From positions 68,693-132,692 of the forward strand of contig NZ_CDCE01000033.1 in NCBI RefSeq assembly GCF_000819805.1: 64,000 nucleotides of DNA. Reading direction: 5' to 3'. Below, in pieces: positions 1 to 64,000 of this stretch; position 1 is the stretch's first letter; each line of letters opens with the position of its first letter. Both the position numbers and the translations under genes were made by a program. Source of the DNA: Aeromonas diversa CDC 2478-85 (GTDB taxonomy: Bacteria > Pseudomonadota > Gammaproteobacteria > Enterobacterales > Aeromonadaceae). A model generated the notes under the pieces. The model saw nothing but the letters and a program-made list of their open reading frames with translations. It did no database searches and had not been told where the DNA came from.

Positions 1-227
1 CCACCGTTTTCACCGTTTCCGCCGTCTTCACCGTTGCCGCCGTCTTCACCGTTGCGACCGTCTTCGCCATTGCTGCCGTCTTTACCGTTGCGACCGTTCT
101 CGCCGGGGAGGGCGTTGTCGCCCAGGTGAGTTCGCTCGCTAGGTTCGAACGTCGGTTTGGTCGGCGGGTGAGTGAGGGCTAGTGAGGGGCAGCAGGTGAT
201 GAGCAGGAGCAGGGGAAAGATACGCAT
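1..227 (-). CDS. Secreted collagen-like (Gly-X-Y) repeat protein, 5' part only
   Basis: The reading frame starts at the ATG complementary to 225-227 and runs off the left edge, so only 75 codons are present. It opens with a hydrophobic signal peptide (MRIFPLLLLITCCPSLA) followed by a short Pro/Thr-rich linker. From about residue 44 every third residue is Gly, in triplets such as GEN, GRN, GKD, GSN, GED and GGN, up to the window edge. This is the sequence hallmark of a bacterial collagen-like triple helix, here polar and rich in Asn, Asp and Glu, without proline. The DNA shows the same periodicity as near-identical 18-base units. Function is unknown; such stalks usually lie at the cell surface. 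The repeat length and C-terminal domain lie outside the window. Confidence 0.7.
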   Translation of the reverse strand, partial: MRIFPLLLLITCCPSLALTHPPTKPTFEPSERTHLGDNALPGENGRNGKDGSNGEDGRNGEDGGNGEDGGNGENG

Positions 228-396
228 ATGATCGGGCCACTTCTCGACGGGGGGATCTGGTGAGGTGAATTCATGGTGTCGCGTCGCGTGCGTTATGCCT
301 CATTTGATACCCATCGGTCAATGCCCATATGGGGCTTTTATGACAGGACTGAGGGATTACAATTCCGGGCTCATTCTCGTTGTCAGGTCTATTGTG

Positions 397-1302
397 ATGA
401 AAAAAACAACAGTTGCGCTGCTTGCCATTGTTCCTGCTCTGCTGATGCCGGCCCATGCCGAATATTTCCACTGGGTCAATTCTAAATATGAGCAGATCAC
501 TTATGGCTGCCAGATGTATAGCCTGAATATGCCGGAAGGGGCGACCCTGTTGGTTGGCCATAATTTCAATAACACTGGCCCCAACGCGGAAGGGTCCGTT
601 TCTGCCGGTATGCTGAGAATCAGCTCCTACATGCAGTCAGATAAAAGCTATCGCGGTTTTGAGCTGCATGGTACCGATGGCCTCATGAATCCTCGCCCCG
701 ATGGCGCCCCGATGTTCATGAAGATCGGCGTGGCGGCGGGGAGCAATCCCGACAATCACATGATGGCCAGGATCACCGATCTAGAGAGAGCCGCCCCCTA
801 TGTCAGCGGTGGCACTCAGGTGAACATGCGCTTCTATAATGACAAAGATCAGCCCATTTATAAGGGTTTCCTGCCGCGCTATCTCTCCTTGTGTGGCAGC
901 ACTCTCCCCTCTTTTGACAGTCTCGTTGGTAATAGAATCAATATTGAGATCAAGGGGCTGAAGGTTCAGTACGAGCGCTTCAACCAGCCCAAGGCGCTGA
1001 GCACCAGCCAGGACCTGGTGGGTGAAGTTCAGCTGGCCTGGGAGAACATGGATAATACTAGTTTCCCGAATCGCCAGCACAAGACCACCCGGATCTTCCG
1101 TGCCGAGAAATTGGCCGATGCCAGCAAGATGAAGTATATCGAGATCGCTCGTCTCGAACCCGTCGAGACGCGTTATATCGATATTTCATCGGATAAGAAT
1201 GCTCTGGTGGTCGGTCAGGAGTATGACTATCAGGTGCGTTATTGCGATCGCTATGAGTTCTGCGACCCGAATAATATTTCGGCCTTGGGCATCGCCCGCT
1301 GA
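397..1302 (+). CDS. Unrecognised secreted protein
   Basis: The ATG at 397 begins a clear Sec signal peptide (MKKTTVALLAIVPALLMPAHA, cleavage after AHA), so the upstream in-frame extension to 265 is unlikely to be translated. The mature protein is about 280 residues. It has scattered Cys residues, including a C-terminal pair around YCDRYEFC. The C-terminal half (about 215-300) reads like a beta-sandwich of fibronectin-III type, with alternating hydrophobics, an RIFR strand and a closing YDYQVRYCD strand; this is an inference from pattern only. Codon use is noticeably more AT-rich than the neighbours. It is flanked by a collagen-like gene transcribed the other way and followed by its own terminator, so it is probably monocistronic. 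I do not recognise the family. Confidence 0.75.
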   Translation: MKKTTVALLAIVPALLMPAHAEYFHWVNSKYEQITYGCQMYSLNMPEGATLLVGHNFNNTGPNAEGSVSAGMLRISSYMQSDKSYRGFELHGTDGLMNPRPDGAPMFMKIGVAAGSNPDNHMMARITDLERAAPYVSGGTQVNMRFYNDKDQPIYKGFLPRYLSLCGSTLPSFDSLVGNRINIEIKGLKVQYERFNQPKALSTSQDLVGEVQLAWENMDNTSFPNRQHKTTRIFRAEKLADASKMKYIEIARLEPVETRYIDISSDKNALVVGQEYDYQVRYCDRYEFCDPNNISALGIAR

Positions 1303-1325
1303 GTATCCAAAAACTGGCACAGTGA

Positions 1326-1350
1326 GGGAGGCTTAGGCCTCCCTTTTTAT
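1326..1350 (+). terminator. Rho-independent terminator after the secreted protein
   Basis: A perfect 7-bp stem GGGAGGC / GCCTCCC with loop TTAG is followed by TTTTT, 24 bases after the stop at 1302. Confidence 0.85.
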
Positions 1351-1399
1351 TATTTGCTCTGGTTGTGATGCCGAGATTTCATTGCGTGCACTCTGAGAA

Positions 1400-1873
1400 T
1401 CAGGTGGCGCCGGCATCCCTGTCTTGGCGCCGAAAGAGGTTCTTCCAGAGGGCATCGAATCCGCGCACGTCGAACTCACGGCCATTGACCATGATGCTGG
1501 TCGCCTTGGCCATGTCGGTGGCGATGGCATGGGCCTCCTGGCCTGTAACAAGGCGCCAGCAGATGTTATAGCCCCCTTTTTGCTGCTGCATGTGCTCGGC
1601 CGCGTAGTGCTTCTCGCCGACGAGCATGGTGTCGTCGCACGTCGGGTCATTGCCAATGCCGACCATGAAGGCGCTTCTCTCCTTGCCGTGTTCATAGATG
1701 ATGCCCGAGACGCCGTCGCTATAGATGGCGCTGGTGGTGCTCTGCTCCCCTTGCCCCTGTTGGATGAGCTTCCAGCGGTTGGTATCTTTGCCGGCCACGC
1801 TCAACACCTCGTATTGAGCGCAGCCTGCGAGAGCGGCTGCCATCATCAGCACGCCTGTCTTCATGTACTTCAT
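1400..1873 (-). CDS. Small lipoprotein of unknown function
   Basis: The chosen start at 1873 follows AAGGA at a 9-base spacing; ATG at 1882 and 1864 are alternatives. The N-terminus MKYMKTGVLMMAAALAGC is a classical type II signal peptide with lipobox LAGC, so the protein should be membrane-anchored through a lipidated Cys18. The mature part is about 140 residues, with Cys in the TCDD and NICWR segments that could form a disulfide, and no domain I recognise. It is divergent from the pentapeptide-repeat gene, with a roughly 230-base spacer between them. No function is claimed. Confidence 0.7.
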   Translation of the reverse strand: MKYMKTGVLMMAAALAGCAQYEVLSVAGKDTNRWKLIQQGQGEQSTTSAIYSDGVSGIIYEHGKERSAFMVGIGNDPTCDDTMLVGEKHYAAEHMQQQKGGYNICWRLVTGQEAHAIATDMAKATSIMVNGREFDVRGFDALWKNLFRRQDRDAGAT

Positions 1874-2100
1874 CTTATCCATTCCTTTGCTTGCGGTCGG
1901 TCGATTGGGCTTCAATGGGTGCCTGTCGGCTTGTGAGGCGACGCAGTGTAAGTGTCGCCATAAGGGGCGTCCATTCCCTGACTGGTGGGTGGCCACGCCA
2001 GGGCCTCGAGGTGCCGCGCTTATGCGCGGCGGCGTGTTACTCTTGCCTCTTTCATTACACCGAGTGCCGAGCTTCGGAGCAGTTAAAGAGGGGTTACACC

Positions 2101-2703
2101 ATGACGACACAGTGGAGTGACGATGAGTTTTGCCTGGGGCGCCGTTTTAGCGGGCTCGAGTTGGCCGAGAGCCGTCACGAAGGGATCGAGTTTGAAGAGT
2201 GCCACTTCACCCAGTGCGACCTCTCGGGGGCACAGTTCAGGCGCTGCACCTTCGTCAATTGCACCTTTACTGGCTGCAACCTGAGCATGGTGGACTTCGC
2301 CTGGTCCACGCTCTTCGACGCTACCTTCACCGAATGCAAGCTGGTGGGCGTCGACTGGACGCGCCTGACCTGGGCTCCCTATCACAGGGATTTTGGCCTG
2401 CGTTTTCAGCTTTGCCTCCTGCATCACGCCTCCTTCTTCGGGCTCACCCTGCAGCGACTGGTGCTCGAGGAGTGTGGTCTCCATGATGCCGATCTGCGTG
2501 ATGCCGACCTGACTCAGGCCTGCCTGAGGGGGAGCGACTTCTCCCGAGCCCAGTTTCGCAAGACCAGGCTGGGAGGCGCCGACTTCAGCGACGCCACCGG
2601 CTATGACATCGACGTGCGGGAGAACGAGGTCAAAGGGGCCCGTTTCTCCCGCTTCGAGGCGCTCGCCTTGCTGGAGTGCCTGGGGCTAGAGCTGGTGGAT
2701 TGA
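2101..2703 (+). CDS. Pentapeptide-repeat protein
   Basis: The protein has 200 residues, starting at the ATG at 2101 behind a GAGGGG Shine-Dalgarno. From about residue 29 to 110, and again from 125 to 165, it has pentapeptides of the A(D/N)LXX type with central Leu or Phe, for example CDLSGAQFRRCTF, LHDADLRDADL and GSDFSRAQF. These predict a right-handed quadrilateral beta-helix split by a less regular linker. That two-block layout and the length (Qnr proteins are about 218 residues) resemble Qnr/MfpA DNA-mimic proteins. However, many Aeromonas pentapeptide proteins have no known role, and no resistance function can be inferred from sequence alone. It stands alone, convergent with the downstream gene. 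Confidence 0.75.
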   Translation: MTTQWSDDEFCLGRRFSGLELAESRHEGIEFEECHFTQCDLSGAQFRRCTFVNCTFTGCNLSMVDFAWSTLFDATFTECKLVGVDWTRLTWAPYHRDFGLRFQLCLLHHASFFGLTLQRLVLEECGLHDADLRDADLTQACLRGSDFSRAQFRKTRLGGADFSDATGYDIDVRENEVKGARFSRFEALALLECLGLELVD

Positions 2704-2711
2704 GCGGGCCC

Positions 2712-3350
2712 TTAGCCGAGCAGGTTGGCCGCACCCTGGCCCGCCTTGAGGGCCGCGATTCCGAGGGCGGTAAACCAGCCCAGGGTGGCGGTCAGCAGGG
2801 TATAGCCACCGGCGATCAGCAGGCCGTCGCGCTGCAGCATGCCGGCGGCGAGGAACAGGATGCACCAGGCCGGCAGGGTGTTGGTGAACGGAATGGCACC
2901 GAGCGGCAGCATCAGCAGCAGGGCGGCGGCCACGATCAGCAGGCCGTTGACCCGGTTGATGGCGGGGCTCTCGCTGAGTATCAGCAGGCGGGGGCGGATG
3001 TAGCGATCGAGCCTGGCCAGCAGGGCGGCACCCTTGTGCAGGGTGGCCTTCAGCTGGTCGGTGGCGAAGTGGCGCTCCATCAGGATGCGGGGCAGCCAGG
3101 GCACCCGATTGAGGGCGATGCCGATACCGATCAGCAGGATCAGCAGACCAAAGGGGGTGCTGACGCCTGGGATGGAGACCGGCAGCAGGAAGGGCACGGT
3201 GAGCAGCAGGCAGAAGAGCAACATACCCTGCTCGCCGATCAGCTCCAGCATCTGGCGCAGGCTGACCCGCTCCCCCTGCAAGGCGTGCGCCGTGCTGGTG
3301 AGGGTGGTCGATAGGGTCGTCTTGGGGTCGTTCAGGGGGGCCGATGTCAT
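2712..3350 (-). CDS. ExoD-family (exopolysaccharide synthesis) membrane protein
   Basis: This 212-residue protein has a soluble N-terminal helix pair (RQMLELIGEQG) followed by hydrophobic segments near residues 42-80, 134-160 and 165-200. A short proline-containing loop (LLPVSIPGVSTPFG) sits between the first membrane segments. This arrangement and the SIPGVSTPFG motif are typical of the ExoD family, named after a rhizobial gene needed for exopolysaccharide and alkaline tolerance. The biochemical role is not established for the family. The start ATG has GAGGAT upstream. The stop lies only 9 bases from that of the convergent pentapeptide gene. Confidence 0.75.
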   Translation of the reverse strand: MTSAPLNDPKTTLSTTLTSTAHALQGERVSLRQMLELIGEQGMLLFCLLLTVPFLLPVSIPGVSTPFGLLILLIGIGIALNRVPWLPRILMERHFATDQLKATLHKGAALLARLDRYIRPRLLILSESPAINRVNGLLIVAAALLLMLPLGAIPFTNTLPAWCILFLAAGMLQRDGLLIAGGYTLLTATLGWFTALGIAALKAGQGAANLLG

Positions 3351-3428
3351 GGGGCATCCTCAGGGGGCGGGCACCATGCCTGCCGTTCGCGCGCAGCTTA
3401 GCCAGTGACGGTGAACGGCCCATGAATG

Positions 3429-3455
3429 AAAAGGGCCCGCATCAGGCGGGCCCGT
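3429..3455 (-). terminator. Terminator of add
   Basis: Read on the minus strand, an 8-bp stem GGGCCCGC / GCGGGCCC is followed by TTTTC, immediately after the add stop. Confidence 0.8.
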
Positions 3456-3468
3456 CATCGGCGCGGGA

Positions 3469-4473
3469 TCAGGCGCGGGCGGCGCAGCGCTCGGCCAGGG
3501 CCTGCTTCTCGGCGTCGCCGAGGAAGGCCAGGGTCAGGCCGTTCTGTTGGGCCTGACGGATCTCGGCAGCGCTGAGGCCGACGGCCGGGGCGGCCACCTC
3601 ATACTCATGGGGCAGCTCGATCCCCTCGACCGCCGGATCATCGGTGTTGAGGCAGGCGAGGATGCCGTGAGCCAGGAACTGGCGGATCGGGTGGCGCTCG
3701 AAGCTCTCCACCGTGCTGGTTTGCACGTTGGAGGTGAGGCAGGACTCGATGCCGATGCGACGCTCGGCGAGATAATCCATCAGGCGCGGATCCTCAATGG
3801 CCTTGACCCCGTGACCGATACGCTCGGCGCCGAGATCCTGGATCGCCTGCCACATGCTCTCGGGGCCTGCGGCCTCACCGGCGTGGACTGTGACTCGCAG
3901 GCCGGCATCGCGCACCCGGCGGAAGTGCTCGGTGAAGAGCTCACCGGGGAAGCCCAGTTCGTCGCCGGCGAGATCGATAGCGACCAGGGCATTGGCATGG
4001 GCGAGGCAAGCCTCCAGCTCGCGGCGGCACTGCTCGGTGCCGAAGGTGCGGCTCATGATGCCGATGAGGTTGGCCTGCACGCCGAAGTCACGGCAGCCGG
4101 CACGAACCCCGTCGACCACCGCCTCGACGACCCCCTGCGGATCGAGCTTGTGAGCCATGGCCATATAGGCGGGGCTAAAGCGCAGCTCGGCATAGTCGAT
4201 GCCGGCGCGTAGCAGATCCTCGGCGTTCTCGTAGGCGACCCGGCGGCAGGCGTCGTAGTCGGCCAGCACGGCAACCCCCCAGTCCAGCTTCTTCAGGAAG
4301 GCCACCAGACTCGGTTCGTTTTCGACGATCTGCACGTGGGGGCGCAGCGCCTCCAGCTCATCGGCCGGCAGGACAATGTTATGGCGACGGCCGAGCTCCA
4401 GTATGGTTTGGGCGCGGATGTTGCCGTCCAGGTGACGATGCAGGTCGGTAAGGGGAAGCGAGCGGTCGATCAT
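3469..4473 (-). CDS. add: Adenosine deaminase
   Basis: This 334-residue enzyme of purine salvage hydrolyses adenosine and deoxyadenosine to inosine and deoxyinosine plus ammonia in the cytoplasm. The zinc-binding and catalytic motifs are all present: LHRHLDGN (H12, H14), HAGE in the middle, then SCLTSN and NTDDP near the C-terminus. Length matches the E. coli enzyme (333). The start at 4473 is chosen over longer in-frame options because it has AGAAGG upstream and begins directly before the conserved [10 protein letters not shown] segment. It is flanked by its own terminator and one from yidA, so it is probably a single-gene unit. Confidence 0.93.
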
Positions 4474-4534
4474 GAGGGGCCTTCTTCTAATAAATCTGCC
4501 TGTAGTGGCTGACATTCTAGGGAGGGATGGGGGA

Positions 4535-4567
4535 AAAGATAGCCTGCCAGGGGAAGTTCTGGCAGGC
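4535..4567 (-). terminator. Terminator of yidA
   Basis: A 9-bp perfect stem GCCTGCCAG / CTGGCAGGC with an 8-base loop. On the minus strand the stem is followed by TATCTTTT. Confidence 0.7.
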
Positions 4568-4608
4568 AATTCTTCGGGCCGTGACGGGAATCGTTTTTAC
4601 CGCAAGAC

Positions 4609-5418
4609 TCAGTGGCCGAGCACGAAACGCTCGATGGCGAGGGCGACGCCGTCCTCGTCATTGCTGGCCGTGATGTGATCCGCCATGGCCTTGAGCTCCT
4701 CGGTGGCGTTGCCCATGGCGATGCCGAGACCGGCATACTCGATCATGTGGCTGTCGTTACCCGCATCCCCCATGCAGATCACCTGCCCCTGCGTGAGACC
4801 CAGATGCTCGGCCAGGGCCGCCACCCCGGCACCCTTGTGGCTCTCGCGGTTCATGATCTCGAGGAAGAAGGGGGCGCTCTGCACCACTGTGTACTCCCGA
4901 TGCAGCTCAGCCGGCAGACGGGCGATGGCCGGGGCGAGCAGCTCGGGCGGGTCGACCAGCATCACCTTCAGGATCTCCTCCTCGGGGGAGAGCTCGGCGA
5001 AGTCGAGCAGGGTGATGGGAAGATCGTTGAGGCGCGATTCGTGCTCTGTGTAGTGGTTCAGGGCCGGGGTGATCAGGCCCCGTACCGGGGAGAAGGCGTG
5101 CACGTTGACCCCGAGCCCGGCGGCCAGGCTGGCGATGTGGCTCGCATCGCGGCCGCGCAGAGACTGGCTGCGGATGACGCTGCGGTCGGCCGCCCGCTGC
5201 ACCAGGGTGCCGTTGTAACAGATGACGTAGTCCTCTTCCCCCATCATGCCGAGCTCCTCCAGATAGGCGCTCATCCCCTCCAGGGGGCGGCCGGAGGCGA
5301 GCACGACGGTCACTCCCTGCTGGCGGGCGGCGGCGATGGCGGCCTTGTTGCGCGCGGAGATCTGCTTCTGATGGTTGAGCAGGGTTCCATCCATGTCGAG
5401 GGCGATCAGTTTGTACAT
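4609..5418 (-). CDS. yidA: Cof-type HAD sugar phosphatase YidA
   Basis: This 269-residue HAD-superfamily phosphatase contains motif I DMDGTLL (nucleophile D8, acid/base D10), motif II ASGRP, the type IIB cap in the middle, and the motif IV region CMGDAGNDSHMI. The E. coli homologue dephosphorylates sugar phosphates such as erythrose-4-phosphate and alpha-glucose-1-phosphate. Similarity is visible across the whole length, for example SAPFFLEIMNRESHKG against the E. coli SAPYFLEILDKRVNKG. It sits downstream of the FapA-like gene on the same strand with a 68-base gap. Confidence 0.88.
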   Translation of the reverse strand: MYKLIALDMDGTLLNHQKQISARNKAAIAAARQQGVTVVLASGRPLEGMSAYLEELGMMGEEDYVICYNGTLVQRAADRSVIRSQSLRGRDASHIASLAAGLGVNVHAFSPVRGLITPALNHYTEHESRLNDLPITLLDFAELSPEEEILKVMLVDPPELLAPAIARLPAELHREYTVVQSAPFFLEIMNRESHKGAGVAALAEHLGLTQGQVICMGDAGNDSHMIEYAGLGIAMGNATEELKAMADHITASNDEDGVALAIERFVLGH

Positions 5419-5486
5419 ACGTCAACTACCTGATGAAGAGGGCGGGGAGGGCAGAGTCTACTCAAAAGCCGCCGCCGATGCGACGA

Positions 5487-7172
5487 TCAGTGAGTGGCCT
5501 TGGCGGGCATGTTCCAGGGCTGTAGCTGGGCCTTGCCCTCCTGGATATGGATGCGGCAGGGCCCATGCTCGCTCTGGGCCCGGTAGGTGAGATCGGCCAG
5601 CTCCACTTCGACGCCGGGGTAGAGGCGCACTGTGGCGGTGACGTGGATGGTGCCGAGCACGGCCGCCAACTCGTCATGCAGCTCTTCGAGGGCGCCGTTG
5701 ACTTCCTTCAGGCGAGCCATGTGGTGTTCCCTCTGCTCCTTCAGGCGCAGCAGCAGGGCACGATCCCGTTTCTCCTGGGGGAGCTTGACCAGCTTGATCA
5801 GAAGCGCCTGCAGCTTACCCAACATGGCCTGGGTTTCACTCTTCTCCTGAGTCAGCTCTTGCTCTTGCGAGTGGAGGGCGAAGTAACCCCCGAGCACCTG
5901 CAGCCGGGTATGGTTGGCCGCCAGGGCGCCGATGATGGGGGCCTGGATGCTCTCGTTGGCGATGGCGAGGCCGCCGAGCAGGGTACCCTTGCGACCGCTG
6001 GCATCGCCGACGATCAGGCTTTTACCCGCCCGGCAGTAGCAGTGCGAGACCTGGTTCTGGATCAGCAGATCCTGATCGGACTCCAGGCTGGCGTATTGGG
6101 CGAAGGCGACCGTCAGGTTGCCCTGGGCACTGAGTCGGCAGGTGAAGGCCTTGTGGTCTGTGGTGCGATGGCCGATGGCCCCGTGCTTGATGGCCAGGTG
6201 GCCACCGGCCTGCACCTGGGCGGATTCGACGAAGCCACCGATGGCGACGTCACCACTCGCGGTCACCTTCATGCCCGGCTCGACATCCCCTGTGATGATG
6301 AGGCTGCCATTGAAATCCACATGCCCGTGCTTGGCGTCCACCGACTTGATGGTCAGCAGGTTGTCCACCACCATGGTGTTCTTGTCGTGCCTCGGCATGC
6401 CGGCCCGCTGGGCCACCAGCAGATTGGGATTGCTGGCGCTGATCTCGCTCCCCTCTCCGGCGATGAGGGGGGCATCCTTACCCGGTTTGGGAGGGAGGGG
6501 TTGCCCCTGCACGTTGACGCCGGCCTCTCCCTCCGTGGCCGGGTGGCGCCGCAGCAGAGGCGTGCCGGCCTGCACCGTGGTGAAGGTACCGAGATCGCGC
6601 AGGTCGACACGTCCGTGATCCAGCTCGCGGGGCTTGAGCACCCGTTCTGCCAGGGTCTCGACCAGGGGCTCGAAGCGACAGTCGAGGCCATTCTTGGCCG
6701 GCGTGCCGCGGGCGATGGGCAGCACCTGTTCACTACCGGCCGGGGCATGGTGCATCACGGCCACCGCTTGGCGCTCCAGATCGGGGCTCTGCCCCACAGT
6801 GATGCCGGCCGCGGCCATCGCCTCTTGCAGCCGTTCAAGGGTGAGAGGCTCACCGCCCCAGTCGGCCACCACGGTGGCGTAGGCCGTCATCTTGTCCTTG
6901 TCGATCTGGATCTTGAGTTGGGCATCGCGGCGGGCGGCTATGCAGAAGCGGTCAATGGGGGCGGGGACTTCATGGGCGGCCTGCAGGGCATTGAGGCGGG
7001 CCACCGCCTGCTTTATCCCCTCAAGTTGAGGCTGCCAGCGGTGCCAGGGGGAGGACTTGAGCAGAGCCTGAAGCTGGTTTTCGCTGCAACTGGTTGCGTT
7101 CTTGAGACGCAGAAATAGTTTCTCTTGGTCCTCATTGTCGGACCCCGTCTCCAGCCAGCTCTGATCCAGCAT
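5487..7172 (-). CDS. FapA (DUF342) family protein
   Basis: This 561-residue protein has a strong Shine-Dalgarno (GGAGGG) before the ATG. The central region (about 230-400) contains the DUF342 beta-helix pattern, with repeated Gly-flanked strands such as GNLTVAFAQY, GSLIITGDVEPG and GDVAIGGFVESA. A predicted coiled coil follows (about 425-510, QEQELTQEKSETQAML onward), then a C-terminal beta segment. FapA-type proteins are annotated as flagellar-assembly or polymer-binding factors; in Vibrio one member influences localisation of a phosphotransferase component. No flagellar genes are nearby, so a flagellar role is not supported here. Confidence 0.75.
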   Translation of the reverse strand: MLDQSWLETGSDNEDQEKLFLRLKNATSCSENQLQALLKSSPWHRWQPQLEGIKQAVARLNALQAAHEVPAPIDRFCIAARRDAQLKIQIDKDKMTAYATVVADWGGEPLTLERLQEAMAAAGITVGQSPDLERQAVAVMHHAPAGSEQVLPIARGTPAKNGLDCRFEPLVETLAERVLKPRELDHGRVDLRDLGTFTTVQAGTPLLRRHPATEGEAGVNVQGQPLPPKPGKDAPLIAGEGSEISASNPNLLVAQRAGMPRHDKNTMVVDNLLTIKSVDAKHGHVDFNGSLIITGDVEPGMKVTASGDVAIGGFVESAQVQAGGHLAIKHGAIGHRTTDHKAFTCRLSAQGNLTVAFAQYASLESDQDLLIQNQVSHCYCRAGKSLIVGDASGRKGTLLGGLAIANESIQAPIIGALAANHTRLQVLGGYFALHSQEQELTQEKSETQAMLGKLQALLIKLVKLPQEKRDRALLLRLKEQREHHMARLKEVNGALEELHDELAAVLGTIHVTATVRLYPGVEVELADLTYRAQSEHGPCRIHIQEGKAQLQPWNMPAKATH

Positions 7173-7273
7173 ACACCCTCCTTAGTCTGGAGCAGTATCT
7201 TGAGTATTTGCTAAAGGGGTCAATGACGTTGTCCCAAATCGGTGATCTGCTGCAGGATCTGGCATAAAAAAAC

Positions 7274-7300
7274 GAAAAAGACCCCGAATGGGGCCTTTTC
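7274..7300. terminator. Bidirectional terminator
   Basis: AAAAG-A-CCCC-GAAT-GGGG-C-CTTTT forms a symmetric stem with A and T runs on both sides. It lies just downstream of the minus-strand SlyB-like gene. Confidence 0.75.
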
Positions 7301-7316
7301 TTTCTGCTGGCGTGAC

Positions 7317-7790
7317 TCAGTTGATGACGGCGACGTTGACTCGACCGTTCCCCTGGCTCATGCGTACCTTGGCACCCGGCTGGAACTTGGCGTCCGCCTT
7401 CTGGACCACGGCGATGACTTCGCCCGTGTCCTTGCGGATCTCCAGCTCGACCCCATCGACCTGGTTTAACTTGTCGTTGACGGCCTTACCGGCTGCTGCA
7501 CCCGCGATGGCGCCACCGGCGGCGGCGATATCGCGACCCGTGCCCCCGCCGACTGTGCTACCCAGCAGGCCACCGACCACGGCACCGCCAATGGTGCCGA
7601 GCAGACCGCTGTCATCGGCCTGGATCTTGACCGGACGCACGGCCTGGATGGTGCCATAGGTGACGGTCTGCACCTGCTTGGCGCGATCGGCGGTGTAGAC
7701 ATCGCCGGAGTAGATGTCGCTATTGGCGCAGCCAGCCAGGGCGGCGGCGATCAGGGTCAGCAGGGTCAGTTTCTTGCTCGTATTCAGCAT
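7317..7790 (-). CDS. SlyB-like glycine-zipper outer-membrane lipoprotein
   Basis: A type II signal peptide with lipobox ALAGC (Cys21) is followed by a soluble segment, then a glycine-zipper pair of helices (about 60-105) with Gly every third or fourth residue (GTIGGAVVGGLLGSTVGG, AAAGGAIAGAAAG), and a C-terminal beta domain. This matches the SlyB/Pcp family of 150-160 residue envelope lipoproteins. In enterics slyB is PhoP-regulated and supports outer-membrane stability. No such regulator site is visible here. It has its own terminator and is probably monocistronic. Confidence 0.82.
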   Translation of the reverse strand: MLNTSKKLTLLTLIAAALAGCANSDIYSGDVYTADRAKQVQTVTYGTIQAVRPVKIQADDSGLLGTIGGAVVGGLLGSTVGGGTGRDIAAAGGAIAGAAAGKAVNDKLNQVDGVELEIRKDTGEVIAVVQKADAKFQPGAKVRMSQGNGRVNVAVIN

Positions 7791-7886
7791 GGTGAGTCAC
7801 CCTCTTAAAAATTGTTCAACATTTGGACGCTTCCACTCTACCCCTGTCGCGCGCAGAGGCAAATCTGAAATCTGTAACCAAGTGTG

Positions 7887-8375
7887 TTAGGCGCGCGCCT
7901 CCTGGCTCTCGGCGTCGATGGCGAAGTGGAGCGTCTTCTCCAGCACGTTGCGCGGCTCACCCGGGCCGAAATACTCGGCCTCGACGGCGACCAGTTGATA
8001 GCCTAGCCGCTCGTAGAGGCGGTTGGCCAGGTTGGCCGGATCCACGGTGAGCCTGGCCCTGTGGATCCCCTGTTTGCGCAGCTGCCACTCCAGCTCCTCC
8101 AGCAGCCGCTGGGCCAGCCCCTGGCTGCGTGCTTCGGGCACCACCGCGAGGGAGAGTATCCAACCCAGCTCGGCATCTTCACCGAGCCCTCCCAGCACAT
8201 AGCCCAGCAGTTCGCCCTCCCGCTCGGCCACGATCAGCAGATCAGGCCAGAGATCCAGCGCCTGGCGGAAGAAAAAAGAGGGGTAAACGGGATCGCCAAA
8301 CACCCGTGACTCGATCTGCCAGATGGCGTGCAGATCGGCGGTGTGGGCCAGGCGGATGATGGGCGATGCGGTCAT
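7887..8375 (-). CDS. GNAT-family N-acetyltransferase
   Basis: This 162-residue protein has the acetyl-CoA binding core: a beta-4 strand with LAVVPEARSQGLAQRLLEEL (motif A, about residues 77-96) and motif B YERLGYQLV near 124. It is closest in style to RimI-like and small-molecule acetyltransferases; the substrate cannot be read from sequence. The start has GAGGAA upstream. It lies 15 bases downstream of the next minus-strand gene, suggesting a two-gene unit. Confidence 0.82.
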   Translation of the reverse strand: MTASPIIRLAHTADLHAIWQIESRVFGDPVYPSFFFRQALDLWPDLLIVAEREGELLGYVLGGLGEDAELGWILSLAVVPEARSQGLAQRLLEELEWQLRKQGIHRARLTVDPANLANRLYERLGYQLVAVEAEYFGPGEPRNVLEKTLHFAIDAESQEARA

Positions 8376-8390
8376 GACGGTTCCTCAAAC

Positions 8391-8750
8391 TCAATACTGG
8401 TGGAAGCGGGCGCCCTGGGTCTGGACGGTGCGGTCCGTGCCGCCACGCCAGCCGCCGCGTTTGCACAGGGTGAGCAGGTCGTGGGCGGTGAAGGGGTGGC
8501 CCGGGTCGAACAGGCGACTGGCCAGCTTGGTGCGCAAGACGAGCAGCTCTTGCTCCTCGGCTCCAGGTTGGCGAAAGAGAGCGTGCAGGGCCTGGCGGGC
8601 GAGGGCGCCCAGCCGTTCCCGATGAGCCAGATTCTCCAGCTGGGCCTGGGTATAGGCGTCGGCCGGGCCATAGTCCCGTTGCAGGCGCAAGGCCAGGGGG
8701 AGCACACGCTTGAGGGCGCGACGCAGTCGCAGGCGGGCGATCAGGGACAT
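8391..8750 (-). CDS. Small uncharacterised protein next to a GNAT gene
   Basis: This 119-residue protein has a basic N-terminus (MSLIARLRLRRALKRVLP), an all-alpha middle (about 20-85) and a Gly/Arg-rich C-terminal tail (KRGGWRGG). It has no signal peptide or membrane span. GGAGGAG precedes the ATG. It is 15 bases upstream of the acetyltransferase on the same strand, so co-transcription is likely. I do not recognise a characterised family. Confidence 0.6.
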   Translation of the reverse strand: MSLIARLRLRRALKRVLPLALRLQRDYGPADAYTQAQLENLAHRERLGALARQALHALFRQPGAEEQELLVLRTKLASRLFDPGHPFTAHDLLTLCKRGGWRGGTDRTVQTQGARFHQY

Positions 8751-8796
8751 GGCGACTCTCCTCCATTAGTAGGAGGGGGAGTATGCCGTCCTCGCT

Positions 8797-9147
8797 CTAG
8801 CGCGGCAAGGGACGATTGTCCGGGCGGATTGGGCTGCGGCGCCGGCCATCCAGCCAATGACGCAGGGTCAACCAGGGGTGTCGCCAGAGCATGGGTACTC
8901 TGGCCCACAGGCTCATCTGTTGCAGTCGCAGGTGGCCGGCGGCCGGGAAACAGGGGTGATCACAGCGCACGCAGTTGGGCTTGTCGGCACCAAAGCGACA
9001 CAGGCGCAGCCGGTTATCCGCCACGTTCACCAGTCGCTTGCAGTCACACTCCTGCTCACCGCGGTGATGGTGGCGGCAGAAGAGTCTGATCTTGGTGTGC
9101 ATGGCGCGACGCTCGCGATGCAGTCGGGGGTGGGTCAGCGTATTCAT
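8797..9147 (-). CDS. ygbA: YgbA family (nitrous oxide-stimulated promoter) protein
   Basis: The protein has 116 residues from the start at 9147 (alternatives exist further upstream, at 9168 and 9237). The conserved core is a Cys/His cluster: FCRHHH, a Cys pair in ECDC, then DKPNCVRCDHPCF, followed by the helical segment MLWRHPWLTLRHWL. This is the pattern of YgbA, whose E. coli gene is repressed by the nitric-oxide sensor NsrR and has been linked to recovery from nitrosative stress. The Cys/His set suggests metal or Fe-S binding. No clear NsrR operator was identified upstream. Confidence 0.78.
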   Translation of the reverse strand: MNTLTHPRLHRERRAMHTKIRLFCRHHHRGEQECDCKRLVNVADNRLRLCRFGADKPNCVRCDHPCFPAAGHLRLQQMSLWARVPMLWRHPWLTLRHWLDGRRRSPIRPDNRPLPR

Positions 9148-9230
9148 AGGGGGGCCTATTGTCGTCATCCCGGCGTCTGGCTCCATGACGCGGATCAAGA
9201 AAGGGTGCGCCACTGCGGTTGGCGAGCCAG

Positions 9231-9261
9231 TAAACAAATCCGGGCCACTGGGGCCCGGATT
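9231..9261 (-). terminator. Terminator of the Xaa-Pro aminopeptidase gene
   Basis: A 10-bp stem AATCCGGGCC / GGCCCGGATT with a 5-base loop. On the minus strand it is followed by TGTTTA. Confidence 0.7.
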
Positions 9262-9286
9262 GAGGGGGATGAGTCGTTCGACCCCG

Positions 9287-11101
9287 TTACAGCAGCTCGG
9301 TCGCCTGCTCTAACCAGGCGAGATCGTCCCCTTCCAGCAGGGGAGTGAGGCGGCGGCGCACCTCGGCGTGGTACTCGTTGATCCAGCGGAACTCATCCGG
9401 GCTCAGCAGGGAGCGGTCGATGAGGCGGGTATCGAACGGCACATGGGTGAGGCGCTCGAAGCGCAGCATGGGCACCTCGCTCGGCTCCTCACACTCGGTG
9501 ACTACCACCAGGTTCTCGCAGCGAATGCCGAAGCCATCTTCCCGGTAGTAGCCCGGCTCGTTGGAGAGCACCATACCCGGCAGCAAGGGCTCCAGATTGC
9601 CTTTGGGGCCGATGCGCTGGGGACCTTCGTGGACACTCAGGAAGTGGCCGACGCCGTGGCCGGTGCCGTGGTCGTAGTTGAAGCCGGCCTTCCACAGGGG
9701 GAGGCGAGCCAGCACGTCGAGCTGGATGCCGGCGGTGCCGCGCGGGAAGCGCGCCTGATCGAGGGCGATATGGCCCTGCATGACGCGGGTGAAGAGGGCC
9801 TTCTGCTCCTCGGTCACCTCACCGACGCAGAGGGTGCGGGTGATGTCGGTGGTACCGTCGAGGTATTGGCCGCCCGAGTCCACCAGATAGATGCCATCCA
9901 GGCCGAAGGGGCGTGGCACACCATTGGTGTGGCGGTAGTGGCACATGGCGGCATTGGGACCCAGGGCCGAGATGGTGTCAAAGCTCGGCTCCACGTACAG
10001 ATCGCTCTCCTTGCGGAACGCCTCGAGGCGGTCGGCCAGGGTTCCCTCATCCACGCCATCAAGGTCACCGCTCTGCACCAGGCGATCCAGCCAGGCCAGG
10101 AAGCGCACCACGGCGACCGCGTCGCGCTGGTGGGCATTGTGCATGCCGGCCAGCTCCACCTGGTTCTTGCTGGCCTTGAGGCGCAGGGTCGGATCCTGAC
10201 CGGCCACCAGGGTGGCACCGGCCTCTTCCAGGGTGAGCTGGCTCCAGGCATTGCTGGTGGCCGGGTCGGCCAGCACCCGCAGACCATCTTCACCGAGTCG
10301 GCAGAGTACTTCGCCCAGCTTGTCGATGGGGTGGAGGGAAACGTCGTTGCCCACGTGCTGGGTGAAGGCGAAGCACTCGAGCTTGTCGGTGTCGACGAAG
10401 AAGTCCAGGGTGCCGTTGGCATAGAGGATGGCGAAGCCGAGCACCACGGGCAGGCGCTCCACGTCGCGTCCACGCAGATTGAGCAGCCAGTTGATCGACT
10501 CGACCTGGGTCAGCAGGGCGGCATCGAGGCCGCGTTTTCTCAGGTCGGCGGCGATACGCTCACGCTTGGTGGTGCTGGACTCTCCTGCAAACTCCTCCCC
10601 ATAGAGGATGGCCGGCGTCTTGCTCGGTGCCGGACGGTCGCTCCAGTGCAGGTCGACAGGGTTCTGCTCGACGGGGCGCAGCTCAATGCCTCTCTCCTCG
10701 AGCAGGGCCTTCGCCTCGCGATACCAGTTCAGGCTGTGCAGTCGCGGGTCGAAACCGACCCGGGCGCCACACTCGAGCTGGTCGGCCAGCCAGGCGACGT
10801 GGGGGGTCTCGATCAGGTGGTGATATTCGAAGATCTCGCCCGGGGCCTGCAGGCGGGCCTGCACCGTGTAGCGACCGTCGACAAACAGAGCCGCCCTGTG
10901 GGTCAACACGACGGCGACACCGGCAGAGCCGTTGAAGCCGGTGAGCCAGGCGAGGCGCTCGGCGTCGGCGGGGATGTATTCTCCCAGATGCTCATCATCA
11001 TGGGGGACGATGAAGGCATCCAGCTCAAGGGATCTCAGGGTATCCCGGACCTGGACGACCCGGTTGGCGATGATCTCAGGGGTTTGCATGTCAGTTGCCA
11101 T
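9287..11101 (-). CDS. M24B aminopeptidase P (Xaa-Pro aminopeptidase), long eukaryote-like form
   Basis: This 604-residue metallopeptidase has two creatinase-type N-terminal domains (about 10-145 and 160-320) and a C-terminal pita-bread catalytic domain. The five metal ligands by alignment to the family are D408 and D419 (VDSGGQYLDGTTDITRT), H482 (GTGHGVGH), E515 (SNEPGYY) and E529 (IRCENL). It cleaves an N-terminal residue that precedes proline, in the cytoplasm. The three-domain architecture and length match eukaryotic XPNPEP1 and differ from the 440-residue E. coli PepP. The start could be either ATG, at 11101 or 11089; neither has a strong Shine-Dalgarno. The GntR gene lies 20 bases upstream on the same strand. 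Confidence 0.88.
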   Translation of the reverse strand: MATDMQTPEIIANRVVQVRDTLRSLELDAFIVPHDDEHLGEYIPADAERLAWLTGFNGSAGVAVVLTHRAALFVDGRYTVQARLQAPGEIFEYHHLIETPHVAWLADQLECGARVGFDPRLHSLNWYREAKALLEERGIELRPVEQNPVDLHWSDRPAPSKTPAILYGEEFAGESSTTKRERIAADLRKRGLDAALLTQVESINWLLNLRGRDVERLPVVLGFAILYANGTLDFFVDTDKLECFAFTQHVGNDVSLHPIDKLGEVLCRLGEDGLRVLADPATSNAWSQLTLEEAGATLVAGQDPTLRLKASKNQVELAGMHNAHQRDAVAVVRFLAWLDRLVQSGDLDGVDEGTLADRLEAFRKESDLYVEPSFDTISALGPNAAMCHYRHTNGVPRPFGLDGIYLVDSGGQYLDGTTDITRTLCVGEVTEEQKALFTRVMQGHIALDQARFPRGTAGIQLDVLARLPLWKAGFNYDHGTGHGVGHFLSVHEGPQRIGPKGNLEPLLPGMVLSNEPGYYREDGFGIRCENLVVVTECEEPSEVPMLRFERLTHVPFDTRLIDRSLLSPDEFRWINEYHAEVRRRLTPLLEGDDLAWLEQATELL

Positions 11102-11121
11102 TATGAGTTACGAGCGAGTGG

Positions 11122-11781
11122 TTATTTGCCGGACTGTAGTATCTGTTTGACCGAGTGGGCCGCATCGGCGATATGGCGCTGTAGCAGCACCACGGCCTCA
11201 TGCTTGCGGCGCTGTCGGCACAGGGCCAGCAGGTGGGCGTGCTCCCGTTCGGCCTTCTCTACCCCGTCGTGGGCGAAGAGCAGCTCGAAGCGGACGTAGC
11301 GATCACAGCTGAGGTTGATCTGGGCGATAAGCTCCAGGGCCTGGGGTCGCCCGGCGGCGCGATAGAGGGTGGCATGAAAGCGATGATTCAGCTCAGCCCA
11401 GCGTTCTACCTGGGTTCCGCTCTCCAGCGCCTGGTCAAATTCGGCCAAGATAGCCTCTGCCTCGGCAAAGGTGGCCTCAGTCATTAGGTCGACGGCGTGG
11501 AACAGGGTATCGGCTTCCAGCAGGCCTCGCAAATAAAACAGCTCATCGATTGTGCTGCTCTCGAGCTCGGTAACAACAGCACCACGATGGGCGGTGAACT
11601 TGACCAGCCCCTGGGCTTCGAGCTGCATCAGGGCCTCGCGCACCGGAATGCGGCTTACCCTGAGCTCGCGGGCCAGGGCATCCTGGCGCAGAGGGGCGCC
11701 GGCGGGGAGCTCGCCACTGAGAATGCGGGCGCGCAGGTTCTCCATCACCATCCGGGTCCGGGTCTGGTAGGTCGCGGTCAT
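11122..11781 (-). CDS. GntR-family (FadR/FCD type) transcriptional regulator
   Basis: This 219-residue protein has an N-terminal winged helix-turn-helix at about 10-75 (LRQDALARELRVSRIPVREAL, with the typical VSRxPVREAL recognition helix) and a C-terminal all-helical FCD ligand domain at about 80-210 (HRFHATLYRAAG and the closing HIADAA histidine). FCD members bind small organic acids or amino-acid derivatives through a metal. Being 20 bases upstream of the aminopeptidase on the same strand suggests it may control that gene and peptide use; this is inference. Confidence 0.85.
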   Translation of the reverse strand: MTATYQTRTRMVMENLRARILSGELPAGAPLRQDALARELRVSRIPVREALMQLEAQGLVKFTAHRGAVVTELESSTIDELFYLRGLLEADTLFHAVDLMTEATFAEAEAILAEFDQALESGTQVERWAELNHRFHATLYRAAGRPQALELIAQINLSCDRYVRFELLFAHDGVEKAEREHAHLLALCRQRRKHEAVVLLQRHIADAAHSVKQILQSGK

Positions 11782-11873
11782 GTCATCCCTGTTGGTTTAC
11801 CCGCACTCCGGCGGGCCGGTCAGGCAGCAGACCACAGATGAGGCGCTCATGCAAGGTCTGCCACCGCCCGAAT

Positions 11874-12419
11874 TCAGCGTCTGCGGGGGAGCATATTGGT
11901 CAGGGTCGTGTCCTTGAGGATGTGGTGGTGATAGATGGCCGCGACCGCATGGAGGGCAATCAGGGCATAGCCAAAATTGGCGATCAGCTCGTGTGCCTCC
12001 TTAATCGGCTCGCGCAGATCGGGGCTGGGGGCGATGAGGGCGGGCAGCTCGGCCCCGAAGAAGGGAACGGGCTTGCCGGCGGCGCTCAGGAGCAGCCACC
12101 CCAGCAAGGGGAGTAGGACGATCAGGGCATAGAGGCCGAGGTGGCCGAGGCGGGCCAGCTTCTCCATCCAGGCGGGCGGGGTGGGGACGATGCGCGGCGA
12201 GGGCCAGAGCAGCCGCAATACCACTCGTCCCAGCGCGATGAAGAAGATGCCAAGACCGAGCATGAAGTGCCACTGCTTCATCAGGTCGCGCTCGATAGAG
12301 CCCTTGGGGAAGAGGCCGCGAAACTCCATGGTGCTGTAGACGGCGATGATCAATAACAGCGTCAGCCAGTGCAGGGCGATAGAGGCGATGCCATACCCTC
12401 GTTCACTATTTTGGATCAC
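11874..12419 (-). CDS. Cytochrome b561 family di-heme membrane protein
   Basis: This 181-residue protein begins at a GTG preceded by AAGGAGC. Four membrane helices are visible (about 12-30, 50-70, 88-108 and 145-165). Candidate heme-ligand histidines are H17 (ALHWLT), H51 (QWHFML) and two in the last helix region (ALHAVAAIYHHH). The family moves electrons, often from the quinone pool, in the inner membrane. It is likely a single gene; the upstream 220 bases contain a tandem GGAGTCGGTGT motif and nothing else I can interpret. Confidence 0.85.
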   Translation of the reverse strand: MIQNSERGYGIASIALHWLTLLLIIAVYSTMEFRGLFPKGSIERDLMKQWHFMLGLGIFFIALGRVVLRLLWPSPRIVPTPPAWMEKLARLGHLGLYALIVLLPLLGWLLLSAAGKPVPFFGAELPALIAPSPDLREPIKEAHELIANFGYALIALHAVAAIYHHHILKDTTLTNMLPRRR

Positions 12420-12640
12420 GTTCTGCTCCTTAGAGTGAGGGCCCCCCGAGGGGGCAATGAGACTACCTTAATCCATAATGAAAGCAGGGTAAAAGGGGCG
12501 CAGTGCGACTTGGCTTCGTGGCGGGAGTCGGTGTAGGCTGGAGTCGGTGTTGATCGTTTTTTCACCGCCGCTTGCATATGGAGGGAGACCGGGTCAGTCC
12601 CGAGTCTCGCCGTGTCTCGGTCTGATATGGAGCTCACAGC

Positions 12641-12757
12641 ATGAGTAAATCCCATGGCAAAGATGCCAAGAAGAAGCCGCAGATGACCCTGAAAGAGAAA
12701 CGGGAGGCCAAGCGTACCAAGGACGAGTTGAAGGGGGCCGGTGGGCCGATGAAATAA
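12641..12757 (+). CDS. Small basic protein, 38 residues
   Basis: The frame MSKSHGKDAKKKPQMTLKEK onward ends ELKGAGGPMK and a TAA, with GGAG 10 bases before the ATG and a terminator directly after the stop. It is strongly charged: Lys and Arg make up about a third of residues, with no hydrophobic core, so it is probably disordered or nucleic-acid binding. An isolated start with its own Shine-Dalgarno and terminator argues that it is a real gene. The function is unknown. Confidence 0.6.
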   Translation: MSKSHGKDAKKKPQMTLKEKREAKRTKDELKGAGGPMK

Positions 12758-12764
12758 TCGAAAC

Positions 12765-12792
12765 AAAAAAGCCAGCATTCGCTGGCTTTTTT
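12765..12792. terminator. Bidirectional terminator between convergent small genes
   Basis: AAAAAA-GCCAGC-ATTC-GCTGGC-TTTTTT lies 7 bases after the 38-residue gene and abuts the stop of the minus-strand gene at 12794. Confidence 0.88.
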
Positions 12793-12793
12793 G

Positions 12794-13060
12794 TTACTCC
12801 TCGTCGTCCGCCCAGGGCATCTCGGGCAGGCTATCGAGAAAGCCCTGATAGCGCTCCAGGTTGAAGGGGGCGCCGTCGGCCTCCATGGCCATCAGCTCGG
12901 CGGCGAGGGCACAGACGATATACTCGGTCGCCTCTTCCCGGCTCAACCCCTTCATGGTCAGGCGCAGCAGGGTGGCGGTGGTGTGAGGCGGGTTACGCTC
13001 GGAGAGCTGGTTGGCCACGATCTCGCGCAACATGGCTTCGTCGAACAGGGTATCGCTCAT
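12794..13060 (-). CDS. Small uncharacterised acidic protein
   Basis: This 88-residue protein is largely helical and acidic (ending MPWADDEE) with no signal peptide or membrane segment. The segment TTATLLRLTMKGLSREEATEYI looks like a helix-turn-helix-like amphipathic pair but has no recognised DNA-binding signature. Shine-Dalgarno GAGGAGAT precedes the ATG. It is monocistronic between a bidirectional terminator and the divergent HDOD gene. The family is not recognised. Confidence 0.6.
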   Translation of the reverse strand: MSDTLFDEAMLREIVANQLSERNPPHTTATLLRLTMKGLSREEATEYIVCALAAELMAMEADGAPFNLERYQGFLDSLPEMPWADDEE

Positions 13061-13194
13061 GGGATCTCCTCAGGGATGAGGCGGTAGTATATCACGGCAG
13101 AAAAGCGCATTTATTTTGTGTCGGGGCCGCGCACCGGGATTTGCACACATACTTGCTCCCTAGGGGTTGCCCCTGTTCAGCGAGGATACGCAAG

Positions 13195-14016
13195 ATGCCC
13201 AGCATTGCCTCTCTGCTCGATGAGACGCAGAACCTTCCCAACATTCCAGAGGTTGTCAGAGAGCTGATCCAGTCCCTCAACGAGCGGGAACCGGATCTGC
13301 TGACTATCGCCAAACATATTGCCAAGGATCCGGTGATCTCGGCCAAGTTGCTGCGGGTGGCCAACTCGGCCCGCTTCGGTGGCAACCGCCAGATCGCCAC
13401 CGTCAACGAAGCCGTGGTGCGGCTGGGACTGGCCGTGGTGCGCAACATGGTGCTGGCCAGCGGACTGACCGGCGCCATGCGCGATATTCCGGGTATCGAC
13501 CTGCGTCACTACTGGGGGCATGTGTTCGAGGTGGCCGAGCTGGCTCGTCGCCTGGCGGTGGCGGCCAAGCGTAACGGAGAAGAGGCCTTCACCTGTGCCC
13601 TGATCCATGATCTGGGCCGGCTGGTCATGCATGCCGGGCTGCCGGCGCATACCATCCATCACATCGTCGATCTGGAGCCCACCAAGGGCCGCGCCAAGGC
13701 CGAGGCACTGGTGGTGGGGTTCAACTATGCCCAGGTGGGCGCCGAGCTGGCGCGCCAGTGGCATTTCCCCGACTTCATCTGTCAGGCGGTGGAGTTTCAC
13801 TACAACCCCATCAAGGCGCCCGAGTTCTCGGCGGATGCGGCCCTTATCCATCTGGCCCTGGTTCTCTCGGCCCAGAGCGAGGTGAGCGAGGCTCCGCCTC
13901 TGGAGTGGCCGGGAGAGATATCGGCCCGCGTCGGTCTGGTGTGGGAGCGCTGCGCCGCCGTGTTGCAGGAGGCGCGCGAGCAGGACAACCCCTTCGCCGC
14001 CCTGCTGGCGGCCTGA
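13195..14016 (+). CDS. HDOD-domain protein
   Basis: This 273-residue protein starts at the ATG behind GAGGA. The HDOD domain spans about 12-210: PNIPEVVRELIQSLNE at its start, DPVISAKLLRVANSA in the middle and HDLGRLVMHAG at the HD-like site. HDOD proteins are HD-domain relatives that generally lack phosphohydrolase activity and act in signalling and virulence regulation. The HD pair in ALIHDLGRL is retained here. No GGDEF or EAL domain is attached. The two downstream genes have gaps of 74 and 57 bases. Confidence 0.83.
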   Translation: MPSIASLLDETQNLPNIPEVVRELIQSLNEREPDLLTIAKHIAKDPVISAKLLRVANSARFGGNRQIATVNEAVVRLGLAVVRNMVLASGLTGAMRDIPGIDLRHYWGHVFEVAELARRLAVAAKRNGEEAFTCALIHDLGRLVMHAGLPAHTIHHIVDLEPTKGRAKAEALVVGFNYAQVGAELARQWHFPDFICQAVEFHYNPIKAPEFSADAALIHLALVLSAQSEVSEAPPLEWPGEISARVGLVWERCAAVLQEAREQDNPFAALLAA

Positions 14017-14090
14017 GCCGGGGCGGGAGACCGCCCTTGCCTTTGCGCCCCTGCGTGCGGCACCCTGTGCTTTTTACCCGAGAGCCACCC

Positions 14091-14597
14091 ATGTTGATCG
14101 AAACCGAACACCTTCGCCTGCGGGAACTGGTCGCAGACGATGCGCCCTTTATCCTCGAGCTGCTCAACGATGCCGACTTTCATCGCTACATCGGCGATCG
14201 CGGGGTGCGTACCCTGGATCAGGCGCGTCACTACATAGAGCAGGGGCCACGGGTCAGCTACGGCCGCCACGGCTTCGGGCTCGGCATGGTAGAAGGGCGC
14301 AGCGATGGCGTGCCCATGGGGATCTGCGGCTTCGTCAAACGAGATCATCTGGAGCATGTGGATATCGGCTATGCCTTCCTGCCCGCCTTTCGCGGTAGAG
14401 GGCTTGCCCTCGAGGCGGCCCGGGCCGTGCTGATGGACGGTCGACGTCGCCTGGGCATCGAGCGGGTGCTGGGGGTTGTGACGCCGGAGAATCATGCCTC
14501 CATCCGCCTGCTGGAGCGGCTCGGTCTGCGCCTGCAGGGGCGCGTCATGATGGGGCAGGATGAGTGTCTGCTGCTGGCGCTCACTCCCGGCGATTGA
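14091..14597 (+). CDS. RimJ/RimL-type GNAT acetyltransferase
   Basis: This 168-residue protein begins MLIETEHLRLRELVADD, the characteristic opening of the Acetyltransf_3 (RimJ/RimL/SpeG) group. The acetyl-CoA motif A is GYAFLPAFRGRGLALEAARA (about 101-120), followed by the typical VTPENHASIRLLERLGLRLQG. The substrate could be a ribosomal-protein N-terminus or a small amine. No strong Shine-Dalgarno is visible. Confidence 0.82.
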   Translation: MLIETEHLRLRELVADDAPFILELLNDADFHRYIGDRGVRTLDQARHYIEQGPRVSYGRHGFGLGMVEGRSDGVPMGICGFVKRDHLEHVDIGYAFLPAFRGRGLALEAARAVLMDGRRRLGIERVLGVVTPENHASIRLLERLGLRLQGRVMMGQDECLLLALTPGD

Positions 14598-14654
14598 GTT
14601 TGCCGGGACAAACGGGCACTCTGAAGGCGTCGTCAAGCAGCAGGAAACAAAGGA

Positions 14655-15125
14655 ATGAAGAACCTGGACCAACTCGACCTCGATATCCTCTCCCATCTGT
14701 TTCGCGATGCCGGGATGACCAACAAGGATCTGGCCGCCCTGGTCGGGGTCGCTCCGTCGACCTGCCTCGAGCGGGTGCGAAAGCTGCAAGGGGAGGGGGT
14801 GCTCAAGGGGGCGCACTGCGAGGTCGATCACCAGGCTCTGGGTGGGCATATCCAAGCCATGGTGTCCCTGCGCCTGGCCCGTCACAGCCGGCAGATCATC
14901 GACGAGCTGCGCGACGCCATCATAGGGCTGCCCGAAGTGATCAGCCTGTTCCACATGGGCGGCAAAGATGACTTCCTGGTGCACCTGTGTGTGCCCGACA
15001 CCGACCACCTTCGCAACTTCGTGTTCGATCACTTCACGTCTCGGGAGGAAGTGGTCCATCTGGAGACCTCGTTGGTGTTCGAGCACAGGTTCAGCCGTTC
15101 TCTTCCCTGTTTCAATCGACCCTAA
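14655..15125 (+). CDS. Lrp/AsnC-family transcriptional regulator
   Basis: This 156-residue protein has an N-terminal winged helix-turn-helix (LDQLDLDILSHLFRDAGMTN, then LVGVAPSTCLERVRKLQGEG) and a C-terminal RAM/AsnC ligand domain (about 65-150, including LPEVISLFHMGGKDDFLVHL). The family senses amino acids or related small molecules as octamers. Shine-Dalgarno AAAGGA precedes the ATG. The target genes are unknown; there is no adjacent permease or catabolic gene on this strand. Confidence 0.87.
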   Translation: MKNLDQLDLDILSHLFRDAGMTNKDLAALVGVAPSTCLERVRKLQGEGVLKGAHCEVDHQALGGHIQAMVSLRLARHSRQIIDELRDAIIGLPEVISLFHMGGKDDFLVHLCVPDTDHLRNFVFDHFTSREEVVHLETSLVFEHRFSRSLPCFNRP

Positions 15126-15250
15126 GTGGACTGTCCCTTCTCCTTTACATCCGGGTGACTTGTCTCCGGGATAGAGTGCGTTTCCCCTGACTTCTGGTCC
15201 GGCTCCACCTCCTTATAATGGGCAAAATTCCATCATAGGAGCTGTCAAGG

Positions 15251-15508
15251 ATGCCGGTCTTTATCGATGTGGAGTATCTCGCCCCCTGGCGCCTGTTCGT
15301 GGTGTTGTCTGACGGTACCACGGGGGAGCTGGACCTTGCCCCCTGGCGCAGTCAGCCGCTGCTGGCCGGGATTTGCGATGAAAATAGCTTCGCTCGGGTC
15401 AGCCTGGATGATCGCCACCGCCTGAGCTGGCCATCCGGCTGCGTCATCTCTGCCCATGAAATTTATCACCTGATTGAGTCCGAATCTCACCCCAGCCTCT
15501 GCCACTGA
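15251..15508 (+). CDS. DUF2442-type small protein
   Basis: This 85-residue protein reads as a single beta-rich domain: VEYLAPWRLFVVLSDGTTGEL, then FARVSLDDRHRLSWPSGCVIS and a final helix SAHEIYHLIES. This is the DUF2442 pattern, sometimes seen beside type II toxin-antitoxin or transposon genes. Here no partner gene adjoins it, so an antitoxin role is not supported. Shine-Dalgarno AAGG lies before the ATG and a terminator follows. Confidence 0.72.
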   Translation: MPVFIDVEYLAPWRLFVVLSDGTTGELDLAPWRSQPLLAGICDENSFARVSLDDRHRLSWPSGCVISAHEIYHLIESESHPSLCH

Positions 15509-15613
15509 GTTTTGTGATCCTGAACAAGATTCCAGTTGCAGAAAGGTTAGGGTGATTGCATTTTTTTCTGCCAGGGCGTAAAACCTGCGCAACATTTTTC
15601 CAACCAGCTTCCA

Positions 15614-15647
15614 AAGGGTCTCTCATCTGCTAATGAGGCCCTTTTTT
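15614..15647 (+). terminator. Terminator after the DUF2442 gene
   Basis: Stem AAGGGTCTC / GAGGCCCTT (one G-U pair) with a 12-base loop is followed by TTTT. Confidence 0.65.
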
Positions 15648-15732
15648 GCGCCTCAATCGCAAACATTTCCCTTGGGGTAACCTTGGCTGGCTGAGGAAAC
15701 GACAACAAAAAAACAGAGCATAAGGAAAGTGT

Positions 15733-17697
15733 ATGGCTTGTTATTCGCTGACTCCCCTGGCCATGGCGGTCGCCATGGCTCTCCCTCTTCACGCGGCCGA
15801 GGTACAGGTGCTGGATCCCATGGTGGTGGTGGCCTCGCGTCCTGCCGATACCCTGATGGTGACCCTGGATCCGAAAAAGCCCGGCTCACCCATGCCGGCG
15901 GCCGACGGGGCCGGTTATCTGAAGAACATCACCGGCATGAGCATGGTGCGCAAGGGAGGGCTCGGCGGTGATCCGGTGCTGCGTGGCATGGGCATGTCCC
16001 GCCTCAACGTACAGGTGGATGGTGGCATGCTGGCGGGTGGCTGCGGCGGGCGCATGGATCCGCCGACGGCTTATCTCTTTCCCCAGTCGTTCGATCGCAT
16101 CCGGGTGCTCAAGGGGCCTCAATCTCTGGAGCATGGCGCAGCCCTGGCCGGTACCGTCCTGTTTGAGCGGGATCAACCCAGGTTCAGTGAGCCGGGTCTG
16201 ATGTTCGATGCCTCGGCACTCTATGGCAGCGCCGGACGGGACGATCAGATGCTCGACGGCACGTTGGGTTCCGAAACGGGCTACCTGCGTACCCAGTTCA
16301 CCCACTCCGATGCCGATGACTATGAAGATGGCCATGGCGAGCGGGTGCGCTCCTTCTACCGCAGGGAGAACGCCATCGCCCAGCTCGGCTGGACGCCCAC
16401 GGAGCAGACCCTGATCGAGCTGACCGCCGAGCGCAGCAACGCCCGCGCCGCCTACGCGGATCGCATGATGGATGGCCCCAAGTTCGATCGCGAGTCGTTC
16501 GGTCTCAAGGCGCGCCAGCTCGAGATCAACGACTGGTGGCGACGCAGCGAGTTGACCCTGTGGGACAACTACATCGATCACATCATGGATAACTTCTCCC
16601 TGCGCCCCAGCAACGGAATGAAGCGCCTCTCCAACCCGGATCGTGAGAATCAGGGGGGGCGCTGGGCCAACGACATCGCCCTGCCAGGAGCCCTGGTGCT
16701 GACGGCGGGTCTCGACACCAACCGGGATCAACACAGGGGGCGCGGCGGGGTCGATTACGACAGCAAGCCGCGCATGCAGACGCTCTCCTTCGATCAGGAT
16801 GGGCGCTTCTTGGAGCTGGGGGGGGAGTGGGGGGCGCACAGCGCCAAGACCGGCTATCGCCGGGATCGGGTACAGACCCATGCCTACGAGCTGGAGCAGG
16901 TGAGCGAAGAGGTGGTCGATCGCCTCGACAGCACCTTTGCCCGCTACGAGTATCGCTTCGGTGCGCCGCTCATGGGCTACCTGGCCTGGGGTCAGGCCGA
17001 GCGGGCCCCCGACTTCTGGGAGCGCAGCCGCGACACCACGCCCTTCAGCCTCAAGCCCGAGCAGAGCCGTCAGTGGGATGCCGGCCTTGCCTGGCGTACC
17101 CGGGATCTGGATGTGACCCTCTCCCTGTTTGCCGCCCGTCTCGACGACTATCTGCTCTACACCGCCCGCCCCGGTAGCAAGCCGGCCATGCGCAACGTGG
17201 ATGCCGAGACCCGGGGTGGTGAGCTGGAGCTGCGCTGGCAGCTGGCGGAGCAGTGGCGCCTCGATAGCGGTGTCGCCTACACCTTCGGCAGCAACCAGAG
17301 CGAGCGGCGGGCCCTGGCCCAGATGCCGCCGCTGGATGGCAAGCTGGCATTGACCTGGCAGCCCGAGGAGCGCTGGAACACCACCCTGGTGGGTCGCGCC
17401 GTGGCGAGTCAGGAGAGGGTCGACGTGGGTGCCGGTAACGTGGCCGGTCAGGATCAGGGCGCGACCCCCGGTTTTGCCACCCTGGGTTGGAGCGCCGCCT
17501 GGCAGGTGACCCCCGAGTGGCAGCTCTCCGGCGGCGTCGACAACCTGTTCGACACCTTCTATTACGAGCACCTCTCCAAGTCGGTGCACGCCAGCCAGGC
17601 CGATATCGGCTACGAGCAGAGCGGGCGGATCCCGGAGCCGGGGCGCACCTTCTGGCTCGGGGTCAGCTACCGTTTCCGCAGCGCCGGGGCGCTGTAG
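15733..17697 (+). CDS. TonB-dependent copper receptor
   Basis: This 654-residue outer-membrane receptor has a signal peptide ending LHAA, a TonB-box-like segment (VLDPMVVVASRP), a plug domain (about 55-150) and a 22-strand-type barrel to the end (final strand FWLGVSYRF). The plug contains the diagnostic segment GGCGGRMDPPTAYLFP found in the OprC/NosA copper-receptor subfamily, and Met-rich stretches (RGMGMSRL). OprC of Pseudomonas binds and imports copper. The PepSY protein at 19460 on the opposite strand and the Met/His-rich pair near 24000 strengthen a copper reading of this region. Confidence 0.87.
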   Translation: MACYSLTPLAMAVAMALPLHAAEVQVLDPMVVVASRPADTLMVTLDPKKPGSPMPAADGAGYLKNITGMSMVRKGGLGGDPVLRGMGMSRLNVQVDGGMLAGGCGGRMDPPTAYLFPQSFDRIRVLKGPQSLEHGAALAGTVLFERDQPRFSEPGLMFDASALYGSAGRDDQMLDGTLGSETGYLRTQFTHSDADDYEDGHGERVRSFYRRENAIAQLGWTPTEQTLIELTAERSNARAAYADRMMDGPKFDRESFGLKARQLEINDWWRRSELTLWDNYIDHIMDNFSLRPSNGMKRLSNPDRENQGGRWANDIALPGALVLTAGLDTNRDQHRGRGGVDYDSKPRMQTLSFDQDGRFLELGGEWGAHSAKTGYRRDRVQTHAYELEQVSEEVVDRLDSTFARYEYRFGAPLMGYLAWGQAERAPDFWERSRDTTPFSLKPEQSRQWDAGLAWRTRDLDVTLSLFAARLDDYLLYTARPGSKPAMRNVDAETRGGELELRWQLAEQWRLDSGVAYTFGSNQSERRALAQMPPLDGKLALTWQPEERWNTTLVGRAVASQERVDVGAGNVAGQDQGATPGFATLGWSAAWQVTPEWQLSGGVDNLFDTFYYEHLSKSVHASQADIGYEQSGRIPEPGRTFWLGVSYRFRSAGAL

Positions 17698-17792
17698 TGC
17701 GGTAACGGTTTCAATCACGGCAAGGGTCCCCTCATTCCCGCTATGATGGGGCCCGATTCGGTTCTTTTTTACTCCACAGCGGGAATATAACA

Positions 17793-19403
17793 ATGAAACA
17801 CGGATGGACTCGCGCCGCGACCCTGGTCGCGGCCACCCTCTGGCTCGCCGCTTGCGGCGGCAGTGGCGGCAGCTCCCCCAACCCTACACCTCCCACCAAC
17901 CCAGAAACCAAACCCGAGCCGGGCTCCCGGGCCTGCTACGGCCAGAGCCAGGCTGCCTGTAACCTGCGCATGTATCAGGTCATGGTCGAATCCTTCGTCG
18001 ACGGCGATGCCAGCCGGGGCTACGGGGTCGGCTATGGCCCCTCCCATCATCAGGGCGATCTGGCCGGCATCCGCCAGAATCTGGACCACATCGCCTCCCT
18101 CGGAATCAACGCCCTCTGGCTCACGCCGGTGTTCGACTCCTGCGCCGGCCAGGGCGGCGACGATCGCCTGGACGCCACCGGCTACTTCGCCTGTGACTAC
18201 TTCAGGGTCGACCCCAACTTCGGCAGCAACGCCGAGCTCAAGGCGCTCATCGACGCGGCCCACGCCAAGGGGATGTACGTCATCCTCGACGGGGTGTTTG
18301 GCCACGTCAACAGGGTTGGGGTGAGCCAGGCCTCCCCCGAGGGGCGCCTGCCGGCCCTCAAGAGCGGTGGCGCCGGCTATCCGGGGCAGCTGGTGGATTA
18401 CAGCCAGCCCCAGAGTCTCGCCTACTTCCAGGAGGTGGCCCGCTACTGGATTGAGCACTATGGCATCGATGGTTGGCGCCTCGATCAGGCCTATCAGCTC
18501 GATCTCGACAGCTGGCGCGCCATCCGCAAGACGGTCGAAGCCGCCAGCGCCGCTCGCAAGGCCAAGGGGGAACAATGGGGTACCCTGGGTTATCTGGTGG
18601 GTGAGGTGTGGGACGGTGCCGAGGCCATCAGTCGTACCACCTATGGTCCGGCCGACGCGCCGGCCCTGCCGTCTGCCTTCGACTTTCCCCTGCGCTATGG
18701 TCTGATGCAGGCGCTGGCGGTGGAGGAGTCGGGCAAGGGGGGGCAGGGGGCTGCCGTGCTCGACGCCAGTTGGAACAAGGTGGAGAACTACCCGTCCCAC
18801 GCCATGCCCAACCTGATGCTGGGTAACCACGACCTGGTGCGTTTTGGCGATCTGCTGCAACGCGGTGGTTTCTCTGCCGAGAGCTACTGGCAGCGCCACA
18901 AGGCGGCCTTCAGCTTCCTCGCCGCCCGCTCCGGCCCTATCACCCTCTACTACGGAGAGGAGTGGGGTGACGAGGTGCCGGGCTTTGCCGCCAAGGTGTC
19001 GGGCGAGTGCGCCGGTCAGGGACTGTGTGACGACCACGTCTCGCGCAGCAGCGGCAAGGTGCCGGCTACCTTCACGCCGGACGCCGACCAGCGCGATCTC
19101 AAGGCTTATCTCGGCAAGCTGATGGCGCTGCGGGCCGCCCATCCGGCCCTCTATCGCGGCGAGCGCAGCAAGCTGGTGGCCGAGGGGAGCCTCTACGGCG
19201 ACATCAAATCGGCGGACGGGGAGCAGATCGTTTACCTGCTCAACGTCTCCACCGCCCCCCTGAGCTACACCCTGCCGGCCGGCAAGCTGGGCAGCGCCGG
19301 CAGCCTGGAAGATCTGCTGACCGACGAGAAGATCCTGCTCGGCGGCAGCAGCCAGGCCATCGAGGTGGCGCCCCTCACCGGCCGCTTCCTGTTGGCGCGA
19401 TAG
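17793..19403 (+). CDS. GH13 alpha-amylase family lipoprotein
   Basis: This 536-residue protein has a lipobox WLAAC (Cys21), then a Gly/Ser/Pro linker and a GH13 TIM barrel. The catalytic regions are DGVFGHV (region I, D166), GWRLDQAYQ with nucleophile D231, GEVWDG with acid/base E271, and LGNHDLVRF with H346-D347. It should act on alpha-glucans at the outer-membrane surface or in the periplasm. The C-terminal beta domain is about 460-536. Its 5' leader shares the 12-mer ACAGCGGGAATA (17776-17787) with the pullulanase gene at 51510. Substrate preference (starch, maltodextrin or other alpha-glucan) cannot be fixed from sequence. Confidence 0.86.
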   Translation: MKHGWTRAATLVAATLWLAACGGSGGSSPNPTPPTNPETKPEPGSRACYGQSQAACNLRMYQVMVESFVDGDASRGYGVGYGPSHHQGDLAGIRQNLDHIASLGINALWLTPVFDSCAGQGGDDRLDATGYFACDYFRVDPNFGSNAELKALIDAAHAKGMYVILDGVFGHVNRVGVSQASPEGRLPALKSGGAGYPGQLVDYSQPQSLAYFQEVARYWIEHYGIDGWRLDQAYQLDLDSWRAIRKTVEAASAARKAKGEQWGTLGYLVGEVWDGAEAISRTTYGPADAPALPSAFDFPLRYGLMQALAVEESGKGGQGAAVLDASWNKVENYPSHAMPNLMLGNHDLVRFGDLLQRGGFSAESYWQRHKAAFSFLAARSGPITLYYGEEWGDEVPGFAAKVSGECAGQGLCDDHVSRSSGKVPATFTPDADQRDLKAYLGKLMALRAAHPALYRGERSKLVAEGSLYGDIKSADGEQIVYLLNVSTAPLSYTLPAGKLGSAGSLEDLLTDEKILLGGSSQAIEVAPLTGRFLLAR

Positions 19404-19422
19404 TCGTTTCCCTGCGTGAAAC

Positions 19423-19448
19423 AGTGAGGCCCCTTTCGGGGCCTCACT
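19423..19448. terminator. Terminator hairpin between convergent genes
   Basis: An 11-bp perfect stem AGTGAGGCCCC / GGGGCCTCACT with loop TTTC. The T run is weak on both sides. Confidence 0.6.
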
Positions 19449-19459
19449 CGTTGTGGGTG

Positions 19460-20827
19460 TCAGGCGTGCGCCTGTGCCCGGCGGCCTAGCCGAAGCCAGA
19501 GGGTGTCGAGCAGCCAGATGGCGAGCAGTGACGCCCCCAGCAGGGGGAAGGCCAGTCCCAGTGCCAGCAGCAACAGGGCGGCACCGCGCCAGCCGGGCAG
19601 CGCCGCAGGCAGGGGTGGCACCCCGAGGCGCCCGGCCGGGCGGCGGCGCCACCAGATCCACAGGCCCGAGAGGCAGGAGCCGAGAACCATGAGGCAGAGC
19701 AGCAGCATCACCAGCTGGTGCGGCAGGCCGTACATCTTGCCCATGTGCAGCATGACCGAGGTCTCTACCGTCTTGGCGACCGGGCCATAGTCCTGCCAGC
19801 GCACGTCGGTGAGCACCCGGCCGCTGTATTGATCGATGTGCAGGGTGGCGTCGTTGCGCGGGTCGTCGGCAAACAGGCCTATGGTGAAGACGCCGCGCTC
19901 CCCCTTGGGCAGGCTGATGCTGTAGCCCGGTGCAACGGCGCGCGCGCGGGCGATGTCGACCACCTGCTGCAGCGAGATGCGACCGGCCACCGGGGTCATG
20001 TCGTGGTCGCCACCGCCATGGTGGGCGGCGTGGGAGCTTGGCATCGGCAGCGTCTCGGCTCCCCAGGCGACGGTCTGGGCATTCGCCTGGTTGAGGCTGC
20101 GGGTGAGAGGGTTGGAGCTCGGCACCTCGTTCCACATGGCGGCCGGGAAGCGGTTCCACAGATCGGCGAAGCGTTCACCCCAGATGCCGGTCCAGGTCAT
20201 GCCGCTCAAGGCGAAGAAGAGCAGGCCGGCGGCGCCCCAGAAGCCGAGCACGGCGTGCAGGTCGCGCCACCAGAGGCGGCCGCGGCGCTCCCGACGCGGC
20301 ACCAGGATCCCCTGCATGCCCACCTTCTCCCTTGGCCACCACAGATAGAGGCCGGAGCAGAGCAGCACTAGGGTCCAGCCGGCGGCCAGCTCGATCACCG
20401 CGTCACCGGCCTGGCCCAGCATCAGCTCGGCGTGCAAGGCGCGGGCGATCGCCTGCAGGTTGTTGTGGTTGTCGAGGGCCCCCAGCACGGCGCCGCTGGC
20501 CGGGTTGACGAAGAGGGTCCACTCCTGCTCCCCGTCGCGAAGCACAAACTGGGCGCTGCGATCCGGCGCCGCTGGCGGCAGGTACTTGGTGAGGGCGGCG
20601 TGGGGCATCTCGGCCTGGGCCATGATGGCCATGGGATCGGCGGCCATGGGGTGCTCGACCGGGGCCACCATGAGCAGATCCGGGTACATGAGATCGTCGA
20701 GCTGGGGCTTGAACAGATAGATGATGCCGGTCACCGAGAGCAGGATCAGCAGGGGGGCGACAAACAGGCCGGCGAAGAAGTGCCAGCGCCAGGCGCGCTG
20801 GTAGAAGGCAATGTCCCTGTTGTGCAC
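19460..20827 (-). CDS. PepSY-associated TM protein (iron/copper-region reductase-like)
   Basis: The protein has 455 residues. The GTG at 20827, preceded by TTGGAG, is a better start than the TTG four codons upstream. There are four or five membrane helices (first at about 18-40, then near 147-165, 195-215, 370-395 and 420-440) and a large periplasmic PepSY region. The loop SSHAAHHGGGDHD is His-rich and may bind metal. Such PepSY_TM proteins occur beside TonB-dependent siderophore or copper receptors and are thought to aid metal reduction or release. It is convergent with the amylase and 1.7 kb from the copper receptor. Confidence 0.8.
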   Translation of the reverse strand: MHNRDIAFYQRAWRWHFFAGLFVAPLLILLSVTGIIYLFKPQLDDLMYPDLLMVAPVEHPMAADPMAIMAQAEMPHAALTKYLPPAAPDRSAQFVLRDGEQEWTLFVNPASGAVLGALDNHNNLQAIARALHAELMLGQAGDAVIELAAGWTLVLLCSGLYLWWPREKVGMQGILVPRRERRGRLWWRDLHAVLGFWGAAGLLFFALSGMTWTGIWGERFADLWNRFPAAMWNEVPSSNPLTRSLNQANAQTVAWGAETLPMPSSHAAHHGGGDHDMTPVAGRISLQQVVDIARARAVAPGYSISLPKGERGVFTIGLFADDPRNDATLHIDQYSGRVLTDVRWQDYGPVAKTVETSVMLHMGKMYGLPHQLVMLLLCLMVLGSCLSGLWIWWRRRPAGRLGVPPLPAALPGWRGAALLLLALGLAFPLLGASLLAIWLLDTLWLRLGRRAQAHA

Positions 20828-20968
20828 ATTGGGCTCCAAAGGTGTCGGTTAGGGGAAGGTTGGGGCGCTATCATACTGACAGCCTGAGCGTAACGCCAAG
20901 GCAACATGCTGGTGACAAGGGGTCGACAACTGGTAAGGTATTCATTACCTTAGAGAAATGGGTTAAAA

Positions 20969-21379
20969 ATGCGATCTTCTATGCAGCCACATGGTCATTT
21001 CTCCATGACCCGACAGGGTCAGCTGGTCATCTGCCGGCCCAGCGGCCCCTTCAATTTAAGAGGGGCGATCGCCTATGAGCAGCCCTTCTTCGAGCAAGTC
21101 GCCCCTCTGGCGGGGACCCACTGGGCCATCGTCGAGGTGGCCACCGAGTTCGAAGCCGCCGGCCCCGAGGTGATCGCCCGCTTCCGGCGCCAGTTTGCCT
21201 GGTGTGCCGAGCAAGGGTGCCGTTACATGGCTGTGGTGCTGGAGGGCGGCTTCAAGCGCTACATGGCCGATCAGATCTTCAGTCAGTTGCCCTTCGAGGC
21301 CTTGTGCTACTTCGGCGATGAAGAAGAGGCGATCGCCTGGGCGCGGGCCCAGTTATGCCCCCTCACAACGGCAGGGTGA
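20969..21379 (+). CDS. STAS-like (SpoIIAA-like) protein
   Basis: This 136-residue protein has an alternating beta/alpha pattern: GQLVICRPSGPFNLRGAIAY, WAIVEVATEF, RYMAVVLEGGF and a final ICYF-like strand. This fits the SpoIIAA-like STAS fold seen in many proteobacterial stand-alone proteins. These probably act in protein-protein signalling; no partner is identifiable. Its 3' end overlaps the convergent histidine kinase gene by 17 bases. The start at 20969 or at the Met five codons in is uncertain. Confidence 0.62.
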   Translation: MRSSMQPHGHFSMTRQGQLVICRPSGPFNLRGAIAYEQPFFEQVAPLAGTHWAIVEVATEFEAAGPEVIARFRRQFAWCAEQGCRYMAVVLEGGFKRYMADQIFSQLPFEALCYFGDEEEAIAWARAQLCPLTTAG

Positions 21380-22730
21380 CGCGCGCCTCCAGACCCCCTT
21401 GCGGACGGTTATGCAGGGTCAGCTCGCCCCCGTGCTGATGGATCAGGGTGCGGGCGATGGCCAGCCCCAGCCCCACGCTGCCGCTCTCGGTGTTGCGCGC
21501 CTCGTCGAGGCGCACGAAAGGCTTGAACACCTCTTCGATCTGCTGCTCCTCGATACCCGGCCCATCGTCACTGACACAGATGAGGATCTGCCCCTTCTCC
21601 CGCTCCAGAGTGACCTCGGCGCTGCCCGCATACTTGATGGCGTTGCCGATGAGATTTTGCAGCACCCGACGCAGGGAGCCGGGTCGGCAGGGATAGACCA
21701 GCTTGCCGCTTGCGTGGCACAAGACCTGCTCCCCCATGTCGCCGTAGTCGTCGCACAGGCTCTCGATGAGGCTCACCAGATCCAGCTCCCGGGTCGGTTC
21801 CTGTAGCCCCTCCTCGCGGGCGAAGCTCAAGGTGGCGGCCAGCATCTGCTCCATCTGTTGCAGGGTCTGCTGAATGCGCTCCTTATCCTCCCCTTCGGGC
21901 AGGAATTCGCTGCGCAGCCGCAGGCTGGTGATGGGGGTGCGCAGATCGTGGGAGATGGCCGCCAGCATGCGAGTTCTGTCCTGCACGAAACGGTTGAGCC
22001 GGGTCTGCATCCGGTTAAACGCCACTATGCTGCCACGGACCTCGACCGGCCCGCTCTCGGGCAGTGGGTCAATGTCCTCACCACGCCCGAGCCGCTCGGC
22101 ACTGGCCGCCAGCTGTTTGAGGGGGCGGGTGGCGCGGCGCAGCAACCAGACCATGAGGCCGATCACCAGGGTGGCGACCAACAGCAGGTTGAGGGTGGTG
22201 CGCAGGGACCAGCCGGTGCCCTCGCTGTCGATGAGGGAGCTGAAATGGAGCCAATGACCGTTGCCGAGCTCGATGGAGCCGTAGAGACGCATGTCCATCG
22301 GCAATCGGCTCGGCCGCTCTCCCATCATGCGGGCGTGGTGACGCCAGGCCCGGCTGCGTTGTGACTCCTCCTTGAGCTCGGCACTGATCTCGATACGCAG
22401 CTGAGCGGGGTAGTCGAGCCGGCTGCGCAGCAACTGCTCGAAGGCGGGGCTGCGGGTGTCGGGCAGCAGGGGCTCGGGAGAGAGGCGCAGCAGCAGGGTC
22501 TCGCTGCGGCTCGCCTTGAGGATCTCGCCATAGAGCTCGGGGGGAGAGAGGGTGAGCAGGCGTACCACGGAGGAGATCCGCTGCATGGCGTTGCGGCTGT
22601 TGACGAAGCCGAGCGCCTCCTCCCGATCCGAGCGGTAGATCTGTACCGAGAGCAGTTGGATCAGCAGCAGGCCGCTCAGGGCGACCAGGATGATCTGGCC
22701 TGCCAGGCTGCTCGGCCACAGCTTACGCAT
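21363..22730 (-). CDS. Sensor histidine kinase (EnvZ-type)
   Basis: This 455-residue inner-membrane kinase has TM1 at about 11-30, a periplasmic sensor of about 145 residues (31-175), TM2 at about 178-198, HAMP at 199-250, the H-box LAAISHDLRTPITSLRLR with H261, and a HATPase domain (N-box VLQNLIGNAIKYA, SDDGPGIEEQQ, then GSVGLGLAIAR). The sensor has His-Met clusters (HHARMM at 131-136, MDMR at 145-148) that could suit metal sensing; that is inference. It overlaps the upstream response-regulator gene by 8 bases and is certainly co-transcribed with it. Confidence 0.9.
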   Translation of the reverse strand: MRKLWPSSLAGQIILVALSGLLLIQLLSVQIYRSDREEALGFVNSRNAMQRISSVVRLLTLSPPELYGEILKASRSETLLLRLSPEPLLPDTRSPAFEQLLRSRLDYPAQLRIEISAELKEESQRSRAWRHHARMMGERPSRLPMDMRLYGSIELGNGHWLHFSSLIDSEGTGWSLRTTLNLLLVATLVIGLMVWLLRRATRPLKQLAASAERLGRGEDIDPLPESGPVEVRGSIVAFNRMQTRLNRFVQDRTRMLAAISHDLRTPITSLRLRSEFLPEGEDKERIQQTLQQMEQMLAATLSFAREEGLQEPTRELDLVSLIESLCDDYGDMGEQVLCHASGKLVYPCRPGSLRRVLQNLIGNAIKYAGSAEVTLEREKGQILICVSDDGPGIEEQQIEEVFKPFVRLDEARNTESGSVGLGLAIARTLIHQHGGELTLHNRPQGGLEARVTLPL

Positions 22731-23445
22731 CCTTCACCTCGGCCGAGAAGAGGTAGCCTCCCCCCCAGATGGTCTTGATGAGTTCGGGGCTCTTGGGATC
22801 GCGCTCGAGCTTGCGGCGCAGACGGCTGACCAGGGTGTCGATGGCCCGATCGAAGGCCTGTGCCTCGCGACCGCGCGCCAGGTCGAGCAACTGATCCCGG
22901 CTCAGCACCCGTTGGGGGCGTTCCAGAAAAACCTTGAGCAGATCGAACTCGGCGGTGGAGAGGCTGTGGGCCACCCCGGTCTCGTCGATCAGCTCGCGTC
23001 GGTTGAGATCGAGGCGCCAGCGGTCGAAGCTGAGTTCATCGGGCAGCTCGCTCACCCCGCGGGCCGGCTCGGCGTGAGTGCGCCGCATCACCGCCTTGAT
23101 GCGGGCCAGCAGCTCGCGCGGGTTGAACGGCTTGGCCAGGTAGTCGTCGGCCCCCATCTCGAGACCGACGATGCGATCCGTCTCTTCACCCATGGCGGTG
23201 AGCATGATAACGGGGACGTTGGACTTGACCCTCAGCTCGCGACACAGGGTTAATCCATCCTCCCCCGGCATCATCAGATCGAGTACGATGAGATCAATCT
23301 CCCGCTCCTCCAGTTGTCGTTTCATCTCCCGTCCATCCCGGGCGCAGGTGACACGAAAACCGTGCTGCTCAAGGAAGCGTTTGAGCAGATCGCGGATCTC
23401 GCCGTGGTCATCGACCACCAGAATATGGGGGGTATCCTGTTTCAT
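22723..23445 (-). CDS. OmpR-family response regulator
   Basis: This 240-residue protein has a receiver domain with acidic pocket VVDDHGE, phosphoacceptor D56 (VLDLMMPGEDG), conserved T (MLTAMG) and K (LAKPFNP), and a C-terminal winged helix (about 140-235, ending TIWGGGYLF). Its start faces the two small Met/His-rich periplasmic genes, whose promoters carry a common repeat. Direct control of those genes by this regulator is the simplest hypothesis. Confidence 0.9.
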   Translation of the reverse strand: MKQDTPHILVVDDHGEIRDLLKRFLEQHGFRVTCARDGREMKRQLEEREIDLIVLDLMMPGEDGLTLCRELRVKSNVPVIMLTAMGEETDRIVGLEMGADDYLAKPFNPRELLARIKAVMRRTHAEPARGVSELPDELSFDRWRLDLNRRELIDETGVAHSLSTAEFDLLKVFLERPQRVLSRDQLLDLARGREAQAFDRAIDTLVSRLRRKLERDPKSPELIKTIWGGGYLFSAEVKDA

Positions 23446-23529
23446 GGCTGCCTCTCTTGCTGTGCTGGGGCGAGTATACGGAAAAGAGGGGCCCGGTTTG
23501 TGTCAAAGTGTGGCAAAGGGGCGCCGGCG

Positions 23530-23548
23530 CACACTCTGCTACAAAAAA
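23530..23548 (+). promoter_or_regulatory. Direct repeat copy 1, candidate promoter/operator
   Basis: CACACTCTGCTACAAAAAA lies 63 bases before the ATG of the first Met/His-rich gene. The same 19 bases recur at 24005-24023 upstream of its paralogue. TGCTACAAA within it resembles an extended -10 element. It is also close to the response-regulator gene start on the other strand. Confidence 0.5.
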
Positions 23549-23610
23549 GGGGTCCGAGCGTGAGAATCCAGCGGGGCACGCCCCGTCGTGGCGCCCAAAG
23601 GAGATGCACC

Positions 23611-23943
23611 ATGAAGAATCTGCAACGGCTCTTGCTCGTCTCGGCTCTCGCTACCCCCTTCGCCCTCTGGGCTGCCGATCCCCCAGCCATGCCCTATCCC
23701 GACTGCCCTGTGTGGGGGTCAGGCATGGGCATGCAAGGGGGCATGGGCATGCAGGGAGGAAAACACATGCAGCGTATGCAACAGATGACCCCGGAGCAGA
23801 TGGAGGCGGCCCTGCAGCAGCGCTATCAGAGCCTGGAGGATCCCGCGCAGCAGCGCCGTTTCTTGCAGGACCTCACCGAGCGGGCCGAGTGGATGACACG
23901 CCATGCCCAGGCGATCCAGCAGTTTGTCTCACAGCATCAATAA
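23611..23943 (+). CDS. Small Met/Gln-rich periplasmic protein, paralogue 1
   Basis: The protein has 110 residues, with AAAGGAG before the ATG. A signal peptide (ending LWAAD) is followed by a Met/Gly segment with repeated MGMQGG and KHMQRMQQM (about 38-58), then a helical domain beginning MTPEQMEAALQQRYQSLEDP. The helical part aligns with the protein at 24119, so the two are paralogues. Met-rich motifs are typical of Cu(I)-binding periplasmic proteins. A copper or envelope-stress role under the divergent two-component system is inferred. It is not a clear CpxP/Spy match. Confidence 0.7.
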   Translation: MKNLQRLLLVSALATPFALWAADPPAMPYPDCPVWGSGMGMQGGMGMQGGKHMQRMQQMTPEQMEAALQQRYQSLEDPAQQRRFLQDLTERAEWMTRHAQAIQQFVSQHQ

Positions 23944-23957
23944 CCTTGGTCGGGGAT

Positions 23958-23979
23958 AAGAGGGCCTGCGGGCCCTCTT
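23958..23979 (+). terminator. Terminator-like hairpin between the paralogues
   Basis: A 9-bp stem AAGAGGGCC / GGCCCTCTT with a 4-base loop. The following sequence CTGCATT has no real T run. Confidence 0.55.
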
Positions 23980-24004
23980 CTGCATTGAGTCCCATCCCCG
24001 GTGC

Positions 24005-24023
24005 CACACTCTGCTACAAAAAA
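24005..24023 (+). promoter_or_regulatory. Direct repeat copy 2, candidate promoter/operator
   Basis: This is identical over 19 bases to 23530-23548 and lies 96 bases before the second paralogue. Its presence after a terminator hairpin indicates a separate promoter for that gene. Confidence 0.5.
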
Positions 24024-24118
24024 GAGGGCCGCTGGCACACTTGAGACACGTCGCGGGACTGTAATGGAGTCAGGCAAGGGCAAACCTTGCACTCATTGAC
24101 CCAAGAAGGAGAAGCCTT

Positions 24119-24469
24119 ATGAAACGCCTGACCAAGACCCTGCTTGCGACCACCCTGATCCTCGGTCTGCCCCTCGGCGCCTGGGCCGCCAGCGAGGCCG
24201 TCGCCACCCAGCCGGCTCCGGCAGCCACCGCTCCCTGCCCCATGGGCGGCCCCATGATGGATGGCCAGCACCACGGCAAGCGCCAAGACAAGATGATGCG
24301 GCTGCAAAACATGACCCCCGAGCAGATCCAGGCTCATCTGCAGCAGCGTTACGACCGCATCGAAGATCCGGCCAAGAAGGCCGAGTTCATCAAGAACCTG
24401 GCCACTCGTGCCGACGGCATGGTGAAGCACGCCGAGGTGATGAAGGCGTTCGCCGACGCCAATCAGTGA
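24119..24469 (+). CDS. Small Met/His-rich periplasmic protein, paralogue 2
   Basis: This 116-residue protein has a signal peptide ending GAWAAS, a CPMGGPMMDGQHHGKRQDKM segment rich in Met and His (about 40-59) with one Cys, and the same helical C-terminal domain as its neighbour (MTPEQIQAHLQQRYDRIEDP). AGAAGGAG precedes the start. The Cys/Met/His cluster is a plausible metal site; copper is suggested by the nearby OprC-like receptor. It ends at a strong terminator. Confidence 0.72.
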   Translation: MKRLTKTLLATTLILGLPLGAWAASEAVATQPAPAATAPCPMGGPMMDGQHHGKRQDKMMRLQNMTPEQIQAHLQQRYDRIEDPAKKAEFIKNLATRADGMVKHAEVMKAFADANQ

Positions 24470-24490
24470 GTCTTTCGGCACCGTGCAGAG

Positions 24491-24515
24491 AGGAGGTCAT
24501 CAGACCTCCTTTTTT
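24491..24515 (+). terminator. Terminator after paralogue 2
   Basis: An 8-bp stem AGGAGGTC / GACCTCCT with loop ATCA is followed by TTTTT. Confidence 0.88.
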
Positions 24516-24667
24516 GTATTACGAAAACAAAATGTCTATTTCATATGCATTTACCGCATATGTGAGTGCAAACACTCAAATCTTGTTCATAAGTACACAT
24601 AATTTTCCTGCACTAGATGTGAGCGCCGCTGGCGCCAGAGCAGCAAGATCGGCAGGGAGAGTGTCTT

Positions 24668-26659
24668 ATGGGATCAGTGATGGCCACGATTCGTGGCAGA
24701 TACACGGCGGTGTTTATCGGATTCATGGTACTGGTGACGGCGTTGACCCTGCTGGGCATCCAGCGCTGGGTCAAACCCAAGTTGCAGGAGGCGGCGGAGC
24801 AGAACCTGGTGTTGGAAGTCCAGGAGATCGCCACGACCATCACAGACGCGCTCAACGGCGTGCAAAGCCAGTCTCGCGCCATCACCCAGCTGGTACCACA
24901 ACTCGATAGCGAGCAGATTGACCGCCTGCTGCCGGCCCTCATCGATCAGTACGGCAACCCCATGGTCTTTGGTGGCGGCATCTGGCCCATGCCCCGGCAG
25001 CGCGACTCCGAGCGCGATAAGTTCAGCACCTTCTATCATCGTGATGCCGGTAACCGGCTCATCGTCAACACCTACTGGAACTCTGCCGAGGCGCCCAACT
25101 ACTTCGAGCAGCCCTGGCACCGTGCCGGCCAGCAGGCACAGCGCGGCCAGTGCGTCTGGGCAGCCGCATACAAAGATGGCGCCAGCGCGCAGCCGCGTAC
25201 CAACTGCGCCATGGGGATCTACAAAGAGGGCCGCCTCTACGGGGTCTCGACCATCGATGTGACCCTGGGTTTCTTCAACGATCTGGTGGCCGAGAAGGAG
25301 AAAGAGATCGGCGGTCAGGTGCTGATCGTCGAGGCCGATGGCAAGATCCTCAGTCGCAACAGTACCCTCACCGGTGACGTGGTGCTCAGCAATCTCTCCC
25401 AACACGGCGACGATCCGTTCGCCGCGGCTTTGCGCCCCCTGTTGGCTCAGGTGGGTAACGGTGTGGTTCGTGCCCATTTCGAGGGACGGTCCGAGCCACA
25501 AACCCTGTTGCTGCAACCCGTCGAGGGCACTCCCTGGCTGCTGGCCACTGCGGTGCCGACCAGTCTGCTGACCCGGGGCAGCAGCGAAGTGCTGAGCCTG
25601 CTCGCCTCTATTCAGTTACCCCTCATCATCCTCTTGTTTGTGTTGATGCTGATGGCGATCCGTCAGCTGGTGCGTCGTTTGGACGGTTTGCGCCAGAACA
25701 TAGCGGCGCTTTCGGCCGGCGATGCGGATCTCACCGCGCGGATCCGGGTCGAGGGGCGTGACGAGATCGATCAGATTGCCAGTGCCATCAACCACTTCAT
25801 CGGTTATCTGCAGGAGCTGATGCGCGAACTGACTCGTTCTAGCGCCCTCTTCGTGCGCGAGCTCGAGAGCATGGAGCGGCAAACCCGCGCGGCAAACGGC
25901 ATTCTCGAGCGGCACGCCAGCGAGACCGAGCTGGTGGTTACCGCCGTCAATGAACTGAGTTCGACAGCCGACAGTGTGGCCGGCCATGCCACCGAGACGG
26001 CGGACTTTACCCACAGGGCGACTACCCAGGCCGGGCACTCCCGTGATGTGGTGGCGGGGGCATCTGCCAGCGTGATGGCGCTGATCGATGAGGTGGATGC
26101 GGCCGCGGCCAAGGTGCAAACCATGCAGGAGGAGGCCAGCCACATCAGTAGCGTGTTGGGGGTCATAGGTGGCATCGCCGAGCAGACTAACCTGCTGGCG
26201 CTCAACGCGGCCATCGAGGCGGCGCGTGCCGGTGAGCAGGGGCGCGGCTTTGCGGTGGTGGCTGACGAGGTGCGCGGGCTTGCCGCCCGAACCCAGAACA
26301 GCACGGCCGAGGTGGGCAGCATGCTCTCGCGCCTTACCCAAGGGGTGGCCCAGGTGGTGGTCGCCATGGAGCAAACCAAGCGCCGCTGCACGGAGACGGC
26401 GGCCACGACCGGCGAGGTGAACGAAGGACTGGACGGGATGGCTGATGCGGTGGTGCGAATCAATGACCTCAGTAGCCAGATTGCCACCGCAGCGGAAGAG
26501 CAGAGCCGGGTCACCGAGGAGATCAATCGCAACATGGTGTCGATCCGCGACATGCTGCACCAGCTCACCGAGAGTGCCAATGAGAGTCATCAGAGTACCG
26601 AGACCCTGGCCCGGGCCAACCGGCAGATGCAGGAGATGGTACGTCGCTTCACCCTGTGA
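24668..26659 (+). CDS. Methyl-accepting chemotaxis protein with dCache sensor
   Basis: This 663-residue protein starts behind GGGAGAG. TM1 is at about 14-32. A periplasmic double-Cache sensor spans about 35-300 and includes the [12 protein letters not shown] and [11 protein letters not shown] segments typical of Cache chemoreceptors. TM2 is at about 308-330, HAMP follows, and the signalling hairpin at about 490-540 carries [19 protein letters not shown] and [13 protein letters not shown]. There is no C-terminal NWETF-like CheR pentapeptide. The ligand is unknown. It is transcribed alone between two terminators. Confidence 0.92.
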
Positions 26660-26717
26660 TGGTGGGTCACAGAGCCTGGTCGAGCCGATAAAGGCGCAGG
26701 CAGTCATATCCGGTTAA

Positions 26718-26742
26718 GGGAGGCAATTGCCTCCCTTTTTTT
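26718..26742 (+). terminator. Terminator after the chemoreceptor
   Basis: The palindrome GGGAGGCAATTGCCTCCC is followed by TTTTTTT. Confidence 0.9.
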
Positions 26743-26914
26743 GTGCCAAGGACACACATTGTCGCCACTCGGCTACTGTATAAAGATATTAAGATGCTGA
26801 TTTAAAACAAATTAACTCCTTATCCCCCAGATGGGGGTAGGGAGTGTGCTTCCCTCGGGAGTCGGTCGCTCTCTAAATATGAGCCTCGCTTGCGCCTTCT
26901 TTTGGGATAGTACG

Positions 26915-27565
26915 ATGAATATCAATAAGATAGCTGTTTTTTCCTGCACCACTCTGGCCCTGGCCGCCCTCTGGTGGTGGCACTCCCGGCCCGCTCCGGC
27001 GTTACCGCCCGAGGCACAGGACGAGAGCCCCATCGTACTGCCTGCCCCCCTGATTGCCGAGGACGACCCCACCATTGCACGGGTACGGGCGATCCCCGAC
27101 GCGCCCCGCATCCTTGCCGCCAAGGCAACCGCGCTGACCCCCGAGGGGGGTCACTACATCGAGACCCCCTGGGAAGAGGCCGAGCCCGACGCCGATCTGC
27201 CGCTGGCCCGTCCGGAGCGCGGCGACATCGAGTTCATCGCCTCTATCGCCCTGACCAACGACGCCCTGGGGCAGGCCCAGCCGGGGGATGTGGTGGGCCT
27301 GACGCTGCCGGACGGGCGCACCCTGCAGGCCAAGGTCACCCGCACCGAGCTGCAGGCGGGAGGGCGCCGCAACTGGCAGGGCGAGGTGGAGGTGGAAGGC
27401 GAGCCCTATCCCGTCAACTTCACCTTTGGCAAAGAGACCGCATTCGGGTTCATAGGTACGCCGCAGGGCAGCTTCACGCTGGAGACCCTGCGCGGCCAGG
27501 GATGGATATATATGACCCCGCCTCTGGACGACAGCCACACGGACGAGCTGCCGCCCCGTTCATGA
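26915..27565 (+). CDS. Prodomain-like secreted/anchored protein paired with a metzincin protease
   Basis: The protein has 216 residues from the ATG at 26915. An N-terminal hydrophobic helix (about 5-22, CTTLALAALWWW) could be an uncleaved signal anchor. An acidic, Pro-rich linker follows. Residues about 105-205 form a beta-rich domain (GDVVGLTLPDGRTLQAKVTR, then GEVEVEGEPYPVNFTFG and GFIGTPQGSFTLETL). This resembles the propeptide of bacterial reprolysin-like metzincins, which is normally fused in front of the catalytic domain. Here the next gene, 23 bases downstream, encodes that catalytic domain with its own signal peptide. Role as a separate chaperone or inhibitor is inferred. Confidence 0.65.
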   Translation: MNINKIAVFSCTTLALAALWWWHSRPAPALPPEAQDESPIVLPAPLIAEDDPTIARVRAIPDAPRILAAKATALTPEGGHYIETPWEEAEPDADLPLARPERGDIEFIASIALTNDALGQAQPGDVVGLTLPDGRTLQAKVTRTELQAGGRRNWQGEVEVEGEPYPVNFTFGKETAFGFIGTPQGSFTLETLRGQGWIYMTPPLDDSHTDELPPRS

Positions 27566-27588
27566 CCACAACAAGAAGGAAATATCAC

Positions 27589-28917
27589 ATGCAGAAGACA
27601 ATGACGGCCCTCCTGGTAGGGGCCTTGCTCGGCAGCGGCAGTGCGTCGGCGGTGACCGTCGACCTGATGGTGCTGCACACACCGGGCGTGGCCAAGCTCT
27701 ACAACGGAGATGCCGGCACCCGGGCCCAACATCTGGTCAACGTGGCCAACCAGGTCTATGCCAACAGCGGCCTGGATGTCACCCTGCGCCTGGTTCACGA
27801 CCAGTCTGTGGCCTATCCGGATCTGGGGGTCGACGAGGTGGCGCTGGATGCCCTCACCGATCGTTCTCACAAGGCCTTCAACGAGGTCTCGGCCCTGCGT
27901 ACCCGCTACGGGGCTGACATGGTGACCCTGCTGCGTCCCGAGGATCCTGCCTACCGCGGCTCCTGCGGGATCGCCTGGGTCGGCGGCCTGGGTACCCAGG
28001 GCAAGATGCAGCGCGCCAAGGAGAGCATGTATAGCCATGTGGTGGTACAAGGCTGCCCCGACATCACCCTAGTGCACGAACTGGGCCATAACATGGGGCT
28101 GCGCCACTCCTGGTTGCAGGATGGCAAGGGTGGCGGCACCTTCAGCTATGCGTTGGGTCACGGCGAGCGGGGCGTCTTCTCCACCGTCATGGGTTATCCC
28201 CACCTGTTCGGTGTGCGTAACAGCGAGTACTCCTTCTCCTCCCCCGACCTCACCTGCAAGGGACGCCCCTGCGGTGTGGCCATCGGTCAGCCCAACGAGG
28301 CCGATGCGGTGTCGGCCCTCAAGGTGACCGTTCCCCAGGTCGCCGCCTTCTATCCGACCATGGTGGCGGAGAGCGCCCCCGATCTGGTGGCCCTGGAGGC
28401 GGAGGTGGCCCGGCTGCGCCAGGCGCTGGCCGATGAGCAGGCCGCCTATGGGGTTCAGCGCACCGCCTTCGATGGAAAGGAGCAGCGCTATCAGGCGCTC
28501 AGTGATGGTTTCGATGACAAGCAGGCGGCCGTGCAGGGGGCGCGCCAGCAGATGAACAGCGCCATCCGCGCATCCAATGCCCTGGTCAACGAGTCCAACG
28601 CCCTGGTCGATCGCATCAACCGGGCCCGGGATCGCGCCACCCGTGCCGCGCTGATCAAGCAATACGAGGCATTGCAGTCTCGCCTGAACGAGGCGCAGCA
28701 GCTGACCCAGGCGCGGATTGCGGGCTTCAATGCGCTGGTGACCCAGTTCAATGACGAGGTGGATGAGCTGAACGCGCTGGCGAGAAGCCTGCCGCAGGAG
28801 CGCGACACGCTCGCGGCGGTCGAGACCCGACTGGAGCAGGCGCGCAACGCGCTGAATCTGGCCGAGACCCGCTTCCAGCTGGCGCAGGCCAAGACCGGGG
28901 ATAAGGCGACCGCCTGA
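27589..28917 (+). CDS. Secreted metzincin-type zinc metalloprotease with coiled-coil tail
   Basis: This 442-residue protein has AAGAAGGA before the ATG and a signal peptide ending SASA. The catalytic domain (about 22-258) has the elongated zinc motif HELGHNMGLRH (H163, E164, H167, H173) and a Met-turn at TVMGYP (M201), as in M12B/reprolysin-like enzymes. Four Cys (126, 156, 223, 228) may form two disulfides. No propeptide is present. Residues about 262-435 are a long, Glu/Gln/Ala-rich heptad region, a predicted coiled coil, unusual for a secreted protease. It pairs with the preceding prodomain-like gene. Confidence 0.85.
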   Translation: MQKTMTALLVGALLGSGSASAVTVDLMVLHTPGVAKLYNGDAGTRAQHLVNVANQVYANSGLDVTLRLVHDQSVAYPDLGVDEVALDALTDRSHKAFNEVSALRTRYGADMVTLLRPEDPAYRGSCGIAWVGGLGTQGKMQRAKESMYSHVVVQGCPDITLVHELGHNMGLRHSWLQDGKGGGTFSYALGHGERGVFSTVMGYPHLFGVRNSEYSFSSPDLTCKGRPCGVAIGQPNEADAVSALKVTVPQVAAFYPTMVAESAPDLVALEAEVARLRQALADEQAAYGVQRTAFDGKEQRYQALSDGFDDKQAAVQGARQQMNSAIRASNALVNESNALVDRINRARDRATRAALIKQYEALQSRLNEAQQLTQARIAGFNALVTQFNDEVDELNALARSLPQERDTLAAVETRLEQARNALNLAETRFQLAQAKTGDKATA

Positions 28918-28933
28918 CCGACTGCCGGATAGT

Positions 28934-28964
28934 AGAAGGGGAGCCTGGGCTCCCCTTCTTTTTT
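28934..28964 (+). terminator. Terminator after the protease pair
   Basis: A long GC-rich stem AGAAGGGGAGC / GCTCCCCTTCT is followed by TTTTT; its end overlaps the stop of the minus-strand tricorn gene. Confidence 0.88.
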
Positions 28965-31900
28965 ATGGTGTGGGCCGCCCCTTGAGCAGGGCCAGGGCCT
29001 CCTCGATGGCGGCGTCGAGCTGGGGGTCGCGACCGGCCAGCAGATCGGCCGGGGTATAGCGTACCAGCTTGTCCGGCTCCTGCTCCCGGTTCTCGTAGAG
29101 GGTGCCGTCGGGGGCGCGCAGGGCCAGGGTCGGGATGCCGTACTCGAGCCCGGGAATGAGCCGCGAGCTGTGGTTGTAAACCGTGGTACCTGTTCCCGGT
29201 ATCGGCTCACCCACCACGGGGCCCAGCTTGAGCGCCTGATAGTAGCGGGGGAAGGCCGAGCCCTCCGAGTAGCTGGCGGCATTGGCCAGCACCAGGCTCG
29301 GCTTGGTCCACTGACGGGTGGCCGAGTCGGGCGCCCCCTTGCCGGCGCGCGGCCAGCTGCTCGCCATCCCCTGCTGCTCCCCGTTGCCGGAGAGAAACTC
29401 CACCAGCGTGTTGGCCAGATAGCCCCCCTTGTTGAAGCGCACGTCGACGATCAGCGCCTGACGGCTGCGCTCGCGTCCCAACACCTGGGCGACCACATCC
29501 GCATAGACGGCGGCATTCATCTCGGGGACGTAGACGTAACCGATGCGCCCCTGGCTCTGCTGCTCCACATAGGCACGCCGCCGCTCGCGCCACTGGGTCA
29601 GGGTCAGCTCCGCCTCCTGCGCCAGATCCATGGCCATCACCTCGGCCTGTATGGTGTGTTTGCCCCGTTGCAGGGTCAGTTGCAGCCGCTGCCCGGCCCT
29701 GTGGTTGAGGGCCCGATCCAGAGCCGGCAGGCTCTCTATCGCCTCACCATCGATGGCCAGCAGGCGATCGCCGACGGCGGCTTCGCTCTCCATCTCGAGG
29801 GGGCCGCCCGGCAGCAGGGCGGCGAGCAACAGACCCTGTTTCTGTTCACGCCACACAGCCCCCAAGCTGGCGCTCTCGTCGCCGCCGGCCGGGGTGGGGG
29901 AAATGCCCCAGGTGTGGGAGACGTTAAGCTCCCCGGCCAGTTCTCCCAGCAGGGTGGCGAAGTCGGTCGGGTTGCCGATGGAGGGGAGGAAGCGGCGATA
30001 GTCGCGCACATAGTCGTCCCACTTCACCCCGTTCATGTCGGGGTCGTAGAACTCGCTGCGGGTGAGGCGGGCAATCTGATCGAAGCTGGCGGTCATCAGG
30101 CTCTGCCACTCCTGCTCCTGCTGCAGGGTAAAGCTGACCTGCTCACTCTCGCCCGAGTCGAGGGGGATGCGGGTGAGGGTGCCATCCCCGATCAGGATGG
30201 CGTGGGCACCCTCCCGGTCCAGGCTGGCGAGGGCGGGGCCCGGCTGATCCTCAAACAGGGGGTGACGCTCCCCGGAGGCGATATCCAGGGCGTAGCCACG
30301 GATCACCGGGTCCGGGCCATCCAGATACTCCTCTGTGATGTAACGCAGCACTCCCCCTCTGAGCTGGCTGGCCAGCAGGGTGCCGGAGAGAGGGTGGAGC
30401 AGCGCCTCCCGGTGGCCGAGATGCTGGCTGTCGAAGGGGTAACCCTGCTTGGGCGGCTCCCGCTCGGCCAGGGCATCGGCACGGGCCGGGCGGCTGCTGT
30501 AGAGGCCGAGCAGGGTGCGACCGACCGGTTCCCCGTCGGCGTCGAGCAGGCCGTAACGGGCCGACTGCCAGTAGAGGATGCCTCCCTCCTCGCTCCAGGC
30601 GGGCAGCTCATCCAGATAGCCGTTCTGGCTGACATTGACCGGCTTGGCGTCCGGCGTGGTGAGATCCAGCACCGCCACCTCCTGCTGGGCCGAGTCCGGT
30701 TGCAGGGTGACGGCCAGCTGCTGGCCTGACGGGGAGAAGGCGAGGCTGATGCTGTGCCTGAACGGGTTGGCCTCGGGGCCGAGCAGCGCTCTCTTTTTCC
30801 CGCTCTCGAGCTCGAGCAACCAGACGGCCTGACCGTCGACCACGAAGGCCACCCGCTTGCCATCGCGGCTCAGGGTGGGCTGGCTGATGGCCTGACCCGA
30901 CAGGCGCAGCACCTCCTCCTCGTGCAGGGCGCCGGGGGTGCTCAGGGGGCGTTCGGGATCGGCCGGTTCGAGGCGATAGAGTGCGGCCGCCCCATGGCGC
31001 TCGCTCAGAAACAGGATGGCCGATTGCTCCGGCAGATAGAGGGGGGCACTCTCCTCGCTGGGCGTGCGGGTGAGGGGGCGGCTGCTTCCCTTGATGAGAT
31101 CGACGGCAAACAGATCGCCACCGGCGACCAGGATCGCCTCCTCGCCCTCGGGGCTGACGACGGCCTGATCCGGCCGGGTGAGCGGGAAGGTGTGGCGCAG
31201 GGGCGGGAGGGCGGCCAGCATGGTGAACGAGAGGCGCTGCGGCTCTGTGGCGCCGGTCGGCAGGCGGTAGAGCTCCCCCTGCCAGGACCAGGCGAGATCC
31301 CCGTTGTCGGCCATGGTGAGCTGACGCACCGGATGGCCGCGATAGTGGGTGAGCTGCTGCTCCTTGCCGCTACCGAGGTCGTGGCGCCAGACGTTGAAGT
31401 CGCCGCTGCGCTCGCTCAGATAGACGATACCCTTGCCGTCCGGGCTCCACCAGGGGTCGCTGGCGGCGATGCGATCCTCGCTCAGCTGGCGCTGCTGGCC
31501 GTCCTGCTGAAGCCAGATGCGGGGGACGGCGAAGGAGTGCTGGTGCTTGCGCCAGATCTGATCGGTCCCCGGCATCTGATAGACCAGGTCCTGGCCGCGG
31601 TAGCGAGCCTGCTGGGCGGGCAGGGGGAAATCCGCGATGAGGGCGCCGCCGCCCACGGGGGCGCGGTAGAGGGCGCCGAAGCCACCATCCAGGGCATAGA
31701 AATCCTGCTCAGGCAGGCCGGGTCGCTGTGAGGTGAGCACCACCTCGCGCCCGTCGGCGCTGAAGGTGAGGGGGCGGTCCGGACGGGAATCGAAGGTGAG
31801 GCGGGTCATGGGGCCACCGGCCACCGGCATCACATAGACATCGTCATTGCCATAGAGATCGGCAGAGAAGGCTATCTGCTCTCCGTCCGGTGACCAGACC

Positions 31901-32106
31901 GGGGAGTGGCTCAGGTAGTCGCTGCCGGTCAGGGGCGTGGCGGTCCCCCCTGCGCTGGGGGCGATGAAGAGGCGACCCTGCCAGGTAAACAGAAGGCGGC
32001 TGCCATCGGGGGATAGGGCCGGCTGGCGCAGCCAGAGGGGGGTCGCCCCCTGCGCGGCTGCGGTGCACAGCAACAGGGTGAGTGACAGGGTTCGCAACGG
32101 CAGCAT
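28963..32106 (-). CDS. Tricorn-type S41 protease with beta-propeller domains
   Basis: The protein has 1047 residues from the ATG at 32106, which follows AAGGAG. A signal peptide ends AAAQGA, so it is exported. The N-terminal two thirds hold PD40/WD40-like propeller blades with repeated SPDG motifs (LSPDGSRLLF, WSPDGEQIAF, WSPDGKGIVY). A PDZ domain follows at about 735-830 (GDRLLAIDGEAIESL), then an S41 peptidase domain with the serine segment NAASYSEGSAFP. Archaeal tricorn degrades proteasome products. Here the protein is periplasmic or secreted, perhaps clearing peptides in the envelope. Confidence 0.87.
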   Translation of the reverse strand: MLPLRTLSLTLLLCTAAAQGATPLWLRQPALSPDGSRLLFTWQGRLFIAPSAGGTATPLTGSDYLSHSPVWSPDGEQIAFSADLYGNDDVYVMPVAGGPMTRLTFDSRPDRPLTFSADGREVVLTSQRPGLPEQDFYALDGGFGALYRAPVGGGALIADFPLPAQQARYRGQDLVYQMPGTDQIWRKHQHSFAVPRIWLQQDGQQRQLSEDRIAASDPWWSPDGKGIVYLSERSGDFNVWRHDLGSGKEQQLTHYRGHPVRQLTMADNGDLAWSWQGELYRLPTGATEPQRLSFTMLAALPPLRHTFPLTRPDQAVVSPEGEEAILVAGGDLFAVDLIKGSSRPLTRTPSEESAPLYLPEQSAILFLSERHGAAALYRLEPADPERPLSTPGALHEEEVLRLSGQAISQPTLSRDGKRVAFVVDGQAVWLLELESGKKRALLGPEANPFRHSISLAFSPSGQQLAVTLQPDSAQQEVAVLDLTTPDAKPVNVSQNGYLDELPAWSEEGGILYWQSARYGLLDADGEPVGRTLLGLYSSRPARADALAEREPPKQGYPFDSQHLGHREALLHPLSGTLLASQLRGGVLRYITEEYLDGPDPVIRGYALDIASGERHPLFEDQPGPALASLDREGAHAILIGDGTLTRIPLDSGESEQVSFTLQQEQEWQSLMTASFDQIARLTRSEFYDPDMNGVKWDDYVRDYRRFLPSIGNPTDFATLLGELAGELNVSHTWGISPTPAGGDESASLGAVWREQKQGLLLAALLPGGPLEMESEAAVGDRLLAIDGEAIESLPALDRALNHRAGQRLQLTLQRGKHTIQAEVMAMDLAQEAELTLTQWRERRRAYVEQQSQGRIGYVYVPEMNAAVYADVVAQVLGRERSRQALIVDVRFNKGGYLANTLVEFLSGNGEQQGMASSWPRAGKGAPDSATRQWTKPSLVLANAASYSEGSAFPRYYQALKLGPVVGEPIPGTGTTVYNHSSRLIPGLEYGIPTLALRAPDGTLYENREQEPDKLVRYTPADLLAGRDPQLDAAIEEALALLKGRPTP

Positions 32107-32363
32107 GCTGGCTCCTTGGCGGGAATGGTGGTTCATTATGGCGCACTCTCCGGCTTGGCTACCACCCCGGCTTGTTGAACTTATCTTATTGTTTTATAAC
32201 TTTATTGTAGGGGGATGCTCCCCCAGTTAAGGAATTGTTCGTGCCCCCGTATTGAGTATTGGCGGCGATCAAATATGATGTCGCACGCCGCGCCCTGTGC
32301 GGCGTTGCGGTTCAGATGATCATTGAGAGAGAACGGCCCTGTAGAGGCTGTCCGAGGGATGGA

Positions 32364-32840
32364 ATGAGAGCAGTATTGATGTGTCTGCTGGCCTTGTGGC
32401 CGGCACTGAGTATGGCTTCCCTGTCGGCGGACATGGTGGTGGTCCACAAGTCCCGCTATAGCCTGACCCTGATGAAGGATGGCAAGGAGGTCAAGCGCTA
32501 CTGGATTGCCCTCGGCCCGGCGCCGGTGGGGCACAAGCAGCGCGAGGGGGATCAGCGCACCCCGGAGGGGCGCTATCTGCTCGACTACAAGAAGACCAAC
32601 TCCGGCTTCTACAAGGCGATCCACGTCAGTTATCCGAACCTGGATGACCTGGCCAATGCCAAGGAGAAAGGGGTCAGCCCGGGTGGCATGATCATGATCC
32701 ACGGCCAGCGCAACAACTGGGGTAGCCCGGCGGTGCAGCGCTCCAACTGGACCAATGGTTGCATCGCCTTGCTCAACCACGACATGGACGAGGTGTGGAA
32801 CGCGGTGCAGCCGGGTACCCCCATCGTCATCTATCCCTGA
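32364..32840 (+). CDS. L,D-transpeptidase (YkuD) family protein
   Basis: The protein has 158 residues, start chosen at 32364 with GAGG upstream and a signal peptide ending SMAS. The YkuD core is about 22-157, with catalytic H113 (MIMIHG) and C133 in SNWTNGCIAL, matching the family HXn-S-x-G-C-like signature. Such enzymes cross-link peptidoglycan or attach proteins to it. At this size it is a minimal single-domain form like ErfK/YafK-type proteins, with no LysM. YafK-type members have been proposed to cleave peptidoglycan-protein links, so either direction is possible. Confidence 0.82.
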   Translation: MRAVLMCLLALWPALSMASLSADMVVVHKSRYSLTLMKDGKEVKRYWIALGPAPVGHKQREGDQRTPEGRYLLDYKKTNSGFYKAIHVSYPNLDDLANAKEKGVSPGGMIMIHGQRNNWGSPAVQRSNWTNGCIALLNHDMDEVWNAVQPGTPIVIYP

Positions 32841-32853
32841 TGTGATCCAGGGT

Positions 32854-32880
32854 GGCGGATTTCCTTCTGTGAAATCCGCC
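32854..32880 (+). terminator. Hairpin after the L,D-transpeptidase gene
   Basis: A perfect 10-bp stem GGCGGATTTC / GAAATCCGCC without a following T run. It could be a transcription terminator of modest strength or an mRNA-stabilising structure. Confidence 0.5.
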
Positions 32881-32954
32881 ATTAACACCTTTTCCCTTCA
32901 TAGTAGGCATACAAAGAGAGAGGATAAGACGGTTCTCAACGGTGGAGTCGTATC

Positions 32955-34481
32955 ATGTCCTTTATCGAGCAGTGCCGACGCATAGTGCGTGACCCCCATC
33001 TCTCTGCGGCCCAGAAGGCCCGTCTGCTCTCGCTGGAGGCGGAGAATGCCCTCCCGTATCCGGATCTTCCCGACGAGGTCAGGATCGCCCGGGAAGAGGG
33101 GATCATCTGCGACATGTTCGAGGGGCACGCGCCCTACAAGCCACGCTATGTGCTGCCCGATTACGAACGCTTCCTGGCCCAGGGTTCCCGCTGGCTGGAG
33201 CTCTCCCCCCCGAAGGACTTTGACGAAGCTCTCGAGGCCCTGCGCATCCTCTATCACCACGTCCCCTCGGTGACCGCCATGCCGGTCTGGCTGGGACGGC
33301 TCGATCGGCTGCTGCTCCCCTTCATCGGCGATCTCGATGAGGCGACCCTCTATCGCAAGTTGAAGGCCTTCTGGATCTATCTGGATCGGGTGCTGCCCGA
33401 CGCCTTCATGCACGTCAACCTGGGCCCCGATGACAACATCCTGTGCCGGTTGCTGCTGCGGATCGACGCCGAGCTGGCCCAAGTGGCCCCCAATCTCACC
33501 CTCTTCTGGGATCCCGAGTCGACACCGGACTCCCTGCTGCTGCAGGCCGCCGACAACATCACCACCACCGGCAAGCCCCACATCGCCAACTACCCGCTTC
33601 ATCGTCAGGCCTTCGATGAGCCCGGTGTCGGCATCGTCAGCTGTTACAACGCCCTGCCCATCGCCGGCGGTGCCAACACCCTGGTGCGCCTCAATCTCAA
33701 GGCGGTGGCCGAACGCAGCCGGGATCTGGAGCATTTCATCGGTGAACAGCTGCCCCGCTACTGCGAGCTGATGTCCCGGCTCATCGAGGCGCGTTGCCGG
33801 GTGTTGCACCGGGAGTCGGGCTTCTTCGAGAGTTTCCTGGTGAGCGAGGGGCTTATTCGGGAGGAGCGCTTCGTCCCCATGTTCGGCATCTACGCCATGG
33901 CCGAGGCGGTCAACCTGCTGCTTGAGAAGAGCGGTCTCACCGGCCGCTATGGTCACGACGAGGGGGCCAACCGGTTGGGGCATCGCATCTCGGCCACCCT
34001 GGCCAGCTTCGTTCAGGGGCGCGAGTTTGCTCATGCCTGGCAAGGGCGGGCCCTGCTGCACGCCCAGGGCGGACTCAGCGTCGACACGGGCACCACGCCC
34101 GGAGTGCGGATCCCCTACGGAGAGGAGCCGGATCCCGCCAGTCACCTGCTGGCCCTGGCCCCGCACCACGGCTACTACCCCTCGGGGATCAGCGAGATCC
34201 TGACCCTGGATCCCACCATACGCAGCAACCCCGAGGCCCTGGTGCAGCTCTGCAAGGGGGGCTTTGCCTTGGGGCTGCGCGAGTTCACCGCCAACGTGCA
34301 GGGCAACGATCTGATGCGGGTCACCGGCTACATGGTGAAGCTCTCCGATATCCATGCGCACGGCGAGCAGGGCTCGCGCACCAACACCACGGCGCTGGGC
34401 GCCGAAGCGGCCGAGAATACCGGCATACTGGGGCGCCAGCCCAGGGTGGTGAGCCATGAGCAGCTTGCAGGCCAGCGTTAG
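32955..34481 (+). CDS. yjjI: YjjI-family glycyl radical enzyme
   Basis: This 508-residue protein is closely similar in length and layout to E. coli YjjI (516), a shortened glycyl radical enzyme. The glycyl-radical loop is at the C-terminus: MRVTGYMVKLSD with G458. A candidate active-site cysteine is C230 in GIVSCYN. The reaction is unknown. It is strictly anaerobic chemistry because the radical is destroyed by oxygen. It overlaps its activase gene yjjW by 26 bases. No clear FNR site was found in the 114-base upstream gap. Confidence 0.9.
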   Translation: MSFIEQCRRIVRDPHLSAAQKARLLSLEAENALPYPDLPDEVRIAREEGIICDMFEGHAPYKPRYVLPDYERFLAQGSRWLELSPPKDFDEALEALRILYHHVPSVTAMPVWLGRLDRLLLPFIGDLDEATLYRKLKAFWIYLDRVLPDAFMHVNLGPDDNILCRLLLRIDAELAQVAPNLTLFWDPESTPDSLLLQAADNITTTGKPHIANYPLHRQAFDEPGVGIVSCYNALPIAGGANTLVRLNLKAVAERSRDLEHFIGEQLPRYCELMSRLIEARCRVLHRESGFFESFLVSEGLIREERFVPMFGIYAMAEAVNLLLEKSGLTGRYGHDEGANRLGHRISATLASFVQGREFAHAWQGRALLHAQGGLSVDTGTTPGVRIPYGEEPDPASHLLALAPHHGYYPSGISEILTLDPTIRSNPEALVQLCKGGFALGLREFTANVQGNDLMRVTGYMVKLSDIHAHGEQGSRTNTTALGAEAAENTGILGRQPRVVSHEQLAGQR

Positions 34482-35316
34482 TCGCCTGCTCACCTTCTCC
34501 TGCGTGGATGGGCCGGGTAATCGCCTGGTCCTCTTCCTGCAAGGGTGCAACTTTCGTTGCCCCTCCTGCCATAACCCCCACACCATAGGGGAGTGCGATC
34601 ACTGTGGCGACTGTCTGGCGGTGTGTCCGAGCGGGGCCCTGAGCCGGGTCGGGCAACGGGTGATCTGGGATGAGGCGCTCTGCACCCAGTGTGACGCCTG
34701 CCTCGACGTCTGCCCGCGCAGCGCCAGCCCCAAGGTCGGCGAGATGTCGGTCGAACAGGTGGTGGCCGTGGTGCGTCGTTATGCGCCTCTGCTCACCGGG
34801 ATCACCGTCTCGGGTGGGGAGGCGACCCTGAGGCTCCCCTTCCTGGTGGCGCTCTTTGGCGCCATCAAGGGGGAGGCGGATCTGGCTCACCTCACCTGTC
34901 TGGTCGATAGCAACGGCTTTCTGGCCGAGGCGGGTTGGCGGCGGCTGTTGCCCGTCTGCGATGGGGTCATGGTCGATCTCAAGGCGTGGAAGGAGTCGGT
35001 TCACCTCTCCCTGACCGGCCGCTCTCGCGGGCGGGTGCACGACTCACTGCGTCTGCTGGCCCGGGCCGGCAAGCTGGCCGAGGTGCGGCTGCTTCACATT
35101 CCCGGTCAGAGCGATCTGCTGGAGCACTGCGCCGAGCTGGCCAGCCTGTTGGCCGAGTTGGGGCCTGTGCCGGTGCGGATCAACGGCTTTCGCCGCCATG
35201 GGGTGCGTGGCGAGGCGCGGCTCTGGTCCAGCGCAACGCCGAGCGAACTGGCGCAGTTCGCCGACGCCTTGAGAGACAGAGGCTGTCGCTCCCCGATAGG
35301 CTTACCCGCCCTCTGA
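34456..35316 (+). CDS. yjjW: YjjW radical-SAM activase
   Basis: This 286-residue radical-SAM protein installs the glycyl radical on YjjI. The radical-SAM cluster motif is CNFRCPSC (C31, C35, C38). An inserted ferredoxin-like region carries two more Cys groups: C47/C50/C53/C57 (CDHCGDCLAVC) and C76/C79/C82/C86 (CTQCDACLDVC), each suited to a 4Fe-4S cluster. The SAM-binding strand ITVSGGEATL follows. Overlap with yjjI implies translational coupling. The pairing is as in E. coli. Confidence 0.9.
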   Translation: MSSLQASVSRLLTFSCVDGPGNRLVLFLQGCNFRCPSCHNPHTIGECDHCGDCLAVCPSGALSRVGQRVIWDEALCTQCDACLDVCPRSASPKVGEMSVEQVVAVVRRYAPLLTGITVSGGEATLRLPFLVALFGAIKGEADLAHLTCLVDSNGFLAEAGWRRLLPVCDGVMVDLKAWKESVHLSLTGRSRGRVHDSLRLLARAGKLAEVRLLHIPGQSDLLEHCAELASLLAELGPVPVRINGFRRHGVRGEARLWSSATPSELAQFADALRDRGCRSPIGLPAL

Positions 35317-35385
35317 TCCCCTGGTCATTGATTGAACCGCTATGCGGGGTTGTGTCACTGGACGACTCTGTTAGCGTGCCCCCCA

Positions 35386-36354
35386 TTACGCACCGCGACT
35401 GTGCTCGACCGCGGGCTTGCCCCGCATGGCTGGTCCCTGGAGTTCATTGGCCAGCTGCAACAGGCGCTGGCGGATCCAGCTCATGGCCGGATCCTGGCCG
35501 GCCGGGCCAAACCAGACCAAGGAGTGAGTGACCGCACCGTATTCGAAGGGGACAGGACGGCTTATCAGCCCCAGATGCGGGGCGCAGGCGTGGGCCCAGC
35601 CTTGCGAGCAGGTGAGGACGAGATCGCTGTGGCGACACAAGGCGGCGGCACTGCCAAAGTCGGGCAGGGTGGCGCCGATGCGACGCTGCACCTGCAACTG
35701 GGCCAGCTGCTGCTCGAAGAAGGGGGTGGCCAGCTCCTCGTCGCGGATGGCGATATGGCGCCAGCTCAGGTAGGCATCCAGGCTCCATGGCTGGCCGAGG
35801 GCCGGATGGTCCGGGCGCAGCAGGCAGATGAGGCGGTCCTCGCACAGGGTCTCCCACTCGAGGCCCGGGTGGCGGGGTTGGCTCTGGTCATGGGGCAGGA
35901 TCACGAAGTCGAGCCTGCCCTGGGCCAGCGCATCGAGGCCGCGCGCCTCCTTGCTCCAGACTTCGGGCTCGAGACCGGGCACCTCCTCCATCAGGCGCCC
36001 CAGCAGGGGGCTGCCCAACCAGGCCAGGGAGCTCTCGCGCAGGGCGATGCGAAGGCGGCCGCGCCAGCTGGCGGGGTTGAACTCCCCCTCACCGAGCAGG
36101 GCGTTGAGATCGACCAGCAGCCGGTGCAGGCTGGGGGCGAGACGCTCGGCAAAGGCGGTCGGGATCAGCTGGTTGCCCTGGCGATAGAGCAGCTGATCCC
36201 CCAGGGTCTCCCGTAGCTGCCCCAGCGTCTTGCTCACCGCCGAGGGGCTGGTGCACAGACGCTCGGCGGCCCGGGTGACGCTGCGGGTGTCGAGCAGCAT
36301 GTGCAGGGCCACCAGGTGGCGCACCCCGAGGCGCGAGAGGGCAATCAGATCCAT
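35386..36354 (-). CDS. LysR-family transcriptional regulator
   Basis: This 322-residue protein has an N-terminal winged helix-turn-helix (about 8-68, LVALHMLLDTRSVTRAAERL and SPSAVSKTLGQLRE) and a periplasmic-binding-like effector domain (about 95-300). Length and HTH style resemble the LeuO/YbeF/NodD branch. It is convergent with yjjW, which is the only nearby gene it might plausibly control. The target is unknown. Confidence 0.87.
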   Translation of the reverse strand: MDLIALSRLGVRHLVALHMLLDTRSVTRAAERLCTSPSAVSKTLGQLRETLGDQLLYRQGNQLIPTAFAERLAPSLHRLLVDLNALLGEGEFNPASWRGRLRIALRESSLAWLGSPLLGRLMEEVPGLEPEVWSKEARGLDALAQGRLDFVILPHDQSQPRHPGLEWETLCEDRLICLLRPDHPALGQPWSLDAYLSWRHIAIRDEELATPFFEQQLAQLQVQRRIGATLPDFGSAAALCRHSDLVLTCSQGWAHACAPHLGLISRPVPFEYGAVTHSLVWFGPAGQDPAMSWIRQRLLQLANELQGPAMRGKPAVEHSRGA

Positions 36355-36369
36355 GGTTTCTCCGAAAGC

Positions 36370-36393
36370 AAGACCCCGCCGAAGCGGGGTCTT
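36370..36393 (-). terminator. Terminator of tyrB
   Basis: A 10-bp stem AAGACCCCGC / GCGGGGTCTT with loop CGAA, immediately downstream of the tyrB stop on the minus strand. Confidence 0.75.
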
Positions 36394-36398
36394 TGGGC

Positions 36399-37592
36399 TT
36401 AGCTCAGTACGGCGGCGATGGCGTCCGCCACGTACTCGACGTTACGGCTGTTGAGCCCCGCCACGCACATGCGCCCTGAACGCACCAGGTAGACGGCGTG
36501 CTCTTCGCGCAGGCGATCCACCTGCTCGGGGGTGAGGCCCGTGTAGCTGAACATGCCGCGCTGACTGAGGAAATAGCCGAAGTCGCGCCCCGGTACCTTG
36601 GCGCTGAGCACGCTGTAGAGCTTCTCGCGCATCCCCTTGATGCGGGTACGCATCTCGGTCACCTCGTCCACCCAGAGGGCGTGCAGGTCGGGCTGGGTCA
36701 TCACGGCTGCGGTGATCTGGCCGCCGTGGGTGGGGGGGCTGGAGTAGTTGCGGCGCACGGTCGCCTTCATCTGGCCCAGCACGCGGGCGGCCTCGTCGCC
36801 GCTCTGGCAGACCACCGACAGGCCGCCGCAGCGTTCGCCGTAGAAGGAGAGGTTCTTGGAAAACGAGTTGCTGACGAAGAAGCTGACGCCGGCGTCGGCC
36901 ATGGTGCGAATGGCGTAGGCGTCCTCGTCCAGGCCGTCACCGAAGCCCTGGTAGGCGATGTCCATGAAGGGGATCAGGTTCTTCTCAACGACGAGGGTGA
37001 TGACCCGATCCCACTGGGCACGGGTCAAGTCTACCCCGGTCGGGTTGTGGCAGCAGGGGTGCAGCAGCACTATGCTGCGCGCCGGCAGGTCTTGCAGGCA
37101 GGCCAGCATGGCATCGAAGCGCACACCGCCGGTGGCCGCGTCGTAGTAGGGGTAATCGTGCACCTTGATGCCGGCGCCCTCGAACATGGCCTTGTGGTTG
37201 TCCCAGGTGGGATCGCTGACCCATACCTCGGATCCCGGGAAGTAGCGCTTGAGGAAATCGGCGCCGATCTTCAGGGCGCCGGAGCCACCTATGGTCTGAA
37301 TGGTGGCGATGCGGCCGGCCTTGACCGCCTCATGGTCGGCGCCGAACAGCAGCTGCTGTACGGCGCTGCGGTAGTTGGCGGCCCCTTCCATCGGCAGGTA
37401 GGGGCGCGGCGCCGGGGCGCTGGCACGTTGGGCCTCGGCCTGTTGTACCGAGGGGAGCAGGGGGATGCGCCCCTGCTCGTCATAGTAAAGGCCGATCCCG
37501 AGATTGACCTTCTGCTCGCGCGGGTCTTTGTGGAAGGTTTCGACCAGGGTCAGGATGGGATCGCCCGGGTAGGCGTCGACATGTTCAAACAT
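36399..37592 (-). CDS. tyrB: Aromatic amino acid aminotransferase
   Basis: This 397-residue enzyme has the same length as E. coli TyrB. It transfers the amino group in the last step of tyrosine and phenylalanine synthesis and also acts on aspartate. The PLP lysine is K246 in [14 protein letters not shown]. Other fold-type I landmarks include HPCCHNPTG and [10 protein letters not shown]. AspC is the main alternative; [32 protein letters not shown] and the N-terminus [16 protein letters not shown] all favour TyrB-like over AspC, though the two are hard to separate in this genus. No TyrR box was confirmed upstream. Confidence 0.88.
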
Positions 37593-37754
37593 GGGGGGTC
37601 CTTGCTGTGGCTGTTCACTTCGCCGGCCTCCGGCCGGGGCTCACATCATGGCGCAATCCCGAAGCCGTCTCAAGTTTGGTGAGTCGCAGGGGATGCCGTT
37701 CACACTTTGTTGCCATAACAATCTGATCGCGTTGGAAAAAGGAGGCATAATTAC

Positions 37755-37835
37755 ATGATGCAATGGCCCTCGGAGAGCGCAGCCGCGCTCTCTCTTTTCC
37801 GGGCGAACAAGCCAGAGGTGATATTCCCCTTATGA
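37755..37835 (+). CDS. 26-codon leader ORF of the cellulose operon
   Basis: ATG ATG CAA opens a 26-residue peptide (MMQWPSESAAALSLFRANKP, then EVIFPL) whose TGA stop overlaps the bcsG ATG (ATGATG at 37832). The Shine-Dalgarno AAGGAGG ends 9 bases before the first ATG and is the best in this area. The ORF contains a perfect 8-bp hairpin and, near its 3' end, the GAGGTGAT that serves bcsG. No membrane segment or known family is apparent. A regulatory leader is more likely than a structural protein. Confidence that it is translated is moderate. Confidence 0.55.
   Translation: MMQWPSESAAALSLFRANKPEVIFPL
37773..37798 (+). promoter_or_regulatory. Perfect hairpin with U-rich tail inside the bcs leader ORF
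   Basis: GAGAGCGC-AGCC-GCGCTCTC is an 8-bp perfect stem followed by TCTTTT. It looks like an attenuator terminator that a translating ribosome would melt. It could instead be a 16-bp palindromic operator or a coincidence. Confidence 0.5.
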
Positions 37836-39466
37836 TGCGACACGCAATTTCTCCCTCTTCTCCCTGGCAGGAGTGGCAAGGACTGGGGGGATGGAACCTC
37901 TACTTTCTGGGCAAGTTGGCCCTGCTTTGGACCGGTTATCTCAACTTTCATCCCCTGCCCAATCTGGTCTTCGTCGCCTTTCTGCTGCTGCCGCTGCCAA
38001 GGCCCACCTGGCGACGGATACGCCACTGGGTAGCGCTGCCGCTCGGCTTTGCCCTGCTCTACCACGACACCTGGTTGCCCGGTATCGACAGCATCATGAG
38101 CCAGGGGGGGCAGGTGTTGTCGTTCTCGTTGGCATATTGGCTCGAGCTGATGAATCGCTTCATCAACTGGGAGATGGTGGGGGTCGGCTTCGTCATGCTG
38201 GTGGCCTATCTGTTTCTGGCCCAGTGGTTGCGCTTCACCCCCTGGATAGTGCTGGCGCTGGCATGGCTGTGGATGGCGCCCCAGCTCGATACGCTGCTCC
38301 CGGCCAGCAAGGTGGTGGCCAAGTCAGCCGAGACCGGCGCGCCTGCCGAGCAACAGGAGATAGAGCAGCAGATCGACGAGAGTGCGCCGCCCACCAACGA
38401 GAACCTCACCGCCTATCTCAACGACTTCTATGCCGAGGAGCAGGGGCGGCGGGTCAGCTTTCCGGCCAAGCTGCCGAGCGATGCGGCGCCCTTCGATGTG
38501 CTCATCATCAACATCTGCTCCCTCGCCTGGAGCGACGTGGAGGCGAGCGAGCTGACCACGCATCCGGTTTGGCGCCATTTCGACATCTTCTTCAACAACT
38601 TCAACTCGGCGACCTCCTACAGCGGGCCGGCCTCGATTCGTCTGCTGCGCGCCAGCTGTGGCCAGCCCAGCCACGAGGATCTCTATGTGGCCGCCCCCCG
38701 TCAGTGTCTGCTGATGGAGAACCTGGCCGCCCTCGGCTTCGAGCAGCAGGTGGCCATGGATCACTCGGGCGCCTTCGGTAACTACCTCAAGGGGCTGGGG
38801 GAGTATGTCGGTCTGCAGGTGACCCCCATGAGCACGGAGCGGCTGCCTCACGATCTGGCCTCGTTCGATGGTGAACCCGTCTATCGGGATGACGCCCTGT
38901 TCCGGCGCTGGCTGGATCGGCGCAGTGAGAGTCAGGCCAGGCGCAATGTGACCTTCTTCAACCTGATCGGTCTGCACGACGGTAACCGTTATGTCGCCAA
39001 CCGCCAGCCGGCCCCCTACAAGTCTCGGCTGCGAACCCAGCTCGATCAGCTGGATCGCTTCCTGAGTGAACTGGCCACGTCGGGACGCAGGGTCGCCGTG
39101 CTGGTGGTGCCGGAGCACGGTGCCGCCCTGGCCGGCGATCGCATGCAGATGTCGGGGCTGCGTGACATTCCCAGCCCCGCCATTACTCAGGTGCCGGCCG
39201 GGGTGGCGTTGATCGGTACCCGCGAGCCTCACCAGAAGACCCGCTATGTCGATGCGCCGAGCAGCTATCTGGCCATCTCGGAGCTGGTCTCCCGCCTGGT
39301 GGGAGGGAACTGGTTCGACAAGGAGCAGATCGACTGGACCGCCCTGCTGGATGGCCTGCCCGAGACCCCCTCGGTGGCGGAGAACCAGGGATCGATCGTG
39401 ATCCAGTATCAGGGTCAGTACTACATCAGACTCGGGAAGGGGGAGTGGGTCCCCTATCCCCGTTGA
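37832..39466 (+). CDS. bcsG: Cellulose phosphoethanolamine transferase BcsG
   Basis: This 544-residue inner-membrane protein has hydrophobic segments between about 22 and 150 (at least four) and a periplasmic alkaline-phosphatase-fold domain. It transfers phosphoethanolamine from phosphatidylethanolamine to cellulose. The catalytic pair is visible by alignment to E. coli C243/S278: C229 in INICSLAWSDVE and S264 in SATSYSGPAS, exactly 35 residues apart as in E. coli. GAGGTGAT gives a good Shine-Dalgarno. In E. coli bcsG sits in the divergent bcsEFG operon; here it heads the main operon. Confidence 0.9.
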   Translation: MMRHAISPSSPWQEWQGLGGWNLYFLGKLALLWTGYLNFHPLPNLVFVAFLLLPLPRPTWRRIRHWVALPLGFALLYHDTWLPGIDSIMSQGGQVLSFSLAYWLELMNRFINWEMVGVGFVMLVAYLFLAQWLRFTPWIVLALAWLWMAPQLDTLLPASKVVAKSAETGAPAEQQEIEQQIDESAPPTNENLTAYLNDFYAEEQGRRVSFPAKLPSDAAPFDVLIINICSLAWSDVEASELTTHPVWRHFDIFFNNFNSATSYSGPASIRLLRASCGQPSHEDLYVAAPRQCLLMENLAALGFEQQVAMDHSGAFGNYLKGLGEYVGLQVTPMSTERLPHDLASFDGEPVYRDDALFRRWLDRRSESQARRNVTFFNLIGLHDGNRYVANRQPAPYKSRLRTQLDQLDRFLSELATSGRRVAVLVVPEHGAALAGDRMQMSGLRDIPSPAITQVPAGVALIGTREPHQKTRYVDAPSSYLAISELVSRLVGGNWFDKEQIDWTALLDGLPETPSVAENQGSIVIQYQGQYYIRLGKGEWVPYPR

Positions 39467-39477
39467 GTGAGGAGCCC

Positions 39478-39666
39478 ATGAAGGAGAGCCCCCTCTCCCC
39501 CTTTGGCGTCAAGGTCGAGGGGGATCACATCACAGACATCGCCATCGTGCAGGAGTCTTTTGGGGTCTCACTGCACTATCACGATGTGGCGCAGGAGGAG
39601 CGGCTCGATGCCTTGCGGCGGCGCTACCCCTTGCTGGGAGAGCTGGATATGAGGAAGAAGCGGTGA
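39478..39666 (+). CDS. bcsR: Cellulose synthase regulator BcsR
   Basis: This 62-residue protein has exactly the E. coli BcsR length, with the C-terminal segment QEERLDALRRRYPLLGELDM matching the E. coli QREQLAAALKRWPLLAEFA pattern. BcsR binds BcsQ and the synthase regulatory complex. The start at 39478 is 11 bases after the bcsG stop, preceded by GAGGAG. Its stop overlaps the GTG start of bcsQ. Confidence 0.82.
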   Translation: MKESPLSPFGVKVEGDHITDIAIVQESFGVSLHYHDVAQEERLDALRRRYPLLGELDMRKKR

Positions 39667-40322
39667 TCACCATAGCCCTCAATGGCCTGCGCGGTGGGGT
39701 GGGAACCAGTGCGACCGTGGCCGGCATCGGTCATGCAGCCTGGCAGGCCGGGCGCCGCGTGTTGGCCCTGGGCCTGTGCCCGAATAACCAGCTGGCGCTG
39801 CATTTTGGCCTGTCCATCGATGCCGCCGGGTGGCGCGAGCTCGCCGATCCGGCCAGCCAGTGGCAACAGGCGTTGCACACCTGGCAACCCGGTCTGGATC
39901 TGCTGCCCCATGGTCAGGGGAGCGAGCCGGGCTCCCCGGCCTGGCTCTCGGCCATCTCGGGCTATGACCTGCTGCTGCTCGATCTGCCGGTGGGCGGCGT
40001 GGCGGCGGCGGATCGCCGGCTGACCCTGCTCCACGCCGACGCCAACTGCCACGTTCGGCTGTTTCAACACAAGGTGGCGGCGGGTGAGCGTCTGCTGGTG
40101 ACCCAGTTCGACAGCAGCCGGGCCCTGCAACAGGATCTGATGGAGTTATGGCGGCAGGGGAGCCTGCCCCTGCTCAACATGCGGTTGCACCGGGATGAGG
40201 CGATGGCCGAGGCGATGGCGCTCAAGCAGCCGGTGGGAGCGCATGCCCCGGACAGCCTGATCGCCCATGAGCTGGCGGCGCTGGCGCAGTGGTGCCTCGC
40301 CCCTGAGGGGCACCCGTGCTGA
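39663..40322 (+). CDS. bcsQ: Cellulose synthase MinD-like ATPase BcsQ
   Basis: This 219-residue SIMIBI-class NTPase starts with GTG. The deviant Walker A is NGLRGGVGTSATV, the same GGVGT form found in E. coli BcsQ. The strand YDLLLLDLPVGG is the Walker B region. BcsQ localises the synthase complex at the pole or regulates it with BcsR. It is somewhat shorter than the E. coli protein (250). It overlaps bcsR and bcsA by a few bases at each end. Confidence 0.85.
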   Translation: MITIALNGLRGGVGTSATVAGIGHAAWQAGRRVLALGLCPNNQLALHFGLSIDAAGWRELADPASQWQQALHTWQPGLDLLPHGQGSEPGSPAWLSAISGYDLLLLDLPVGGVAAADRRLTLLHADANCHVRLFQHKVAAGERLLVTQFDSSRALQQDLMELWRQGSLPLLNMRLHRDEAMAEAMALKQPVGAHAPDSLIAHELAALAQWCLAPEGHPC

Positions 40323-42883
40323 GGTTATTGCTCAGACCCCATGCCCTGCTCTGGTGCCGGCAACGTTACCGCCATGGGCGGGAGTGGGGGGCCTCTCGCA
40401 GCTGGAGCCTGCTGCTCACCCTGCTGGCGCTGCTCGCCTGGAGCCTGTTTCCGCTGGAGCGCCCCGGCTGGCAGTGGCTGCGCCGGCATCGGCACGCCCT
40501 CTTTCCCCAACTGGAGCGACCCCGCTCGGGCGATCCCCTGCGCGCCCTGATCCAGCTCTGCTGGCTGCTGGTGCGCCGGCCCGAGCCGATTCCCCTGCGC
40601 TGGCCCGAGGCCTGGCGGCGTAACTGGCAGCGGCTGACCGCAGAGCTGGGCCGGCGGCTGGCCCGCTTCGAGCGCAAGGGGGTCTCGGCGGCGGTGGGAG
40701 GGCCCAGGGTGGCCCGCTGGAAGGCGGGGCTCTTCTGTACGGTGGCCGGCCTGCTCAGCCTGCTCTGTATCACCCAGCCCTTCGATGCCCTGGCACAGCT
40801 GGTGTTCGTTGTGCTGCTGGCGAGCATGGCCCTGGTGCTGCGAGCCATCCCGGGTCGCTATCCCATGCTGATGCTGATGGTGCTCTCTCTCATCATCTCC
40901 TGCCGCTACATCTGGTGGCGCTATACCTCGACCCTGGACTGGCTCGATCCGGTCAGCCTGGGCTGCGGCCTGCTGCTGCTGTTTGCCGAGACCTATGCCT
41001 GGGTGGTGCTGTTGCTCGGCTACTGGCAGACCGCCTGGCCCCTGCACCGCCCGCCCGCGCCCTTGCCGCTCGATCAGAGGCTGTGGCCCTCGGTGGATCT
41101 GATGATCCCCACCTACAACGAGGATCTCGCCATCGTGAAGGGGACCGTCTACGGGGCGCTGGCGCTGGACTGGCCCAGGGATAAGCTCACCATCTGGCTG
41201 CTCGACGACGGGGATCGCCCTGCGTTTCGCGACTTCGCCGAGGAGGCGGGGATCCGTTATGTGGCTCGCCCCACCCACGAGCATGCCAAGGCGGGCAACA
41301 TCAACCACGCCCTCAAGCAGGCGCAAGGGGAGCTGGTGGCCATCTTCGACTGCGATCACCTGCCGACCCGCTCCTTCCTGCAGATGACGGTGGGGTGGTT
41401 CTTCAAGGACCCCTCCCTGGCTCTGGTGCAGACCCCGCACCACTTCTTCTCGGCCGACCCGTTCGAACGCAATCTGAGCCGCTTTCGCAAGATGCCCAAC
41501 GAGGGGGCGCTCTTCTACGGTCTCATTCAGGATGGCAACGATACCTGGGATGCCAGCTTCTTCTGCGGCTCCTGTGCCGTCATCAAGCGCTCGGCGCTGG
41601 ACCGGATCGGCGGCATCGCGGTGGAGACGGTCACCGAGGATGCCCACACCTCGCTGCGGCTGCATCGTCTCGGTTACACCTCGGCCTATATCCGTATCCC
41701 CCAGGCGGCGGGGCTGGCTACCGAGAGCCTGTCGGCCCACATAGGCCAGCGCATCCGTTGGGCGCGCGGCATGGTGCAGATCCTGCGCCTGGACAACCCC
41801 TTGTTTGGCAAGGGACTCAACCTGGGGCAACGGCTCTGTTACTTCAACGCCATGCTCCACTTCATGTCGGGGATCCCGCGCCTCATCTTCCTGACGGCGC
41901 CGCTGGCGTTCCTCATCTTGCACGCCTACATCATCTATGCGCCGGCCGGGGCCATCGCCCTCTACATGCTGCCGCACATCTTCCACAGTGCCCTCACCAA
42001 CTCCCGGCTGCAGGGCAAGGTGCGCCACTCCTTCTGGGGCGAGGTGTACGAGACGGTGCTGGCCTGGTATATCGCCCGCCCCACCACTGTGGCCCTGTTC
42101 GCCCCCCACAAGGGCAAGTTCAATGTGACCGCCAAAGGGGGGATGACCGACGAGGTCTATCTGGATCTGGAAGTCTCGCGCCCCTATCTGCTGCTGATGT
42201 TGCTCAATCTGTGTGGCCTCGGCTTTGGCATCTGGCGCATCGCCACCGGCCTGCCCGGCGAGATCCCGACCCTGATCCTCGGCATGCTCTGGGTGCTCTA
42301 CAACATGACCATACTGGGTGGTGCCCTGGCGGTGGCCTTCGAGTCGCGTCAGGTGCGGGCCAATCCCAGGGTCGAGATGGCGATGCCGGCGGCGATCCGA
42401 CTGGCGAGCGGGCACCTCTACCCCTGTGTCCTGAAAGACTATTCCAATGGTGGTGTCGGTCTGGAGCTGGATCGGGAACTGCCTCTGGACGGGCGTGAAA
42501 CGGTGTGGCTGCTGCTGCGCAACGGCCTGCGCGAGTCGCTCTTTGCCGCCCAGGTGCGACGGGTGATGGGACGCAAACTGGGGCTGGCGCTCGCCCCCAT
42601 GACCCGGGAGCAGCACATCGCCTTCATCCAGTGCACCTTTGCCCGTGCCGATACCTGGTCACTCTGGCAGGAGCGGCTCGGTCGGGATCGCCCCCTGCAC
42701 AGCCTGATCGACATCACCCGGCTCGGATGGAGCGCCTACTGGCGTCTGCTGCGTGGCAGCGTCCTGGCCCCCTTCTGCATCGCCAGCGAGAAGCTGACTC
42801 GTTGGCTGCTCTCCTTCTTACCCCGTCGCGTCTCACCGGATTTCCGGTCTCAGGCTCCGACCCTTGAAACAGTGAAAGGATGA
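40316..42883 (+). CDS. bcsA: Cellulose synthase catalytic subunit BcsA
   Basis: This 855-residue GT2 membrane synthase uses a GTG start inside bcsQ. Visible motifs: LLDDGDR (297-301), DCDH (D345, D347), TED (440-442) and QRIRW (478-482), which are the D,D,D,QxxRW set for UDP-glucose polymerisation. Around eight membrane helices are spread over residues 28-200 and 505-680. The cytoplasmic PilZ domain that senses cyclic di-GMP has RxxxR at R681-R685 and DYSNGG at 708-713. It forms the inner-membrane channel with BcsB. Confidence 0.95.
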   Translation: MLRLLLRPHALLWCRQRYRHGREWGASRSWSLLLTLLALLAWSLFPLERPGWQWLRRHRHALFPQLERPRSGDPLRALIQLCWLLVRRPEPIPLRWPEAWRRNWQRLTAELGRRLARFERKGVSAAVGGPRVARWKAGLFCTVAGLLSLLCITQPFDALAQLVFVVLLASMALVLRAIPGRYPMLMLMVLSLIISCRYIWWRYTSTLDWLDPVSLGCGLLLLFAETYAWVVLLLGYWQTAWPLHRPPAPLPLDQRLWPSVDLMIPTYNEDLAIVKGTVYGALALDWPRDKLTIWLLDDGDRPAFRDFAEEAGIRYVARPTHEHAKAGNINHALKQAQGELVAIFDCDHLPTRSFLQMTVGWFFKDPSLALVQTPHHFFSADPFERNLSRFRKMPNEGALFYGLIQDGNDTWDASFFCGSCAVIKRSALDRIGGIAVETVTEDAHTSLRLHRLGYTSAYIRIPQAAGLATESLSAHIGQRIRWARGMVQILRLDNPLFGKGLNLGQRLCYFNAMLHFMSGIPRLIFLTAPLAFLILHAYIIYAPAGAIALYMLPHIFHSALTNSRLQGKVRHSFWGEVYETVLAWYIARPTTVALFAPHKGKFNVTAKGGMTDEVYLDLEVSRPYLLLMLLNLCGLGFGIWRIATGLPGEIPTLILGMLWVLYNMTILGGALAVAFESRQVRANPRVEMAMPAAIRLASGHLYPCVLKDYSNGGVGLELDRELPLDGRETVWLLLRNGLRESLFAAQVRRVMGRKLGLALAPMTREQHIAFIQCTFARADTWSLWQERLGRDRPLHSLIDITRLGWSAYWRLLRGSVLAPFCIASEKLTRWLLSFLPRRVSPDFRSQAPTLETVKG

Positions 42884-45105
42884 TGAACCGACAAGCCTAT
42901 CTCCTCCCGCTACTGCTGCTCATGCACGGGCCTGTGCGGGCCGACGCCGTCGGCCCGCAGAAGGCGGTTCCCGCCCCGGTCGAGCAACGGGAGCTGACCC
43001 TCGAGCAGCTGGCCTCGACCCCGGGCACCCTCTCCCTGCGGGGGACGCTGCCCGAGGGGCTGGCCGATTTCACCGTGCGCCGGGACCAGGTGGTGACCGA
43101 CGCCGTGCTGGATATCGACTTCACCCCCTCTCCCTCACTGCTCCCCCTCATCTCCCAGGTCAAGGTCTACCTGAACGATGAGCTGATGGGGGTCACCCCT
43201 CTGTTGAAGGAGCAGCTGGGCCAGCGCAGTCATGCCGAGATCCGGCTCGATCCCCGCTTTGCCAAGGATTTCAACCGGCTCAGATTTGACTTCGTCGGCC
43301 ACTACGAGAAGGTGTGCGAGAACCCGGGCAGCAGCACCCTCTGGCTCAACGTCAACCGTGACAGCAAGCTGACCCTGGTACTGCAAACGCTGCCGGTCAG
43401 GAACGAGCTCTCCTTCTTCCCCATGCCCTTCCTCGATACCCGGGACCAGGACAAGCTGGTGCTCCCCATGGTCTTCAGCGGTGCCGTGCCCCTCATCGAG
43501 CAGCAGGCGGCGGGGGTGCTGGCCTCCTGGTTTGGTGCCAAGGCGGACTGGCGCGGCCAGCACTTCCCCGTGCTGATCGACAGGCTGCCCGAGCAAAACG
43601 GGATCATCTTCGCCACCAACGAGAAGCGCCCCCCCTTCCTGGCCGACTATCCCAAGGTGGAGGGGCCCACCATCGACATGATCAGCTCGCCGGATAACCC
43701 CTATGTGAAGCTGCTGTTGGTGCTCGGGCGCGACGGGGAGGACCTGCTCACCGCCAGCCGGGCCATCGCCCAGGGTAATGTGCTGCTGCGCGGGCAGAGC
43801 GTGCGGGTCGACAGCCTGACGCCGCTGGCCCCCCGCAAACCCTATGATGCCCCCAACTGGCTTCGGCTGGATCGACCGGTGCGCTTCGGCGAGCTGGTCG
43901 AGTATGAGGGGCAGCTGCAGGCGAGCGGGGCTCAGCCCTGGCCCCTCGCGCTGACCCTGCGCCTGCCGCCGGATCTCTATCTGCTCGCGAGCCGCGGCAT
44001 CAAGATGGATCTGAGTTACCACAACACGGCGCCCCTGAGTCGGGATGGCTCGCGGCTGGATCTGGCGGTCAACGATCAGTTCATTCGCTCCTACGCCCTC
44101 GAGCCCGACGTGCTCAAGGGGGAGCAGATGCTGACCCTGCCCCTCTGGCTGGCCGGGGACGATGATGCCCGAGCCCTGCGCATGCCGGGCCTCAAGGTGG
44201 CCCAGCCCAACCGACTCAACTTCGTGTTCCAGTATGCGGGGCGTGTCATCGGGGGCAACGCGGACGGCCGCTGCGACACCATAATGCCGCCGCCGCAACG
44301 GGTGCGGATCGACGAGGGTTCGACCCTGGATCTCACCGGCTATCGCCACTTCATCGAGATGCCCAACCTCAAGGTCTTTGCCGGGGCCGGTTTCCCCTTC
44401 AGCCGTCTGGCCGATCTCTCTGAAACCCAGGTCCTGATGCCGGCCAGGCCCCTGCCGGCGCAGATCACCACCCTGCTCGACACCCTGGGCGCCATCGGCG
44501 CCGAGACAGGTTATCCGGCGCTCTCGGTGCGCCTGGTGGATGACTGGGAGCAGGCGCGCGAGGCGGATCTCGACACCCTGCTCATCGGCAGCCTGCCCAA
44601 GGAGCTGGGGATGGATGCCGAGCCGAATGCCCTGCTGGAGGCGGGACAGAGCTGGGTCAACCAGCCGCGTCGCCCCTCGCAGGGGGATCTGCTGGCCTCT
44701 CTCGAGGATCGCCAGCCCGAGGCCAGGGTCGCCATGAGCGGCAACGGGGCCATCGCCGCCATCCTGGGATTGCAGTCACCGCGCCACGAGCAGCGCAGCC
44801 TGGTGGCCCTGCTGGCGGGGGGAGAGGCGGGTGTCGAGCTGCTCAACCAGACCCTGCAGACCCCCTCCCTGCGAGAGAAGATTGGCGGCACTGTGGCCAT
44901 CATACGGGAGTCCGGCGTGAGCAGCCTGACGGTGGGCGAGCGCTATGAGGTGGGCTATATCCCCTGGTGGGAGCGCCTGTGGCACTTCTTTGCCAATCAC
45001 CCCCTGCGCCTGGCCGGATTGAGCCTGGTCAGCATACTGCTGCTGGGTTGGGGTCTGAGACTGCTGCTGGCCGGTGTCAGCCGCCACCGCCTGAAGGAAG
45101 AGTAA
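42880..45105 (+). CDS. bcsB: Cellulose synthase periplasmic subunit BcsB
   Basis: This 741-residue protein has a signal peptide (ending PVRADA), carbohydrate-binding and flavodoxin-like repeat domains, and a C-terminal membrane anchor at about 708-732 that docks onto BcsA. Segments such as GHYEKVCENPGSSTLWLNV and GRCDTIMPPPQRVRIDEGS fit the BcsB family. The start overlaps the bcsA stop (ATGA), as expected for the operon. It guides the glucan through the periplasm. Confidence 0.92.
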   Translation: MMNRQAYLLPLLLLMHGPVRADAVGPQKAVPAPVEQRELTLEQLASTPGTLSLRGTLPEGLADFTVRRDQVVTDAVLDIDFTPSPSLLPLISQVKVYLNDELMGVTPLLKEQLGQRSHAEIRLDPRFAKDFNRLRFDFVGHYEKVCENPGSSTLWLNVNRDSKLTLVLQTLPVRNELSFFPMPFLDTRDQDKLVLPMVFSGAVPLIEQQAAGVLASWFGAKADWRGQHFPVLIDRLPEQNGIIFATNEKRPPFLADYPKVEGPTIDMISSPDNPYVKLLLVLGRDGEDLLTASRAIAQGNVLLRGQSVRVDSLTPLAPRKPYDAPNWLRLDRPVRFGELVEYEGQLQASGAQPWPLALTLRLPPDLYLLASRGIKMDLSYHNTAPLSRDGSRLDLAVNDQFIRSYALEPDVLKGEQMLTLPLWLAGDDDARALRMPGLKVAQPNRLNFVFQYAGRVIGGNADGRCDTIMPPPQRVRIDEGSTLDLTGYRHFIEMPNLKVFAGAGFPFSRLADLSETQVLMPARPLPAQITTLLDTLGAIGAETGYPALSVRLVDDWEQAREADLDTLLIGSLPKELGMDAEPNALLEAGQSWVNQPRRPSQGDLLASLEDRQPEARVAMSGNGAIAAILGLQSPRHEQRSLVALLAGGEAGVELLNQTLQTPSLREKIGGTVAIIRESGVSSLTVGERYEVGYIPWWERLWHFFANHPLRLAGLSLVSILLLGWGLRLLLAGVSRHRLKEE

Positions 45106-45108
45106 GGG

Positions 45109-46206
45109 ATGAGAGCGATGAGACGAATCTGTAGCGCCCTGCTGCTGTGGGGCCTTGCCATGGTGCCAGCCTGGGGGGCCTGTGACTGGCCCGAGTGGGA
45201 GCACTTCAAGGCCAGCTATCTGGAGGAGGGGCGGGTGATCGATCCCTCGGATCCGCGCCGTATCACCACCTCGGAGGGGCAGAGCTACGCCCTCTTCTTC
45301 GCCCTGGTCAACGACGACAGGGAGACCTTCGCCCGCTTGCTGGAGTGGACCGAGCTGCAGCTGGCCCGGGGCGATCTGACCGGCTTTCTGCCCGCCTGGC
45401 TCTGGGGCCAGCGGGAGGATGGCAGCCTGGGGGGGCTCGACGCCAACAGCGCCTCCGACTCGGATCTCTGGATCGCCTACAGCCTGATCGAGGCGGGGCG
45501 CCTCTGGCATAACCACAGCTACTCCTCCATCGGCACCATGCTGCTCAAGCGCATCGCCCGGGAGGAGGTGGCCAGCCTGCCGGGTCTCGGCCCCGTGCTG
45601 TTGCCCGGCCCCAATGGCTTCAGCCAGGGGACGCGCTGGACCCTCAACCCCAGCTACCTGCCGCCCCAGTTGCTGGCCCGTTTCGCCTCTTTCCAGGGGC
45701 CCTGGCAGCAGCTCCATGAGGCCTTGCCCGGGCTCCTGACCGGCAGCGCCCCGCGCGGCTTCGCACCCGACTGGGTCGACTGGAACTCGAGCCGCTGGCT
45801 GGCCACCGAAGGCAAGGGAGACGTGGGCGGCTATGACGCCATCCGTGTCTACCTCTGGCTCGGCATGTTGGCCGCGGATGACCCGGCCCGCGCCGCCCTG
45901 GTGAGGCACTTCGCCCCCATGCTGCAGGCGATCGAACAGGGCGGCATCCCGGAGCGGGTCGAGGTGCAGAGCGGCAAGGTGCTGAGTCGCGGCGGGGCCG
46001 GCTTCGCCGCCGCCCTGCTACCCCTGGCCCAAGGTAGCACCCAGGCCGACGCCCTGCGTGCCCAGGCGACCCGTGAGGCGAGCCGGGCCGATGCTTACTA
46101 CGGCAGTGTCCTGACCCTGTTTGGATTGGGCTGGGATCAGGGGCGCTACCGCTTCGCGGCGGACGGTACCCTGCAACCGAGCTGGAGCGGCGCATGTCAG
46201 CCCTGA
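45109..46206 (+). CDS. bcsZ: Endo-beta-1,4-glucanase BcsZ (GH8)
   Basis: This 365-residue periplasmic endoglucanase has a signal peptide ending GA before CDWPEWEHFK. Family 8 catalytic residues by alignment to E. coli BcsZ (E55, D116) are E56 in ITTSEGQSY and D117 in ASDSDLW. The barrel segment GFLPAWLWGQREDGS is conserved. It trims cellulose during export and is required for normal assembly. It starts 3 bases after bcsB and overlaps bcsC by 13. Confidence 0.92.
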   Translation: MRAMRRICSALLLWGLAMVPAWGACDWPEWEHFKASYLEEGRVIDPSDPRRITTSEGQSYALFFALVNDDRETFARLLEWTELQLARGDLTGFLPAWLWGQREDGSLGGLDANSASDSDLWIAYSLIEAGRLWHNHSYSSIGTMLLKRIAREEVASLPGLGPVLLPGPNGFSQGTRWTLNPSYLPPQLLARFASFQGPWQQLHEALPGLLTGSAPRGFAPDWVDWNSSRWLATEGKGDVGGYDAIRVYLWLGMLAADDPARAALVRHFAPMLQAIEQGGIPERVEVQSGKVLSRGGAGFAAALLPLAQGSTQADALRAQATREASRADAYYGSVLTLFGLGWDQGRYRFAADGTLQPSWSGACQP

Positions 46207-49200
46207 GCGCCCTCTGCCTGCTGGGTAGCTTGCTCGCCAGTGCCCCCCTGCATGGGGAAGTGGCGCCCGTCCCCTGGTTGCTCGGCCAGATCCGGCTGGG
46301 AGAGGCGACCGGGCGGGAAGATCTGGTGAGCAACTCCCTCTACTCCCTTTCTCTCATCGAAGGGGCTCGCCCCGAGTTGCTGGCGGCCCAGGCCCGCCAA
46401 GCCCTGCGCCTGGGTAAGCTTGAGGAGGCGCGTAGCCGGCTTGCCGAGCTGGGCAAGCTGGCCCCGGATTCTCTCCTCTACCGTCAGGGGATGGCCAACC
46501 TGGCTCTGAGCGAGCCAGCCAAGCGGCAGCAGCTGCAACAGGCGCGTCTGCTGAGTCGCGCCGGCCGCCTCGACGAGGCGCTGGCCCTCTATCGCACCTT
46601 GCTGGTGGAGGGGCAGGCCCCCAACCTGGAGCTGGCGGTTGAATATGCTTTGTTGCAGGCGAGTCTCCCCTCCCTGCATCGGCAGGGGATGGCCGAGCTG
46701 GCGCGGCTTAATCACGACTATCCGGGTCAGCCGGGTCTGCAAGCCGGGTTGGCCCGCCATCTGCTGGCCGATGGTCGGCAGAGTGAGGCCTTCGCCCTGC
46801 TCGAGAAGATGGCCCAGAGCCCCTTCTCCCGTGGCTCTGCGGCGGGCCTCTGGCTCGGGGCGATTCAGGATATGCCGGTCGGGGAGCAGAGCATCGCCGC
46901 CCTGAAGCGCTTCGTCACCGCCTTTGGCAGTGGTGACGAGGTCACCTCGGCCCTGGCCATGCTGGAGCAGCATCAGGCCCAGTGGGCCTCGCCCGCCTTC
47001 AGGGCCCGGCAACGTGCCCTGGCCGGGGAGGCGAGTCTGCCCGAGCTGAAGCGGGCGCTGGCGGCCAATCCCGGCGATGTGGCGCTCATCGGCGCGCTCG
47101 GACAGGCATACTCCCGTGCCAATCAGCGGGCCTTGGCCATCGCCCAGTTCGAGCGGGTGCTGCGCGAGCCGAGTCTCGATGACAGGGAGAAGTGGCAGGG
47201 GTTGCTCGACACCAACCGCTACTGGCTGCTGCTGGAGCAGGCCGACGGGGCGCTCGCACGGGGCGATAATCCCGGGGCCGCCCTGCGATATCGGCAGGCG
47301 GTGCGGCTCGACGCCAAAGAGGGGGAGGGATGGATTGGGCTCGGGGATGCCAACCTGGCGCTGGGGGACGCGGCGGGTGCCGAGCAGGCATACCGCGAGG
47401 CCCTGCGGCTCGCGCCGAAAGACAGTCGCCCCCTGACCCGGCTGTTTGAACTCTATCGTGCCCGCAGCCCCGAGCAAGCCCTGGCCCTGATCGAGGGTGC
47501 GCCGGCGTTGGCCGCCCAAGGGAAGCGGCTGCGCAGCGAACTCCTTCAGCAGCAGGCGGATCGGTTGGCGGAGCAGGGAAAGCAGAGCGAGGCGCTGGCC
47601 CAGCGCCAGCAGGCCCTGATCCTGACGCCGGAGGACCCCTGGCTCACCTACCGGGTGGCCGGCTCCCTGGCCGAGCGGGGAGAGGCCGGCCGCGGCGAGC
47701 TGATGCTGCGCACCGGTCTTGGCCGCTATCCCCTCGATGTGGCCTGGTATCGGGCCCTGGCTCTCTATCTCTCGGGCCAGGATAGGCCAGAAGAGGGGCG
47801 CCGGGTGCTGGCGCGCCTGGCCAAAGTCCAGTGGAGCGAGGAGATGGCGGCGCTGGATCGGCGGTTGCAACGAGAGCAGATCCTGGCCGAGGCCAGACGC
47901 CAGCACCAGGCGGGAGCGCTGGCTGCCGCAGAGGCAAGCCTGCGTCCGCTCTCGTCCGATCCCGAGGCGCTCCTGCTGCTGGCCGGCTGGGCCGCCGAAC
48001 GTGGGGAAGGGGCCGAGGCCGAAGCCGTTTACCGGCGCCTGCTCGAGGTCGAGCCCGGCAGCCTCGAGGCACGTATCGGCCTGGCCGAGCTGGCGCTGGC
48101 CCGCGGCGACAGAGGCGCGGCAAGAGGCTGGCTGCCCGTCTGGCCTGACCCCCTGCCGCCGATTGAGGAGGCGAGGGAGTGGCGCGAGGTTGCCAACCTC
48201 TATCAGACACTGGGGGAGAGCGCCCGGGCCGAGGCCATCTTCACCGCCTATGCCCCTTCGCTGGAGCAGGCACCCCCCTCGCGCGACACTGCGTTGTTTT
48301 GGCGCGACGCTGCCCGCCAGCGCTTCGCCGCCGGGCAGGAGGAGCAGGCCATCGCCCTGGATCGCAAGGCCATGGCAGCCGCCGGTCTTATTGCTGATAC
48401 CGGGCTGAATGACGCGGTCCTCACCCGAGAGGCTCGTGCCCGTGAGGGGGAGGAATGGCTTGCCGCCAGCCTGCGCGGGGATCTGGAGCGCCACTATCGC
48501 CAGAGCCAAACCAGCGTCTCGTTTGACAGCGACTATTGGGGCTCCAGCGGCACGGGGGGCGTGTCCGATCTGCGGGCCCTCACCCAGATGCTGCAACTGG
48601 ATACCCCGCTGGCCGGCGGTACCCTGTTTGGCCGGCTCGAGCGGGTCGACATGGATGCGGGCCACTTCGCCGGGCAGGAGAAGTTCGGTACCTGCGCCGA
48701 GCGCGTCTGCACCGCTGGCGATCAGCAGGCTCAGGGGACCCTGGTCGCCGCCGGATGGCACAAGGGGCGCTGGGCCGTCGATCTGGGCAGCACCCCGCTG
48801 GGATTCGAGGTGGTGGACTGGACGGGGGGGGCCTCGGTGCAGGGAGATCTCGGGGATCTGGGCTGGACCTTCACCCTGTCGCGGCGCCCGGTAACCAGCT
48901 CCCTGCTCTCCTATGCCGGTAGCGTCGACCCCGGCACAGGTACCGTATGGGGAGGCGTGCGGGCCAACGGGGTGCGGTTCGATCTCAGCCACGATCTGGG
49001 GGGGGCTGTGGGTTACTGGGGCAGCCTGCAGCAGCACCTGCTGACCGGTGAGAACGTGTCCGACAACTGGCGTACCCGCCTGATGGGGGGCGGCTACTAC
49101 AAGCTCATCAATCAGGAGCACAGGCGTGCCAGCGTCGGCCTCAACACCATGTTGTGGCACTACCAGCGGGATCTGGGGGGCTACACCCTGGGGCAGGGGG

Positions 49201-49604
49201 GCTACTACAGCCCACAGCGCTACTTCTCCCTGGCATTGCCGGTCAGCTATCGCCAACGCAGCAGCGACTGGTCGTGGGAGGTCAACGGCTCCGTCTCCTG
49301 GTCCCGCTCCCGTAGTGACGACACGCAACGCTACCCGCTCGCCGGCCTGGTGCCGCCTGCCCTGCCGGATCGGGACGCCATTGAGCGCGGAGGCAGCAGC
49401 AGCGGAATTGGCTACACCCTGGGGGGGCTGGTGGAGTACCGTCTGACCGATCACTGGCGCATCGGCGCCCGTATCGACATCCAGCAGGCCGACGACTATG
49501 CCCCGAGCCACGGGACCCTCTTCCTGCGTTACAGCTTCAAGCCCTGGCAGGGAGATCTCGACATGCCTCCCCGTCCGCTCACTCCCTACGGGGAATTCGA
49601 CTAA
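46194..49604 (+). CDS. bcsC: Cellulose synthase outer-membrane exporter BcsC
   Basis: This 1136-residue protein has a signal peptide ending LHGEVA, then many TPR helices (about 25-770, for example GLGDANLALGDAAGAEQAYR) that span the periplasm. The C-terminal roughly 330 residues form a beta-barrel, with aromatic-ended strands (WHKGRWAVDLGSTPLGF, final segment LFLRYSFKPW). It is slightly shorter than the E. coli protein (1157). The last gene of the operon; no classical terminator is seen before the convergent dmeR. Confidence 0.92.
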   Translation: MSALSALCLLGSLLASAPLHGEVAPVPWLLGQIRLGEATGREDLVSNSLYSLSLIEGARPELLAAQARQALRLGKLEEARSRLAELGKLAPDSLLYRQGMANLALSEPAKRQQLQQARLLSRAGRLDEALALYRTLLVEGQAPNLELAVEYALLQASLPSLHRQGMAELARLNHDYPGQPGLQAGLARHLLADGRQSEAFALLEKMAQSPFSRGSAAGLWLGAIQDMPVGEQSIAALKRFVTAFGSGDEVTSALAMLEQHQAQWASPAFRARQRALAGEASLPELKRALAANPGDVALIGALGQAYSRANQRALAIAQFERVLREPSLDDREKWQGLLDTNRYWLLLEQADGALARGDNPGAALRYRQAVRLDAKEGEGWIGLGDANLALGDAAGAEQAYREALRLAPKDSRPLTRLFELYRARSPEQALALIEGAPALAAQGKRLRSELLQQQADRLAEQGKQSEALAQRQQALILTPEDPWLTYRVAGSLAERGEAGRGELMLRTGLGRYPLDVAWYRALALYLSGQDRPEEGRRVLARLAKVQWSEEMAALDRRLQREQILAEARRQHQAGALAAAEASLRPLSSDPEALLLLAGWAAERGEGAEAEAVYRRLLEVEPGSLEARIGLAELALARGDRGAARGWLPVWPDPLPPIEEAREWREVANLYQTLGESARAEAIFTAYAPSLEQAPPSRDTALFWRDAARQRFAAGQEEQAIALDRKAMAAAGLIADTGLNDAVLTREARAREGEEWLAASLRGDLERHYRQSQTSVSFDSDYWGSSGTGGVSDLRALTQMLQLDTPLAGGTLFGRLERVDMDAGHFAGQEKFGTCAERVCTAGDQQAQGTLVAAGWHKGRWAVDLGSTPLGFEVVDWTGGASVQGDLGDLGWTFTLSRRPVTSSLLSYAGSVDPGTGTVWGGVRANGVRFDLSHDLGGAVGYWGSLQQHLLTGENVSDNWRTRLMGGGYYKLINQEHRRASVGLNTMLWHYQRDLGGYTLGQGGYYSPQRYFSLALPVSYRQRSSDWSWEVNGSVSWSRSRSDDTQRYPLAGLVPPALPDRDAIERGGSSSGIGYTLGGLVEYRLTDHWRIGARIDIQQADDYAPSHGTLFLRYSFKPWQGDLDMPPRPLTPYGEFD

Positions 49605-49619
49605 GCCGGTACTGCGCCC

Positions 49620-49895
49620 CTACTTCAGATAGGAACGCAGCACCCGGCTCACGCTCTCCAGATCCTGCAGGCGCTGCTGCGGCGTGCTCTCTTCGGCCCC
49701 CAGGTGTTCCCGCAGATGTCCCTCCAGTACCTCCAGCATCAGGCCGTTGACCGCGCCACGAATGGCGGCGATCTGCTGCAGCACGGCGCCGCAGTCGGTT
49801 TCTTGCTCCAGCGCCTGCTCGAGGGCGGCACTCTGTCCCCGGATGCGGCGCACCCGCGCCAGCAGCTTCTTCTTGTCGTGGATCGTGTGAGACAT
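49620..49895 (-). CDS. dmeR: RcnR/FrmR-family nickel/cobalt repressor DmeR
   Basis: This 91-residue all-helical CsoR/RcnR-family repressor keeps the RcnR ligand set H3, C35, H60 and H64, plus the segment CGAVLQQIAAIRGAVNGLM. FrmR proteins lack His at 3 and 64, so a nickel/cobalt sensor is more likely than a formaldehyde sensor. It is divergent from dmeF with an RcnR-type operator between them. Metal binding should release DNA and switch on efflux. Confidence 0.88.
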   Translation of the reverse strand: MSHTIHDKKKLLARVRRIRGQSAALEQALEQETDCGAVLQQIAAIRGAVNGLMLEVLEGHLREHLGAEESTPQQRLQDLESVSRVLRSYLK

Positions 49896-49921
49896 CTAGG
49901 CGCTCCAAACAATGCTTTATA

Positions 49922-49936
49922 TACTGGGGGGGAGTA
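49922..49936. promoter_or_regulatory. RcnR/DmeR operator TACT-G7-AGTA
   Basis: TACT GGGGGGG AGTA lies between dmeR and dmeF. RcnR operators are described as TACT-G6-N-AGTA, and this matches with N = G. The flanking ATATAC / GTATAT extends the symmetry and overlaps the likely promoter of both genes. Confidence 0.88.
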
Positions 49937-49963
49937 TATTTCATCTTTGCAGGAGCAGCCACC

Positions 49964-50932
49964 ATGTCGTCCCACCCCTTCCCCTGTCACGCCCCTCTGA
50001 TCAACGAGGGGAATCCGCTCGCCGAACGCAAGACCCGCTGGGCCGTGCTACTCACCCTGGTGATGATGGTGGCCGAGATAGGTGGTGGCTGGTGGTTCAA
50101 CTCCATGGCCCTGCTGGCCGATGGCTGGCACATGAGCTCCCACGCCCTGGCATTGGGGCTGGCGGTGCTGGCCTATCGGGCGGCCCGCCACTTCGCGCGG
50201 GATCGCCGCTTCTGTTTCGGCACCTGGAAGATAGAGGTGCTGGGGGGGTTCACCAGTGCCCTGATGCTGATCGGGGTCGCCCTGCTGATGCTGGTGGAGT
50301 CCACCGAGCGACTGCTCAACCCGAGCGAGATCCACTACCAGCAGGCGATCGCCATCGCCGTGCTGGGGCTCATGGTCAACCTGGCTTGTGCCTGGTTGCT
50401 GAAGGATGATCACCACCACGGCCATCATCATGGTCACGATCACCACCGTGAGCATCATCACGACCAGGATCATCATCACGATCTCAACCTGAGGGCCGCC
50501 TATCTGCACGTGCTGGCCGATGCGGCCACCTCTGTGCTGGCGATCCTGGCCTTGTGCGGCGGGCTCTGGTGGGGGGCCAGCTGGCTCGACCCCGTCATGG
50601 GGATCGTCGGGGCTGGCCTGGTGGGCGTCTGGGCGCTGGGGCTAGTGCGCCAGACCGGACGGGTCCTGCTGGATGCCGAGATGGATGCCCCCGTGGTGGA
50701 GGAGATCCGCGAGCTGGTGGCCGAGGCCCCGGAGGGGGCGACCATACGGGATCTCCACGTCTGGCGGGTGGGTCAGGGCAGCTATGCCTGCATGCTCTCC
50801 CTCTGGACCGAGGCGGCCCTGAGTGCCGATCAGATGCGCGAGCGGCTCGCCATTCATGAGGAGCTGGTCCACGTGACGGTCGAGATCACCCCTGCCGCCC
50901 TTCGTGATAGACAGCGCCCAGCAGTAGCCTGA
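49964..50932 (+). CDS. dmeF: CDF-family Co(II)/Ni(II) efflux transporter DmeF
   Basis: This 322-residue cation diffusion facilitator has six membrane helices. The metal site has DGWHMSSH (D53, H56, H60) and HVLAD (H182, D186). A His-rich cytoplasmic loop covers about 148-173, with 15 or so His and Asp/Glu. This DGxHMxxH variant is characteristic of the DmeF subgroup, exporting cobalt and nickel. AGGAG precedes the start. Its 3' end overlaps the convergent gene by 47 bases. Confidence 0.9.
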   Translation: MSSHPFPCHAPLINEGNPLAERKTRWAVLLTLVMMVAEIGGGWWFNSMALLADGWHMSSHALALGLAVLAYRAARHFARDRRFCFGTWKIEVLGGFTSALMLIGVALLMLVESTERLLNPSEIHYQQAIAIAVLGLMVNLACAWLLKDDHHHGHHHGHDHHREHHHDQDHHHDLNLRAAYLHVLADAATSVLAILALCGGLWWGASWLDPVMGIVGAGLVGVWALGLVRQTGRVLLDAEMDAPVVEEIRELVAEAPEGATIRDLHVWRVGQGSYACMLSLWTEAALSADQMRERLAIHEELVHVTVEITPAALRDRQRPAVA

Positions 50933-51278
50933 GCAGCAGATCCGACGGGTCGTCCAGCAGATGGCCCGTCTCCAGCAGCAGTGCCCCCTGGGGGCGGTAG
51001 CTGAGGGCGGCGTGAACCTGGCCCCTGGGATCGCGCACCTTGATGTGGCCGATCAGCTCGCCATTGGCGCCGGGGTGGCAGTGCAGCTCTAGGGTGCGAT
51101 CCTCCCCCAGCAGGGTGAAGTCCCGGGTGTGGGGCGGGGCATCCTCGTAGTCGGGCCAGCCGAAGAAACCGTAGTGCTCCGCCAGCGTGCTCGCCTGCTG
51201 GCAGAAGTCGGTAAAGAGGCGCAACAGGCTCTTGTACTCCTCGTCCAGCCGCACCGCCTGCTCCTTGCTTTTGCTCAT
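50886..51278 (-). CDS. Uncharacterised soluble protein
   Basis: The protein has 130 residues from the ATG at 51278, which has AAAGGAGC upstream; a longer in-frame start is less likely. A helical N-terminal third (DEEYKSLLRLFTDFCQQAST) is followed by a beta-rich part (TLELHCHPGANGELIGHIKV, then ALSYRPQGALLLE) and a helix. No signal peptide or membrane segment is present. The family is not recognised. It overlaps the dmeF 3' end on the opposite strand. Confidence 0.6.
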   Translation of the reverse strand: MSKSKEQAVRLDEEYKSLLRLFTDFCQQASTLAEHYGFFGWPDYEDAPPHTRDFTLLGEDRTLELHCHPGANGELIGHIKVRDPRGQVHAALSYRPQGALLLETGHLLDDPSDLLLRLLLGAVYHEGRQG

Positions 51279-51509
51279 GTCTGCTCCTTTGTCGTCACCG
51301 CATACCAGTTCAATTCCCTTCGCCCGCCGTCGTCTGTGAGCCATCTCCAAGTTTCGGACAAAAGCGCCCATCAGGCTGATGGAAAAGGATTTTCTGCCAA
51401 AGAGATCACGTTCATTCCCCACCCGCCCTGATTAACATGTGGTCGCCCGACCCTTCGGGCCATGGACACACAGGTCCAGAGACAAACTACAGCGGGAATA
51501 ATAAAAAAC

Positions 51510-54500
51510 ATGGATATGAAAAAGACCAAGGTGGCACTGGCGATAGTGTCACTGCTTGCCCTATTGTCCGGATGTAACGGTAACGACTCCTCCACCACGG
51601 CGCCCGTGGTACCCCCCTCGGATGGCCCCGTGGCCCGTCTGCCCAATGTGACTCCACCCGGTGAGCTGGTGACCGCCGGCAAGAACGAGCTGGTGATCGC
51701 CCTGGTCGACACCCAGCGTGCCGCCGCCCGCAGTGCCGATGCGCCCTATACCGACTGGAGCATGCACCTGTGGAACAACGACGCCTGCAACGCCACCGAT
51801 CCGGCCGGCCTCAACAGCGATTGGAACGACAAGTCCAAGACGCCCCTCAAGTCTGACGGCTTCGGTCCTGCCTGGGTGATCCCCCTGGCCAAGGCCGAAG
51901 GGTGCATCAATTTCATCGCCCGTGACGGCAGCCTTGGCAAGCTGAGTAACGACCTCAAGGTGCAGCTGGCCGAACACGCGGATCACACCGTGGCCATCGT
52001 GGCCGGCAAGGATCAGATCTACGGCAGCCGCGCCGAGGCCTTCAGTGCCGCCTTCGGGGTGGCCGGGGCCAGCGCCCATCTCATCGACGGCGAGACCCTG
52101 ATCTGGGAAGGGGGCAAGGACAAGCCGCTGGTACGCCTCTACTACTCCGAGAGCGGTGCCATTGCGGCCAACGACAAGGGTGAATTTGTCTTCCCCTATA
52201 TCAGCCTCAAGCCGGTCGAACTGACCGAGGCTCAGAAGGCCAAGTATCCCCATCTCAAGGATAAGGCGGCCTTCCGCCTGCCGGCCGACCAGGATCTCAA
52301 GCCGCTGCTCAAGGGGGAATTGGTGGCCCTGGCGACCGATGGCGACGGCATACTGCAAGGGGCAACCCTGGTGCAGAGCGCCGGTGCCCTCGACGCCCTC
52401 TACGCCGGCAACGCCAAAGGGCTGGAGTACGGCGCCCTGGTCAAGGATGGCAAGGTGGCCTTCCGCCTCTGGGCGCCTACCGCCAAGTCAGTCAAGCTGG
52501 CCCTCTACGACGCCAAGCACCAGAAGGTAGGCGAGCAGGCCATGACCTATGACGCGGCCAGCGGCAGCTGGAGCTATCAGGGGGGCAGCGAGCTGGTGGG
52601 CAAGTTCTACCGCTACGCCATGGAGGTCTACCACCCGGTCAGCCGCATGCTGGAACGCTATGAGGTGACCGATCCCTACTCCCTGAGCCTCTCCATGAAC
52701 TCCGAGTTCAGCCAGGTGGTGGATCTCGAGGATCCGGCCCTCAAGCCGGCCGGTTGGGACAGCCTCAAGGCGCCCCACAGCCAGAGCAAGCCGGCCGACA
52801 TCACCATCTACGAGGCCCACGTGCGGGATCTCACCGGCAACGATGCCTCCACCGATACCGCCAAGCGCGGCAAGTTCGTCGGTCTGACCCAGGCCAGCTC
52901 GGTACCGGTGCAGCACCTCAAGTCCCTGGCCGAGGCCGGGGTGAGCCACCTTCACCTGCTGCCGGTGTTCGACATCGCGACCGTCAACGAGGATCCGGCC
53001 AAGGTAGTCAATCTGGACGACCCCTTCAGCAAGCTGTGTCAGGTCAATCCGGACGTGAAGAGCTCGGAATTTGCCGGCGACTGCGACGGCGGGCAGAGCG
53101 TGGAGCAGGTACTGGAGCGCCTCAAGGGGAGCGACAGCAAGGACTCGCCCAAGGTACAGGCCCTCTACGGCTACGTGCGCGGGGTGGATGCCTTCAACTG
53201 GGGTTATGACCCCTACCACTACACAGTGCCGGAAGGCTCGTACGCCACCAATGCCGAGGGGACGACCCGGATCAAGGAGTTCCGCGAGATGGTGCAATCC
53301 ATCAAGCAGGAGATCGGCATGAACGTGGTGATGGATGTGGTCTACAACCACACCAACGAGGCGGGTCTGGGCTCCAAGTCGGTGCTCGACAAGATAGTCC
53401 CCTGGTATTACCAGCGCCTCAATCCGGAAACCGGTGCGGTCGAGAACTCCACCTGCTGCTCCAACACGGCGCCGGAACACGCCATGTTCGCCAAGCTGAT
53501 CGAAGACTCCTTGGTTACCTGGGCCAAGGAGTACAAGGTCGATGCCTTCCGCTTCGACCTGATGGGCCACCATCCCAAGTCGCAGATGGTCGAGGCCCTG
53601 GCGGCGGTGAAGAAGGTGAACCCCGAGATGTACTTCTACGGCGAGGGCTGGAACTTCGGCGAGGTGGGGGACGACAAGCGTTTCGAGCAGGCGACCCAGA
53701 AACACCTGGCCGGCACCGGCATCGGCTCCTTCTCCGATCGCCTGCGTGACGCGGTGCGCGGCGGCAGCCCCTTCGACGGCGGCAATGGCCTGCGCGAGAG
53801 CCAGGGCTTCGGCAACGGTGCCTTCGTCTATCCCAACGAGATGAGCAAGGTGAGCAAGGCCCAGGCGCTGCACCTGGCCGACCTGACCCGTCTCGGCATG
53901 GCCGGCAACCTCAAGGCCTTCGTCCTGACCGACAAGGATGGCCTGCCCAAGCGCGGTGACGAGATCGACTACAACGGTCAGGCGGCCGGTTATGCCCAGG
54001 ATCCTGTCGAGATCCAGAACTATGTCTCCAAGCACGACAACCAGACCCTGTTCGACATCCTCGCCTACAAGGCTCCGGAGGGGGCGGATCTGGTGCGGAT
54101 GCAAGGGGTCTCGCTGGCCACTGTGCTGCTGGGGCAGGGCATTCCCTTCACCCACGCCGGCAGCGAACTGCTGCGCTCCAAGTCCATGGAGCGGGACAGC
54201 TATGACTCGGGTGACTGGTACAACAAGGTGGACTACACCCTGACCGACAACAACTTCGACAAGGGGTTGCCGCGCAAGGACAAGGACGAGGGGAACTACG
54301 ACCTGATCGAGCAGGTGCTGGCCAAACACGCCAAGCCGACCGGTGCCGACATGGCGCAGGTCAACGGCTTCTATCAGGAGCTGGTGCGTCTGCGCTACTC
54401 CACTCCTCTGCTGCGTCTGGGCAGTGGTGCCGAGGTGATCAAGCGGGTCGACTTCCGCAATACCGGACCGGATCAGGTGCCCGGGCTTATCGTCATGACC

Positions 54501-55142
54501 ATAGACGATGGCATCAAGGCCGGCGCCGATCTGGATGCCTCCGCCGACGGGGTGCTGGTGGTGATCAACGCCAGCAATGCCGAGCAGAGTGTCGGTCACT
54601 TCGTCGACGGGGATGGCCAGCCCATCGATCTCTCGACCCTGATCCGCAGCGACAGGCACGACGTGGCCGGCATCGCCGGTGACTCCCGTGTCGAAGGCGG
54701 CATGGTCAAGGTCTCTCCCTGGTCTGCCGCCCTCTTCGTCAAGCCCCAGAGCGCCGAGCGCAGCGGTCTGCCGGTTGGCAAGAAGGTCGATCTCGCTACC
54801 GTGCCGCCGTTTGGTACCACCAAGGTCTATCTGCGTGGCCTGTTGGGCCAGTGGGACGCGGTCAACGAGTTTGCCTTCGGCGGCAACTACGCCTATCAGT
54901 TCGCCACCGAGGTGGCGGCCGACAAGGTAGGGGCGACCGAAACCAAGGTGGCCGATGCCAACTGGGGCAGCCTCAACTACGGCAAGTGCAGCGACACCCC
55001 GACCCTGAAGGCCGGTGCGCAGGTCACCCTGTGCAAGAACGGCGACAATCTGGCCGTCGAGCTGGGCCAGACCGGCCGCTACACCTTCACCCTCAAGGCC
55101 CAGGACAAGGAGCATCCGACCCTGGCCCTGAGCCTGCAGTAA
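51510..55142 (+). CDS. pulA: Pullulanase-type GH13 lipoprotein
   Basis: The protein has 1210 residues from ATG 51510 (51516 is an alternative). The lipobox LLSGC gives Cys22, as in surface-anchored PulA. The N-terminal beta domains (about 60-290) are pullulanase-associated CBM-like; a CBM48-like region precedes the barrel. Catalytic regions: MDVVYNHTN (region I, about 606), FRFDLMGHH with nucleophile D683, YGEGWNF with acid/base E712, and VSKHDNQ with H842-D843. It debranches alpha-1,6 links in pullulan, starch or glycogen. A type II secretion signal cannot be read. Confidence 0.9.
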
Positions 55143-55220
55143 GGATCCCGGCCCACCTGCGGCTCGGCGCCTGTGGGTCCGCTTCCGCCTTGGGCGGAAT
55201 AACACCGAGAGAGTAAGAGA

Positions 55221-55249
55221 GGGGGCGCGGGAAACTGCGCCCCCTGTTT
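55221..55249 (+). terminator. Terminator after pulA
   Basis: An 8-bp stem GGGGGCGC / GCGCCCCC with loop GGGAAACT is followed by TGTTT, separating pulA from parM. Confidence 0.7.
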
Positions 55250-55335
55250 CGATTCAAGAAACGCGGTGCTTTGGTCGCTATGACAAACAAAACCGCCCTG
55301 CGAGGGCGCCGCGTTCACCTGCCGAGACTCTTCTG

Positions 55336-56376
55336 ATGACCCAAGCCCGAATCAAGTTCGCCATCGACGATGGCTCTACCAATGTCAAAGTCAGCTGGAT
55401 CGAGGGAGGCGTGCTCAAGACAGTGGTCTCTCCCAACTCCTTTCGCAAGGATTGGAAGAGCGCGGCCCTGCTGCGTGGCCAGAAGGTGTTCAACTACACC
55501 ATAGGCACCACCAAGTACACCTATGACGCCACCTCCGACAAGGCGCTCTCGACCACCCATATCGAATATCAGTACGACGATCTCAACCTGTTGGCGGTGC
55601 ACCACGCCCTGCTGCAGACCGGGATCGCGCCGTGCCCGGTCAGCGTGGTGGTGACCCTGCCCATCACCGAGTACTACAACCCGGACGACTGCCAGCGCAA
55701 CGAGGCCAAGATCGAGGCCAAGCGCCACAACCTGATGCGCGAGATCAGCCTCAACAAGGGCGAGCTGTTCCAGATCGTGGACGTGGAGGTGATGCCCGAG
55801 AGCCTGCCGGCTGTGCTCTCCCATCTGCTCGACTCCAACTGCAACGAGTTCACCAAGTCCCTGGTGATCGACTGTGGTGGCACTACCCTCGACATGGGGA
55901 TCATTGTGGGCGAGTTTGACGACGTCTCGGCCATCTACGGCAACAACGAGATCGGTGTCTCCATGGTGACCGATGCGGCGCGCAAGGCGCTGGCGGCAGC
56001 CGACAGTGACTCCAGCTACCTGGTGGCCAACGAGCTGATCAAGCGTCGTCTCGACAGCGCCTTCGTCCAGAGCGTGGTCAACGACGAGTCGCGCATCCCC
56101 GAGATCCTGCGCCGCATCGAGACCAAGATCCAGGAGCTGGGGGATCAGGTCGCCTTCGAGGCGAAGAAGTTCGCCAAGAACCCGAACCGGGTCTACCTGG
56201 TTGGCGGTGGCGCCCCCCTCATCGAGGCGGCGATCCGCGAGGCCTACCCGACCCTGGGTGAGCGGGTGATGATGATAGAGAATCCCCAGAGCGCTCTCTC
56301 CCGGGAGATCTGCCTCTACCACGCCGATGAGGCCACCGTCGATCTGGCCGAGCCCATGCTGCTCGAGGTCGAGTGA
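55336..56376 (+). CDS. parM: ParM/StbA-type actin-like segregation ATPase, chromosomal
   Basis: This 346-residue actin-fold ATPase has phosphate-1 loop IDDGSTNVKVSW (11-22), phosphate-2 loop LVIDCGGTTLDMG (176-188) and adenosine loop VYLVGGGAPLIE (286-297). Long stretches parallel R1 plasmid ParM: DDGSTN, VSPNSF-like SPNSFRKDW, KVFNYT, VAVHHALL, TLPLTEYY-like TLPITEYY, VMPES, LGGTTLDI-like CGGTTLDMG. ParM filaments push plasmid copies apart by contact with ParR-parC. The start is at 55336, with a weak Shine-Dalgarno. It overlaps the next gene by one base. No plasmid backbone genes are nearby. Confidence 0.85.
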   Translation: MTQARIKFAIDDGSTNVKVSWIEGGVLKTVVSPNSFRKDWKSAALLRGQKVFNYTIGTTKYTYDATSDKALSTTHIEYQYDDLNLLAVHHALLQTGIAPCPVSVVVTLPITEYYNPDDCQRNEAKIEAKRHNLMREISLNKGELFQIVDVEVMPESLPAVLSHLLDSNCNEFTKSLVIDCGGTTLDMGIIVGEFDDVSAIYGNNEIGVSMVTDAARKALAAADSDSSYLVANELIKRRLDSAFVQSVVNDESRIPEILRRIETKIQELGDQVAFEAKKFAKNPNRVYLVGGGAPLIEAAIREAYPTLGERVMMIENPQSALSREICLYHADEATVDLAEPMLLEVE

Positions 56377-57053
56377 TGAACCCGGGCAAGAAGCTCAACC
56401 TCTCCCTCTATCTCAACCCGGCACACAGCGCGGCGGACCAGCGTGCCGCCGGCGCACTGCAACAGTGGTACCTGGGCCTGCGCCAGAGTGGCAGCGAGCG
56501 GGACGACGTCAGCATGGCCATGCGGACCTTCCACCGTAGCGTCTACCTGGCCGGGCTGCAGCTCCACCTGCTGAGCCCCCGGCTCTGCCAGCACGTGGCC
56601 GAGTCCATCGGACGCGAGCCGCTGACCCTGGCCGAGCTCACCGCCGAGTTGCTGCGCTGCGAGCTGCTCCCCCGGGTCCCCGGGATGGAGGCCGAGGAGC
56701 AGGAGGCGAGCTTCTCCCCCCGCCAGCTGGAGCAGATCCAGCTGCTGCTGAGCCATGCCCGAGCCAGCGGCGAGACGGCGCGGGAGGTGGCCGGAGAGGC
56801 CCATGAGGTGCTGCTCGATAGCCTGCTGGAGGCGCAGCAGGCCGAGTTTGCCCAGCTGCGCGGCGAGCTGGAGCGGCTGCGCGCACTGGCCGAGCAGCAG
56901 GCGTTGCAGCTGCAGCAGCTGAGGCTGAGCGGCCGTGCTGTGACCGGTGCGGTCGAGAGCAGCCGGGGCAGCAGCACGGAGGAGATAAGCCTGGCCGAGA
57001 TGGCGCCACCGACCGAGAAGATGCAGAAGGTGAGGCAGAAGGGGATCTTCTGA
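56376..57053 (+). CDS. parR: ParR-like adaptor protein (large form)
   Basis: This protein has 225 residues from the ATG at 56376, sharing a base with the parM stop (TGATG). The opening KLNLSLYLNPAHSAADQRAA matches the N-terminal RHH beta-strand of R1 ParR (RTIAFKLNPDVNQTDK), and the next helices fit its DNA-binding fold. A long coiled-coil segment (about 150-185, LLEAQQAEFAQLRGELERLR) and a conserved-looking basic C-terminus (KMQKVRQKGIF) follow; in R1 ParR the C-tail contacts ParM. R1 ParR is only 117 residues, so this is an enlarged version. Function as the parC-binding adaptor is inferred. Confidence 0.65.
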   Translation: MNPGKKLNLSLYLNPAHSAADQRAAGALQQWYLGLRQSGSERDDVSMAMRTFHRSVYLAGLQLHLLSPRLCQHVAESIGREPLTLAELTAELLRCELLPRVPGMEAEEQEASFSPRQLEQIQLLLSHARASGETAREVAGEAHEVLLDSLLEAQQAEFAQLRGELERLRALAEQQALQLQQLRLSGRAVTGAVESSRGSSTEEISLAEMAPPTEKMQKVRQKGIF

Positions 57054-57059
57054 GACGAG

Positions 57060-57081
57060 AGAGCGTGGCACCGGCCACGCT
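57060..57081. terminator. Bidirectional terminator between parR and the DUF1294 gene
   Basis: Stem AGAGCGTGGC / GCCACGCTCT with loop CCGG-like ACCG, followed by TCTGTTTT on the plus strand. Confidence 0.78.
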
Positions 57082-57090
57082 CTTCTGTTT

Positions 57091-57438
57091 TCAGGGGTTG
57101 CTCCACCAGAGCAGGGCGGCGAAGAAGAGCAGGTTGCCGGCCACGCTCAGCCACAGCGGCAGCTTGTACTCTTTCTTGCTCGACTTGTGGCGCAGAAACT
57201 GGCGCGCCAGCAGGGCGCCGGGCCAGCCACCGAGCCAGCTCCAGGTGTGCAGGGTCTGCTCGGGGACGCGCTGGCGCTTGAGACGGGCGGCCCGCTTGTC
57301 CCAGCCATAGACCAGGAAGGTGAGCAGGCTCATGGCGGCATAGAAGAGGGCGACCGGCAGGGGCAGGTGGCGACTCAACACCAGCAGGGGCAGGGCCAGC
57401 AGCTGGCCGAGGGCGAGCAGGGTCTGAAAGCTGGTCAT
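57091..57438 (-). CDS. DUF1294 small membrane protein
   Basis: This 115-residue protein has three membrane segments (about 5-20, 27-48 and 95-112) and the DUF1294 core YGWDKRAARLKRQRVPE, then TLHTWSWLGGWPGALLARQF and RHKSSK. The family often occurs fused to a cold-shock domain, but no such domain is present. Its ATG abuts the arfB stop (TAG-ATG), so the two genes are co-transcribed and probably coupled. Function unknown. Confidence 0.83.
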   Translation of the reverse strand: MTSFQTLLALGQLLALPLLVLSRHLPLPVALFYAAMSLLTFLVYGWDKRAARLKRQRVPEQTLHTWSWLGGWPGALLARQFLRHKSSKKEYKLPLWLSVAGNLLFFAALLWWSNP

Positions 57439-57876
57439 CTAGTCTCCGATAGGGGCGCGGCGACCCGCCTTGATGGCCCCCTTGCGCTTTTTGGCGTCGA
57501 CCCGGCGCACCTGGGAGCCGCGGGTTGGTCGGGTGGCGTGGCGCGTCTTGGGCCGCTCGGCGGCCTTCTTGAGCAGGGTGAGCAGGCGCTCGATGGCCTC
57601 CTGACGGTTCATCTCCTGACTGCGATGACTCTCGCTGCGGATCAGGATGAAGCCATCGTGGACCCGGCTGTCGCGCAGGCGATCCAACCCCTCCTTGTAG
57701 TGATCTGGCAGGGTGGGGGAGGCGCGATAGTCAAAACGCAGCCAGACTGCGGAGTCGGTCTTGTTGACGTGCTGGCCGCCGGCCCCTTGGGCGCGCATGG
57801 TCTGGAACTGCAACTCGTGCCATGGCAACAGGCAGCGTTGCGAGACAAACAGGCCGTTGGGGGGAGGTGAAAGCAT
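57439..57876 (-). CDS. arfB: Alternative ribosome-rescue factor ArfB
   Basis: This 145-residue peptidyl-tRNA hydrolase rescues stalled ribosomes lacking a stop codon. The catalytic GGQ is at G33-G34-Q35 within RAQGAGGQHVNKTDSAV, and the basic C-terminal tail that enters the mRNA channel is present (TRPTRGSQVRRVDAKKRKGA). Length is close to E. coli ArfB (140). Start 57876 is preferred for length; 57900 is an in-frame alternative and neither has a strong Shine-Dalgarno. It differs from release factors by lacking their codon-recognition domain. Confidence 0.88.
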   Translation of the reverse strand: MLSPPPNGLFVSQRCLLPWHELQFQTMRAQGAGGQHVNKTDSAVWLRFDYRASPTLPDHYKEGLDRLRDSRVHDGFILIRSESHRSQEMNRQEAIERLLTLLKKAAERPKTRHATRPTRGSQVRRVDAKKRKGAIKAGRRAPIGD

Positions 57877-58092
57877 GGTGAAACTGTCGCTGTGGTGCAT
57901 GTCGTCAGCATTGTAATGCCTGTCTCTCCGAGGGTCGAATCCCGGTACACTCGCCTGTATAAATCCTGAATTTAATCGCAATCAAAAAAATATTTCCCGA
58001 TAGGAGATCTGGACTTGTGCGGAGTGGGAGAGTATGCAAAATACAAACGCGAATTATTGCTACTTGCACCCTAGCTCCAGGAACACGAAGAG

Positions 58093-59100
58093 ATGAAAAA
58101 GACACTGCTGGCTCTGATTTTCTCCGCCGTCGCCGCGCCTTCGGCCTTCGCCGCCCAAGAGGTGAACGTCTACTCCAACCGCCAGGATGAGCTGATCAAG
58201 CCCATCATCGAGCAGTTCGAGAAGGAGAGCGGCATCAAGGTGAACCTGGTGTTCGCCAAGGACGGGCTGACCGAGCGCCTGCAGCGCGAAGGCAAGCTGA
58301 CCCCGGCCGATCTGATGCTGACCACCGATATCAGCCGCCTGACCGAGCTGGTGGACAAAGACCTGGTGCAACCGGTGCAAAACAAGACTCTGGAGGAGAA
58401 CATCCCTGCCTCCCTGCGTGACCCCGATGATCGCTGGTTCGCCCTGACCACCCGGGTGCGTGCCATCTACTCCAGCAAGGATCGCCTCGGCAAGCTGGAC
58501 GCCATCAGCTATGAGGATCTGGCCAAGCCCGAGTACAAGGGCAAGGTCTGCGTACGCAGCGGCAAGAACGACTACAACGTTGCTCTGATTGCCTCCATGA
58601 TCGCCCACCACGGCAAGGCCGAGGCCAAGCAGTGGCTGGAAGGGGTCAAGGCCAACCTGGCTCGCAAGCCCCAGGGTAACGACCGGGATCAGGTCAAGGC
58701 GATCAAGGACGGGGTGTGTGACCTGTCGCTCGGCAACAGCTACTACCTCGGCAAGATGCTGGCCGACCCGGCCCAGAAGGCCTGGGCCGATGCCGTCTAC
58801 ATCAACTTCCCGAACCAGAAGGATCGCGGCGCCCACGTCAACGTGAGCGGCATGGCGATGACCAAGTACGCCAAGAACAAGGACGCCGCCGTCAAGCTGA
58901 TGGAGTTCCTCTCCGGTGACGAAGCCCAGCACCTCTATGCCGAGCTCAACACCGAGTATCCGGTCAAGCCGGGTGTCGAGCGCTCCGAGCTGGTCAAGTC
59001 CTGGGGTGACTTCAAGGCCGACAGCCTGGCGGTGAGCGACTACGCAAAACTGCGTAAGGACGCCCTGACGCTGCTGGATGAAGTGAAGTTCGATCTGTAA
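58093..59100 (+). CDS. fbpA: Ferric-iron ABC transporter, periplasmic binding protein
   Basis: This 335-residue class II binding protein has a signal peptide ending SAFAAQ. The fold opens EVNVYSNRQDELIKPIIEQF. The iron-binding tyrosine pair is in LGNSYYLGKML (about 215-225). It delivers Fe(III) to FbpBC. AAGAGATG gives weak Shine-Dalgarno support; CCAGGAAC is upstream. The AT-rich 5' region (57960-58060) might hold a Fur site, but no convincing 19-bp match was found. A small hairpin separates it from fbpB. Confidence 0.88.
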   Translation: MKKTLLALIFSAVAAPSAFAAQEVNVYSNRQDELIKPIIEQFEKESGIKVNLVFAKDGLTERLQREGKLTPADLMLTTDISRLTELVDKDLVQPVQNKTLEENIPASLRDPDDRWFALTTRVRAIYSSKDRLGKLDAISYEDLAKPEYKGKVCVRSGKNDYNVALIASMIAHHGKAEAKQWLEGVKANLARKPQGNDRDQVKAIKDGVCDLSLGNSYYLGKMLADPAQKAWADAVYINFPNQKDRGAHVNVSGMAMTKYAKNKDAAVKLMEFLSGDEAQHLYAELNTEYPVKPGVERSELVKSWGDFKADSLAVSDYAKLRKDALTLLDEVKFDL

Positions 59101-59103
59101 GGT

Positions 59104-59120
59104 GTAGGGGTTTTCCCTAC
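59104..59120 (+). other. Intercistronic hairpin between fbpA and fbpB
   Basis: GTAGGG-GTTTT-CCCTAC forms a 6-bp stem just after the fbpA stop. Such stem-loops often raise binding-protein output relative to the permease by partial termination or 3' protection; that role is inferred. Confidence 0.5.
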
Positions 59121-59136
59121 CCGTACCAGGAAACCG

Positions 59137-60750
59137 ATGAAGTATTCCGGTTGGATGGCCGGCAGCTGGCTCGTGGGCCTGCTGCTGGCCTTGCCCATTG
59201 TGGCCCTCTTCGTTTCTGCCCCGTCTGCCGACGGGGCTGTGATCGCACATCTGGTCGACACAGTGCTCGGCACCTATGTGAGCAACACTCTGCTGCTGAT
59301 GCTGCTGGTGGTGGGACTGTCGCTCCTGTTCGGGGTGCCAACCGCCTGGCTGGTCGCCATGTGCCAGGTGCCGGGACGGCGTGCCCTGGAGTGGGCGCTG
59401 ATGCTGCCCATGGCGATGCCCTCCTACATAGTCGCCTACGTCTACACGGATCTGCTCGACTTCTCCGGCCCCCTGCAGGTGACGCTGCGCGCCTGGTTCG
59501 GGCCCGAGCTGCGACTGCCGGAGATCCGCTCCCTCGGCGGGGCGGGCTGGATGCTGGCGCTGGTGCTCTTCCCCTATGTCTACCTGCTGACCCGGGCCTC
59601 CTTCCTCGAGCAGTCGGTGAGCCTGATCCAGTCGAGCCGCCTGCTCGGCTGCAGCCCGTGGCAGAGCTTCCGTCGCCTCAGCCTGCCTCTGGCGCGGCCC
59701 GCCATCATGGTGGCCGCCTCTCTGGTGGCGATGGAGACGCTGGCCGACTTCGCCACCGTGCACTTCTTCGCGGTCAACACCCTCACCACGGCGGTCTATG
59801 ACACCTGGCTCGGCTACGGCAGCCTCTCGGCGGCCTCGGCCCTCTCCTGCCTGATGCTGGTGGGGGTGGCGGTGCTCATCGCCCTGGAGCGGCTCAGCCG
59901 CCGTCGGCGCCAGGTGTTCCAGAAGGGAATGGGTCACGAGCCCCCCCTCTGCTATCCCCTCTCGCCGGTGCGCCGACTGTTGGCGGCCCTCTGGTGTTGG
60001 GGGCTGGTGCTGGCGGGCTTCGTGCTGCCGTTTGCCATCCTGCTCGGCTACGCCATCGACTACGCCGGTCCCTCCTGGACGCCGGAGTTCGTTCGCTTCT
60101 CGAGCAACAGCCTGATGATCTCGGGGCTGGTGGCCTTGCTGGCGGTGGTGCTCTCCCTGCTGCTGGTCTTCACCCGTCGCCTCGACGGCGGGGTGAAGAG
60201 TCTGATCCCCCTGCGCCTGGCGGCGCTCGGCTATGCCCTGCCGGGTACTGTGCTGGCCATCGGGGTGCTGGTGCCGCTGACCGCCCTAGACTTTGCCATC
60301 AACGATCTGGCCGAATGGCTGGGAATCAGCGGCCCCGGCCTGCTCTTCACCGGCACCCTCACCGCCATCGTCTTCGGCTATCTGGTGCGTTTCATCGCCA
60401 TCGCCATCGGCTCGGTCGAGAGCAGCATGGGCAAGATTGCCCCCAGCCTCGACATGGCGGCGCGCACCCTGGGTGAGCGCAGCGCCGGCATGTTGCGCCG
60501 GGTGCACCTGCCCCTGGTGCGACGCGGTCTGCTGGCCGGTGCCATGCTGGTGTTTATCGAATCGATGAAGGAGCTGCCGGCGGCCCTGCTGCTGCGCCCC
60601 TTCAACTTCGAGACCCTGGCCACCCACGTCTATCAATTTGTTTCCGACGAGATGCTCGAGCGCGGCGCGCTCGGGGCCATCGTCATCGTCCTGGTCGGTC
60701 TGTTGCCCCTCATCTGGGTCAACCGCTCTCTCGACAGCCAGGGCCACTGA
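59137..60750 (+). CDS. fbpB: Ferric-iron ABC transporter, permease
   Basis: This 537-residue fused permease has two homologous halves of six membrane helices each (about 12 in total). Two EAA-type loops are visible: GCSPWQSFRRLSLPLARPAI (about 170-190) and GERSAGMLRRVHLPLVRRGL (about 447-467), which dock onto the ATPase. The layout matches FbpB/SfuB-type permeases. The fbpC gene begins 15 bases downstream. Confidence 0.88.
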   Translation: MKYSGWMAGSWLVGLLLALPIVALFVSAPSADGAVIAHLVDTVLGTYVSNTLLLMLLVVGLSLLFGVPTAWLVAMCQVPGRRALEWALMLPMAMPSYIVAYVYTDLLDFSGPLQVTLRAWFGPELRLPEIRSLGGAGWMLALVLFPYVYLLTRASFLEQSVSLIQSSRLLGCSPWQSFRRLSLPLARPAIMVAASLVAMETLADFATVHFFAVNTLTTAVYDTWLGYGSLSAASALSCLMLVGVAVLIALERLSRRRRQVFQKGMGHEPPLCYPLSPVRRLLAALWCWGLVLAGFVLPFAILLGYAIDYAGPSWTPEFVRFSSNSLMISGLVALLAVVLSLLLVFTRRLDGGVKSLIPLRLAALGYALPGTVLAIGVLVPLTALDFAINDLAEWLGISGPGLLFTGTLTAIVFGYLVRFIAIAIGSVESSMGKIAPSLDMAARTLGERSAGMLRRVHLPLVRRGLLAGAMLVFIESMKELPAALLLRPFNFETLATHVYQFVSDEMLERGALGAIVIVLVGLLPLIWVNRSLDSQGH

Positions 60751-60765
60751 TCCAAGGAGTCGCCG

Positions 60766-61791
60766 ATGTCGGTGCTTTCGGTCGAGCGGGTGAGTTGCCG
60801 CTATAACGGCCACAACGTGCTGGAAGATCTCTCCCTGACCGTGGGGGAGAACGAGATCGTCTGCCTGCTCGGGGCGAGCGGTTGCGGTAAGACCACGCTG
60901 CTCAAGGCCATCGCCGGCCTGCTCCCCCTCGCCCGGGGCGCCATTCGTCTCGGCAGCGAGACCCTGGCAGAGGAGGGGGTGATGGTGGCGCCGGAAGAGC
61001 GCCAGATCGGCATGATTTTTCAGGACTATGCCCTCTTTCCCCACCTGACGGTGGCGGGCAACATCGCCTTTGGCATCAGTCATCTGCCCCCCGCCGAACA
61101 GCGGAGTGAAGTGGCCGAGGTGCTCGAGCTGGTCAACCTGCAGGGGCTGGCCGAACGCTACCCGCACCAGCTCTCCGGGGGGCAGCAGCAGCGGGTCGCC
61201 ATCGCCCGCGCCCTGGTCTGCCAGCCGCGCCTGATGTTGCTCGACGAGCCCTTCTCCAATATCGACACCCAGGTGCGGATGAAGCTCATCGCCGAGATCC
61301 GTGCCCTGCTCAAGAGCCGTGGCATCGGGGCCGTGTTTGTCAGCCACAGCAAGGAGGAGGCGTTTGCCTTCGCCGATCGGCTGGCCCTGTTTCGCAGCGG
61401 TCACATCGAGCAGGTGGGGGAGCCGGAGCGGCTCTATCGCCGGCCCGAGAATCGCTTCGTGGCCGAGTTTCTGGGGGCGGTCAACTACCTGCCGGCCGAG
61501 GTGCTGGATGAGTGGCGGGTGATGACGGTACTCGGTGAGGTGACCGGCAGCGAGCCCCACGGTCACGCCGTCGGCAGCCGGCCTGCATTGATGCTGCGTC
61601 CGCGTCAGCTGCATCTGCAGCCCGATGAGGCGGGCTGGCCCGTGTTGGGACAGCAGTTCCTCGGCCACCACTGCAAGGTGAGCATCGCCTGTGGCGATCT
61701 GACGCTGGAGGCGAGCAGTGCCGAGCCGCTGCCCACGGAGCGGGTCAGGGTGGAGGTGGCTCCCCATCCGCTGGTATTGTTTGAAGCCTGA
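60766..61791 (+). CDS. fbpC: Ferric-iron ABC transporter, ATPase
   Basis: This 341-residue ABC ATPase has Walker A GASGCGKTT, Q-loop FQDYALFP, signature [15 protein letters not shown], Walker B LMLLDEPFSNID and the H-loop SHSKEEA. The C-terminal third (about 245-341) is a TOBE-like regulatory domain. AAGGAG precedes the start. It powers the FbpB channel. Confidence 0.88.
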   Translation: MSVLSVERVSCRYNGHNVLEDLSLTVGENEIVCLLGASGCGKTTLLKAIAGLLPLARGAIRLGSETLAEEGVMVAPEERQIGMIFQDYALFPHLTVAGNIAFGISHLPPAEQRSEVAEVLELVNLQGLAERYPHQLSGGQQQRVAIARALVCQPRLMLLDEPFSNIDTQVRMKLIAEIRALLKSRGIGAVFVSHSKEEAFAFADRLALFRSGHIEQVGEPERLYRRPENRFVAEFLGAVNYLPAEVLDEWRVMTVLGEVTGSEPHGHAVGSRPALMLRPRQLHLQPDEAGWPVLGQQFLGHHCKVSIACGDLTLEASSAEPLPTERVRVEVAPHPLVLFEA

Positions 61792-61864
61792 TTTGTTCCC
61801 GAGCAAGGACCGGGCCTCTGACCGGCCTATAATGGTCCGCTCAACTCGATGAGGGAGATAGGAT

Positions 61865-62770
61865 ATGCAAGCCCAACACGGCGTCTGCGCCGAACCGAAC
61901 CTGCACGCACTCTACCTGATGCTCAACCGCAGCGGCGATGCCGGCGAGCTGACTGACCGCTTGGCCAAGGTGCCGGCCTTGTGGCAAGCGGTGCAGGCCG
62001 ATTTCCCGGATGCCGCCTTCAGCGGTCTGGTGGCCATCGGCTCCGAGGCGTGGGACTCCCTCTATCCTGCCGCCCGTCCCGAGCAGCTGCGTGGTTTCAT
62101 GGCTCAGTCTGCCAACGGTCATGAGGCGCCCCACACCCCGTTCGATCTCTTCGTCCAGCTGCGTGCCGACCGGGTCGATGTGTTGCACCACGCCGGCCAT
62201 CGCCTGCTGGCCCTGCTGGCCGGTCTGGTGACGATCGCCGAGGAGCAGCGCGGGTTTCGCAACCTCGATTGCCGGGATCTGACCGGCTTCGTGGATGGCA
62301 CCGAAAACCCGCAAGGGGAGCACAGGCCCGAGGTGGCCCTGGTGGCGGACGGGGAGTTCGCCGGCGGCTCCTATCTCCACGTGCAGCGCTTCGTCCATGC
62401 CATGAGCGACTGGGAGAGGCTGGCCATGAAGGCCCAGGAAGACATCATTGGTCGCACCAAGGCCGACAACGTCGAGTATGAGTCGGCCGACAAGCCGCTC
62501 ACCGCTCACATCAAACGGGTCAACCTGAAGACCCCCAAGGGCGAGTCGATGGAGATACTGCGCCAGAGCATGCCCTGGGGCACCATGACCGAGCAGGGGC
62601 TCTACTTCATCTCCTGTTGCCGCACTCCGCTCCACTTCAACGCCATGCTGGCCAGCATGTACAAGGGGGAGGGGGGCCACTTCGATCACCTGCTGCGCTT
62701 CACCCGCGCCGTGACCGGCGCCGCCTTCTTCGCCCCGAGCATCGACTTCCTGGTGCGTCAGGGTCGCTAA
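61865..62770 (+). CDS. yfeX: Dyp-type heme peroxidase YfeX
   Basis: This 301-residue heme peroxidase has the GxxDG motif GFVDGTENP with D144, the distal arginine R233 (ILRQSMPWG) and the proximal heme ligand H215 (PLTAHIKRVN); in E. coli YfeX these are D143, R232 and H215. It has no signal peptide, so it is cytoplasmic. Roles proposed for YfeX include porphyrinogen oxidation and disputed heme de-chelation. It follows fbpC after 73 bases, fitting an iron-related group, but a separate promoter is possible. Confidence 0.9.
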   Translation: MQAQHGVCAEPNLHALYLMLNRSGDAGELTDRLAKVPALWQAVQADFPDAAFSGLVAIGSEAWDSLYPAARPEQLRGFMAQSANGHEAPHTPFDLFVQLRADRVDVLHHAGHRLLALLAGLVTIAEEQRGFRNLDCRDLTGFVDGTENPQGEHRPEVALVADGEFAGGSYLHVQRFVHAMSDWERLAMKAQEDIIGRTKADNVEYESADKPLTAHIKRVNLKTPKGESMEILRQSMPWGTMTEQGLYFISCCRTPLHFNAMLASMYKGEGGHFDHLLRFTRAVTGAAFFAPSIDFLVRQGR

Positions 62771-62783
62771 AGCCCCACAACGA

Positions 62784-62809
62784 ACAAACCCGGCCAAGGC
62801 CGGGTTTGT
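62784..62809. terminator. Bidirectional terminator between yfeX and argR
   Basis: A 12-bp stem ACAAACCCGGCC / GGCCGGGTTTGT. Flanking TTGTTT on the plus strand and TTCG on the minus strand give it a better plus-strand tail. Confidence 0.8.
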
Positions 62810-62825
62810 TGTTTCTGAGCGAGTC

Positions 62826-63296
62826 TCAGGGAGTCTGTTCGAACAGCTCGAGGGCCGACATGTAGAGCTCCTCGATCTCGGTATCGCTGGTCGGGGTGAT
62901 GAAGATGGTGTCATCACCGGCGATGGTACCGAGGATCCCTTCCGCCTTGCCGAGGGAGTCGAGCAGGCGGGCGATCAGCTGGGCCGCACCCGGGCTGGTG
63001 TGGATCACCACCAGGGCACCGTTGTGATCGATGTCCAGCACCAGGTTCTTGAGCGGGCTGGAGGTAGTGGGTACACCCAGCTCGACCGGCAGACAGTAGA
63101 CCATCTCCATCTTGGCGTTGCGGGTGCGTACCGCGCCGAAGCGGCTCAGCATCCGTGACACCTTGGATTGGTTGATATTTTCGAAACCCATTTCCTGCAG
63201 GGCGGCAACGATCTCCGCCTGGGAGCCAAACCGTTCCTCCTTGAGCAAGGCCTTGAAAGCCTTAGCCAGCTTCTCTTGCTTGTCGTTATGTTTCAT
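62826..63296 (-). CDS. argR: Arginine repressor ArgR
   Basis: This 156-residue protein matches the E. coli length exactly when started at the ATG at 63296. It has an N-terminal winged helix (about 1-70, [20 protein letters not shown] and [13 protein letters not shown]) and a C-terminal hexamerisation/arginine domain ending [16 protein letters not shown]. With arginine bound it represses arginine-biosynthesis and uptake genes. It is divergent from artP with ARG-box-like sequences between them. Confidence 0.94.
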
Positions 63297-63400
63297 CTTG
63301 ATCTCAGCGTAAAGATGCCTGTGGTGCCCAGGCGGCAGGGTATTTCGCCCGCTTATTCTGCATTCGGCCCCCGATTTTTGCAAGAAAGAGCGCTTTATAC

Positions 63401-63414
63401 TGCATATCGATTCA
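63401..63414. promoter_or_regulatory. Candidate ARG box 1
   Basis: TGCATATCGATTCA differs from the ArgR consensus TGAATWWWWATTCA by few bases. It lies about 105 bases upstream of argR and 74 bases upstream of artP. Confidence 0.5.
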
Positions 63415-63422
63415 AATTTGAC

Positions 63423-63450
63423 TTGATTTGGCCGATGTTAAGGCTAGAAT
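63423..63450 (+). promoter_or_regulatory. Candidate sigma-70 promoter of artP
   Basis: TTGATT (63423-63428) and TAGAAT (63445-63450) are separated by 16 bases. They would start transcription about 30 bases before the artP ATG. Confidence 0.35.
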
Positions 63451-63463
63451 CGGAACTTATTTT

Positions 63464-63477
63464 TGCAAACTTATTCA
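63464..63477. promoter_or_regulatory. Candidate ARG box 2
   Basis: TGCAAACTTATTCA has an exact right half-site ATTCA. It lies just downstream of the putative artP start point, a position suitable for repression. Confidence 0.45.
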
Positions 63478-63487
63478 TTATAACTGT

Positions 63488-64000
63488 ATGGCTATTGAGT
63501 TGTCCTGCGTGGTCAAAAGTTGGCAGGAACACCCCATTCTTCAGCACATCTCGTTTCGCACCGAAGCGGGAGAGACGCTGGTTCTGCTGGGGCCAAGCGG
63601 TGCGGGAAAGAGCTCGCTGCTGCGTCTGATGAACCTGCTCGACACCCCGGACAGCGGCACCCTGTCTATCGGTGGTGCTGAATTTTCTTTCCCGGCGGCC
63701 CTCGGCAGCCCCGACTATGCCCGCCAGAGCCAGGCCTTGCGGCGCAAGGTGGGCATGGTGTTTCAGCAGTATCATCTGTGGCCTCACCTCACCGTGATGG
63801 AGAACCTCATCGAGGCGCCGCTCAAGGTACTGGGGATGGGCCGGGCCGAGGCGACAGACAAGGCGCGCTACCTGCTCGCCCAGCTGCGCCTGGGGGACAA
63901 GCAGGATGCCTGGCCGGCGCGCCTCTCCGGTGGCCAGCAGCAGCGGGTGGCGATCGCCCGTGTCCTGATGATGGATCCCGAGATCCTGCTCTTTGACGAG
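63488..64000 (+). CDS. artP: Arginine ABC transporter ATPase ArtP, 3' truncated by window
   Basis: The first 171 residues are present and run off the right edge. Walker A is GPSGAGKSS, with E. coli ArtP identity across [18 protein letters not shown]. The Q-loop is [16 protein letters not shown], signature [15 protein letters not shown] and Walker B ILLFDE at the edge. It powers periplasmic arginine uptake. It starts at 63488; no clear Shine-Dalgarno is visible. Arginine regulation is implied by the ARG-box-like sites and argR next door. Confidence 0.9.

Follow-up and report, generated by a model that had tools for sequence, protein, structure and literature searches.

A parM–parR pair with chromosomal neighbours

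The window analysed here, a 64,000-nucleotide stretch of the Aeromonas diversa genome, contains two overlapping genes, parM and parR, whose products and recognisable parts are as follows.

55336..56376, + strand: parM, an open frame of 346 aa; actin-like ATPase of the R1 ParM family
55366..55383, + strand: first phosphate loop, DDGSTN (residues 11-16); identical in the R1 ParM alignment
55867..55893, + strand: second phosphate loop, IDCGGTTLD (residues 178-186); aligned R1 ParM, IDLGGTTLD
56197..56223, + strand: nucleotide (adenosine) motif, LVGGGAPLI (residues 288-296); aligned R1 ParM, VIGGGAELI
56376..57053, + strand: parR, 225 aa; in the examined relatives, a homologous ORF follows parM
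56376..56669, + strand: ParR N-terminal ribbon-helix-helix-like domain (residues 1-98), by family matches to PF10784 and 2jd3
56670..57014, + strand: variable ParR linker (residues 99-213), with a Leu/Gln-rich, possibly coiled-coil stretch inside
57015..57050, + strand: conserved ParR C-terminal tail (residues 214-225), ending KVRQKGIF

The assignment of ParM is secure. Pfam finds StbA_N (2.8e-59) and ParM_N (9.6e-37), both above their gathering scores, and residues 9-320 match R1 ParM chains in the PDB at 2.3e-67. The initial annotation, made from the letters of the window, had described a ParM with all three actin-fold loops and R1 ParM-like stretches, coupled to parR by a one-base overlap; the loops are found at the residues given above, the likeness to R1 ParM is borne out by the PDB match, and the parM stop and the parR ATG start have one common base, 56376, in TGATG. 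The pair thus has the ParM/StbA domain with nucleotide motifs, and the adjoining adaptor gene, of a ParMRC system, Pfam support being weak for the window ParR alone.

That ParR, taken singly, matches PF10784 at E=0.0018, under the cut-off. Across the family, 23 of 59 members match PF10784 at E<=0.01 (best 6.7e-13), and the first PDB match of the family profile is the ParR/StbB structure 2jd3 (8.3e-5). From this kinship, the N-terminal domain is predicted to have the ribbon-helix-helix fold. H53, Y57 and G60 are invariant among the 59 sequences. Residue 6 is R in 85% and S10 is conserved in 80%; both should lie in the presumed DNA-contacting first strand, whose position is assumed from the family. 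Conservation is low at residues 99-150 and 186-213 and moderate at 151-185; the Leu/Gln-rich stretch, judged by eye, is possibly a coiled coil. The extreme C-terminus fits [KR]x[KR]G[ILV][FW] in 81 of 81 chromosomal ParRs and in 0 of 3 plasmid ParRs, and two further, more divergent chromosomal ParRs end in KKLF and KKIF. By analogy with R1 ParR, this tail is presumably the ParM-contacting peptide. ParR had also been described as twice the usual size, which is true against the 128 aa protein of a Providencia IncC plasmid and the 130 aa of 2jd3. Other plasmid ParRs, however, have 159 and 223 aa, so size alone is not special and we dropped it as a distinguishing feature.

The neighbours in the window (pullulanase, DUF1294, an RF-1-domain, ArfB-like protein, a solute-binding protein and a Dyp peroxidase) are ordinary chromosomal genes, as had been noted. 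Plasmid carriage, the remaining mark of ParMRC, is not what we find: the window belongs to a 182 kb contig with these chromosomal neighbours, and the pairs of several relatives sit on single contigs of 4.5-5.1 Mb. The synteny pulA-parM-parR-arfB, which the initial annotation had proposed to follow, is complete (with DUF1294) in A. simiae, but is only a local order: Aeromonas sp. RU39B has in common with the window only the DUF1294-arfB side, within up to 8 kb examined, and sixteen other genomes of the genus hold the pair at another site. The main-clade site was examined in 14 of the 17 parM-less genomes; in 12 of these the same two neighbours are separated by a clean 70-94 bp, in one by 588 bp with no recognisable relic, and in one the site is ended by the contig.

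The wider family is likewise chromosomal. It spans several gammaproteobacterial families, with ParM 70-88% identical across 80 loci and ParR as the fast-evolving partner; apparent stops in the ParM of two genomes of an order-wide sample leave the genes uninterrupted. In a quick ParM tree with one kind of support, a starred set of 26 rows holds 4 window-clade, 18 enterobacterial lafU-linked, 3 enterobacterial standalone and 1 plasmid row. Because the plasmid rows are very long-branched, one of them running past its stop, only the grouping of the chromosomal rows was used. The initial reading of a stable chromosomal copy stands: this is a genuine, conserved chromosomal ParM/ParR without a visible parC, widespread on chromosomes and intact in close relatives, neither confined to recently integrated plasmids nor decayed.

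The region upstream of parM

Three features lie between pulA and parM.

55220..55245, + strand: terminator-like hairpin of pulA, a 9-nt perfect inverted repeat upstream of the pair
55254..55281, + strand: candidate lateral sigma-28 (LafS-type) promoter, TCAAGAAA-N12-GTCGCTAT, by likeness to lafA promoters
55260..55315, no strand: 10-nt imperfect inverted repeat (arms 55260-55269 and 55306-55315, 90% complementary), overlapping the candidate promoter

As the initial annotation had it, no parC is visible here: a search of 55143-55335 found no direct repeats, and a tandem-repeat search over 53300-59100, of the kind it had proposed, returned only one 2-copy 9-mer, inside pulA. In a k-mer test for parC, 1 of 87 regions (84 upstream of parM in the loci, 3 of the window) clearly stands out, the test being a weak one that barely detected plasmid controls and that degenerate repeats could escape. 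In a single Ferrimonas locus a 10-mer occurs five times upstream, where 40 shuffles gave no more than 3. The inverted repeat in the window is a possible operator, and a chance origin is conceivable.

The two lafA promoters of the same genome, TCAAGTTT-N12-GTCGCGTT and TCAATTTT-N12-GTCGCTTT, both resemble the candidate promoter. Candidates were found, and training boxes picked, with a hand-weighted score on the lafA boxes; significance was taken instead from 300 shuffles scored with a matrix trained on lafA promoters alone. The window site scores 7.0 bits, a level that 11 of the 300 shuffles reach, so the LafS-type promoter is no more than suggestive here. Most of the standalone Shewanella and Ferrimonas copies tested have a strong lafA-like site (0-4 of 300 shuffles) before parM, with 4 of 6 representatives in the first genus and 3 of 4 in the second; so does Aeromonas sp. 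RU39B. The site is only suggestive in A. simiae (14 of 300) and weak in four main-clade Aeromonas (16-66). Such a promoter is unsupported, by the same count, in Hafnia (191), an Aeromonadaceae MAG (274), Dryocola (71), a Buttiauxella MAG (33), Moritella (97), Ferrimonas marina (136), the Photobacterium DA100 replicon (121) and the other two Shewanella (45 and 72), which have an N11 site instead. An operon-linked Photobacterium locus also reaches 3 of 300, though no promoter of its own is expected there. A scan with the plain E. coli FliA consensus was not significant before parM at most loci.

The pair accompanies lateral flagella

ParM is present in 20 of 37 Aeromonas genomes and ParR in the identical 20. 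Lateral-type FlhA (887-910 bits) and lateral flagellin (at least 227 bits) occur in exactly the same 20 genomes, and none of the four proteins is found at those scores in the other 17. The two loci are widely separated in three closed genomes (4.54-4.55 Mb), where parM and lateral flhA lie at 3,896,265 and 459,076, at 1,517,668 and 4,112,526, and at 3,023,503 and 430,271, or 1.1-2.0 Mb apart by the shorter way if circular. On a gyrB+parE tree of the genus, in which one genome (G049) is represented by gyrB only, the joint ParM/lateral label requires 11 changes, 10 of them forced by well-supported branches, and all 10 of 10 independent genome pairs agree for ParM and lateral flagella.

The association extends beyond the genus. 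This ParM (at least 62% identity) is present in 18 of 297 genomes sampled across the order, and a lateral-type FlhA is found in every one of these, scoring 800 bits or more in 16 and 733.5 and 739.7 in the other two; the 800-bit line was drawn from the genus, the 730-bit line after the scores were seen. Overall, 41 of the 297 reach 730 bits. Outside the genus, 6 of 8 ParM genomes are lateral-positive at the 800-bit line. Seven genomes have distant ParMs (26-49% identical), none of them with a lateral-type FlhA. Conversely, 22 of 38 genomes with FlhA at 800 bits or more are without this ParM, so lateral flagella do not, as a general rule, need the pair. Among 35 parM genomes reached through the loci, lateral FlhA is intact in 34 and in pieces in one (two of the genome samples share one genome).

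Flagellar genes lie within 3 kb of parM in 39 of the 80 loci (lafU in 33, fliJ in 4, flhB in 2), in several arrangements. At the other 41, none of 15 flagellar genes sought was found within the up to 8 kb examined; the parM genomes that have none within 8 kb nonetheless carry an intact lateral FlhA in 25 of 25 cases. Neighbours checked by Pfam at representative loci include MotB, MotA, sigma-70, FliF, FliG, a FliI-type ATPase, FliJ, FlhB and FliP. In two further genomes, fliE-F-G-H-I or F-G-H-I is followed by parM-parR; in another, parM-parR is followed by fliM/N-type, fliN-type, fliP ... flhB, flhA. In Enterobacteriaceae, Photobacterium, Vibrio and others, the pair sits inside or beside lateral/Flag-2 loci. 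At 18 enterobacterial loci, a gene for NlpC/P60, a wall-enzyme type of domain, stands between lafU and parM.

In the genomes searched, then, the pair goes with lateral flagellar genes, and relatives that lack these genes lack the pair as well; no report of such a link was found in the literature searched. The initial annotation had supposed that the chromosomal copy might segregate something else or act as a new filament system. Its chromosomal pair and the direction of its interpretation hold up; the association with lateral flagella, located outside the window, it did not reach.

Discussion

The joint gain and loss of parMR and lateral flagella suggests that these flagella have recruited the filament for their own use. 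We think it probable that ParM and ParR form a cytoskeleton, belonging to the type II par family known from plasmids, in the service of gammaproteobacterial lateral (swarming) flagella. In such a system, parMR would likely be turned on with the late lateral-flagellar genes, either from a LafS-type sigma-28 promoter or, at loci inside a lateral flagellar operon, by read-through. ParM would, with high probability, form ATP-driven filaments whose ends ParR holds through its conserved C-terminal tail. More tentatively, the likeliest cargo is the lateral flagellar machinery itself: the N-domain of ParR and its variable linker may tie the filament to it, and basal bodies or linked arrays would then be distributed over the length of the elongated swarmer and divided between the daughters. 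The full proposal, in which a plasmid-partition actin has become a dedicated spatial organiser that places and shares lateral basal bodies (or linked arrays) through fast-evolving ParRs, is possible but somewhat doubtful. Basal bodies, DNA and cell shape are all candidates for what the filament acts on, none of them proven.

The kinship of ParR to DNA-binding ParRs means that a DNA cargo fits equally well. ParR might bind chromosomal sites, and ParM move or space the nucleoids of long, multinucleate swarmers, with expression still tied to lateral flagella. The conservation of residue 6 and S10 in the assumed DNA-contacting strand is in line with this idea, as are the repeated 10-mers of the Ferrimonas locus. 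On the other hand, the window has no iterated repeats and only one of the regions in the (weak) k-mer test was clear; moreover, joint loss with lateral flagella is unexplained unless the need for segregation is confined to swarmers. Overall, we judge segregation of the chromosome or of a locus to be rather improbable.

It is also conceivable that the pair acts on cell shape, with membrane-associated ParM filaments, anchored by ParR, that elongate or stiffen swarmers. FcmBC, a chromosomal ParM-derived pair with a role in morphology, is a direct precedent (PMC12645912), and V. parahaemolyticus swarmers are described as elongating, with division halted, while they produce lateral flagella (PMC5090175). 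The NlpC/P60 gene at the enterobacterial loci would suit such a role, but in the other arrangements the pair's closest neighbours belong to the basal body, export apparatus and motor rather than to the wall, and we consider this explanation unlikely. A regulatory role is highly doubtful. ParR could be a ribbon-helix-helix repressor of late lateral-flagellar genes, its activity set by ParM, in keeping with its DNA-binding kin and with the inverted repeat across the candidate promoter; however, a repressor would not need so complete and highly conserved an actin-like ATPase, nor a conserved tail that resembles a filament-binding peptide. Finally, unrelated cargo genes do gather in enterobacterial flag-2 loci (PMC6993521), but that the pair is hitchhiking cargo or a plasmid remnant, functionless in its host, is barely credible in view of exact co-occurrence despite unlinked loci, clean joint absences scattered on the tree, and the level of ParM identity kept across families; we rejected the plasmid-remnant reading on the grounds that many genera carry the family on their chromosomes, in a distribution that tracks another chromosomal system.

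Returning to a cytoskeleton that serves lateral flagella, several known systems can be compared with it. R1-type ParMRC has a homologous ParM with all nucleotide motifs, and its ParR gene, of the PF10784/StbB family, likewise overlaps or adjoins parM. The present pair differs in being chromosomal, conserved across families and tied to lateral flagella, in its lack of parC-like repeats found in the window, and in its larger, hypervariable ParR with a C-terminal tail of its own. Closer in setting are the cParMs of Desulfitobacterium, Clostridium and others, described as chromosomal, usually with an adjacent ParR, and conserved in some genera, their role being unknown (PMC12270681). The systems in Figure 1 of that paper come from Firmicutes-type genera and from one Burkholderia, on its third chromosome; gamma-proteobacteria appear there for plasmid ParMs, the words Aeromonas and Shewanella are absent, and the passages covered make no link to flagella. 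FcmBC of Nostoc punctiforme is, as described, a ParM pair of plasmid type that has taken on a non-segregation role on the chromosome, in cell shape, with an adaptor that localises the filament; it differs in serving the morphology of filamentous cyanobacteria, with no lateral flagella, and the likeness is drawn from description, not from sequence (PMC12645912). For lateral/Flag-2 systems, the core genes listed in the passages covered do not include parMR, and ParM, StbA and partition are absent from the main texts of the papers concerned (PMC6993521, PMC7526173).

A large chromosomal ParM family now has a specific, testable partner system. If the proposed role is correct, type II par actins gain an organelle-placement function that bears on the positioning and inheritance of many lateral flagella in swarmers, with candidate genes identified in tractable marine and enteric bacteria. 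ParA/MinD-type systems place polar flagella and chemotaxis arrays; the ParM/ParR pair would be their filament-driven counterpart.

The parM–parR pair and its relatives

The pair, made up of a gene for an actin-like ATPase and a gene for its adaptor, occupies these positions in the window:

55336–56376, + strand: parM, encoding a full-length R1-type ParM by domain and structure-sequence matches
56376–57053, + strand: parR, one base being common to the end of parM and the start of parR

The nucleotide motifs of the window ParM all lie at the expected places. Taken singly, the window ParR matches PF10784 weakly. Among 59 members of its family, 23 match this domain at E ≤ 0.01 (best, 6.7e-13), and the first structure found with a profile of all 59 is 2jd3 (ParR/StbB; E 8.3e-5). 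Such a protein is built of three zones: its N-terminal domain is conserved, the linker behind it varies, and a short tail forms the C-terminus. A single tail pattern fits 81/81 chromosomal ParRs versus 0/3 plasmid ParRs compared, and two more divergent chromosomal relatives have KKLF or KKIF as their C-terminal ends.

A scan for relatives, which took one genome per species and detects close relatives only, gave 86 confirmed loci, of which 80 were kept, with 70–88% identity to the window ParM. By record title, the carriers include Enterobacteriaceae genera, Hafnia, Pantoea, Aeromonas, Photobacterium, Vibrio, Enterovibrio, Shewanella, Ferrimonas, Moritella and others. When the window and a 2.1 Mb Photobacterium replicon (L040) are added, parM is followed by a ParR of the same family in 81 of 82 loci; the sole exception is L054, where the contig stops too early. 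The initial annotation took the pair to be chromosomal, a reading that an occurrence only on recently integrated plasmids would have contradicted. The pair is widespread in many genera, and four of the 80 loci lie on single contigs of 4.6–5.1 Mb. Among the best 5000 plasmid records, one has a ParM at 60–80% identity, namely the Photobacterium replicon, which is also the only match in a plasmid search with the window ParR; the other 4999 fall below 60%, as do all 16 phage records with a ParM match. We therefore reject the idea that the pair is a plasmid relic. One record, titled Marinobacter nauticus DP3N21-5, has genes around parM largely like those of Ferrimonas balearica DP5N7-6; either a wrong title or a mixed assembly could account for this.

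The initial annotation also saw no parC, the iterated-repeat site of plasmid systems, and no parC-like repeats were found in the window, with the reservation that the k-mer test used barely detects the plasmid controls. Of the 87 regions tested, a parC-like array stands out most clearly in Ferrimonas sediminum, where a 10-mer occurs five times within 300 bp upstream of parM (≤3 in 40 shuffles).

Co-occurrence with lateral flagella

All 37 Aeromonas genomes were searched. ParM is found in 20, ParR in the identical 20, and a lateral-type second FlhA (887–910 bits; polar copy, 660–688) in exactly those 20 (Fisher p 6e-11, without tree correction). Lateral flagellin at ≥227 bits marks the same 20 genomes, with a small margin, since the lowest scores 228 bits (49% identity) and polar flagellins reach 196 bits (45%). 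Mapping the shared state onto a gyrB+parE tree takes 11 changes, of which well-supported branches force 10, and independent pairs agree in 10 of 10 cases (sign test p 0.002). The two loci are unlinked in the genus. In three closed genomes of 4.54–4.55 Mb, parM versus lateral flhA lies at 3.90 versus 0.46, 1.52 versus 4.11 and 3.02 versus 0.43 Mb, or 1.1–2.0 Mb apart by the short way if the genomes are circular. The position of the pair in the main Aeromonas clade (16 parM genomes) was compared with 14 of the 17 genomes that lack it: in 12, the same neighbours are separated by 70–94 bp; in one, by 588 bp with a 100-aa ORF that has no significant ParM or ParR match; and in the remaining one, a contig end interrupts the site. 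One genome, that of A. salmonicida, has both a ParR frame broken up into two ORFs and a stop inside its lateral flagellin match, as if pair and flagella were decaying jointly.

As a loose control, FlhA-like proteins at 335–372 bits, taken by score to be of the type III secretion type, occur in 9/20 ParM genomes versus 1/17 others, an enrichment far from exact. Beyond its polar and lateral FlhA, the window genome itself encodes two FlhA-like proteins on contig C29 (335–336 bits), probably of this type by score.

The association extends beyond the genus. In an order-wide sample of 297 genomes, 19 of them Aeromonas, this ParM (≥62% identity) is present in 18. Each of these also has a lateral-type FlhA, scoring ≥800 bits in 16 genomes and 733.5 and 739.7 in the other two; overall, lateral-type FlhA is found in 38 genomes at ≥800 bits or 41 at ≥730. 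More distant ParMs (26–49%) occur in seven genomes, none with lateral-type FlhA. Outside the genus, lateral-type FlhA accompanies ParM in 8/8 genomes versus 31/278 overall at ≥730 bits (p 1e-8), and in 6/8 versus 28/278 at ≥800 bits (p 1.5e-5). The 730-bit line was set after the scores were known; it is backed by genome G244, where flagellar genes surround the FlhA in question, some 4 kb away from parM. Since 22 genomes have lateral FlhA (≥800 bits) without this ParM, including three from another genus of the same family (G060, G109, G237), the dependence is one-way.

A second set was based on loci and comprised 36 records, 35 from the 80 scan loci plus the Photobacterium replicon. Lateral FlhA is intact in 34 of the 35 genomes, the Kluyvera copy being in pieces; none was found on the replicon, whose sequence alone was searched. 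The two samples overlap by at least one genome, that of the Moritella locus, with equal FlhA place and score in both.

Gene neighbourhood and promoters

Proteins of 15 flagellar gene groups were compared with the 80 loci, up to 8 kb on each side (at L113, 0.4 kb upstream of parM was covered). Flagellar genes lie within 3 kb of parM at 39 loci, and none of the 15 groups was found at 41; in the locus-based set, lateral FlhA is intact in 25 of 25 genomes whose parM locus has none of them. The enterobacterial order (18 loci) is fliD-fliS...lafS-lafT-lafU-(NlpC/P60)-parM-parR. In Photobacterium and Enterovibrio (15 loci), lafU lies upstream of the pair, at some loci with one or two FliB-like genes in between (by eye, with no Pfam match). 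Four loci read fliF-G-H-I-J-parM-parR, and flhB-fliR-fliQ-fliP adjoin the pair in two Vibrio loci. Two further genomes have the pair directly 3′ of fliI within the fli series (in G133, FliE and FliG are confirmed), and in G064 parM-parR is followed by two FliM/FliN-type genes, then fliP, onward to flhA. For representatives, Pfam matches confirmed MotB, MotA, sigma factor, NlpC/P60, FliF, FliG, export ATPase, FliJ, FlhB and FliP; the remaining names were assigned by eye, and the label "lateral" follows PMC6993521 in relying on gene order, together with the lateral-type FlhA of the same genomes. The window genome has a FliB-like gene (by eye) beside several flagellin copies in its lateral flagellar cluster (contig C20, ~137695–138984), which recalls the Photobacterium loci with such genes adjoining parM.

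The commonest form of the lateral flagellin promoter in the genus is TCAA(G/T)TYT-N12-GTCG. A matrix built from 14 distinct boxes was scored against 300 shuffles per site (Table).

Table. Matrix sites before parM (shuffles of 300 reaching the score)
Aeromonas sp. RU39B (standalone parM, as in the next two rows): 0
Shewanella, 4 of 6 representatives: 0–1
Ferrimonas, 3 of 4 representatives: 0–4
Weaker: window 11; A. simiae 14; four main-clade Aeromonas 16–66
Operon-linked or Vibrio, 8 representatives: P. aquae 3; P. lipolyticum 9; others ≥19
Unsupported: Hafnia 191; Aeromonadaceae MAG 274; Dryocola 71; Buttiauxella MAG 33; Moritella 97; F. marina 136; Photobacterium replicon 121; two other Shewanella 45, 72

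A near-canonical TAAAGTTT-N11-G(C/T)CG site is present at three Shewanella loci. The window score is reached at 21 of 127,946 window positions, its own site counted, so taken alone this site is no proof of a promoter; A. simiae and RU39B have a site at the corresponding place. Gene position, and in part the promoter, support the view that the pair would be expressed together with lateral flagella.

History and possible function

In a quick ParM tree (SH-aLRT 98–99; plasmid rows, being unreliable, were left out of the reading), the window clade falls with Enterobacteriaceae and not with the remaining Aeromonas, whose ParMs join the fliJ-linked enterobacterial form. The pair has therefore probably been transferred between families, its tie to lateral flagella kept each time.

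R1 ParM forms filaments that ParR captures. By homology, the pair described here would do likewise. Its place among ring, export and motor genes leads us to favour basal bodies or linked arrays as the putative cargo. It is also possible that the cargo is DNA, as ParR retains kinship to DNA-binding ParRs.

As far as our searches go, with subscription journals thinly covered, a link between ParM/ParR and lateral flagella is unreported. The main text of two genome surveys of secondary flagella makes no mention of ParM, StbA or partition (PMC7526173, PMC6993521). On chromosomal or cyanobacterial ParMs, the only relevant papers in the searched literature are PMC12270681 and PMC12645912. The former describes chromosomal ParMs of unknown role; it brings up gamma-proteobacteria for plasmid ParMs, and neither Aeromonas nor Shewanella is named in it. 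Placement of lateral arrays in V. parahaemolyticus swarmers is attributed, in PMC5090175, to a mechanism other than ParC. A possible role for the pair in cell-shape control has a precedent in FcmBC, the chromosomal ParM-derived pair of Nostoc punctiforme, as described in PMC12645912.
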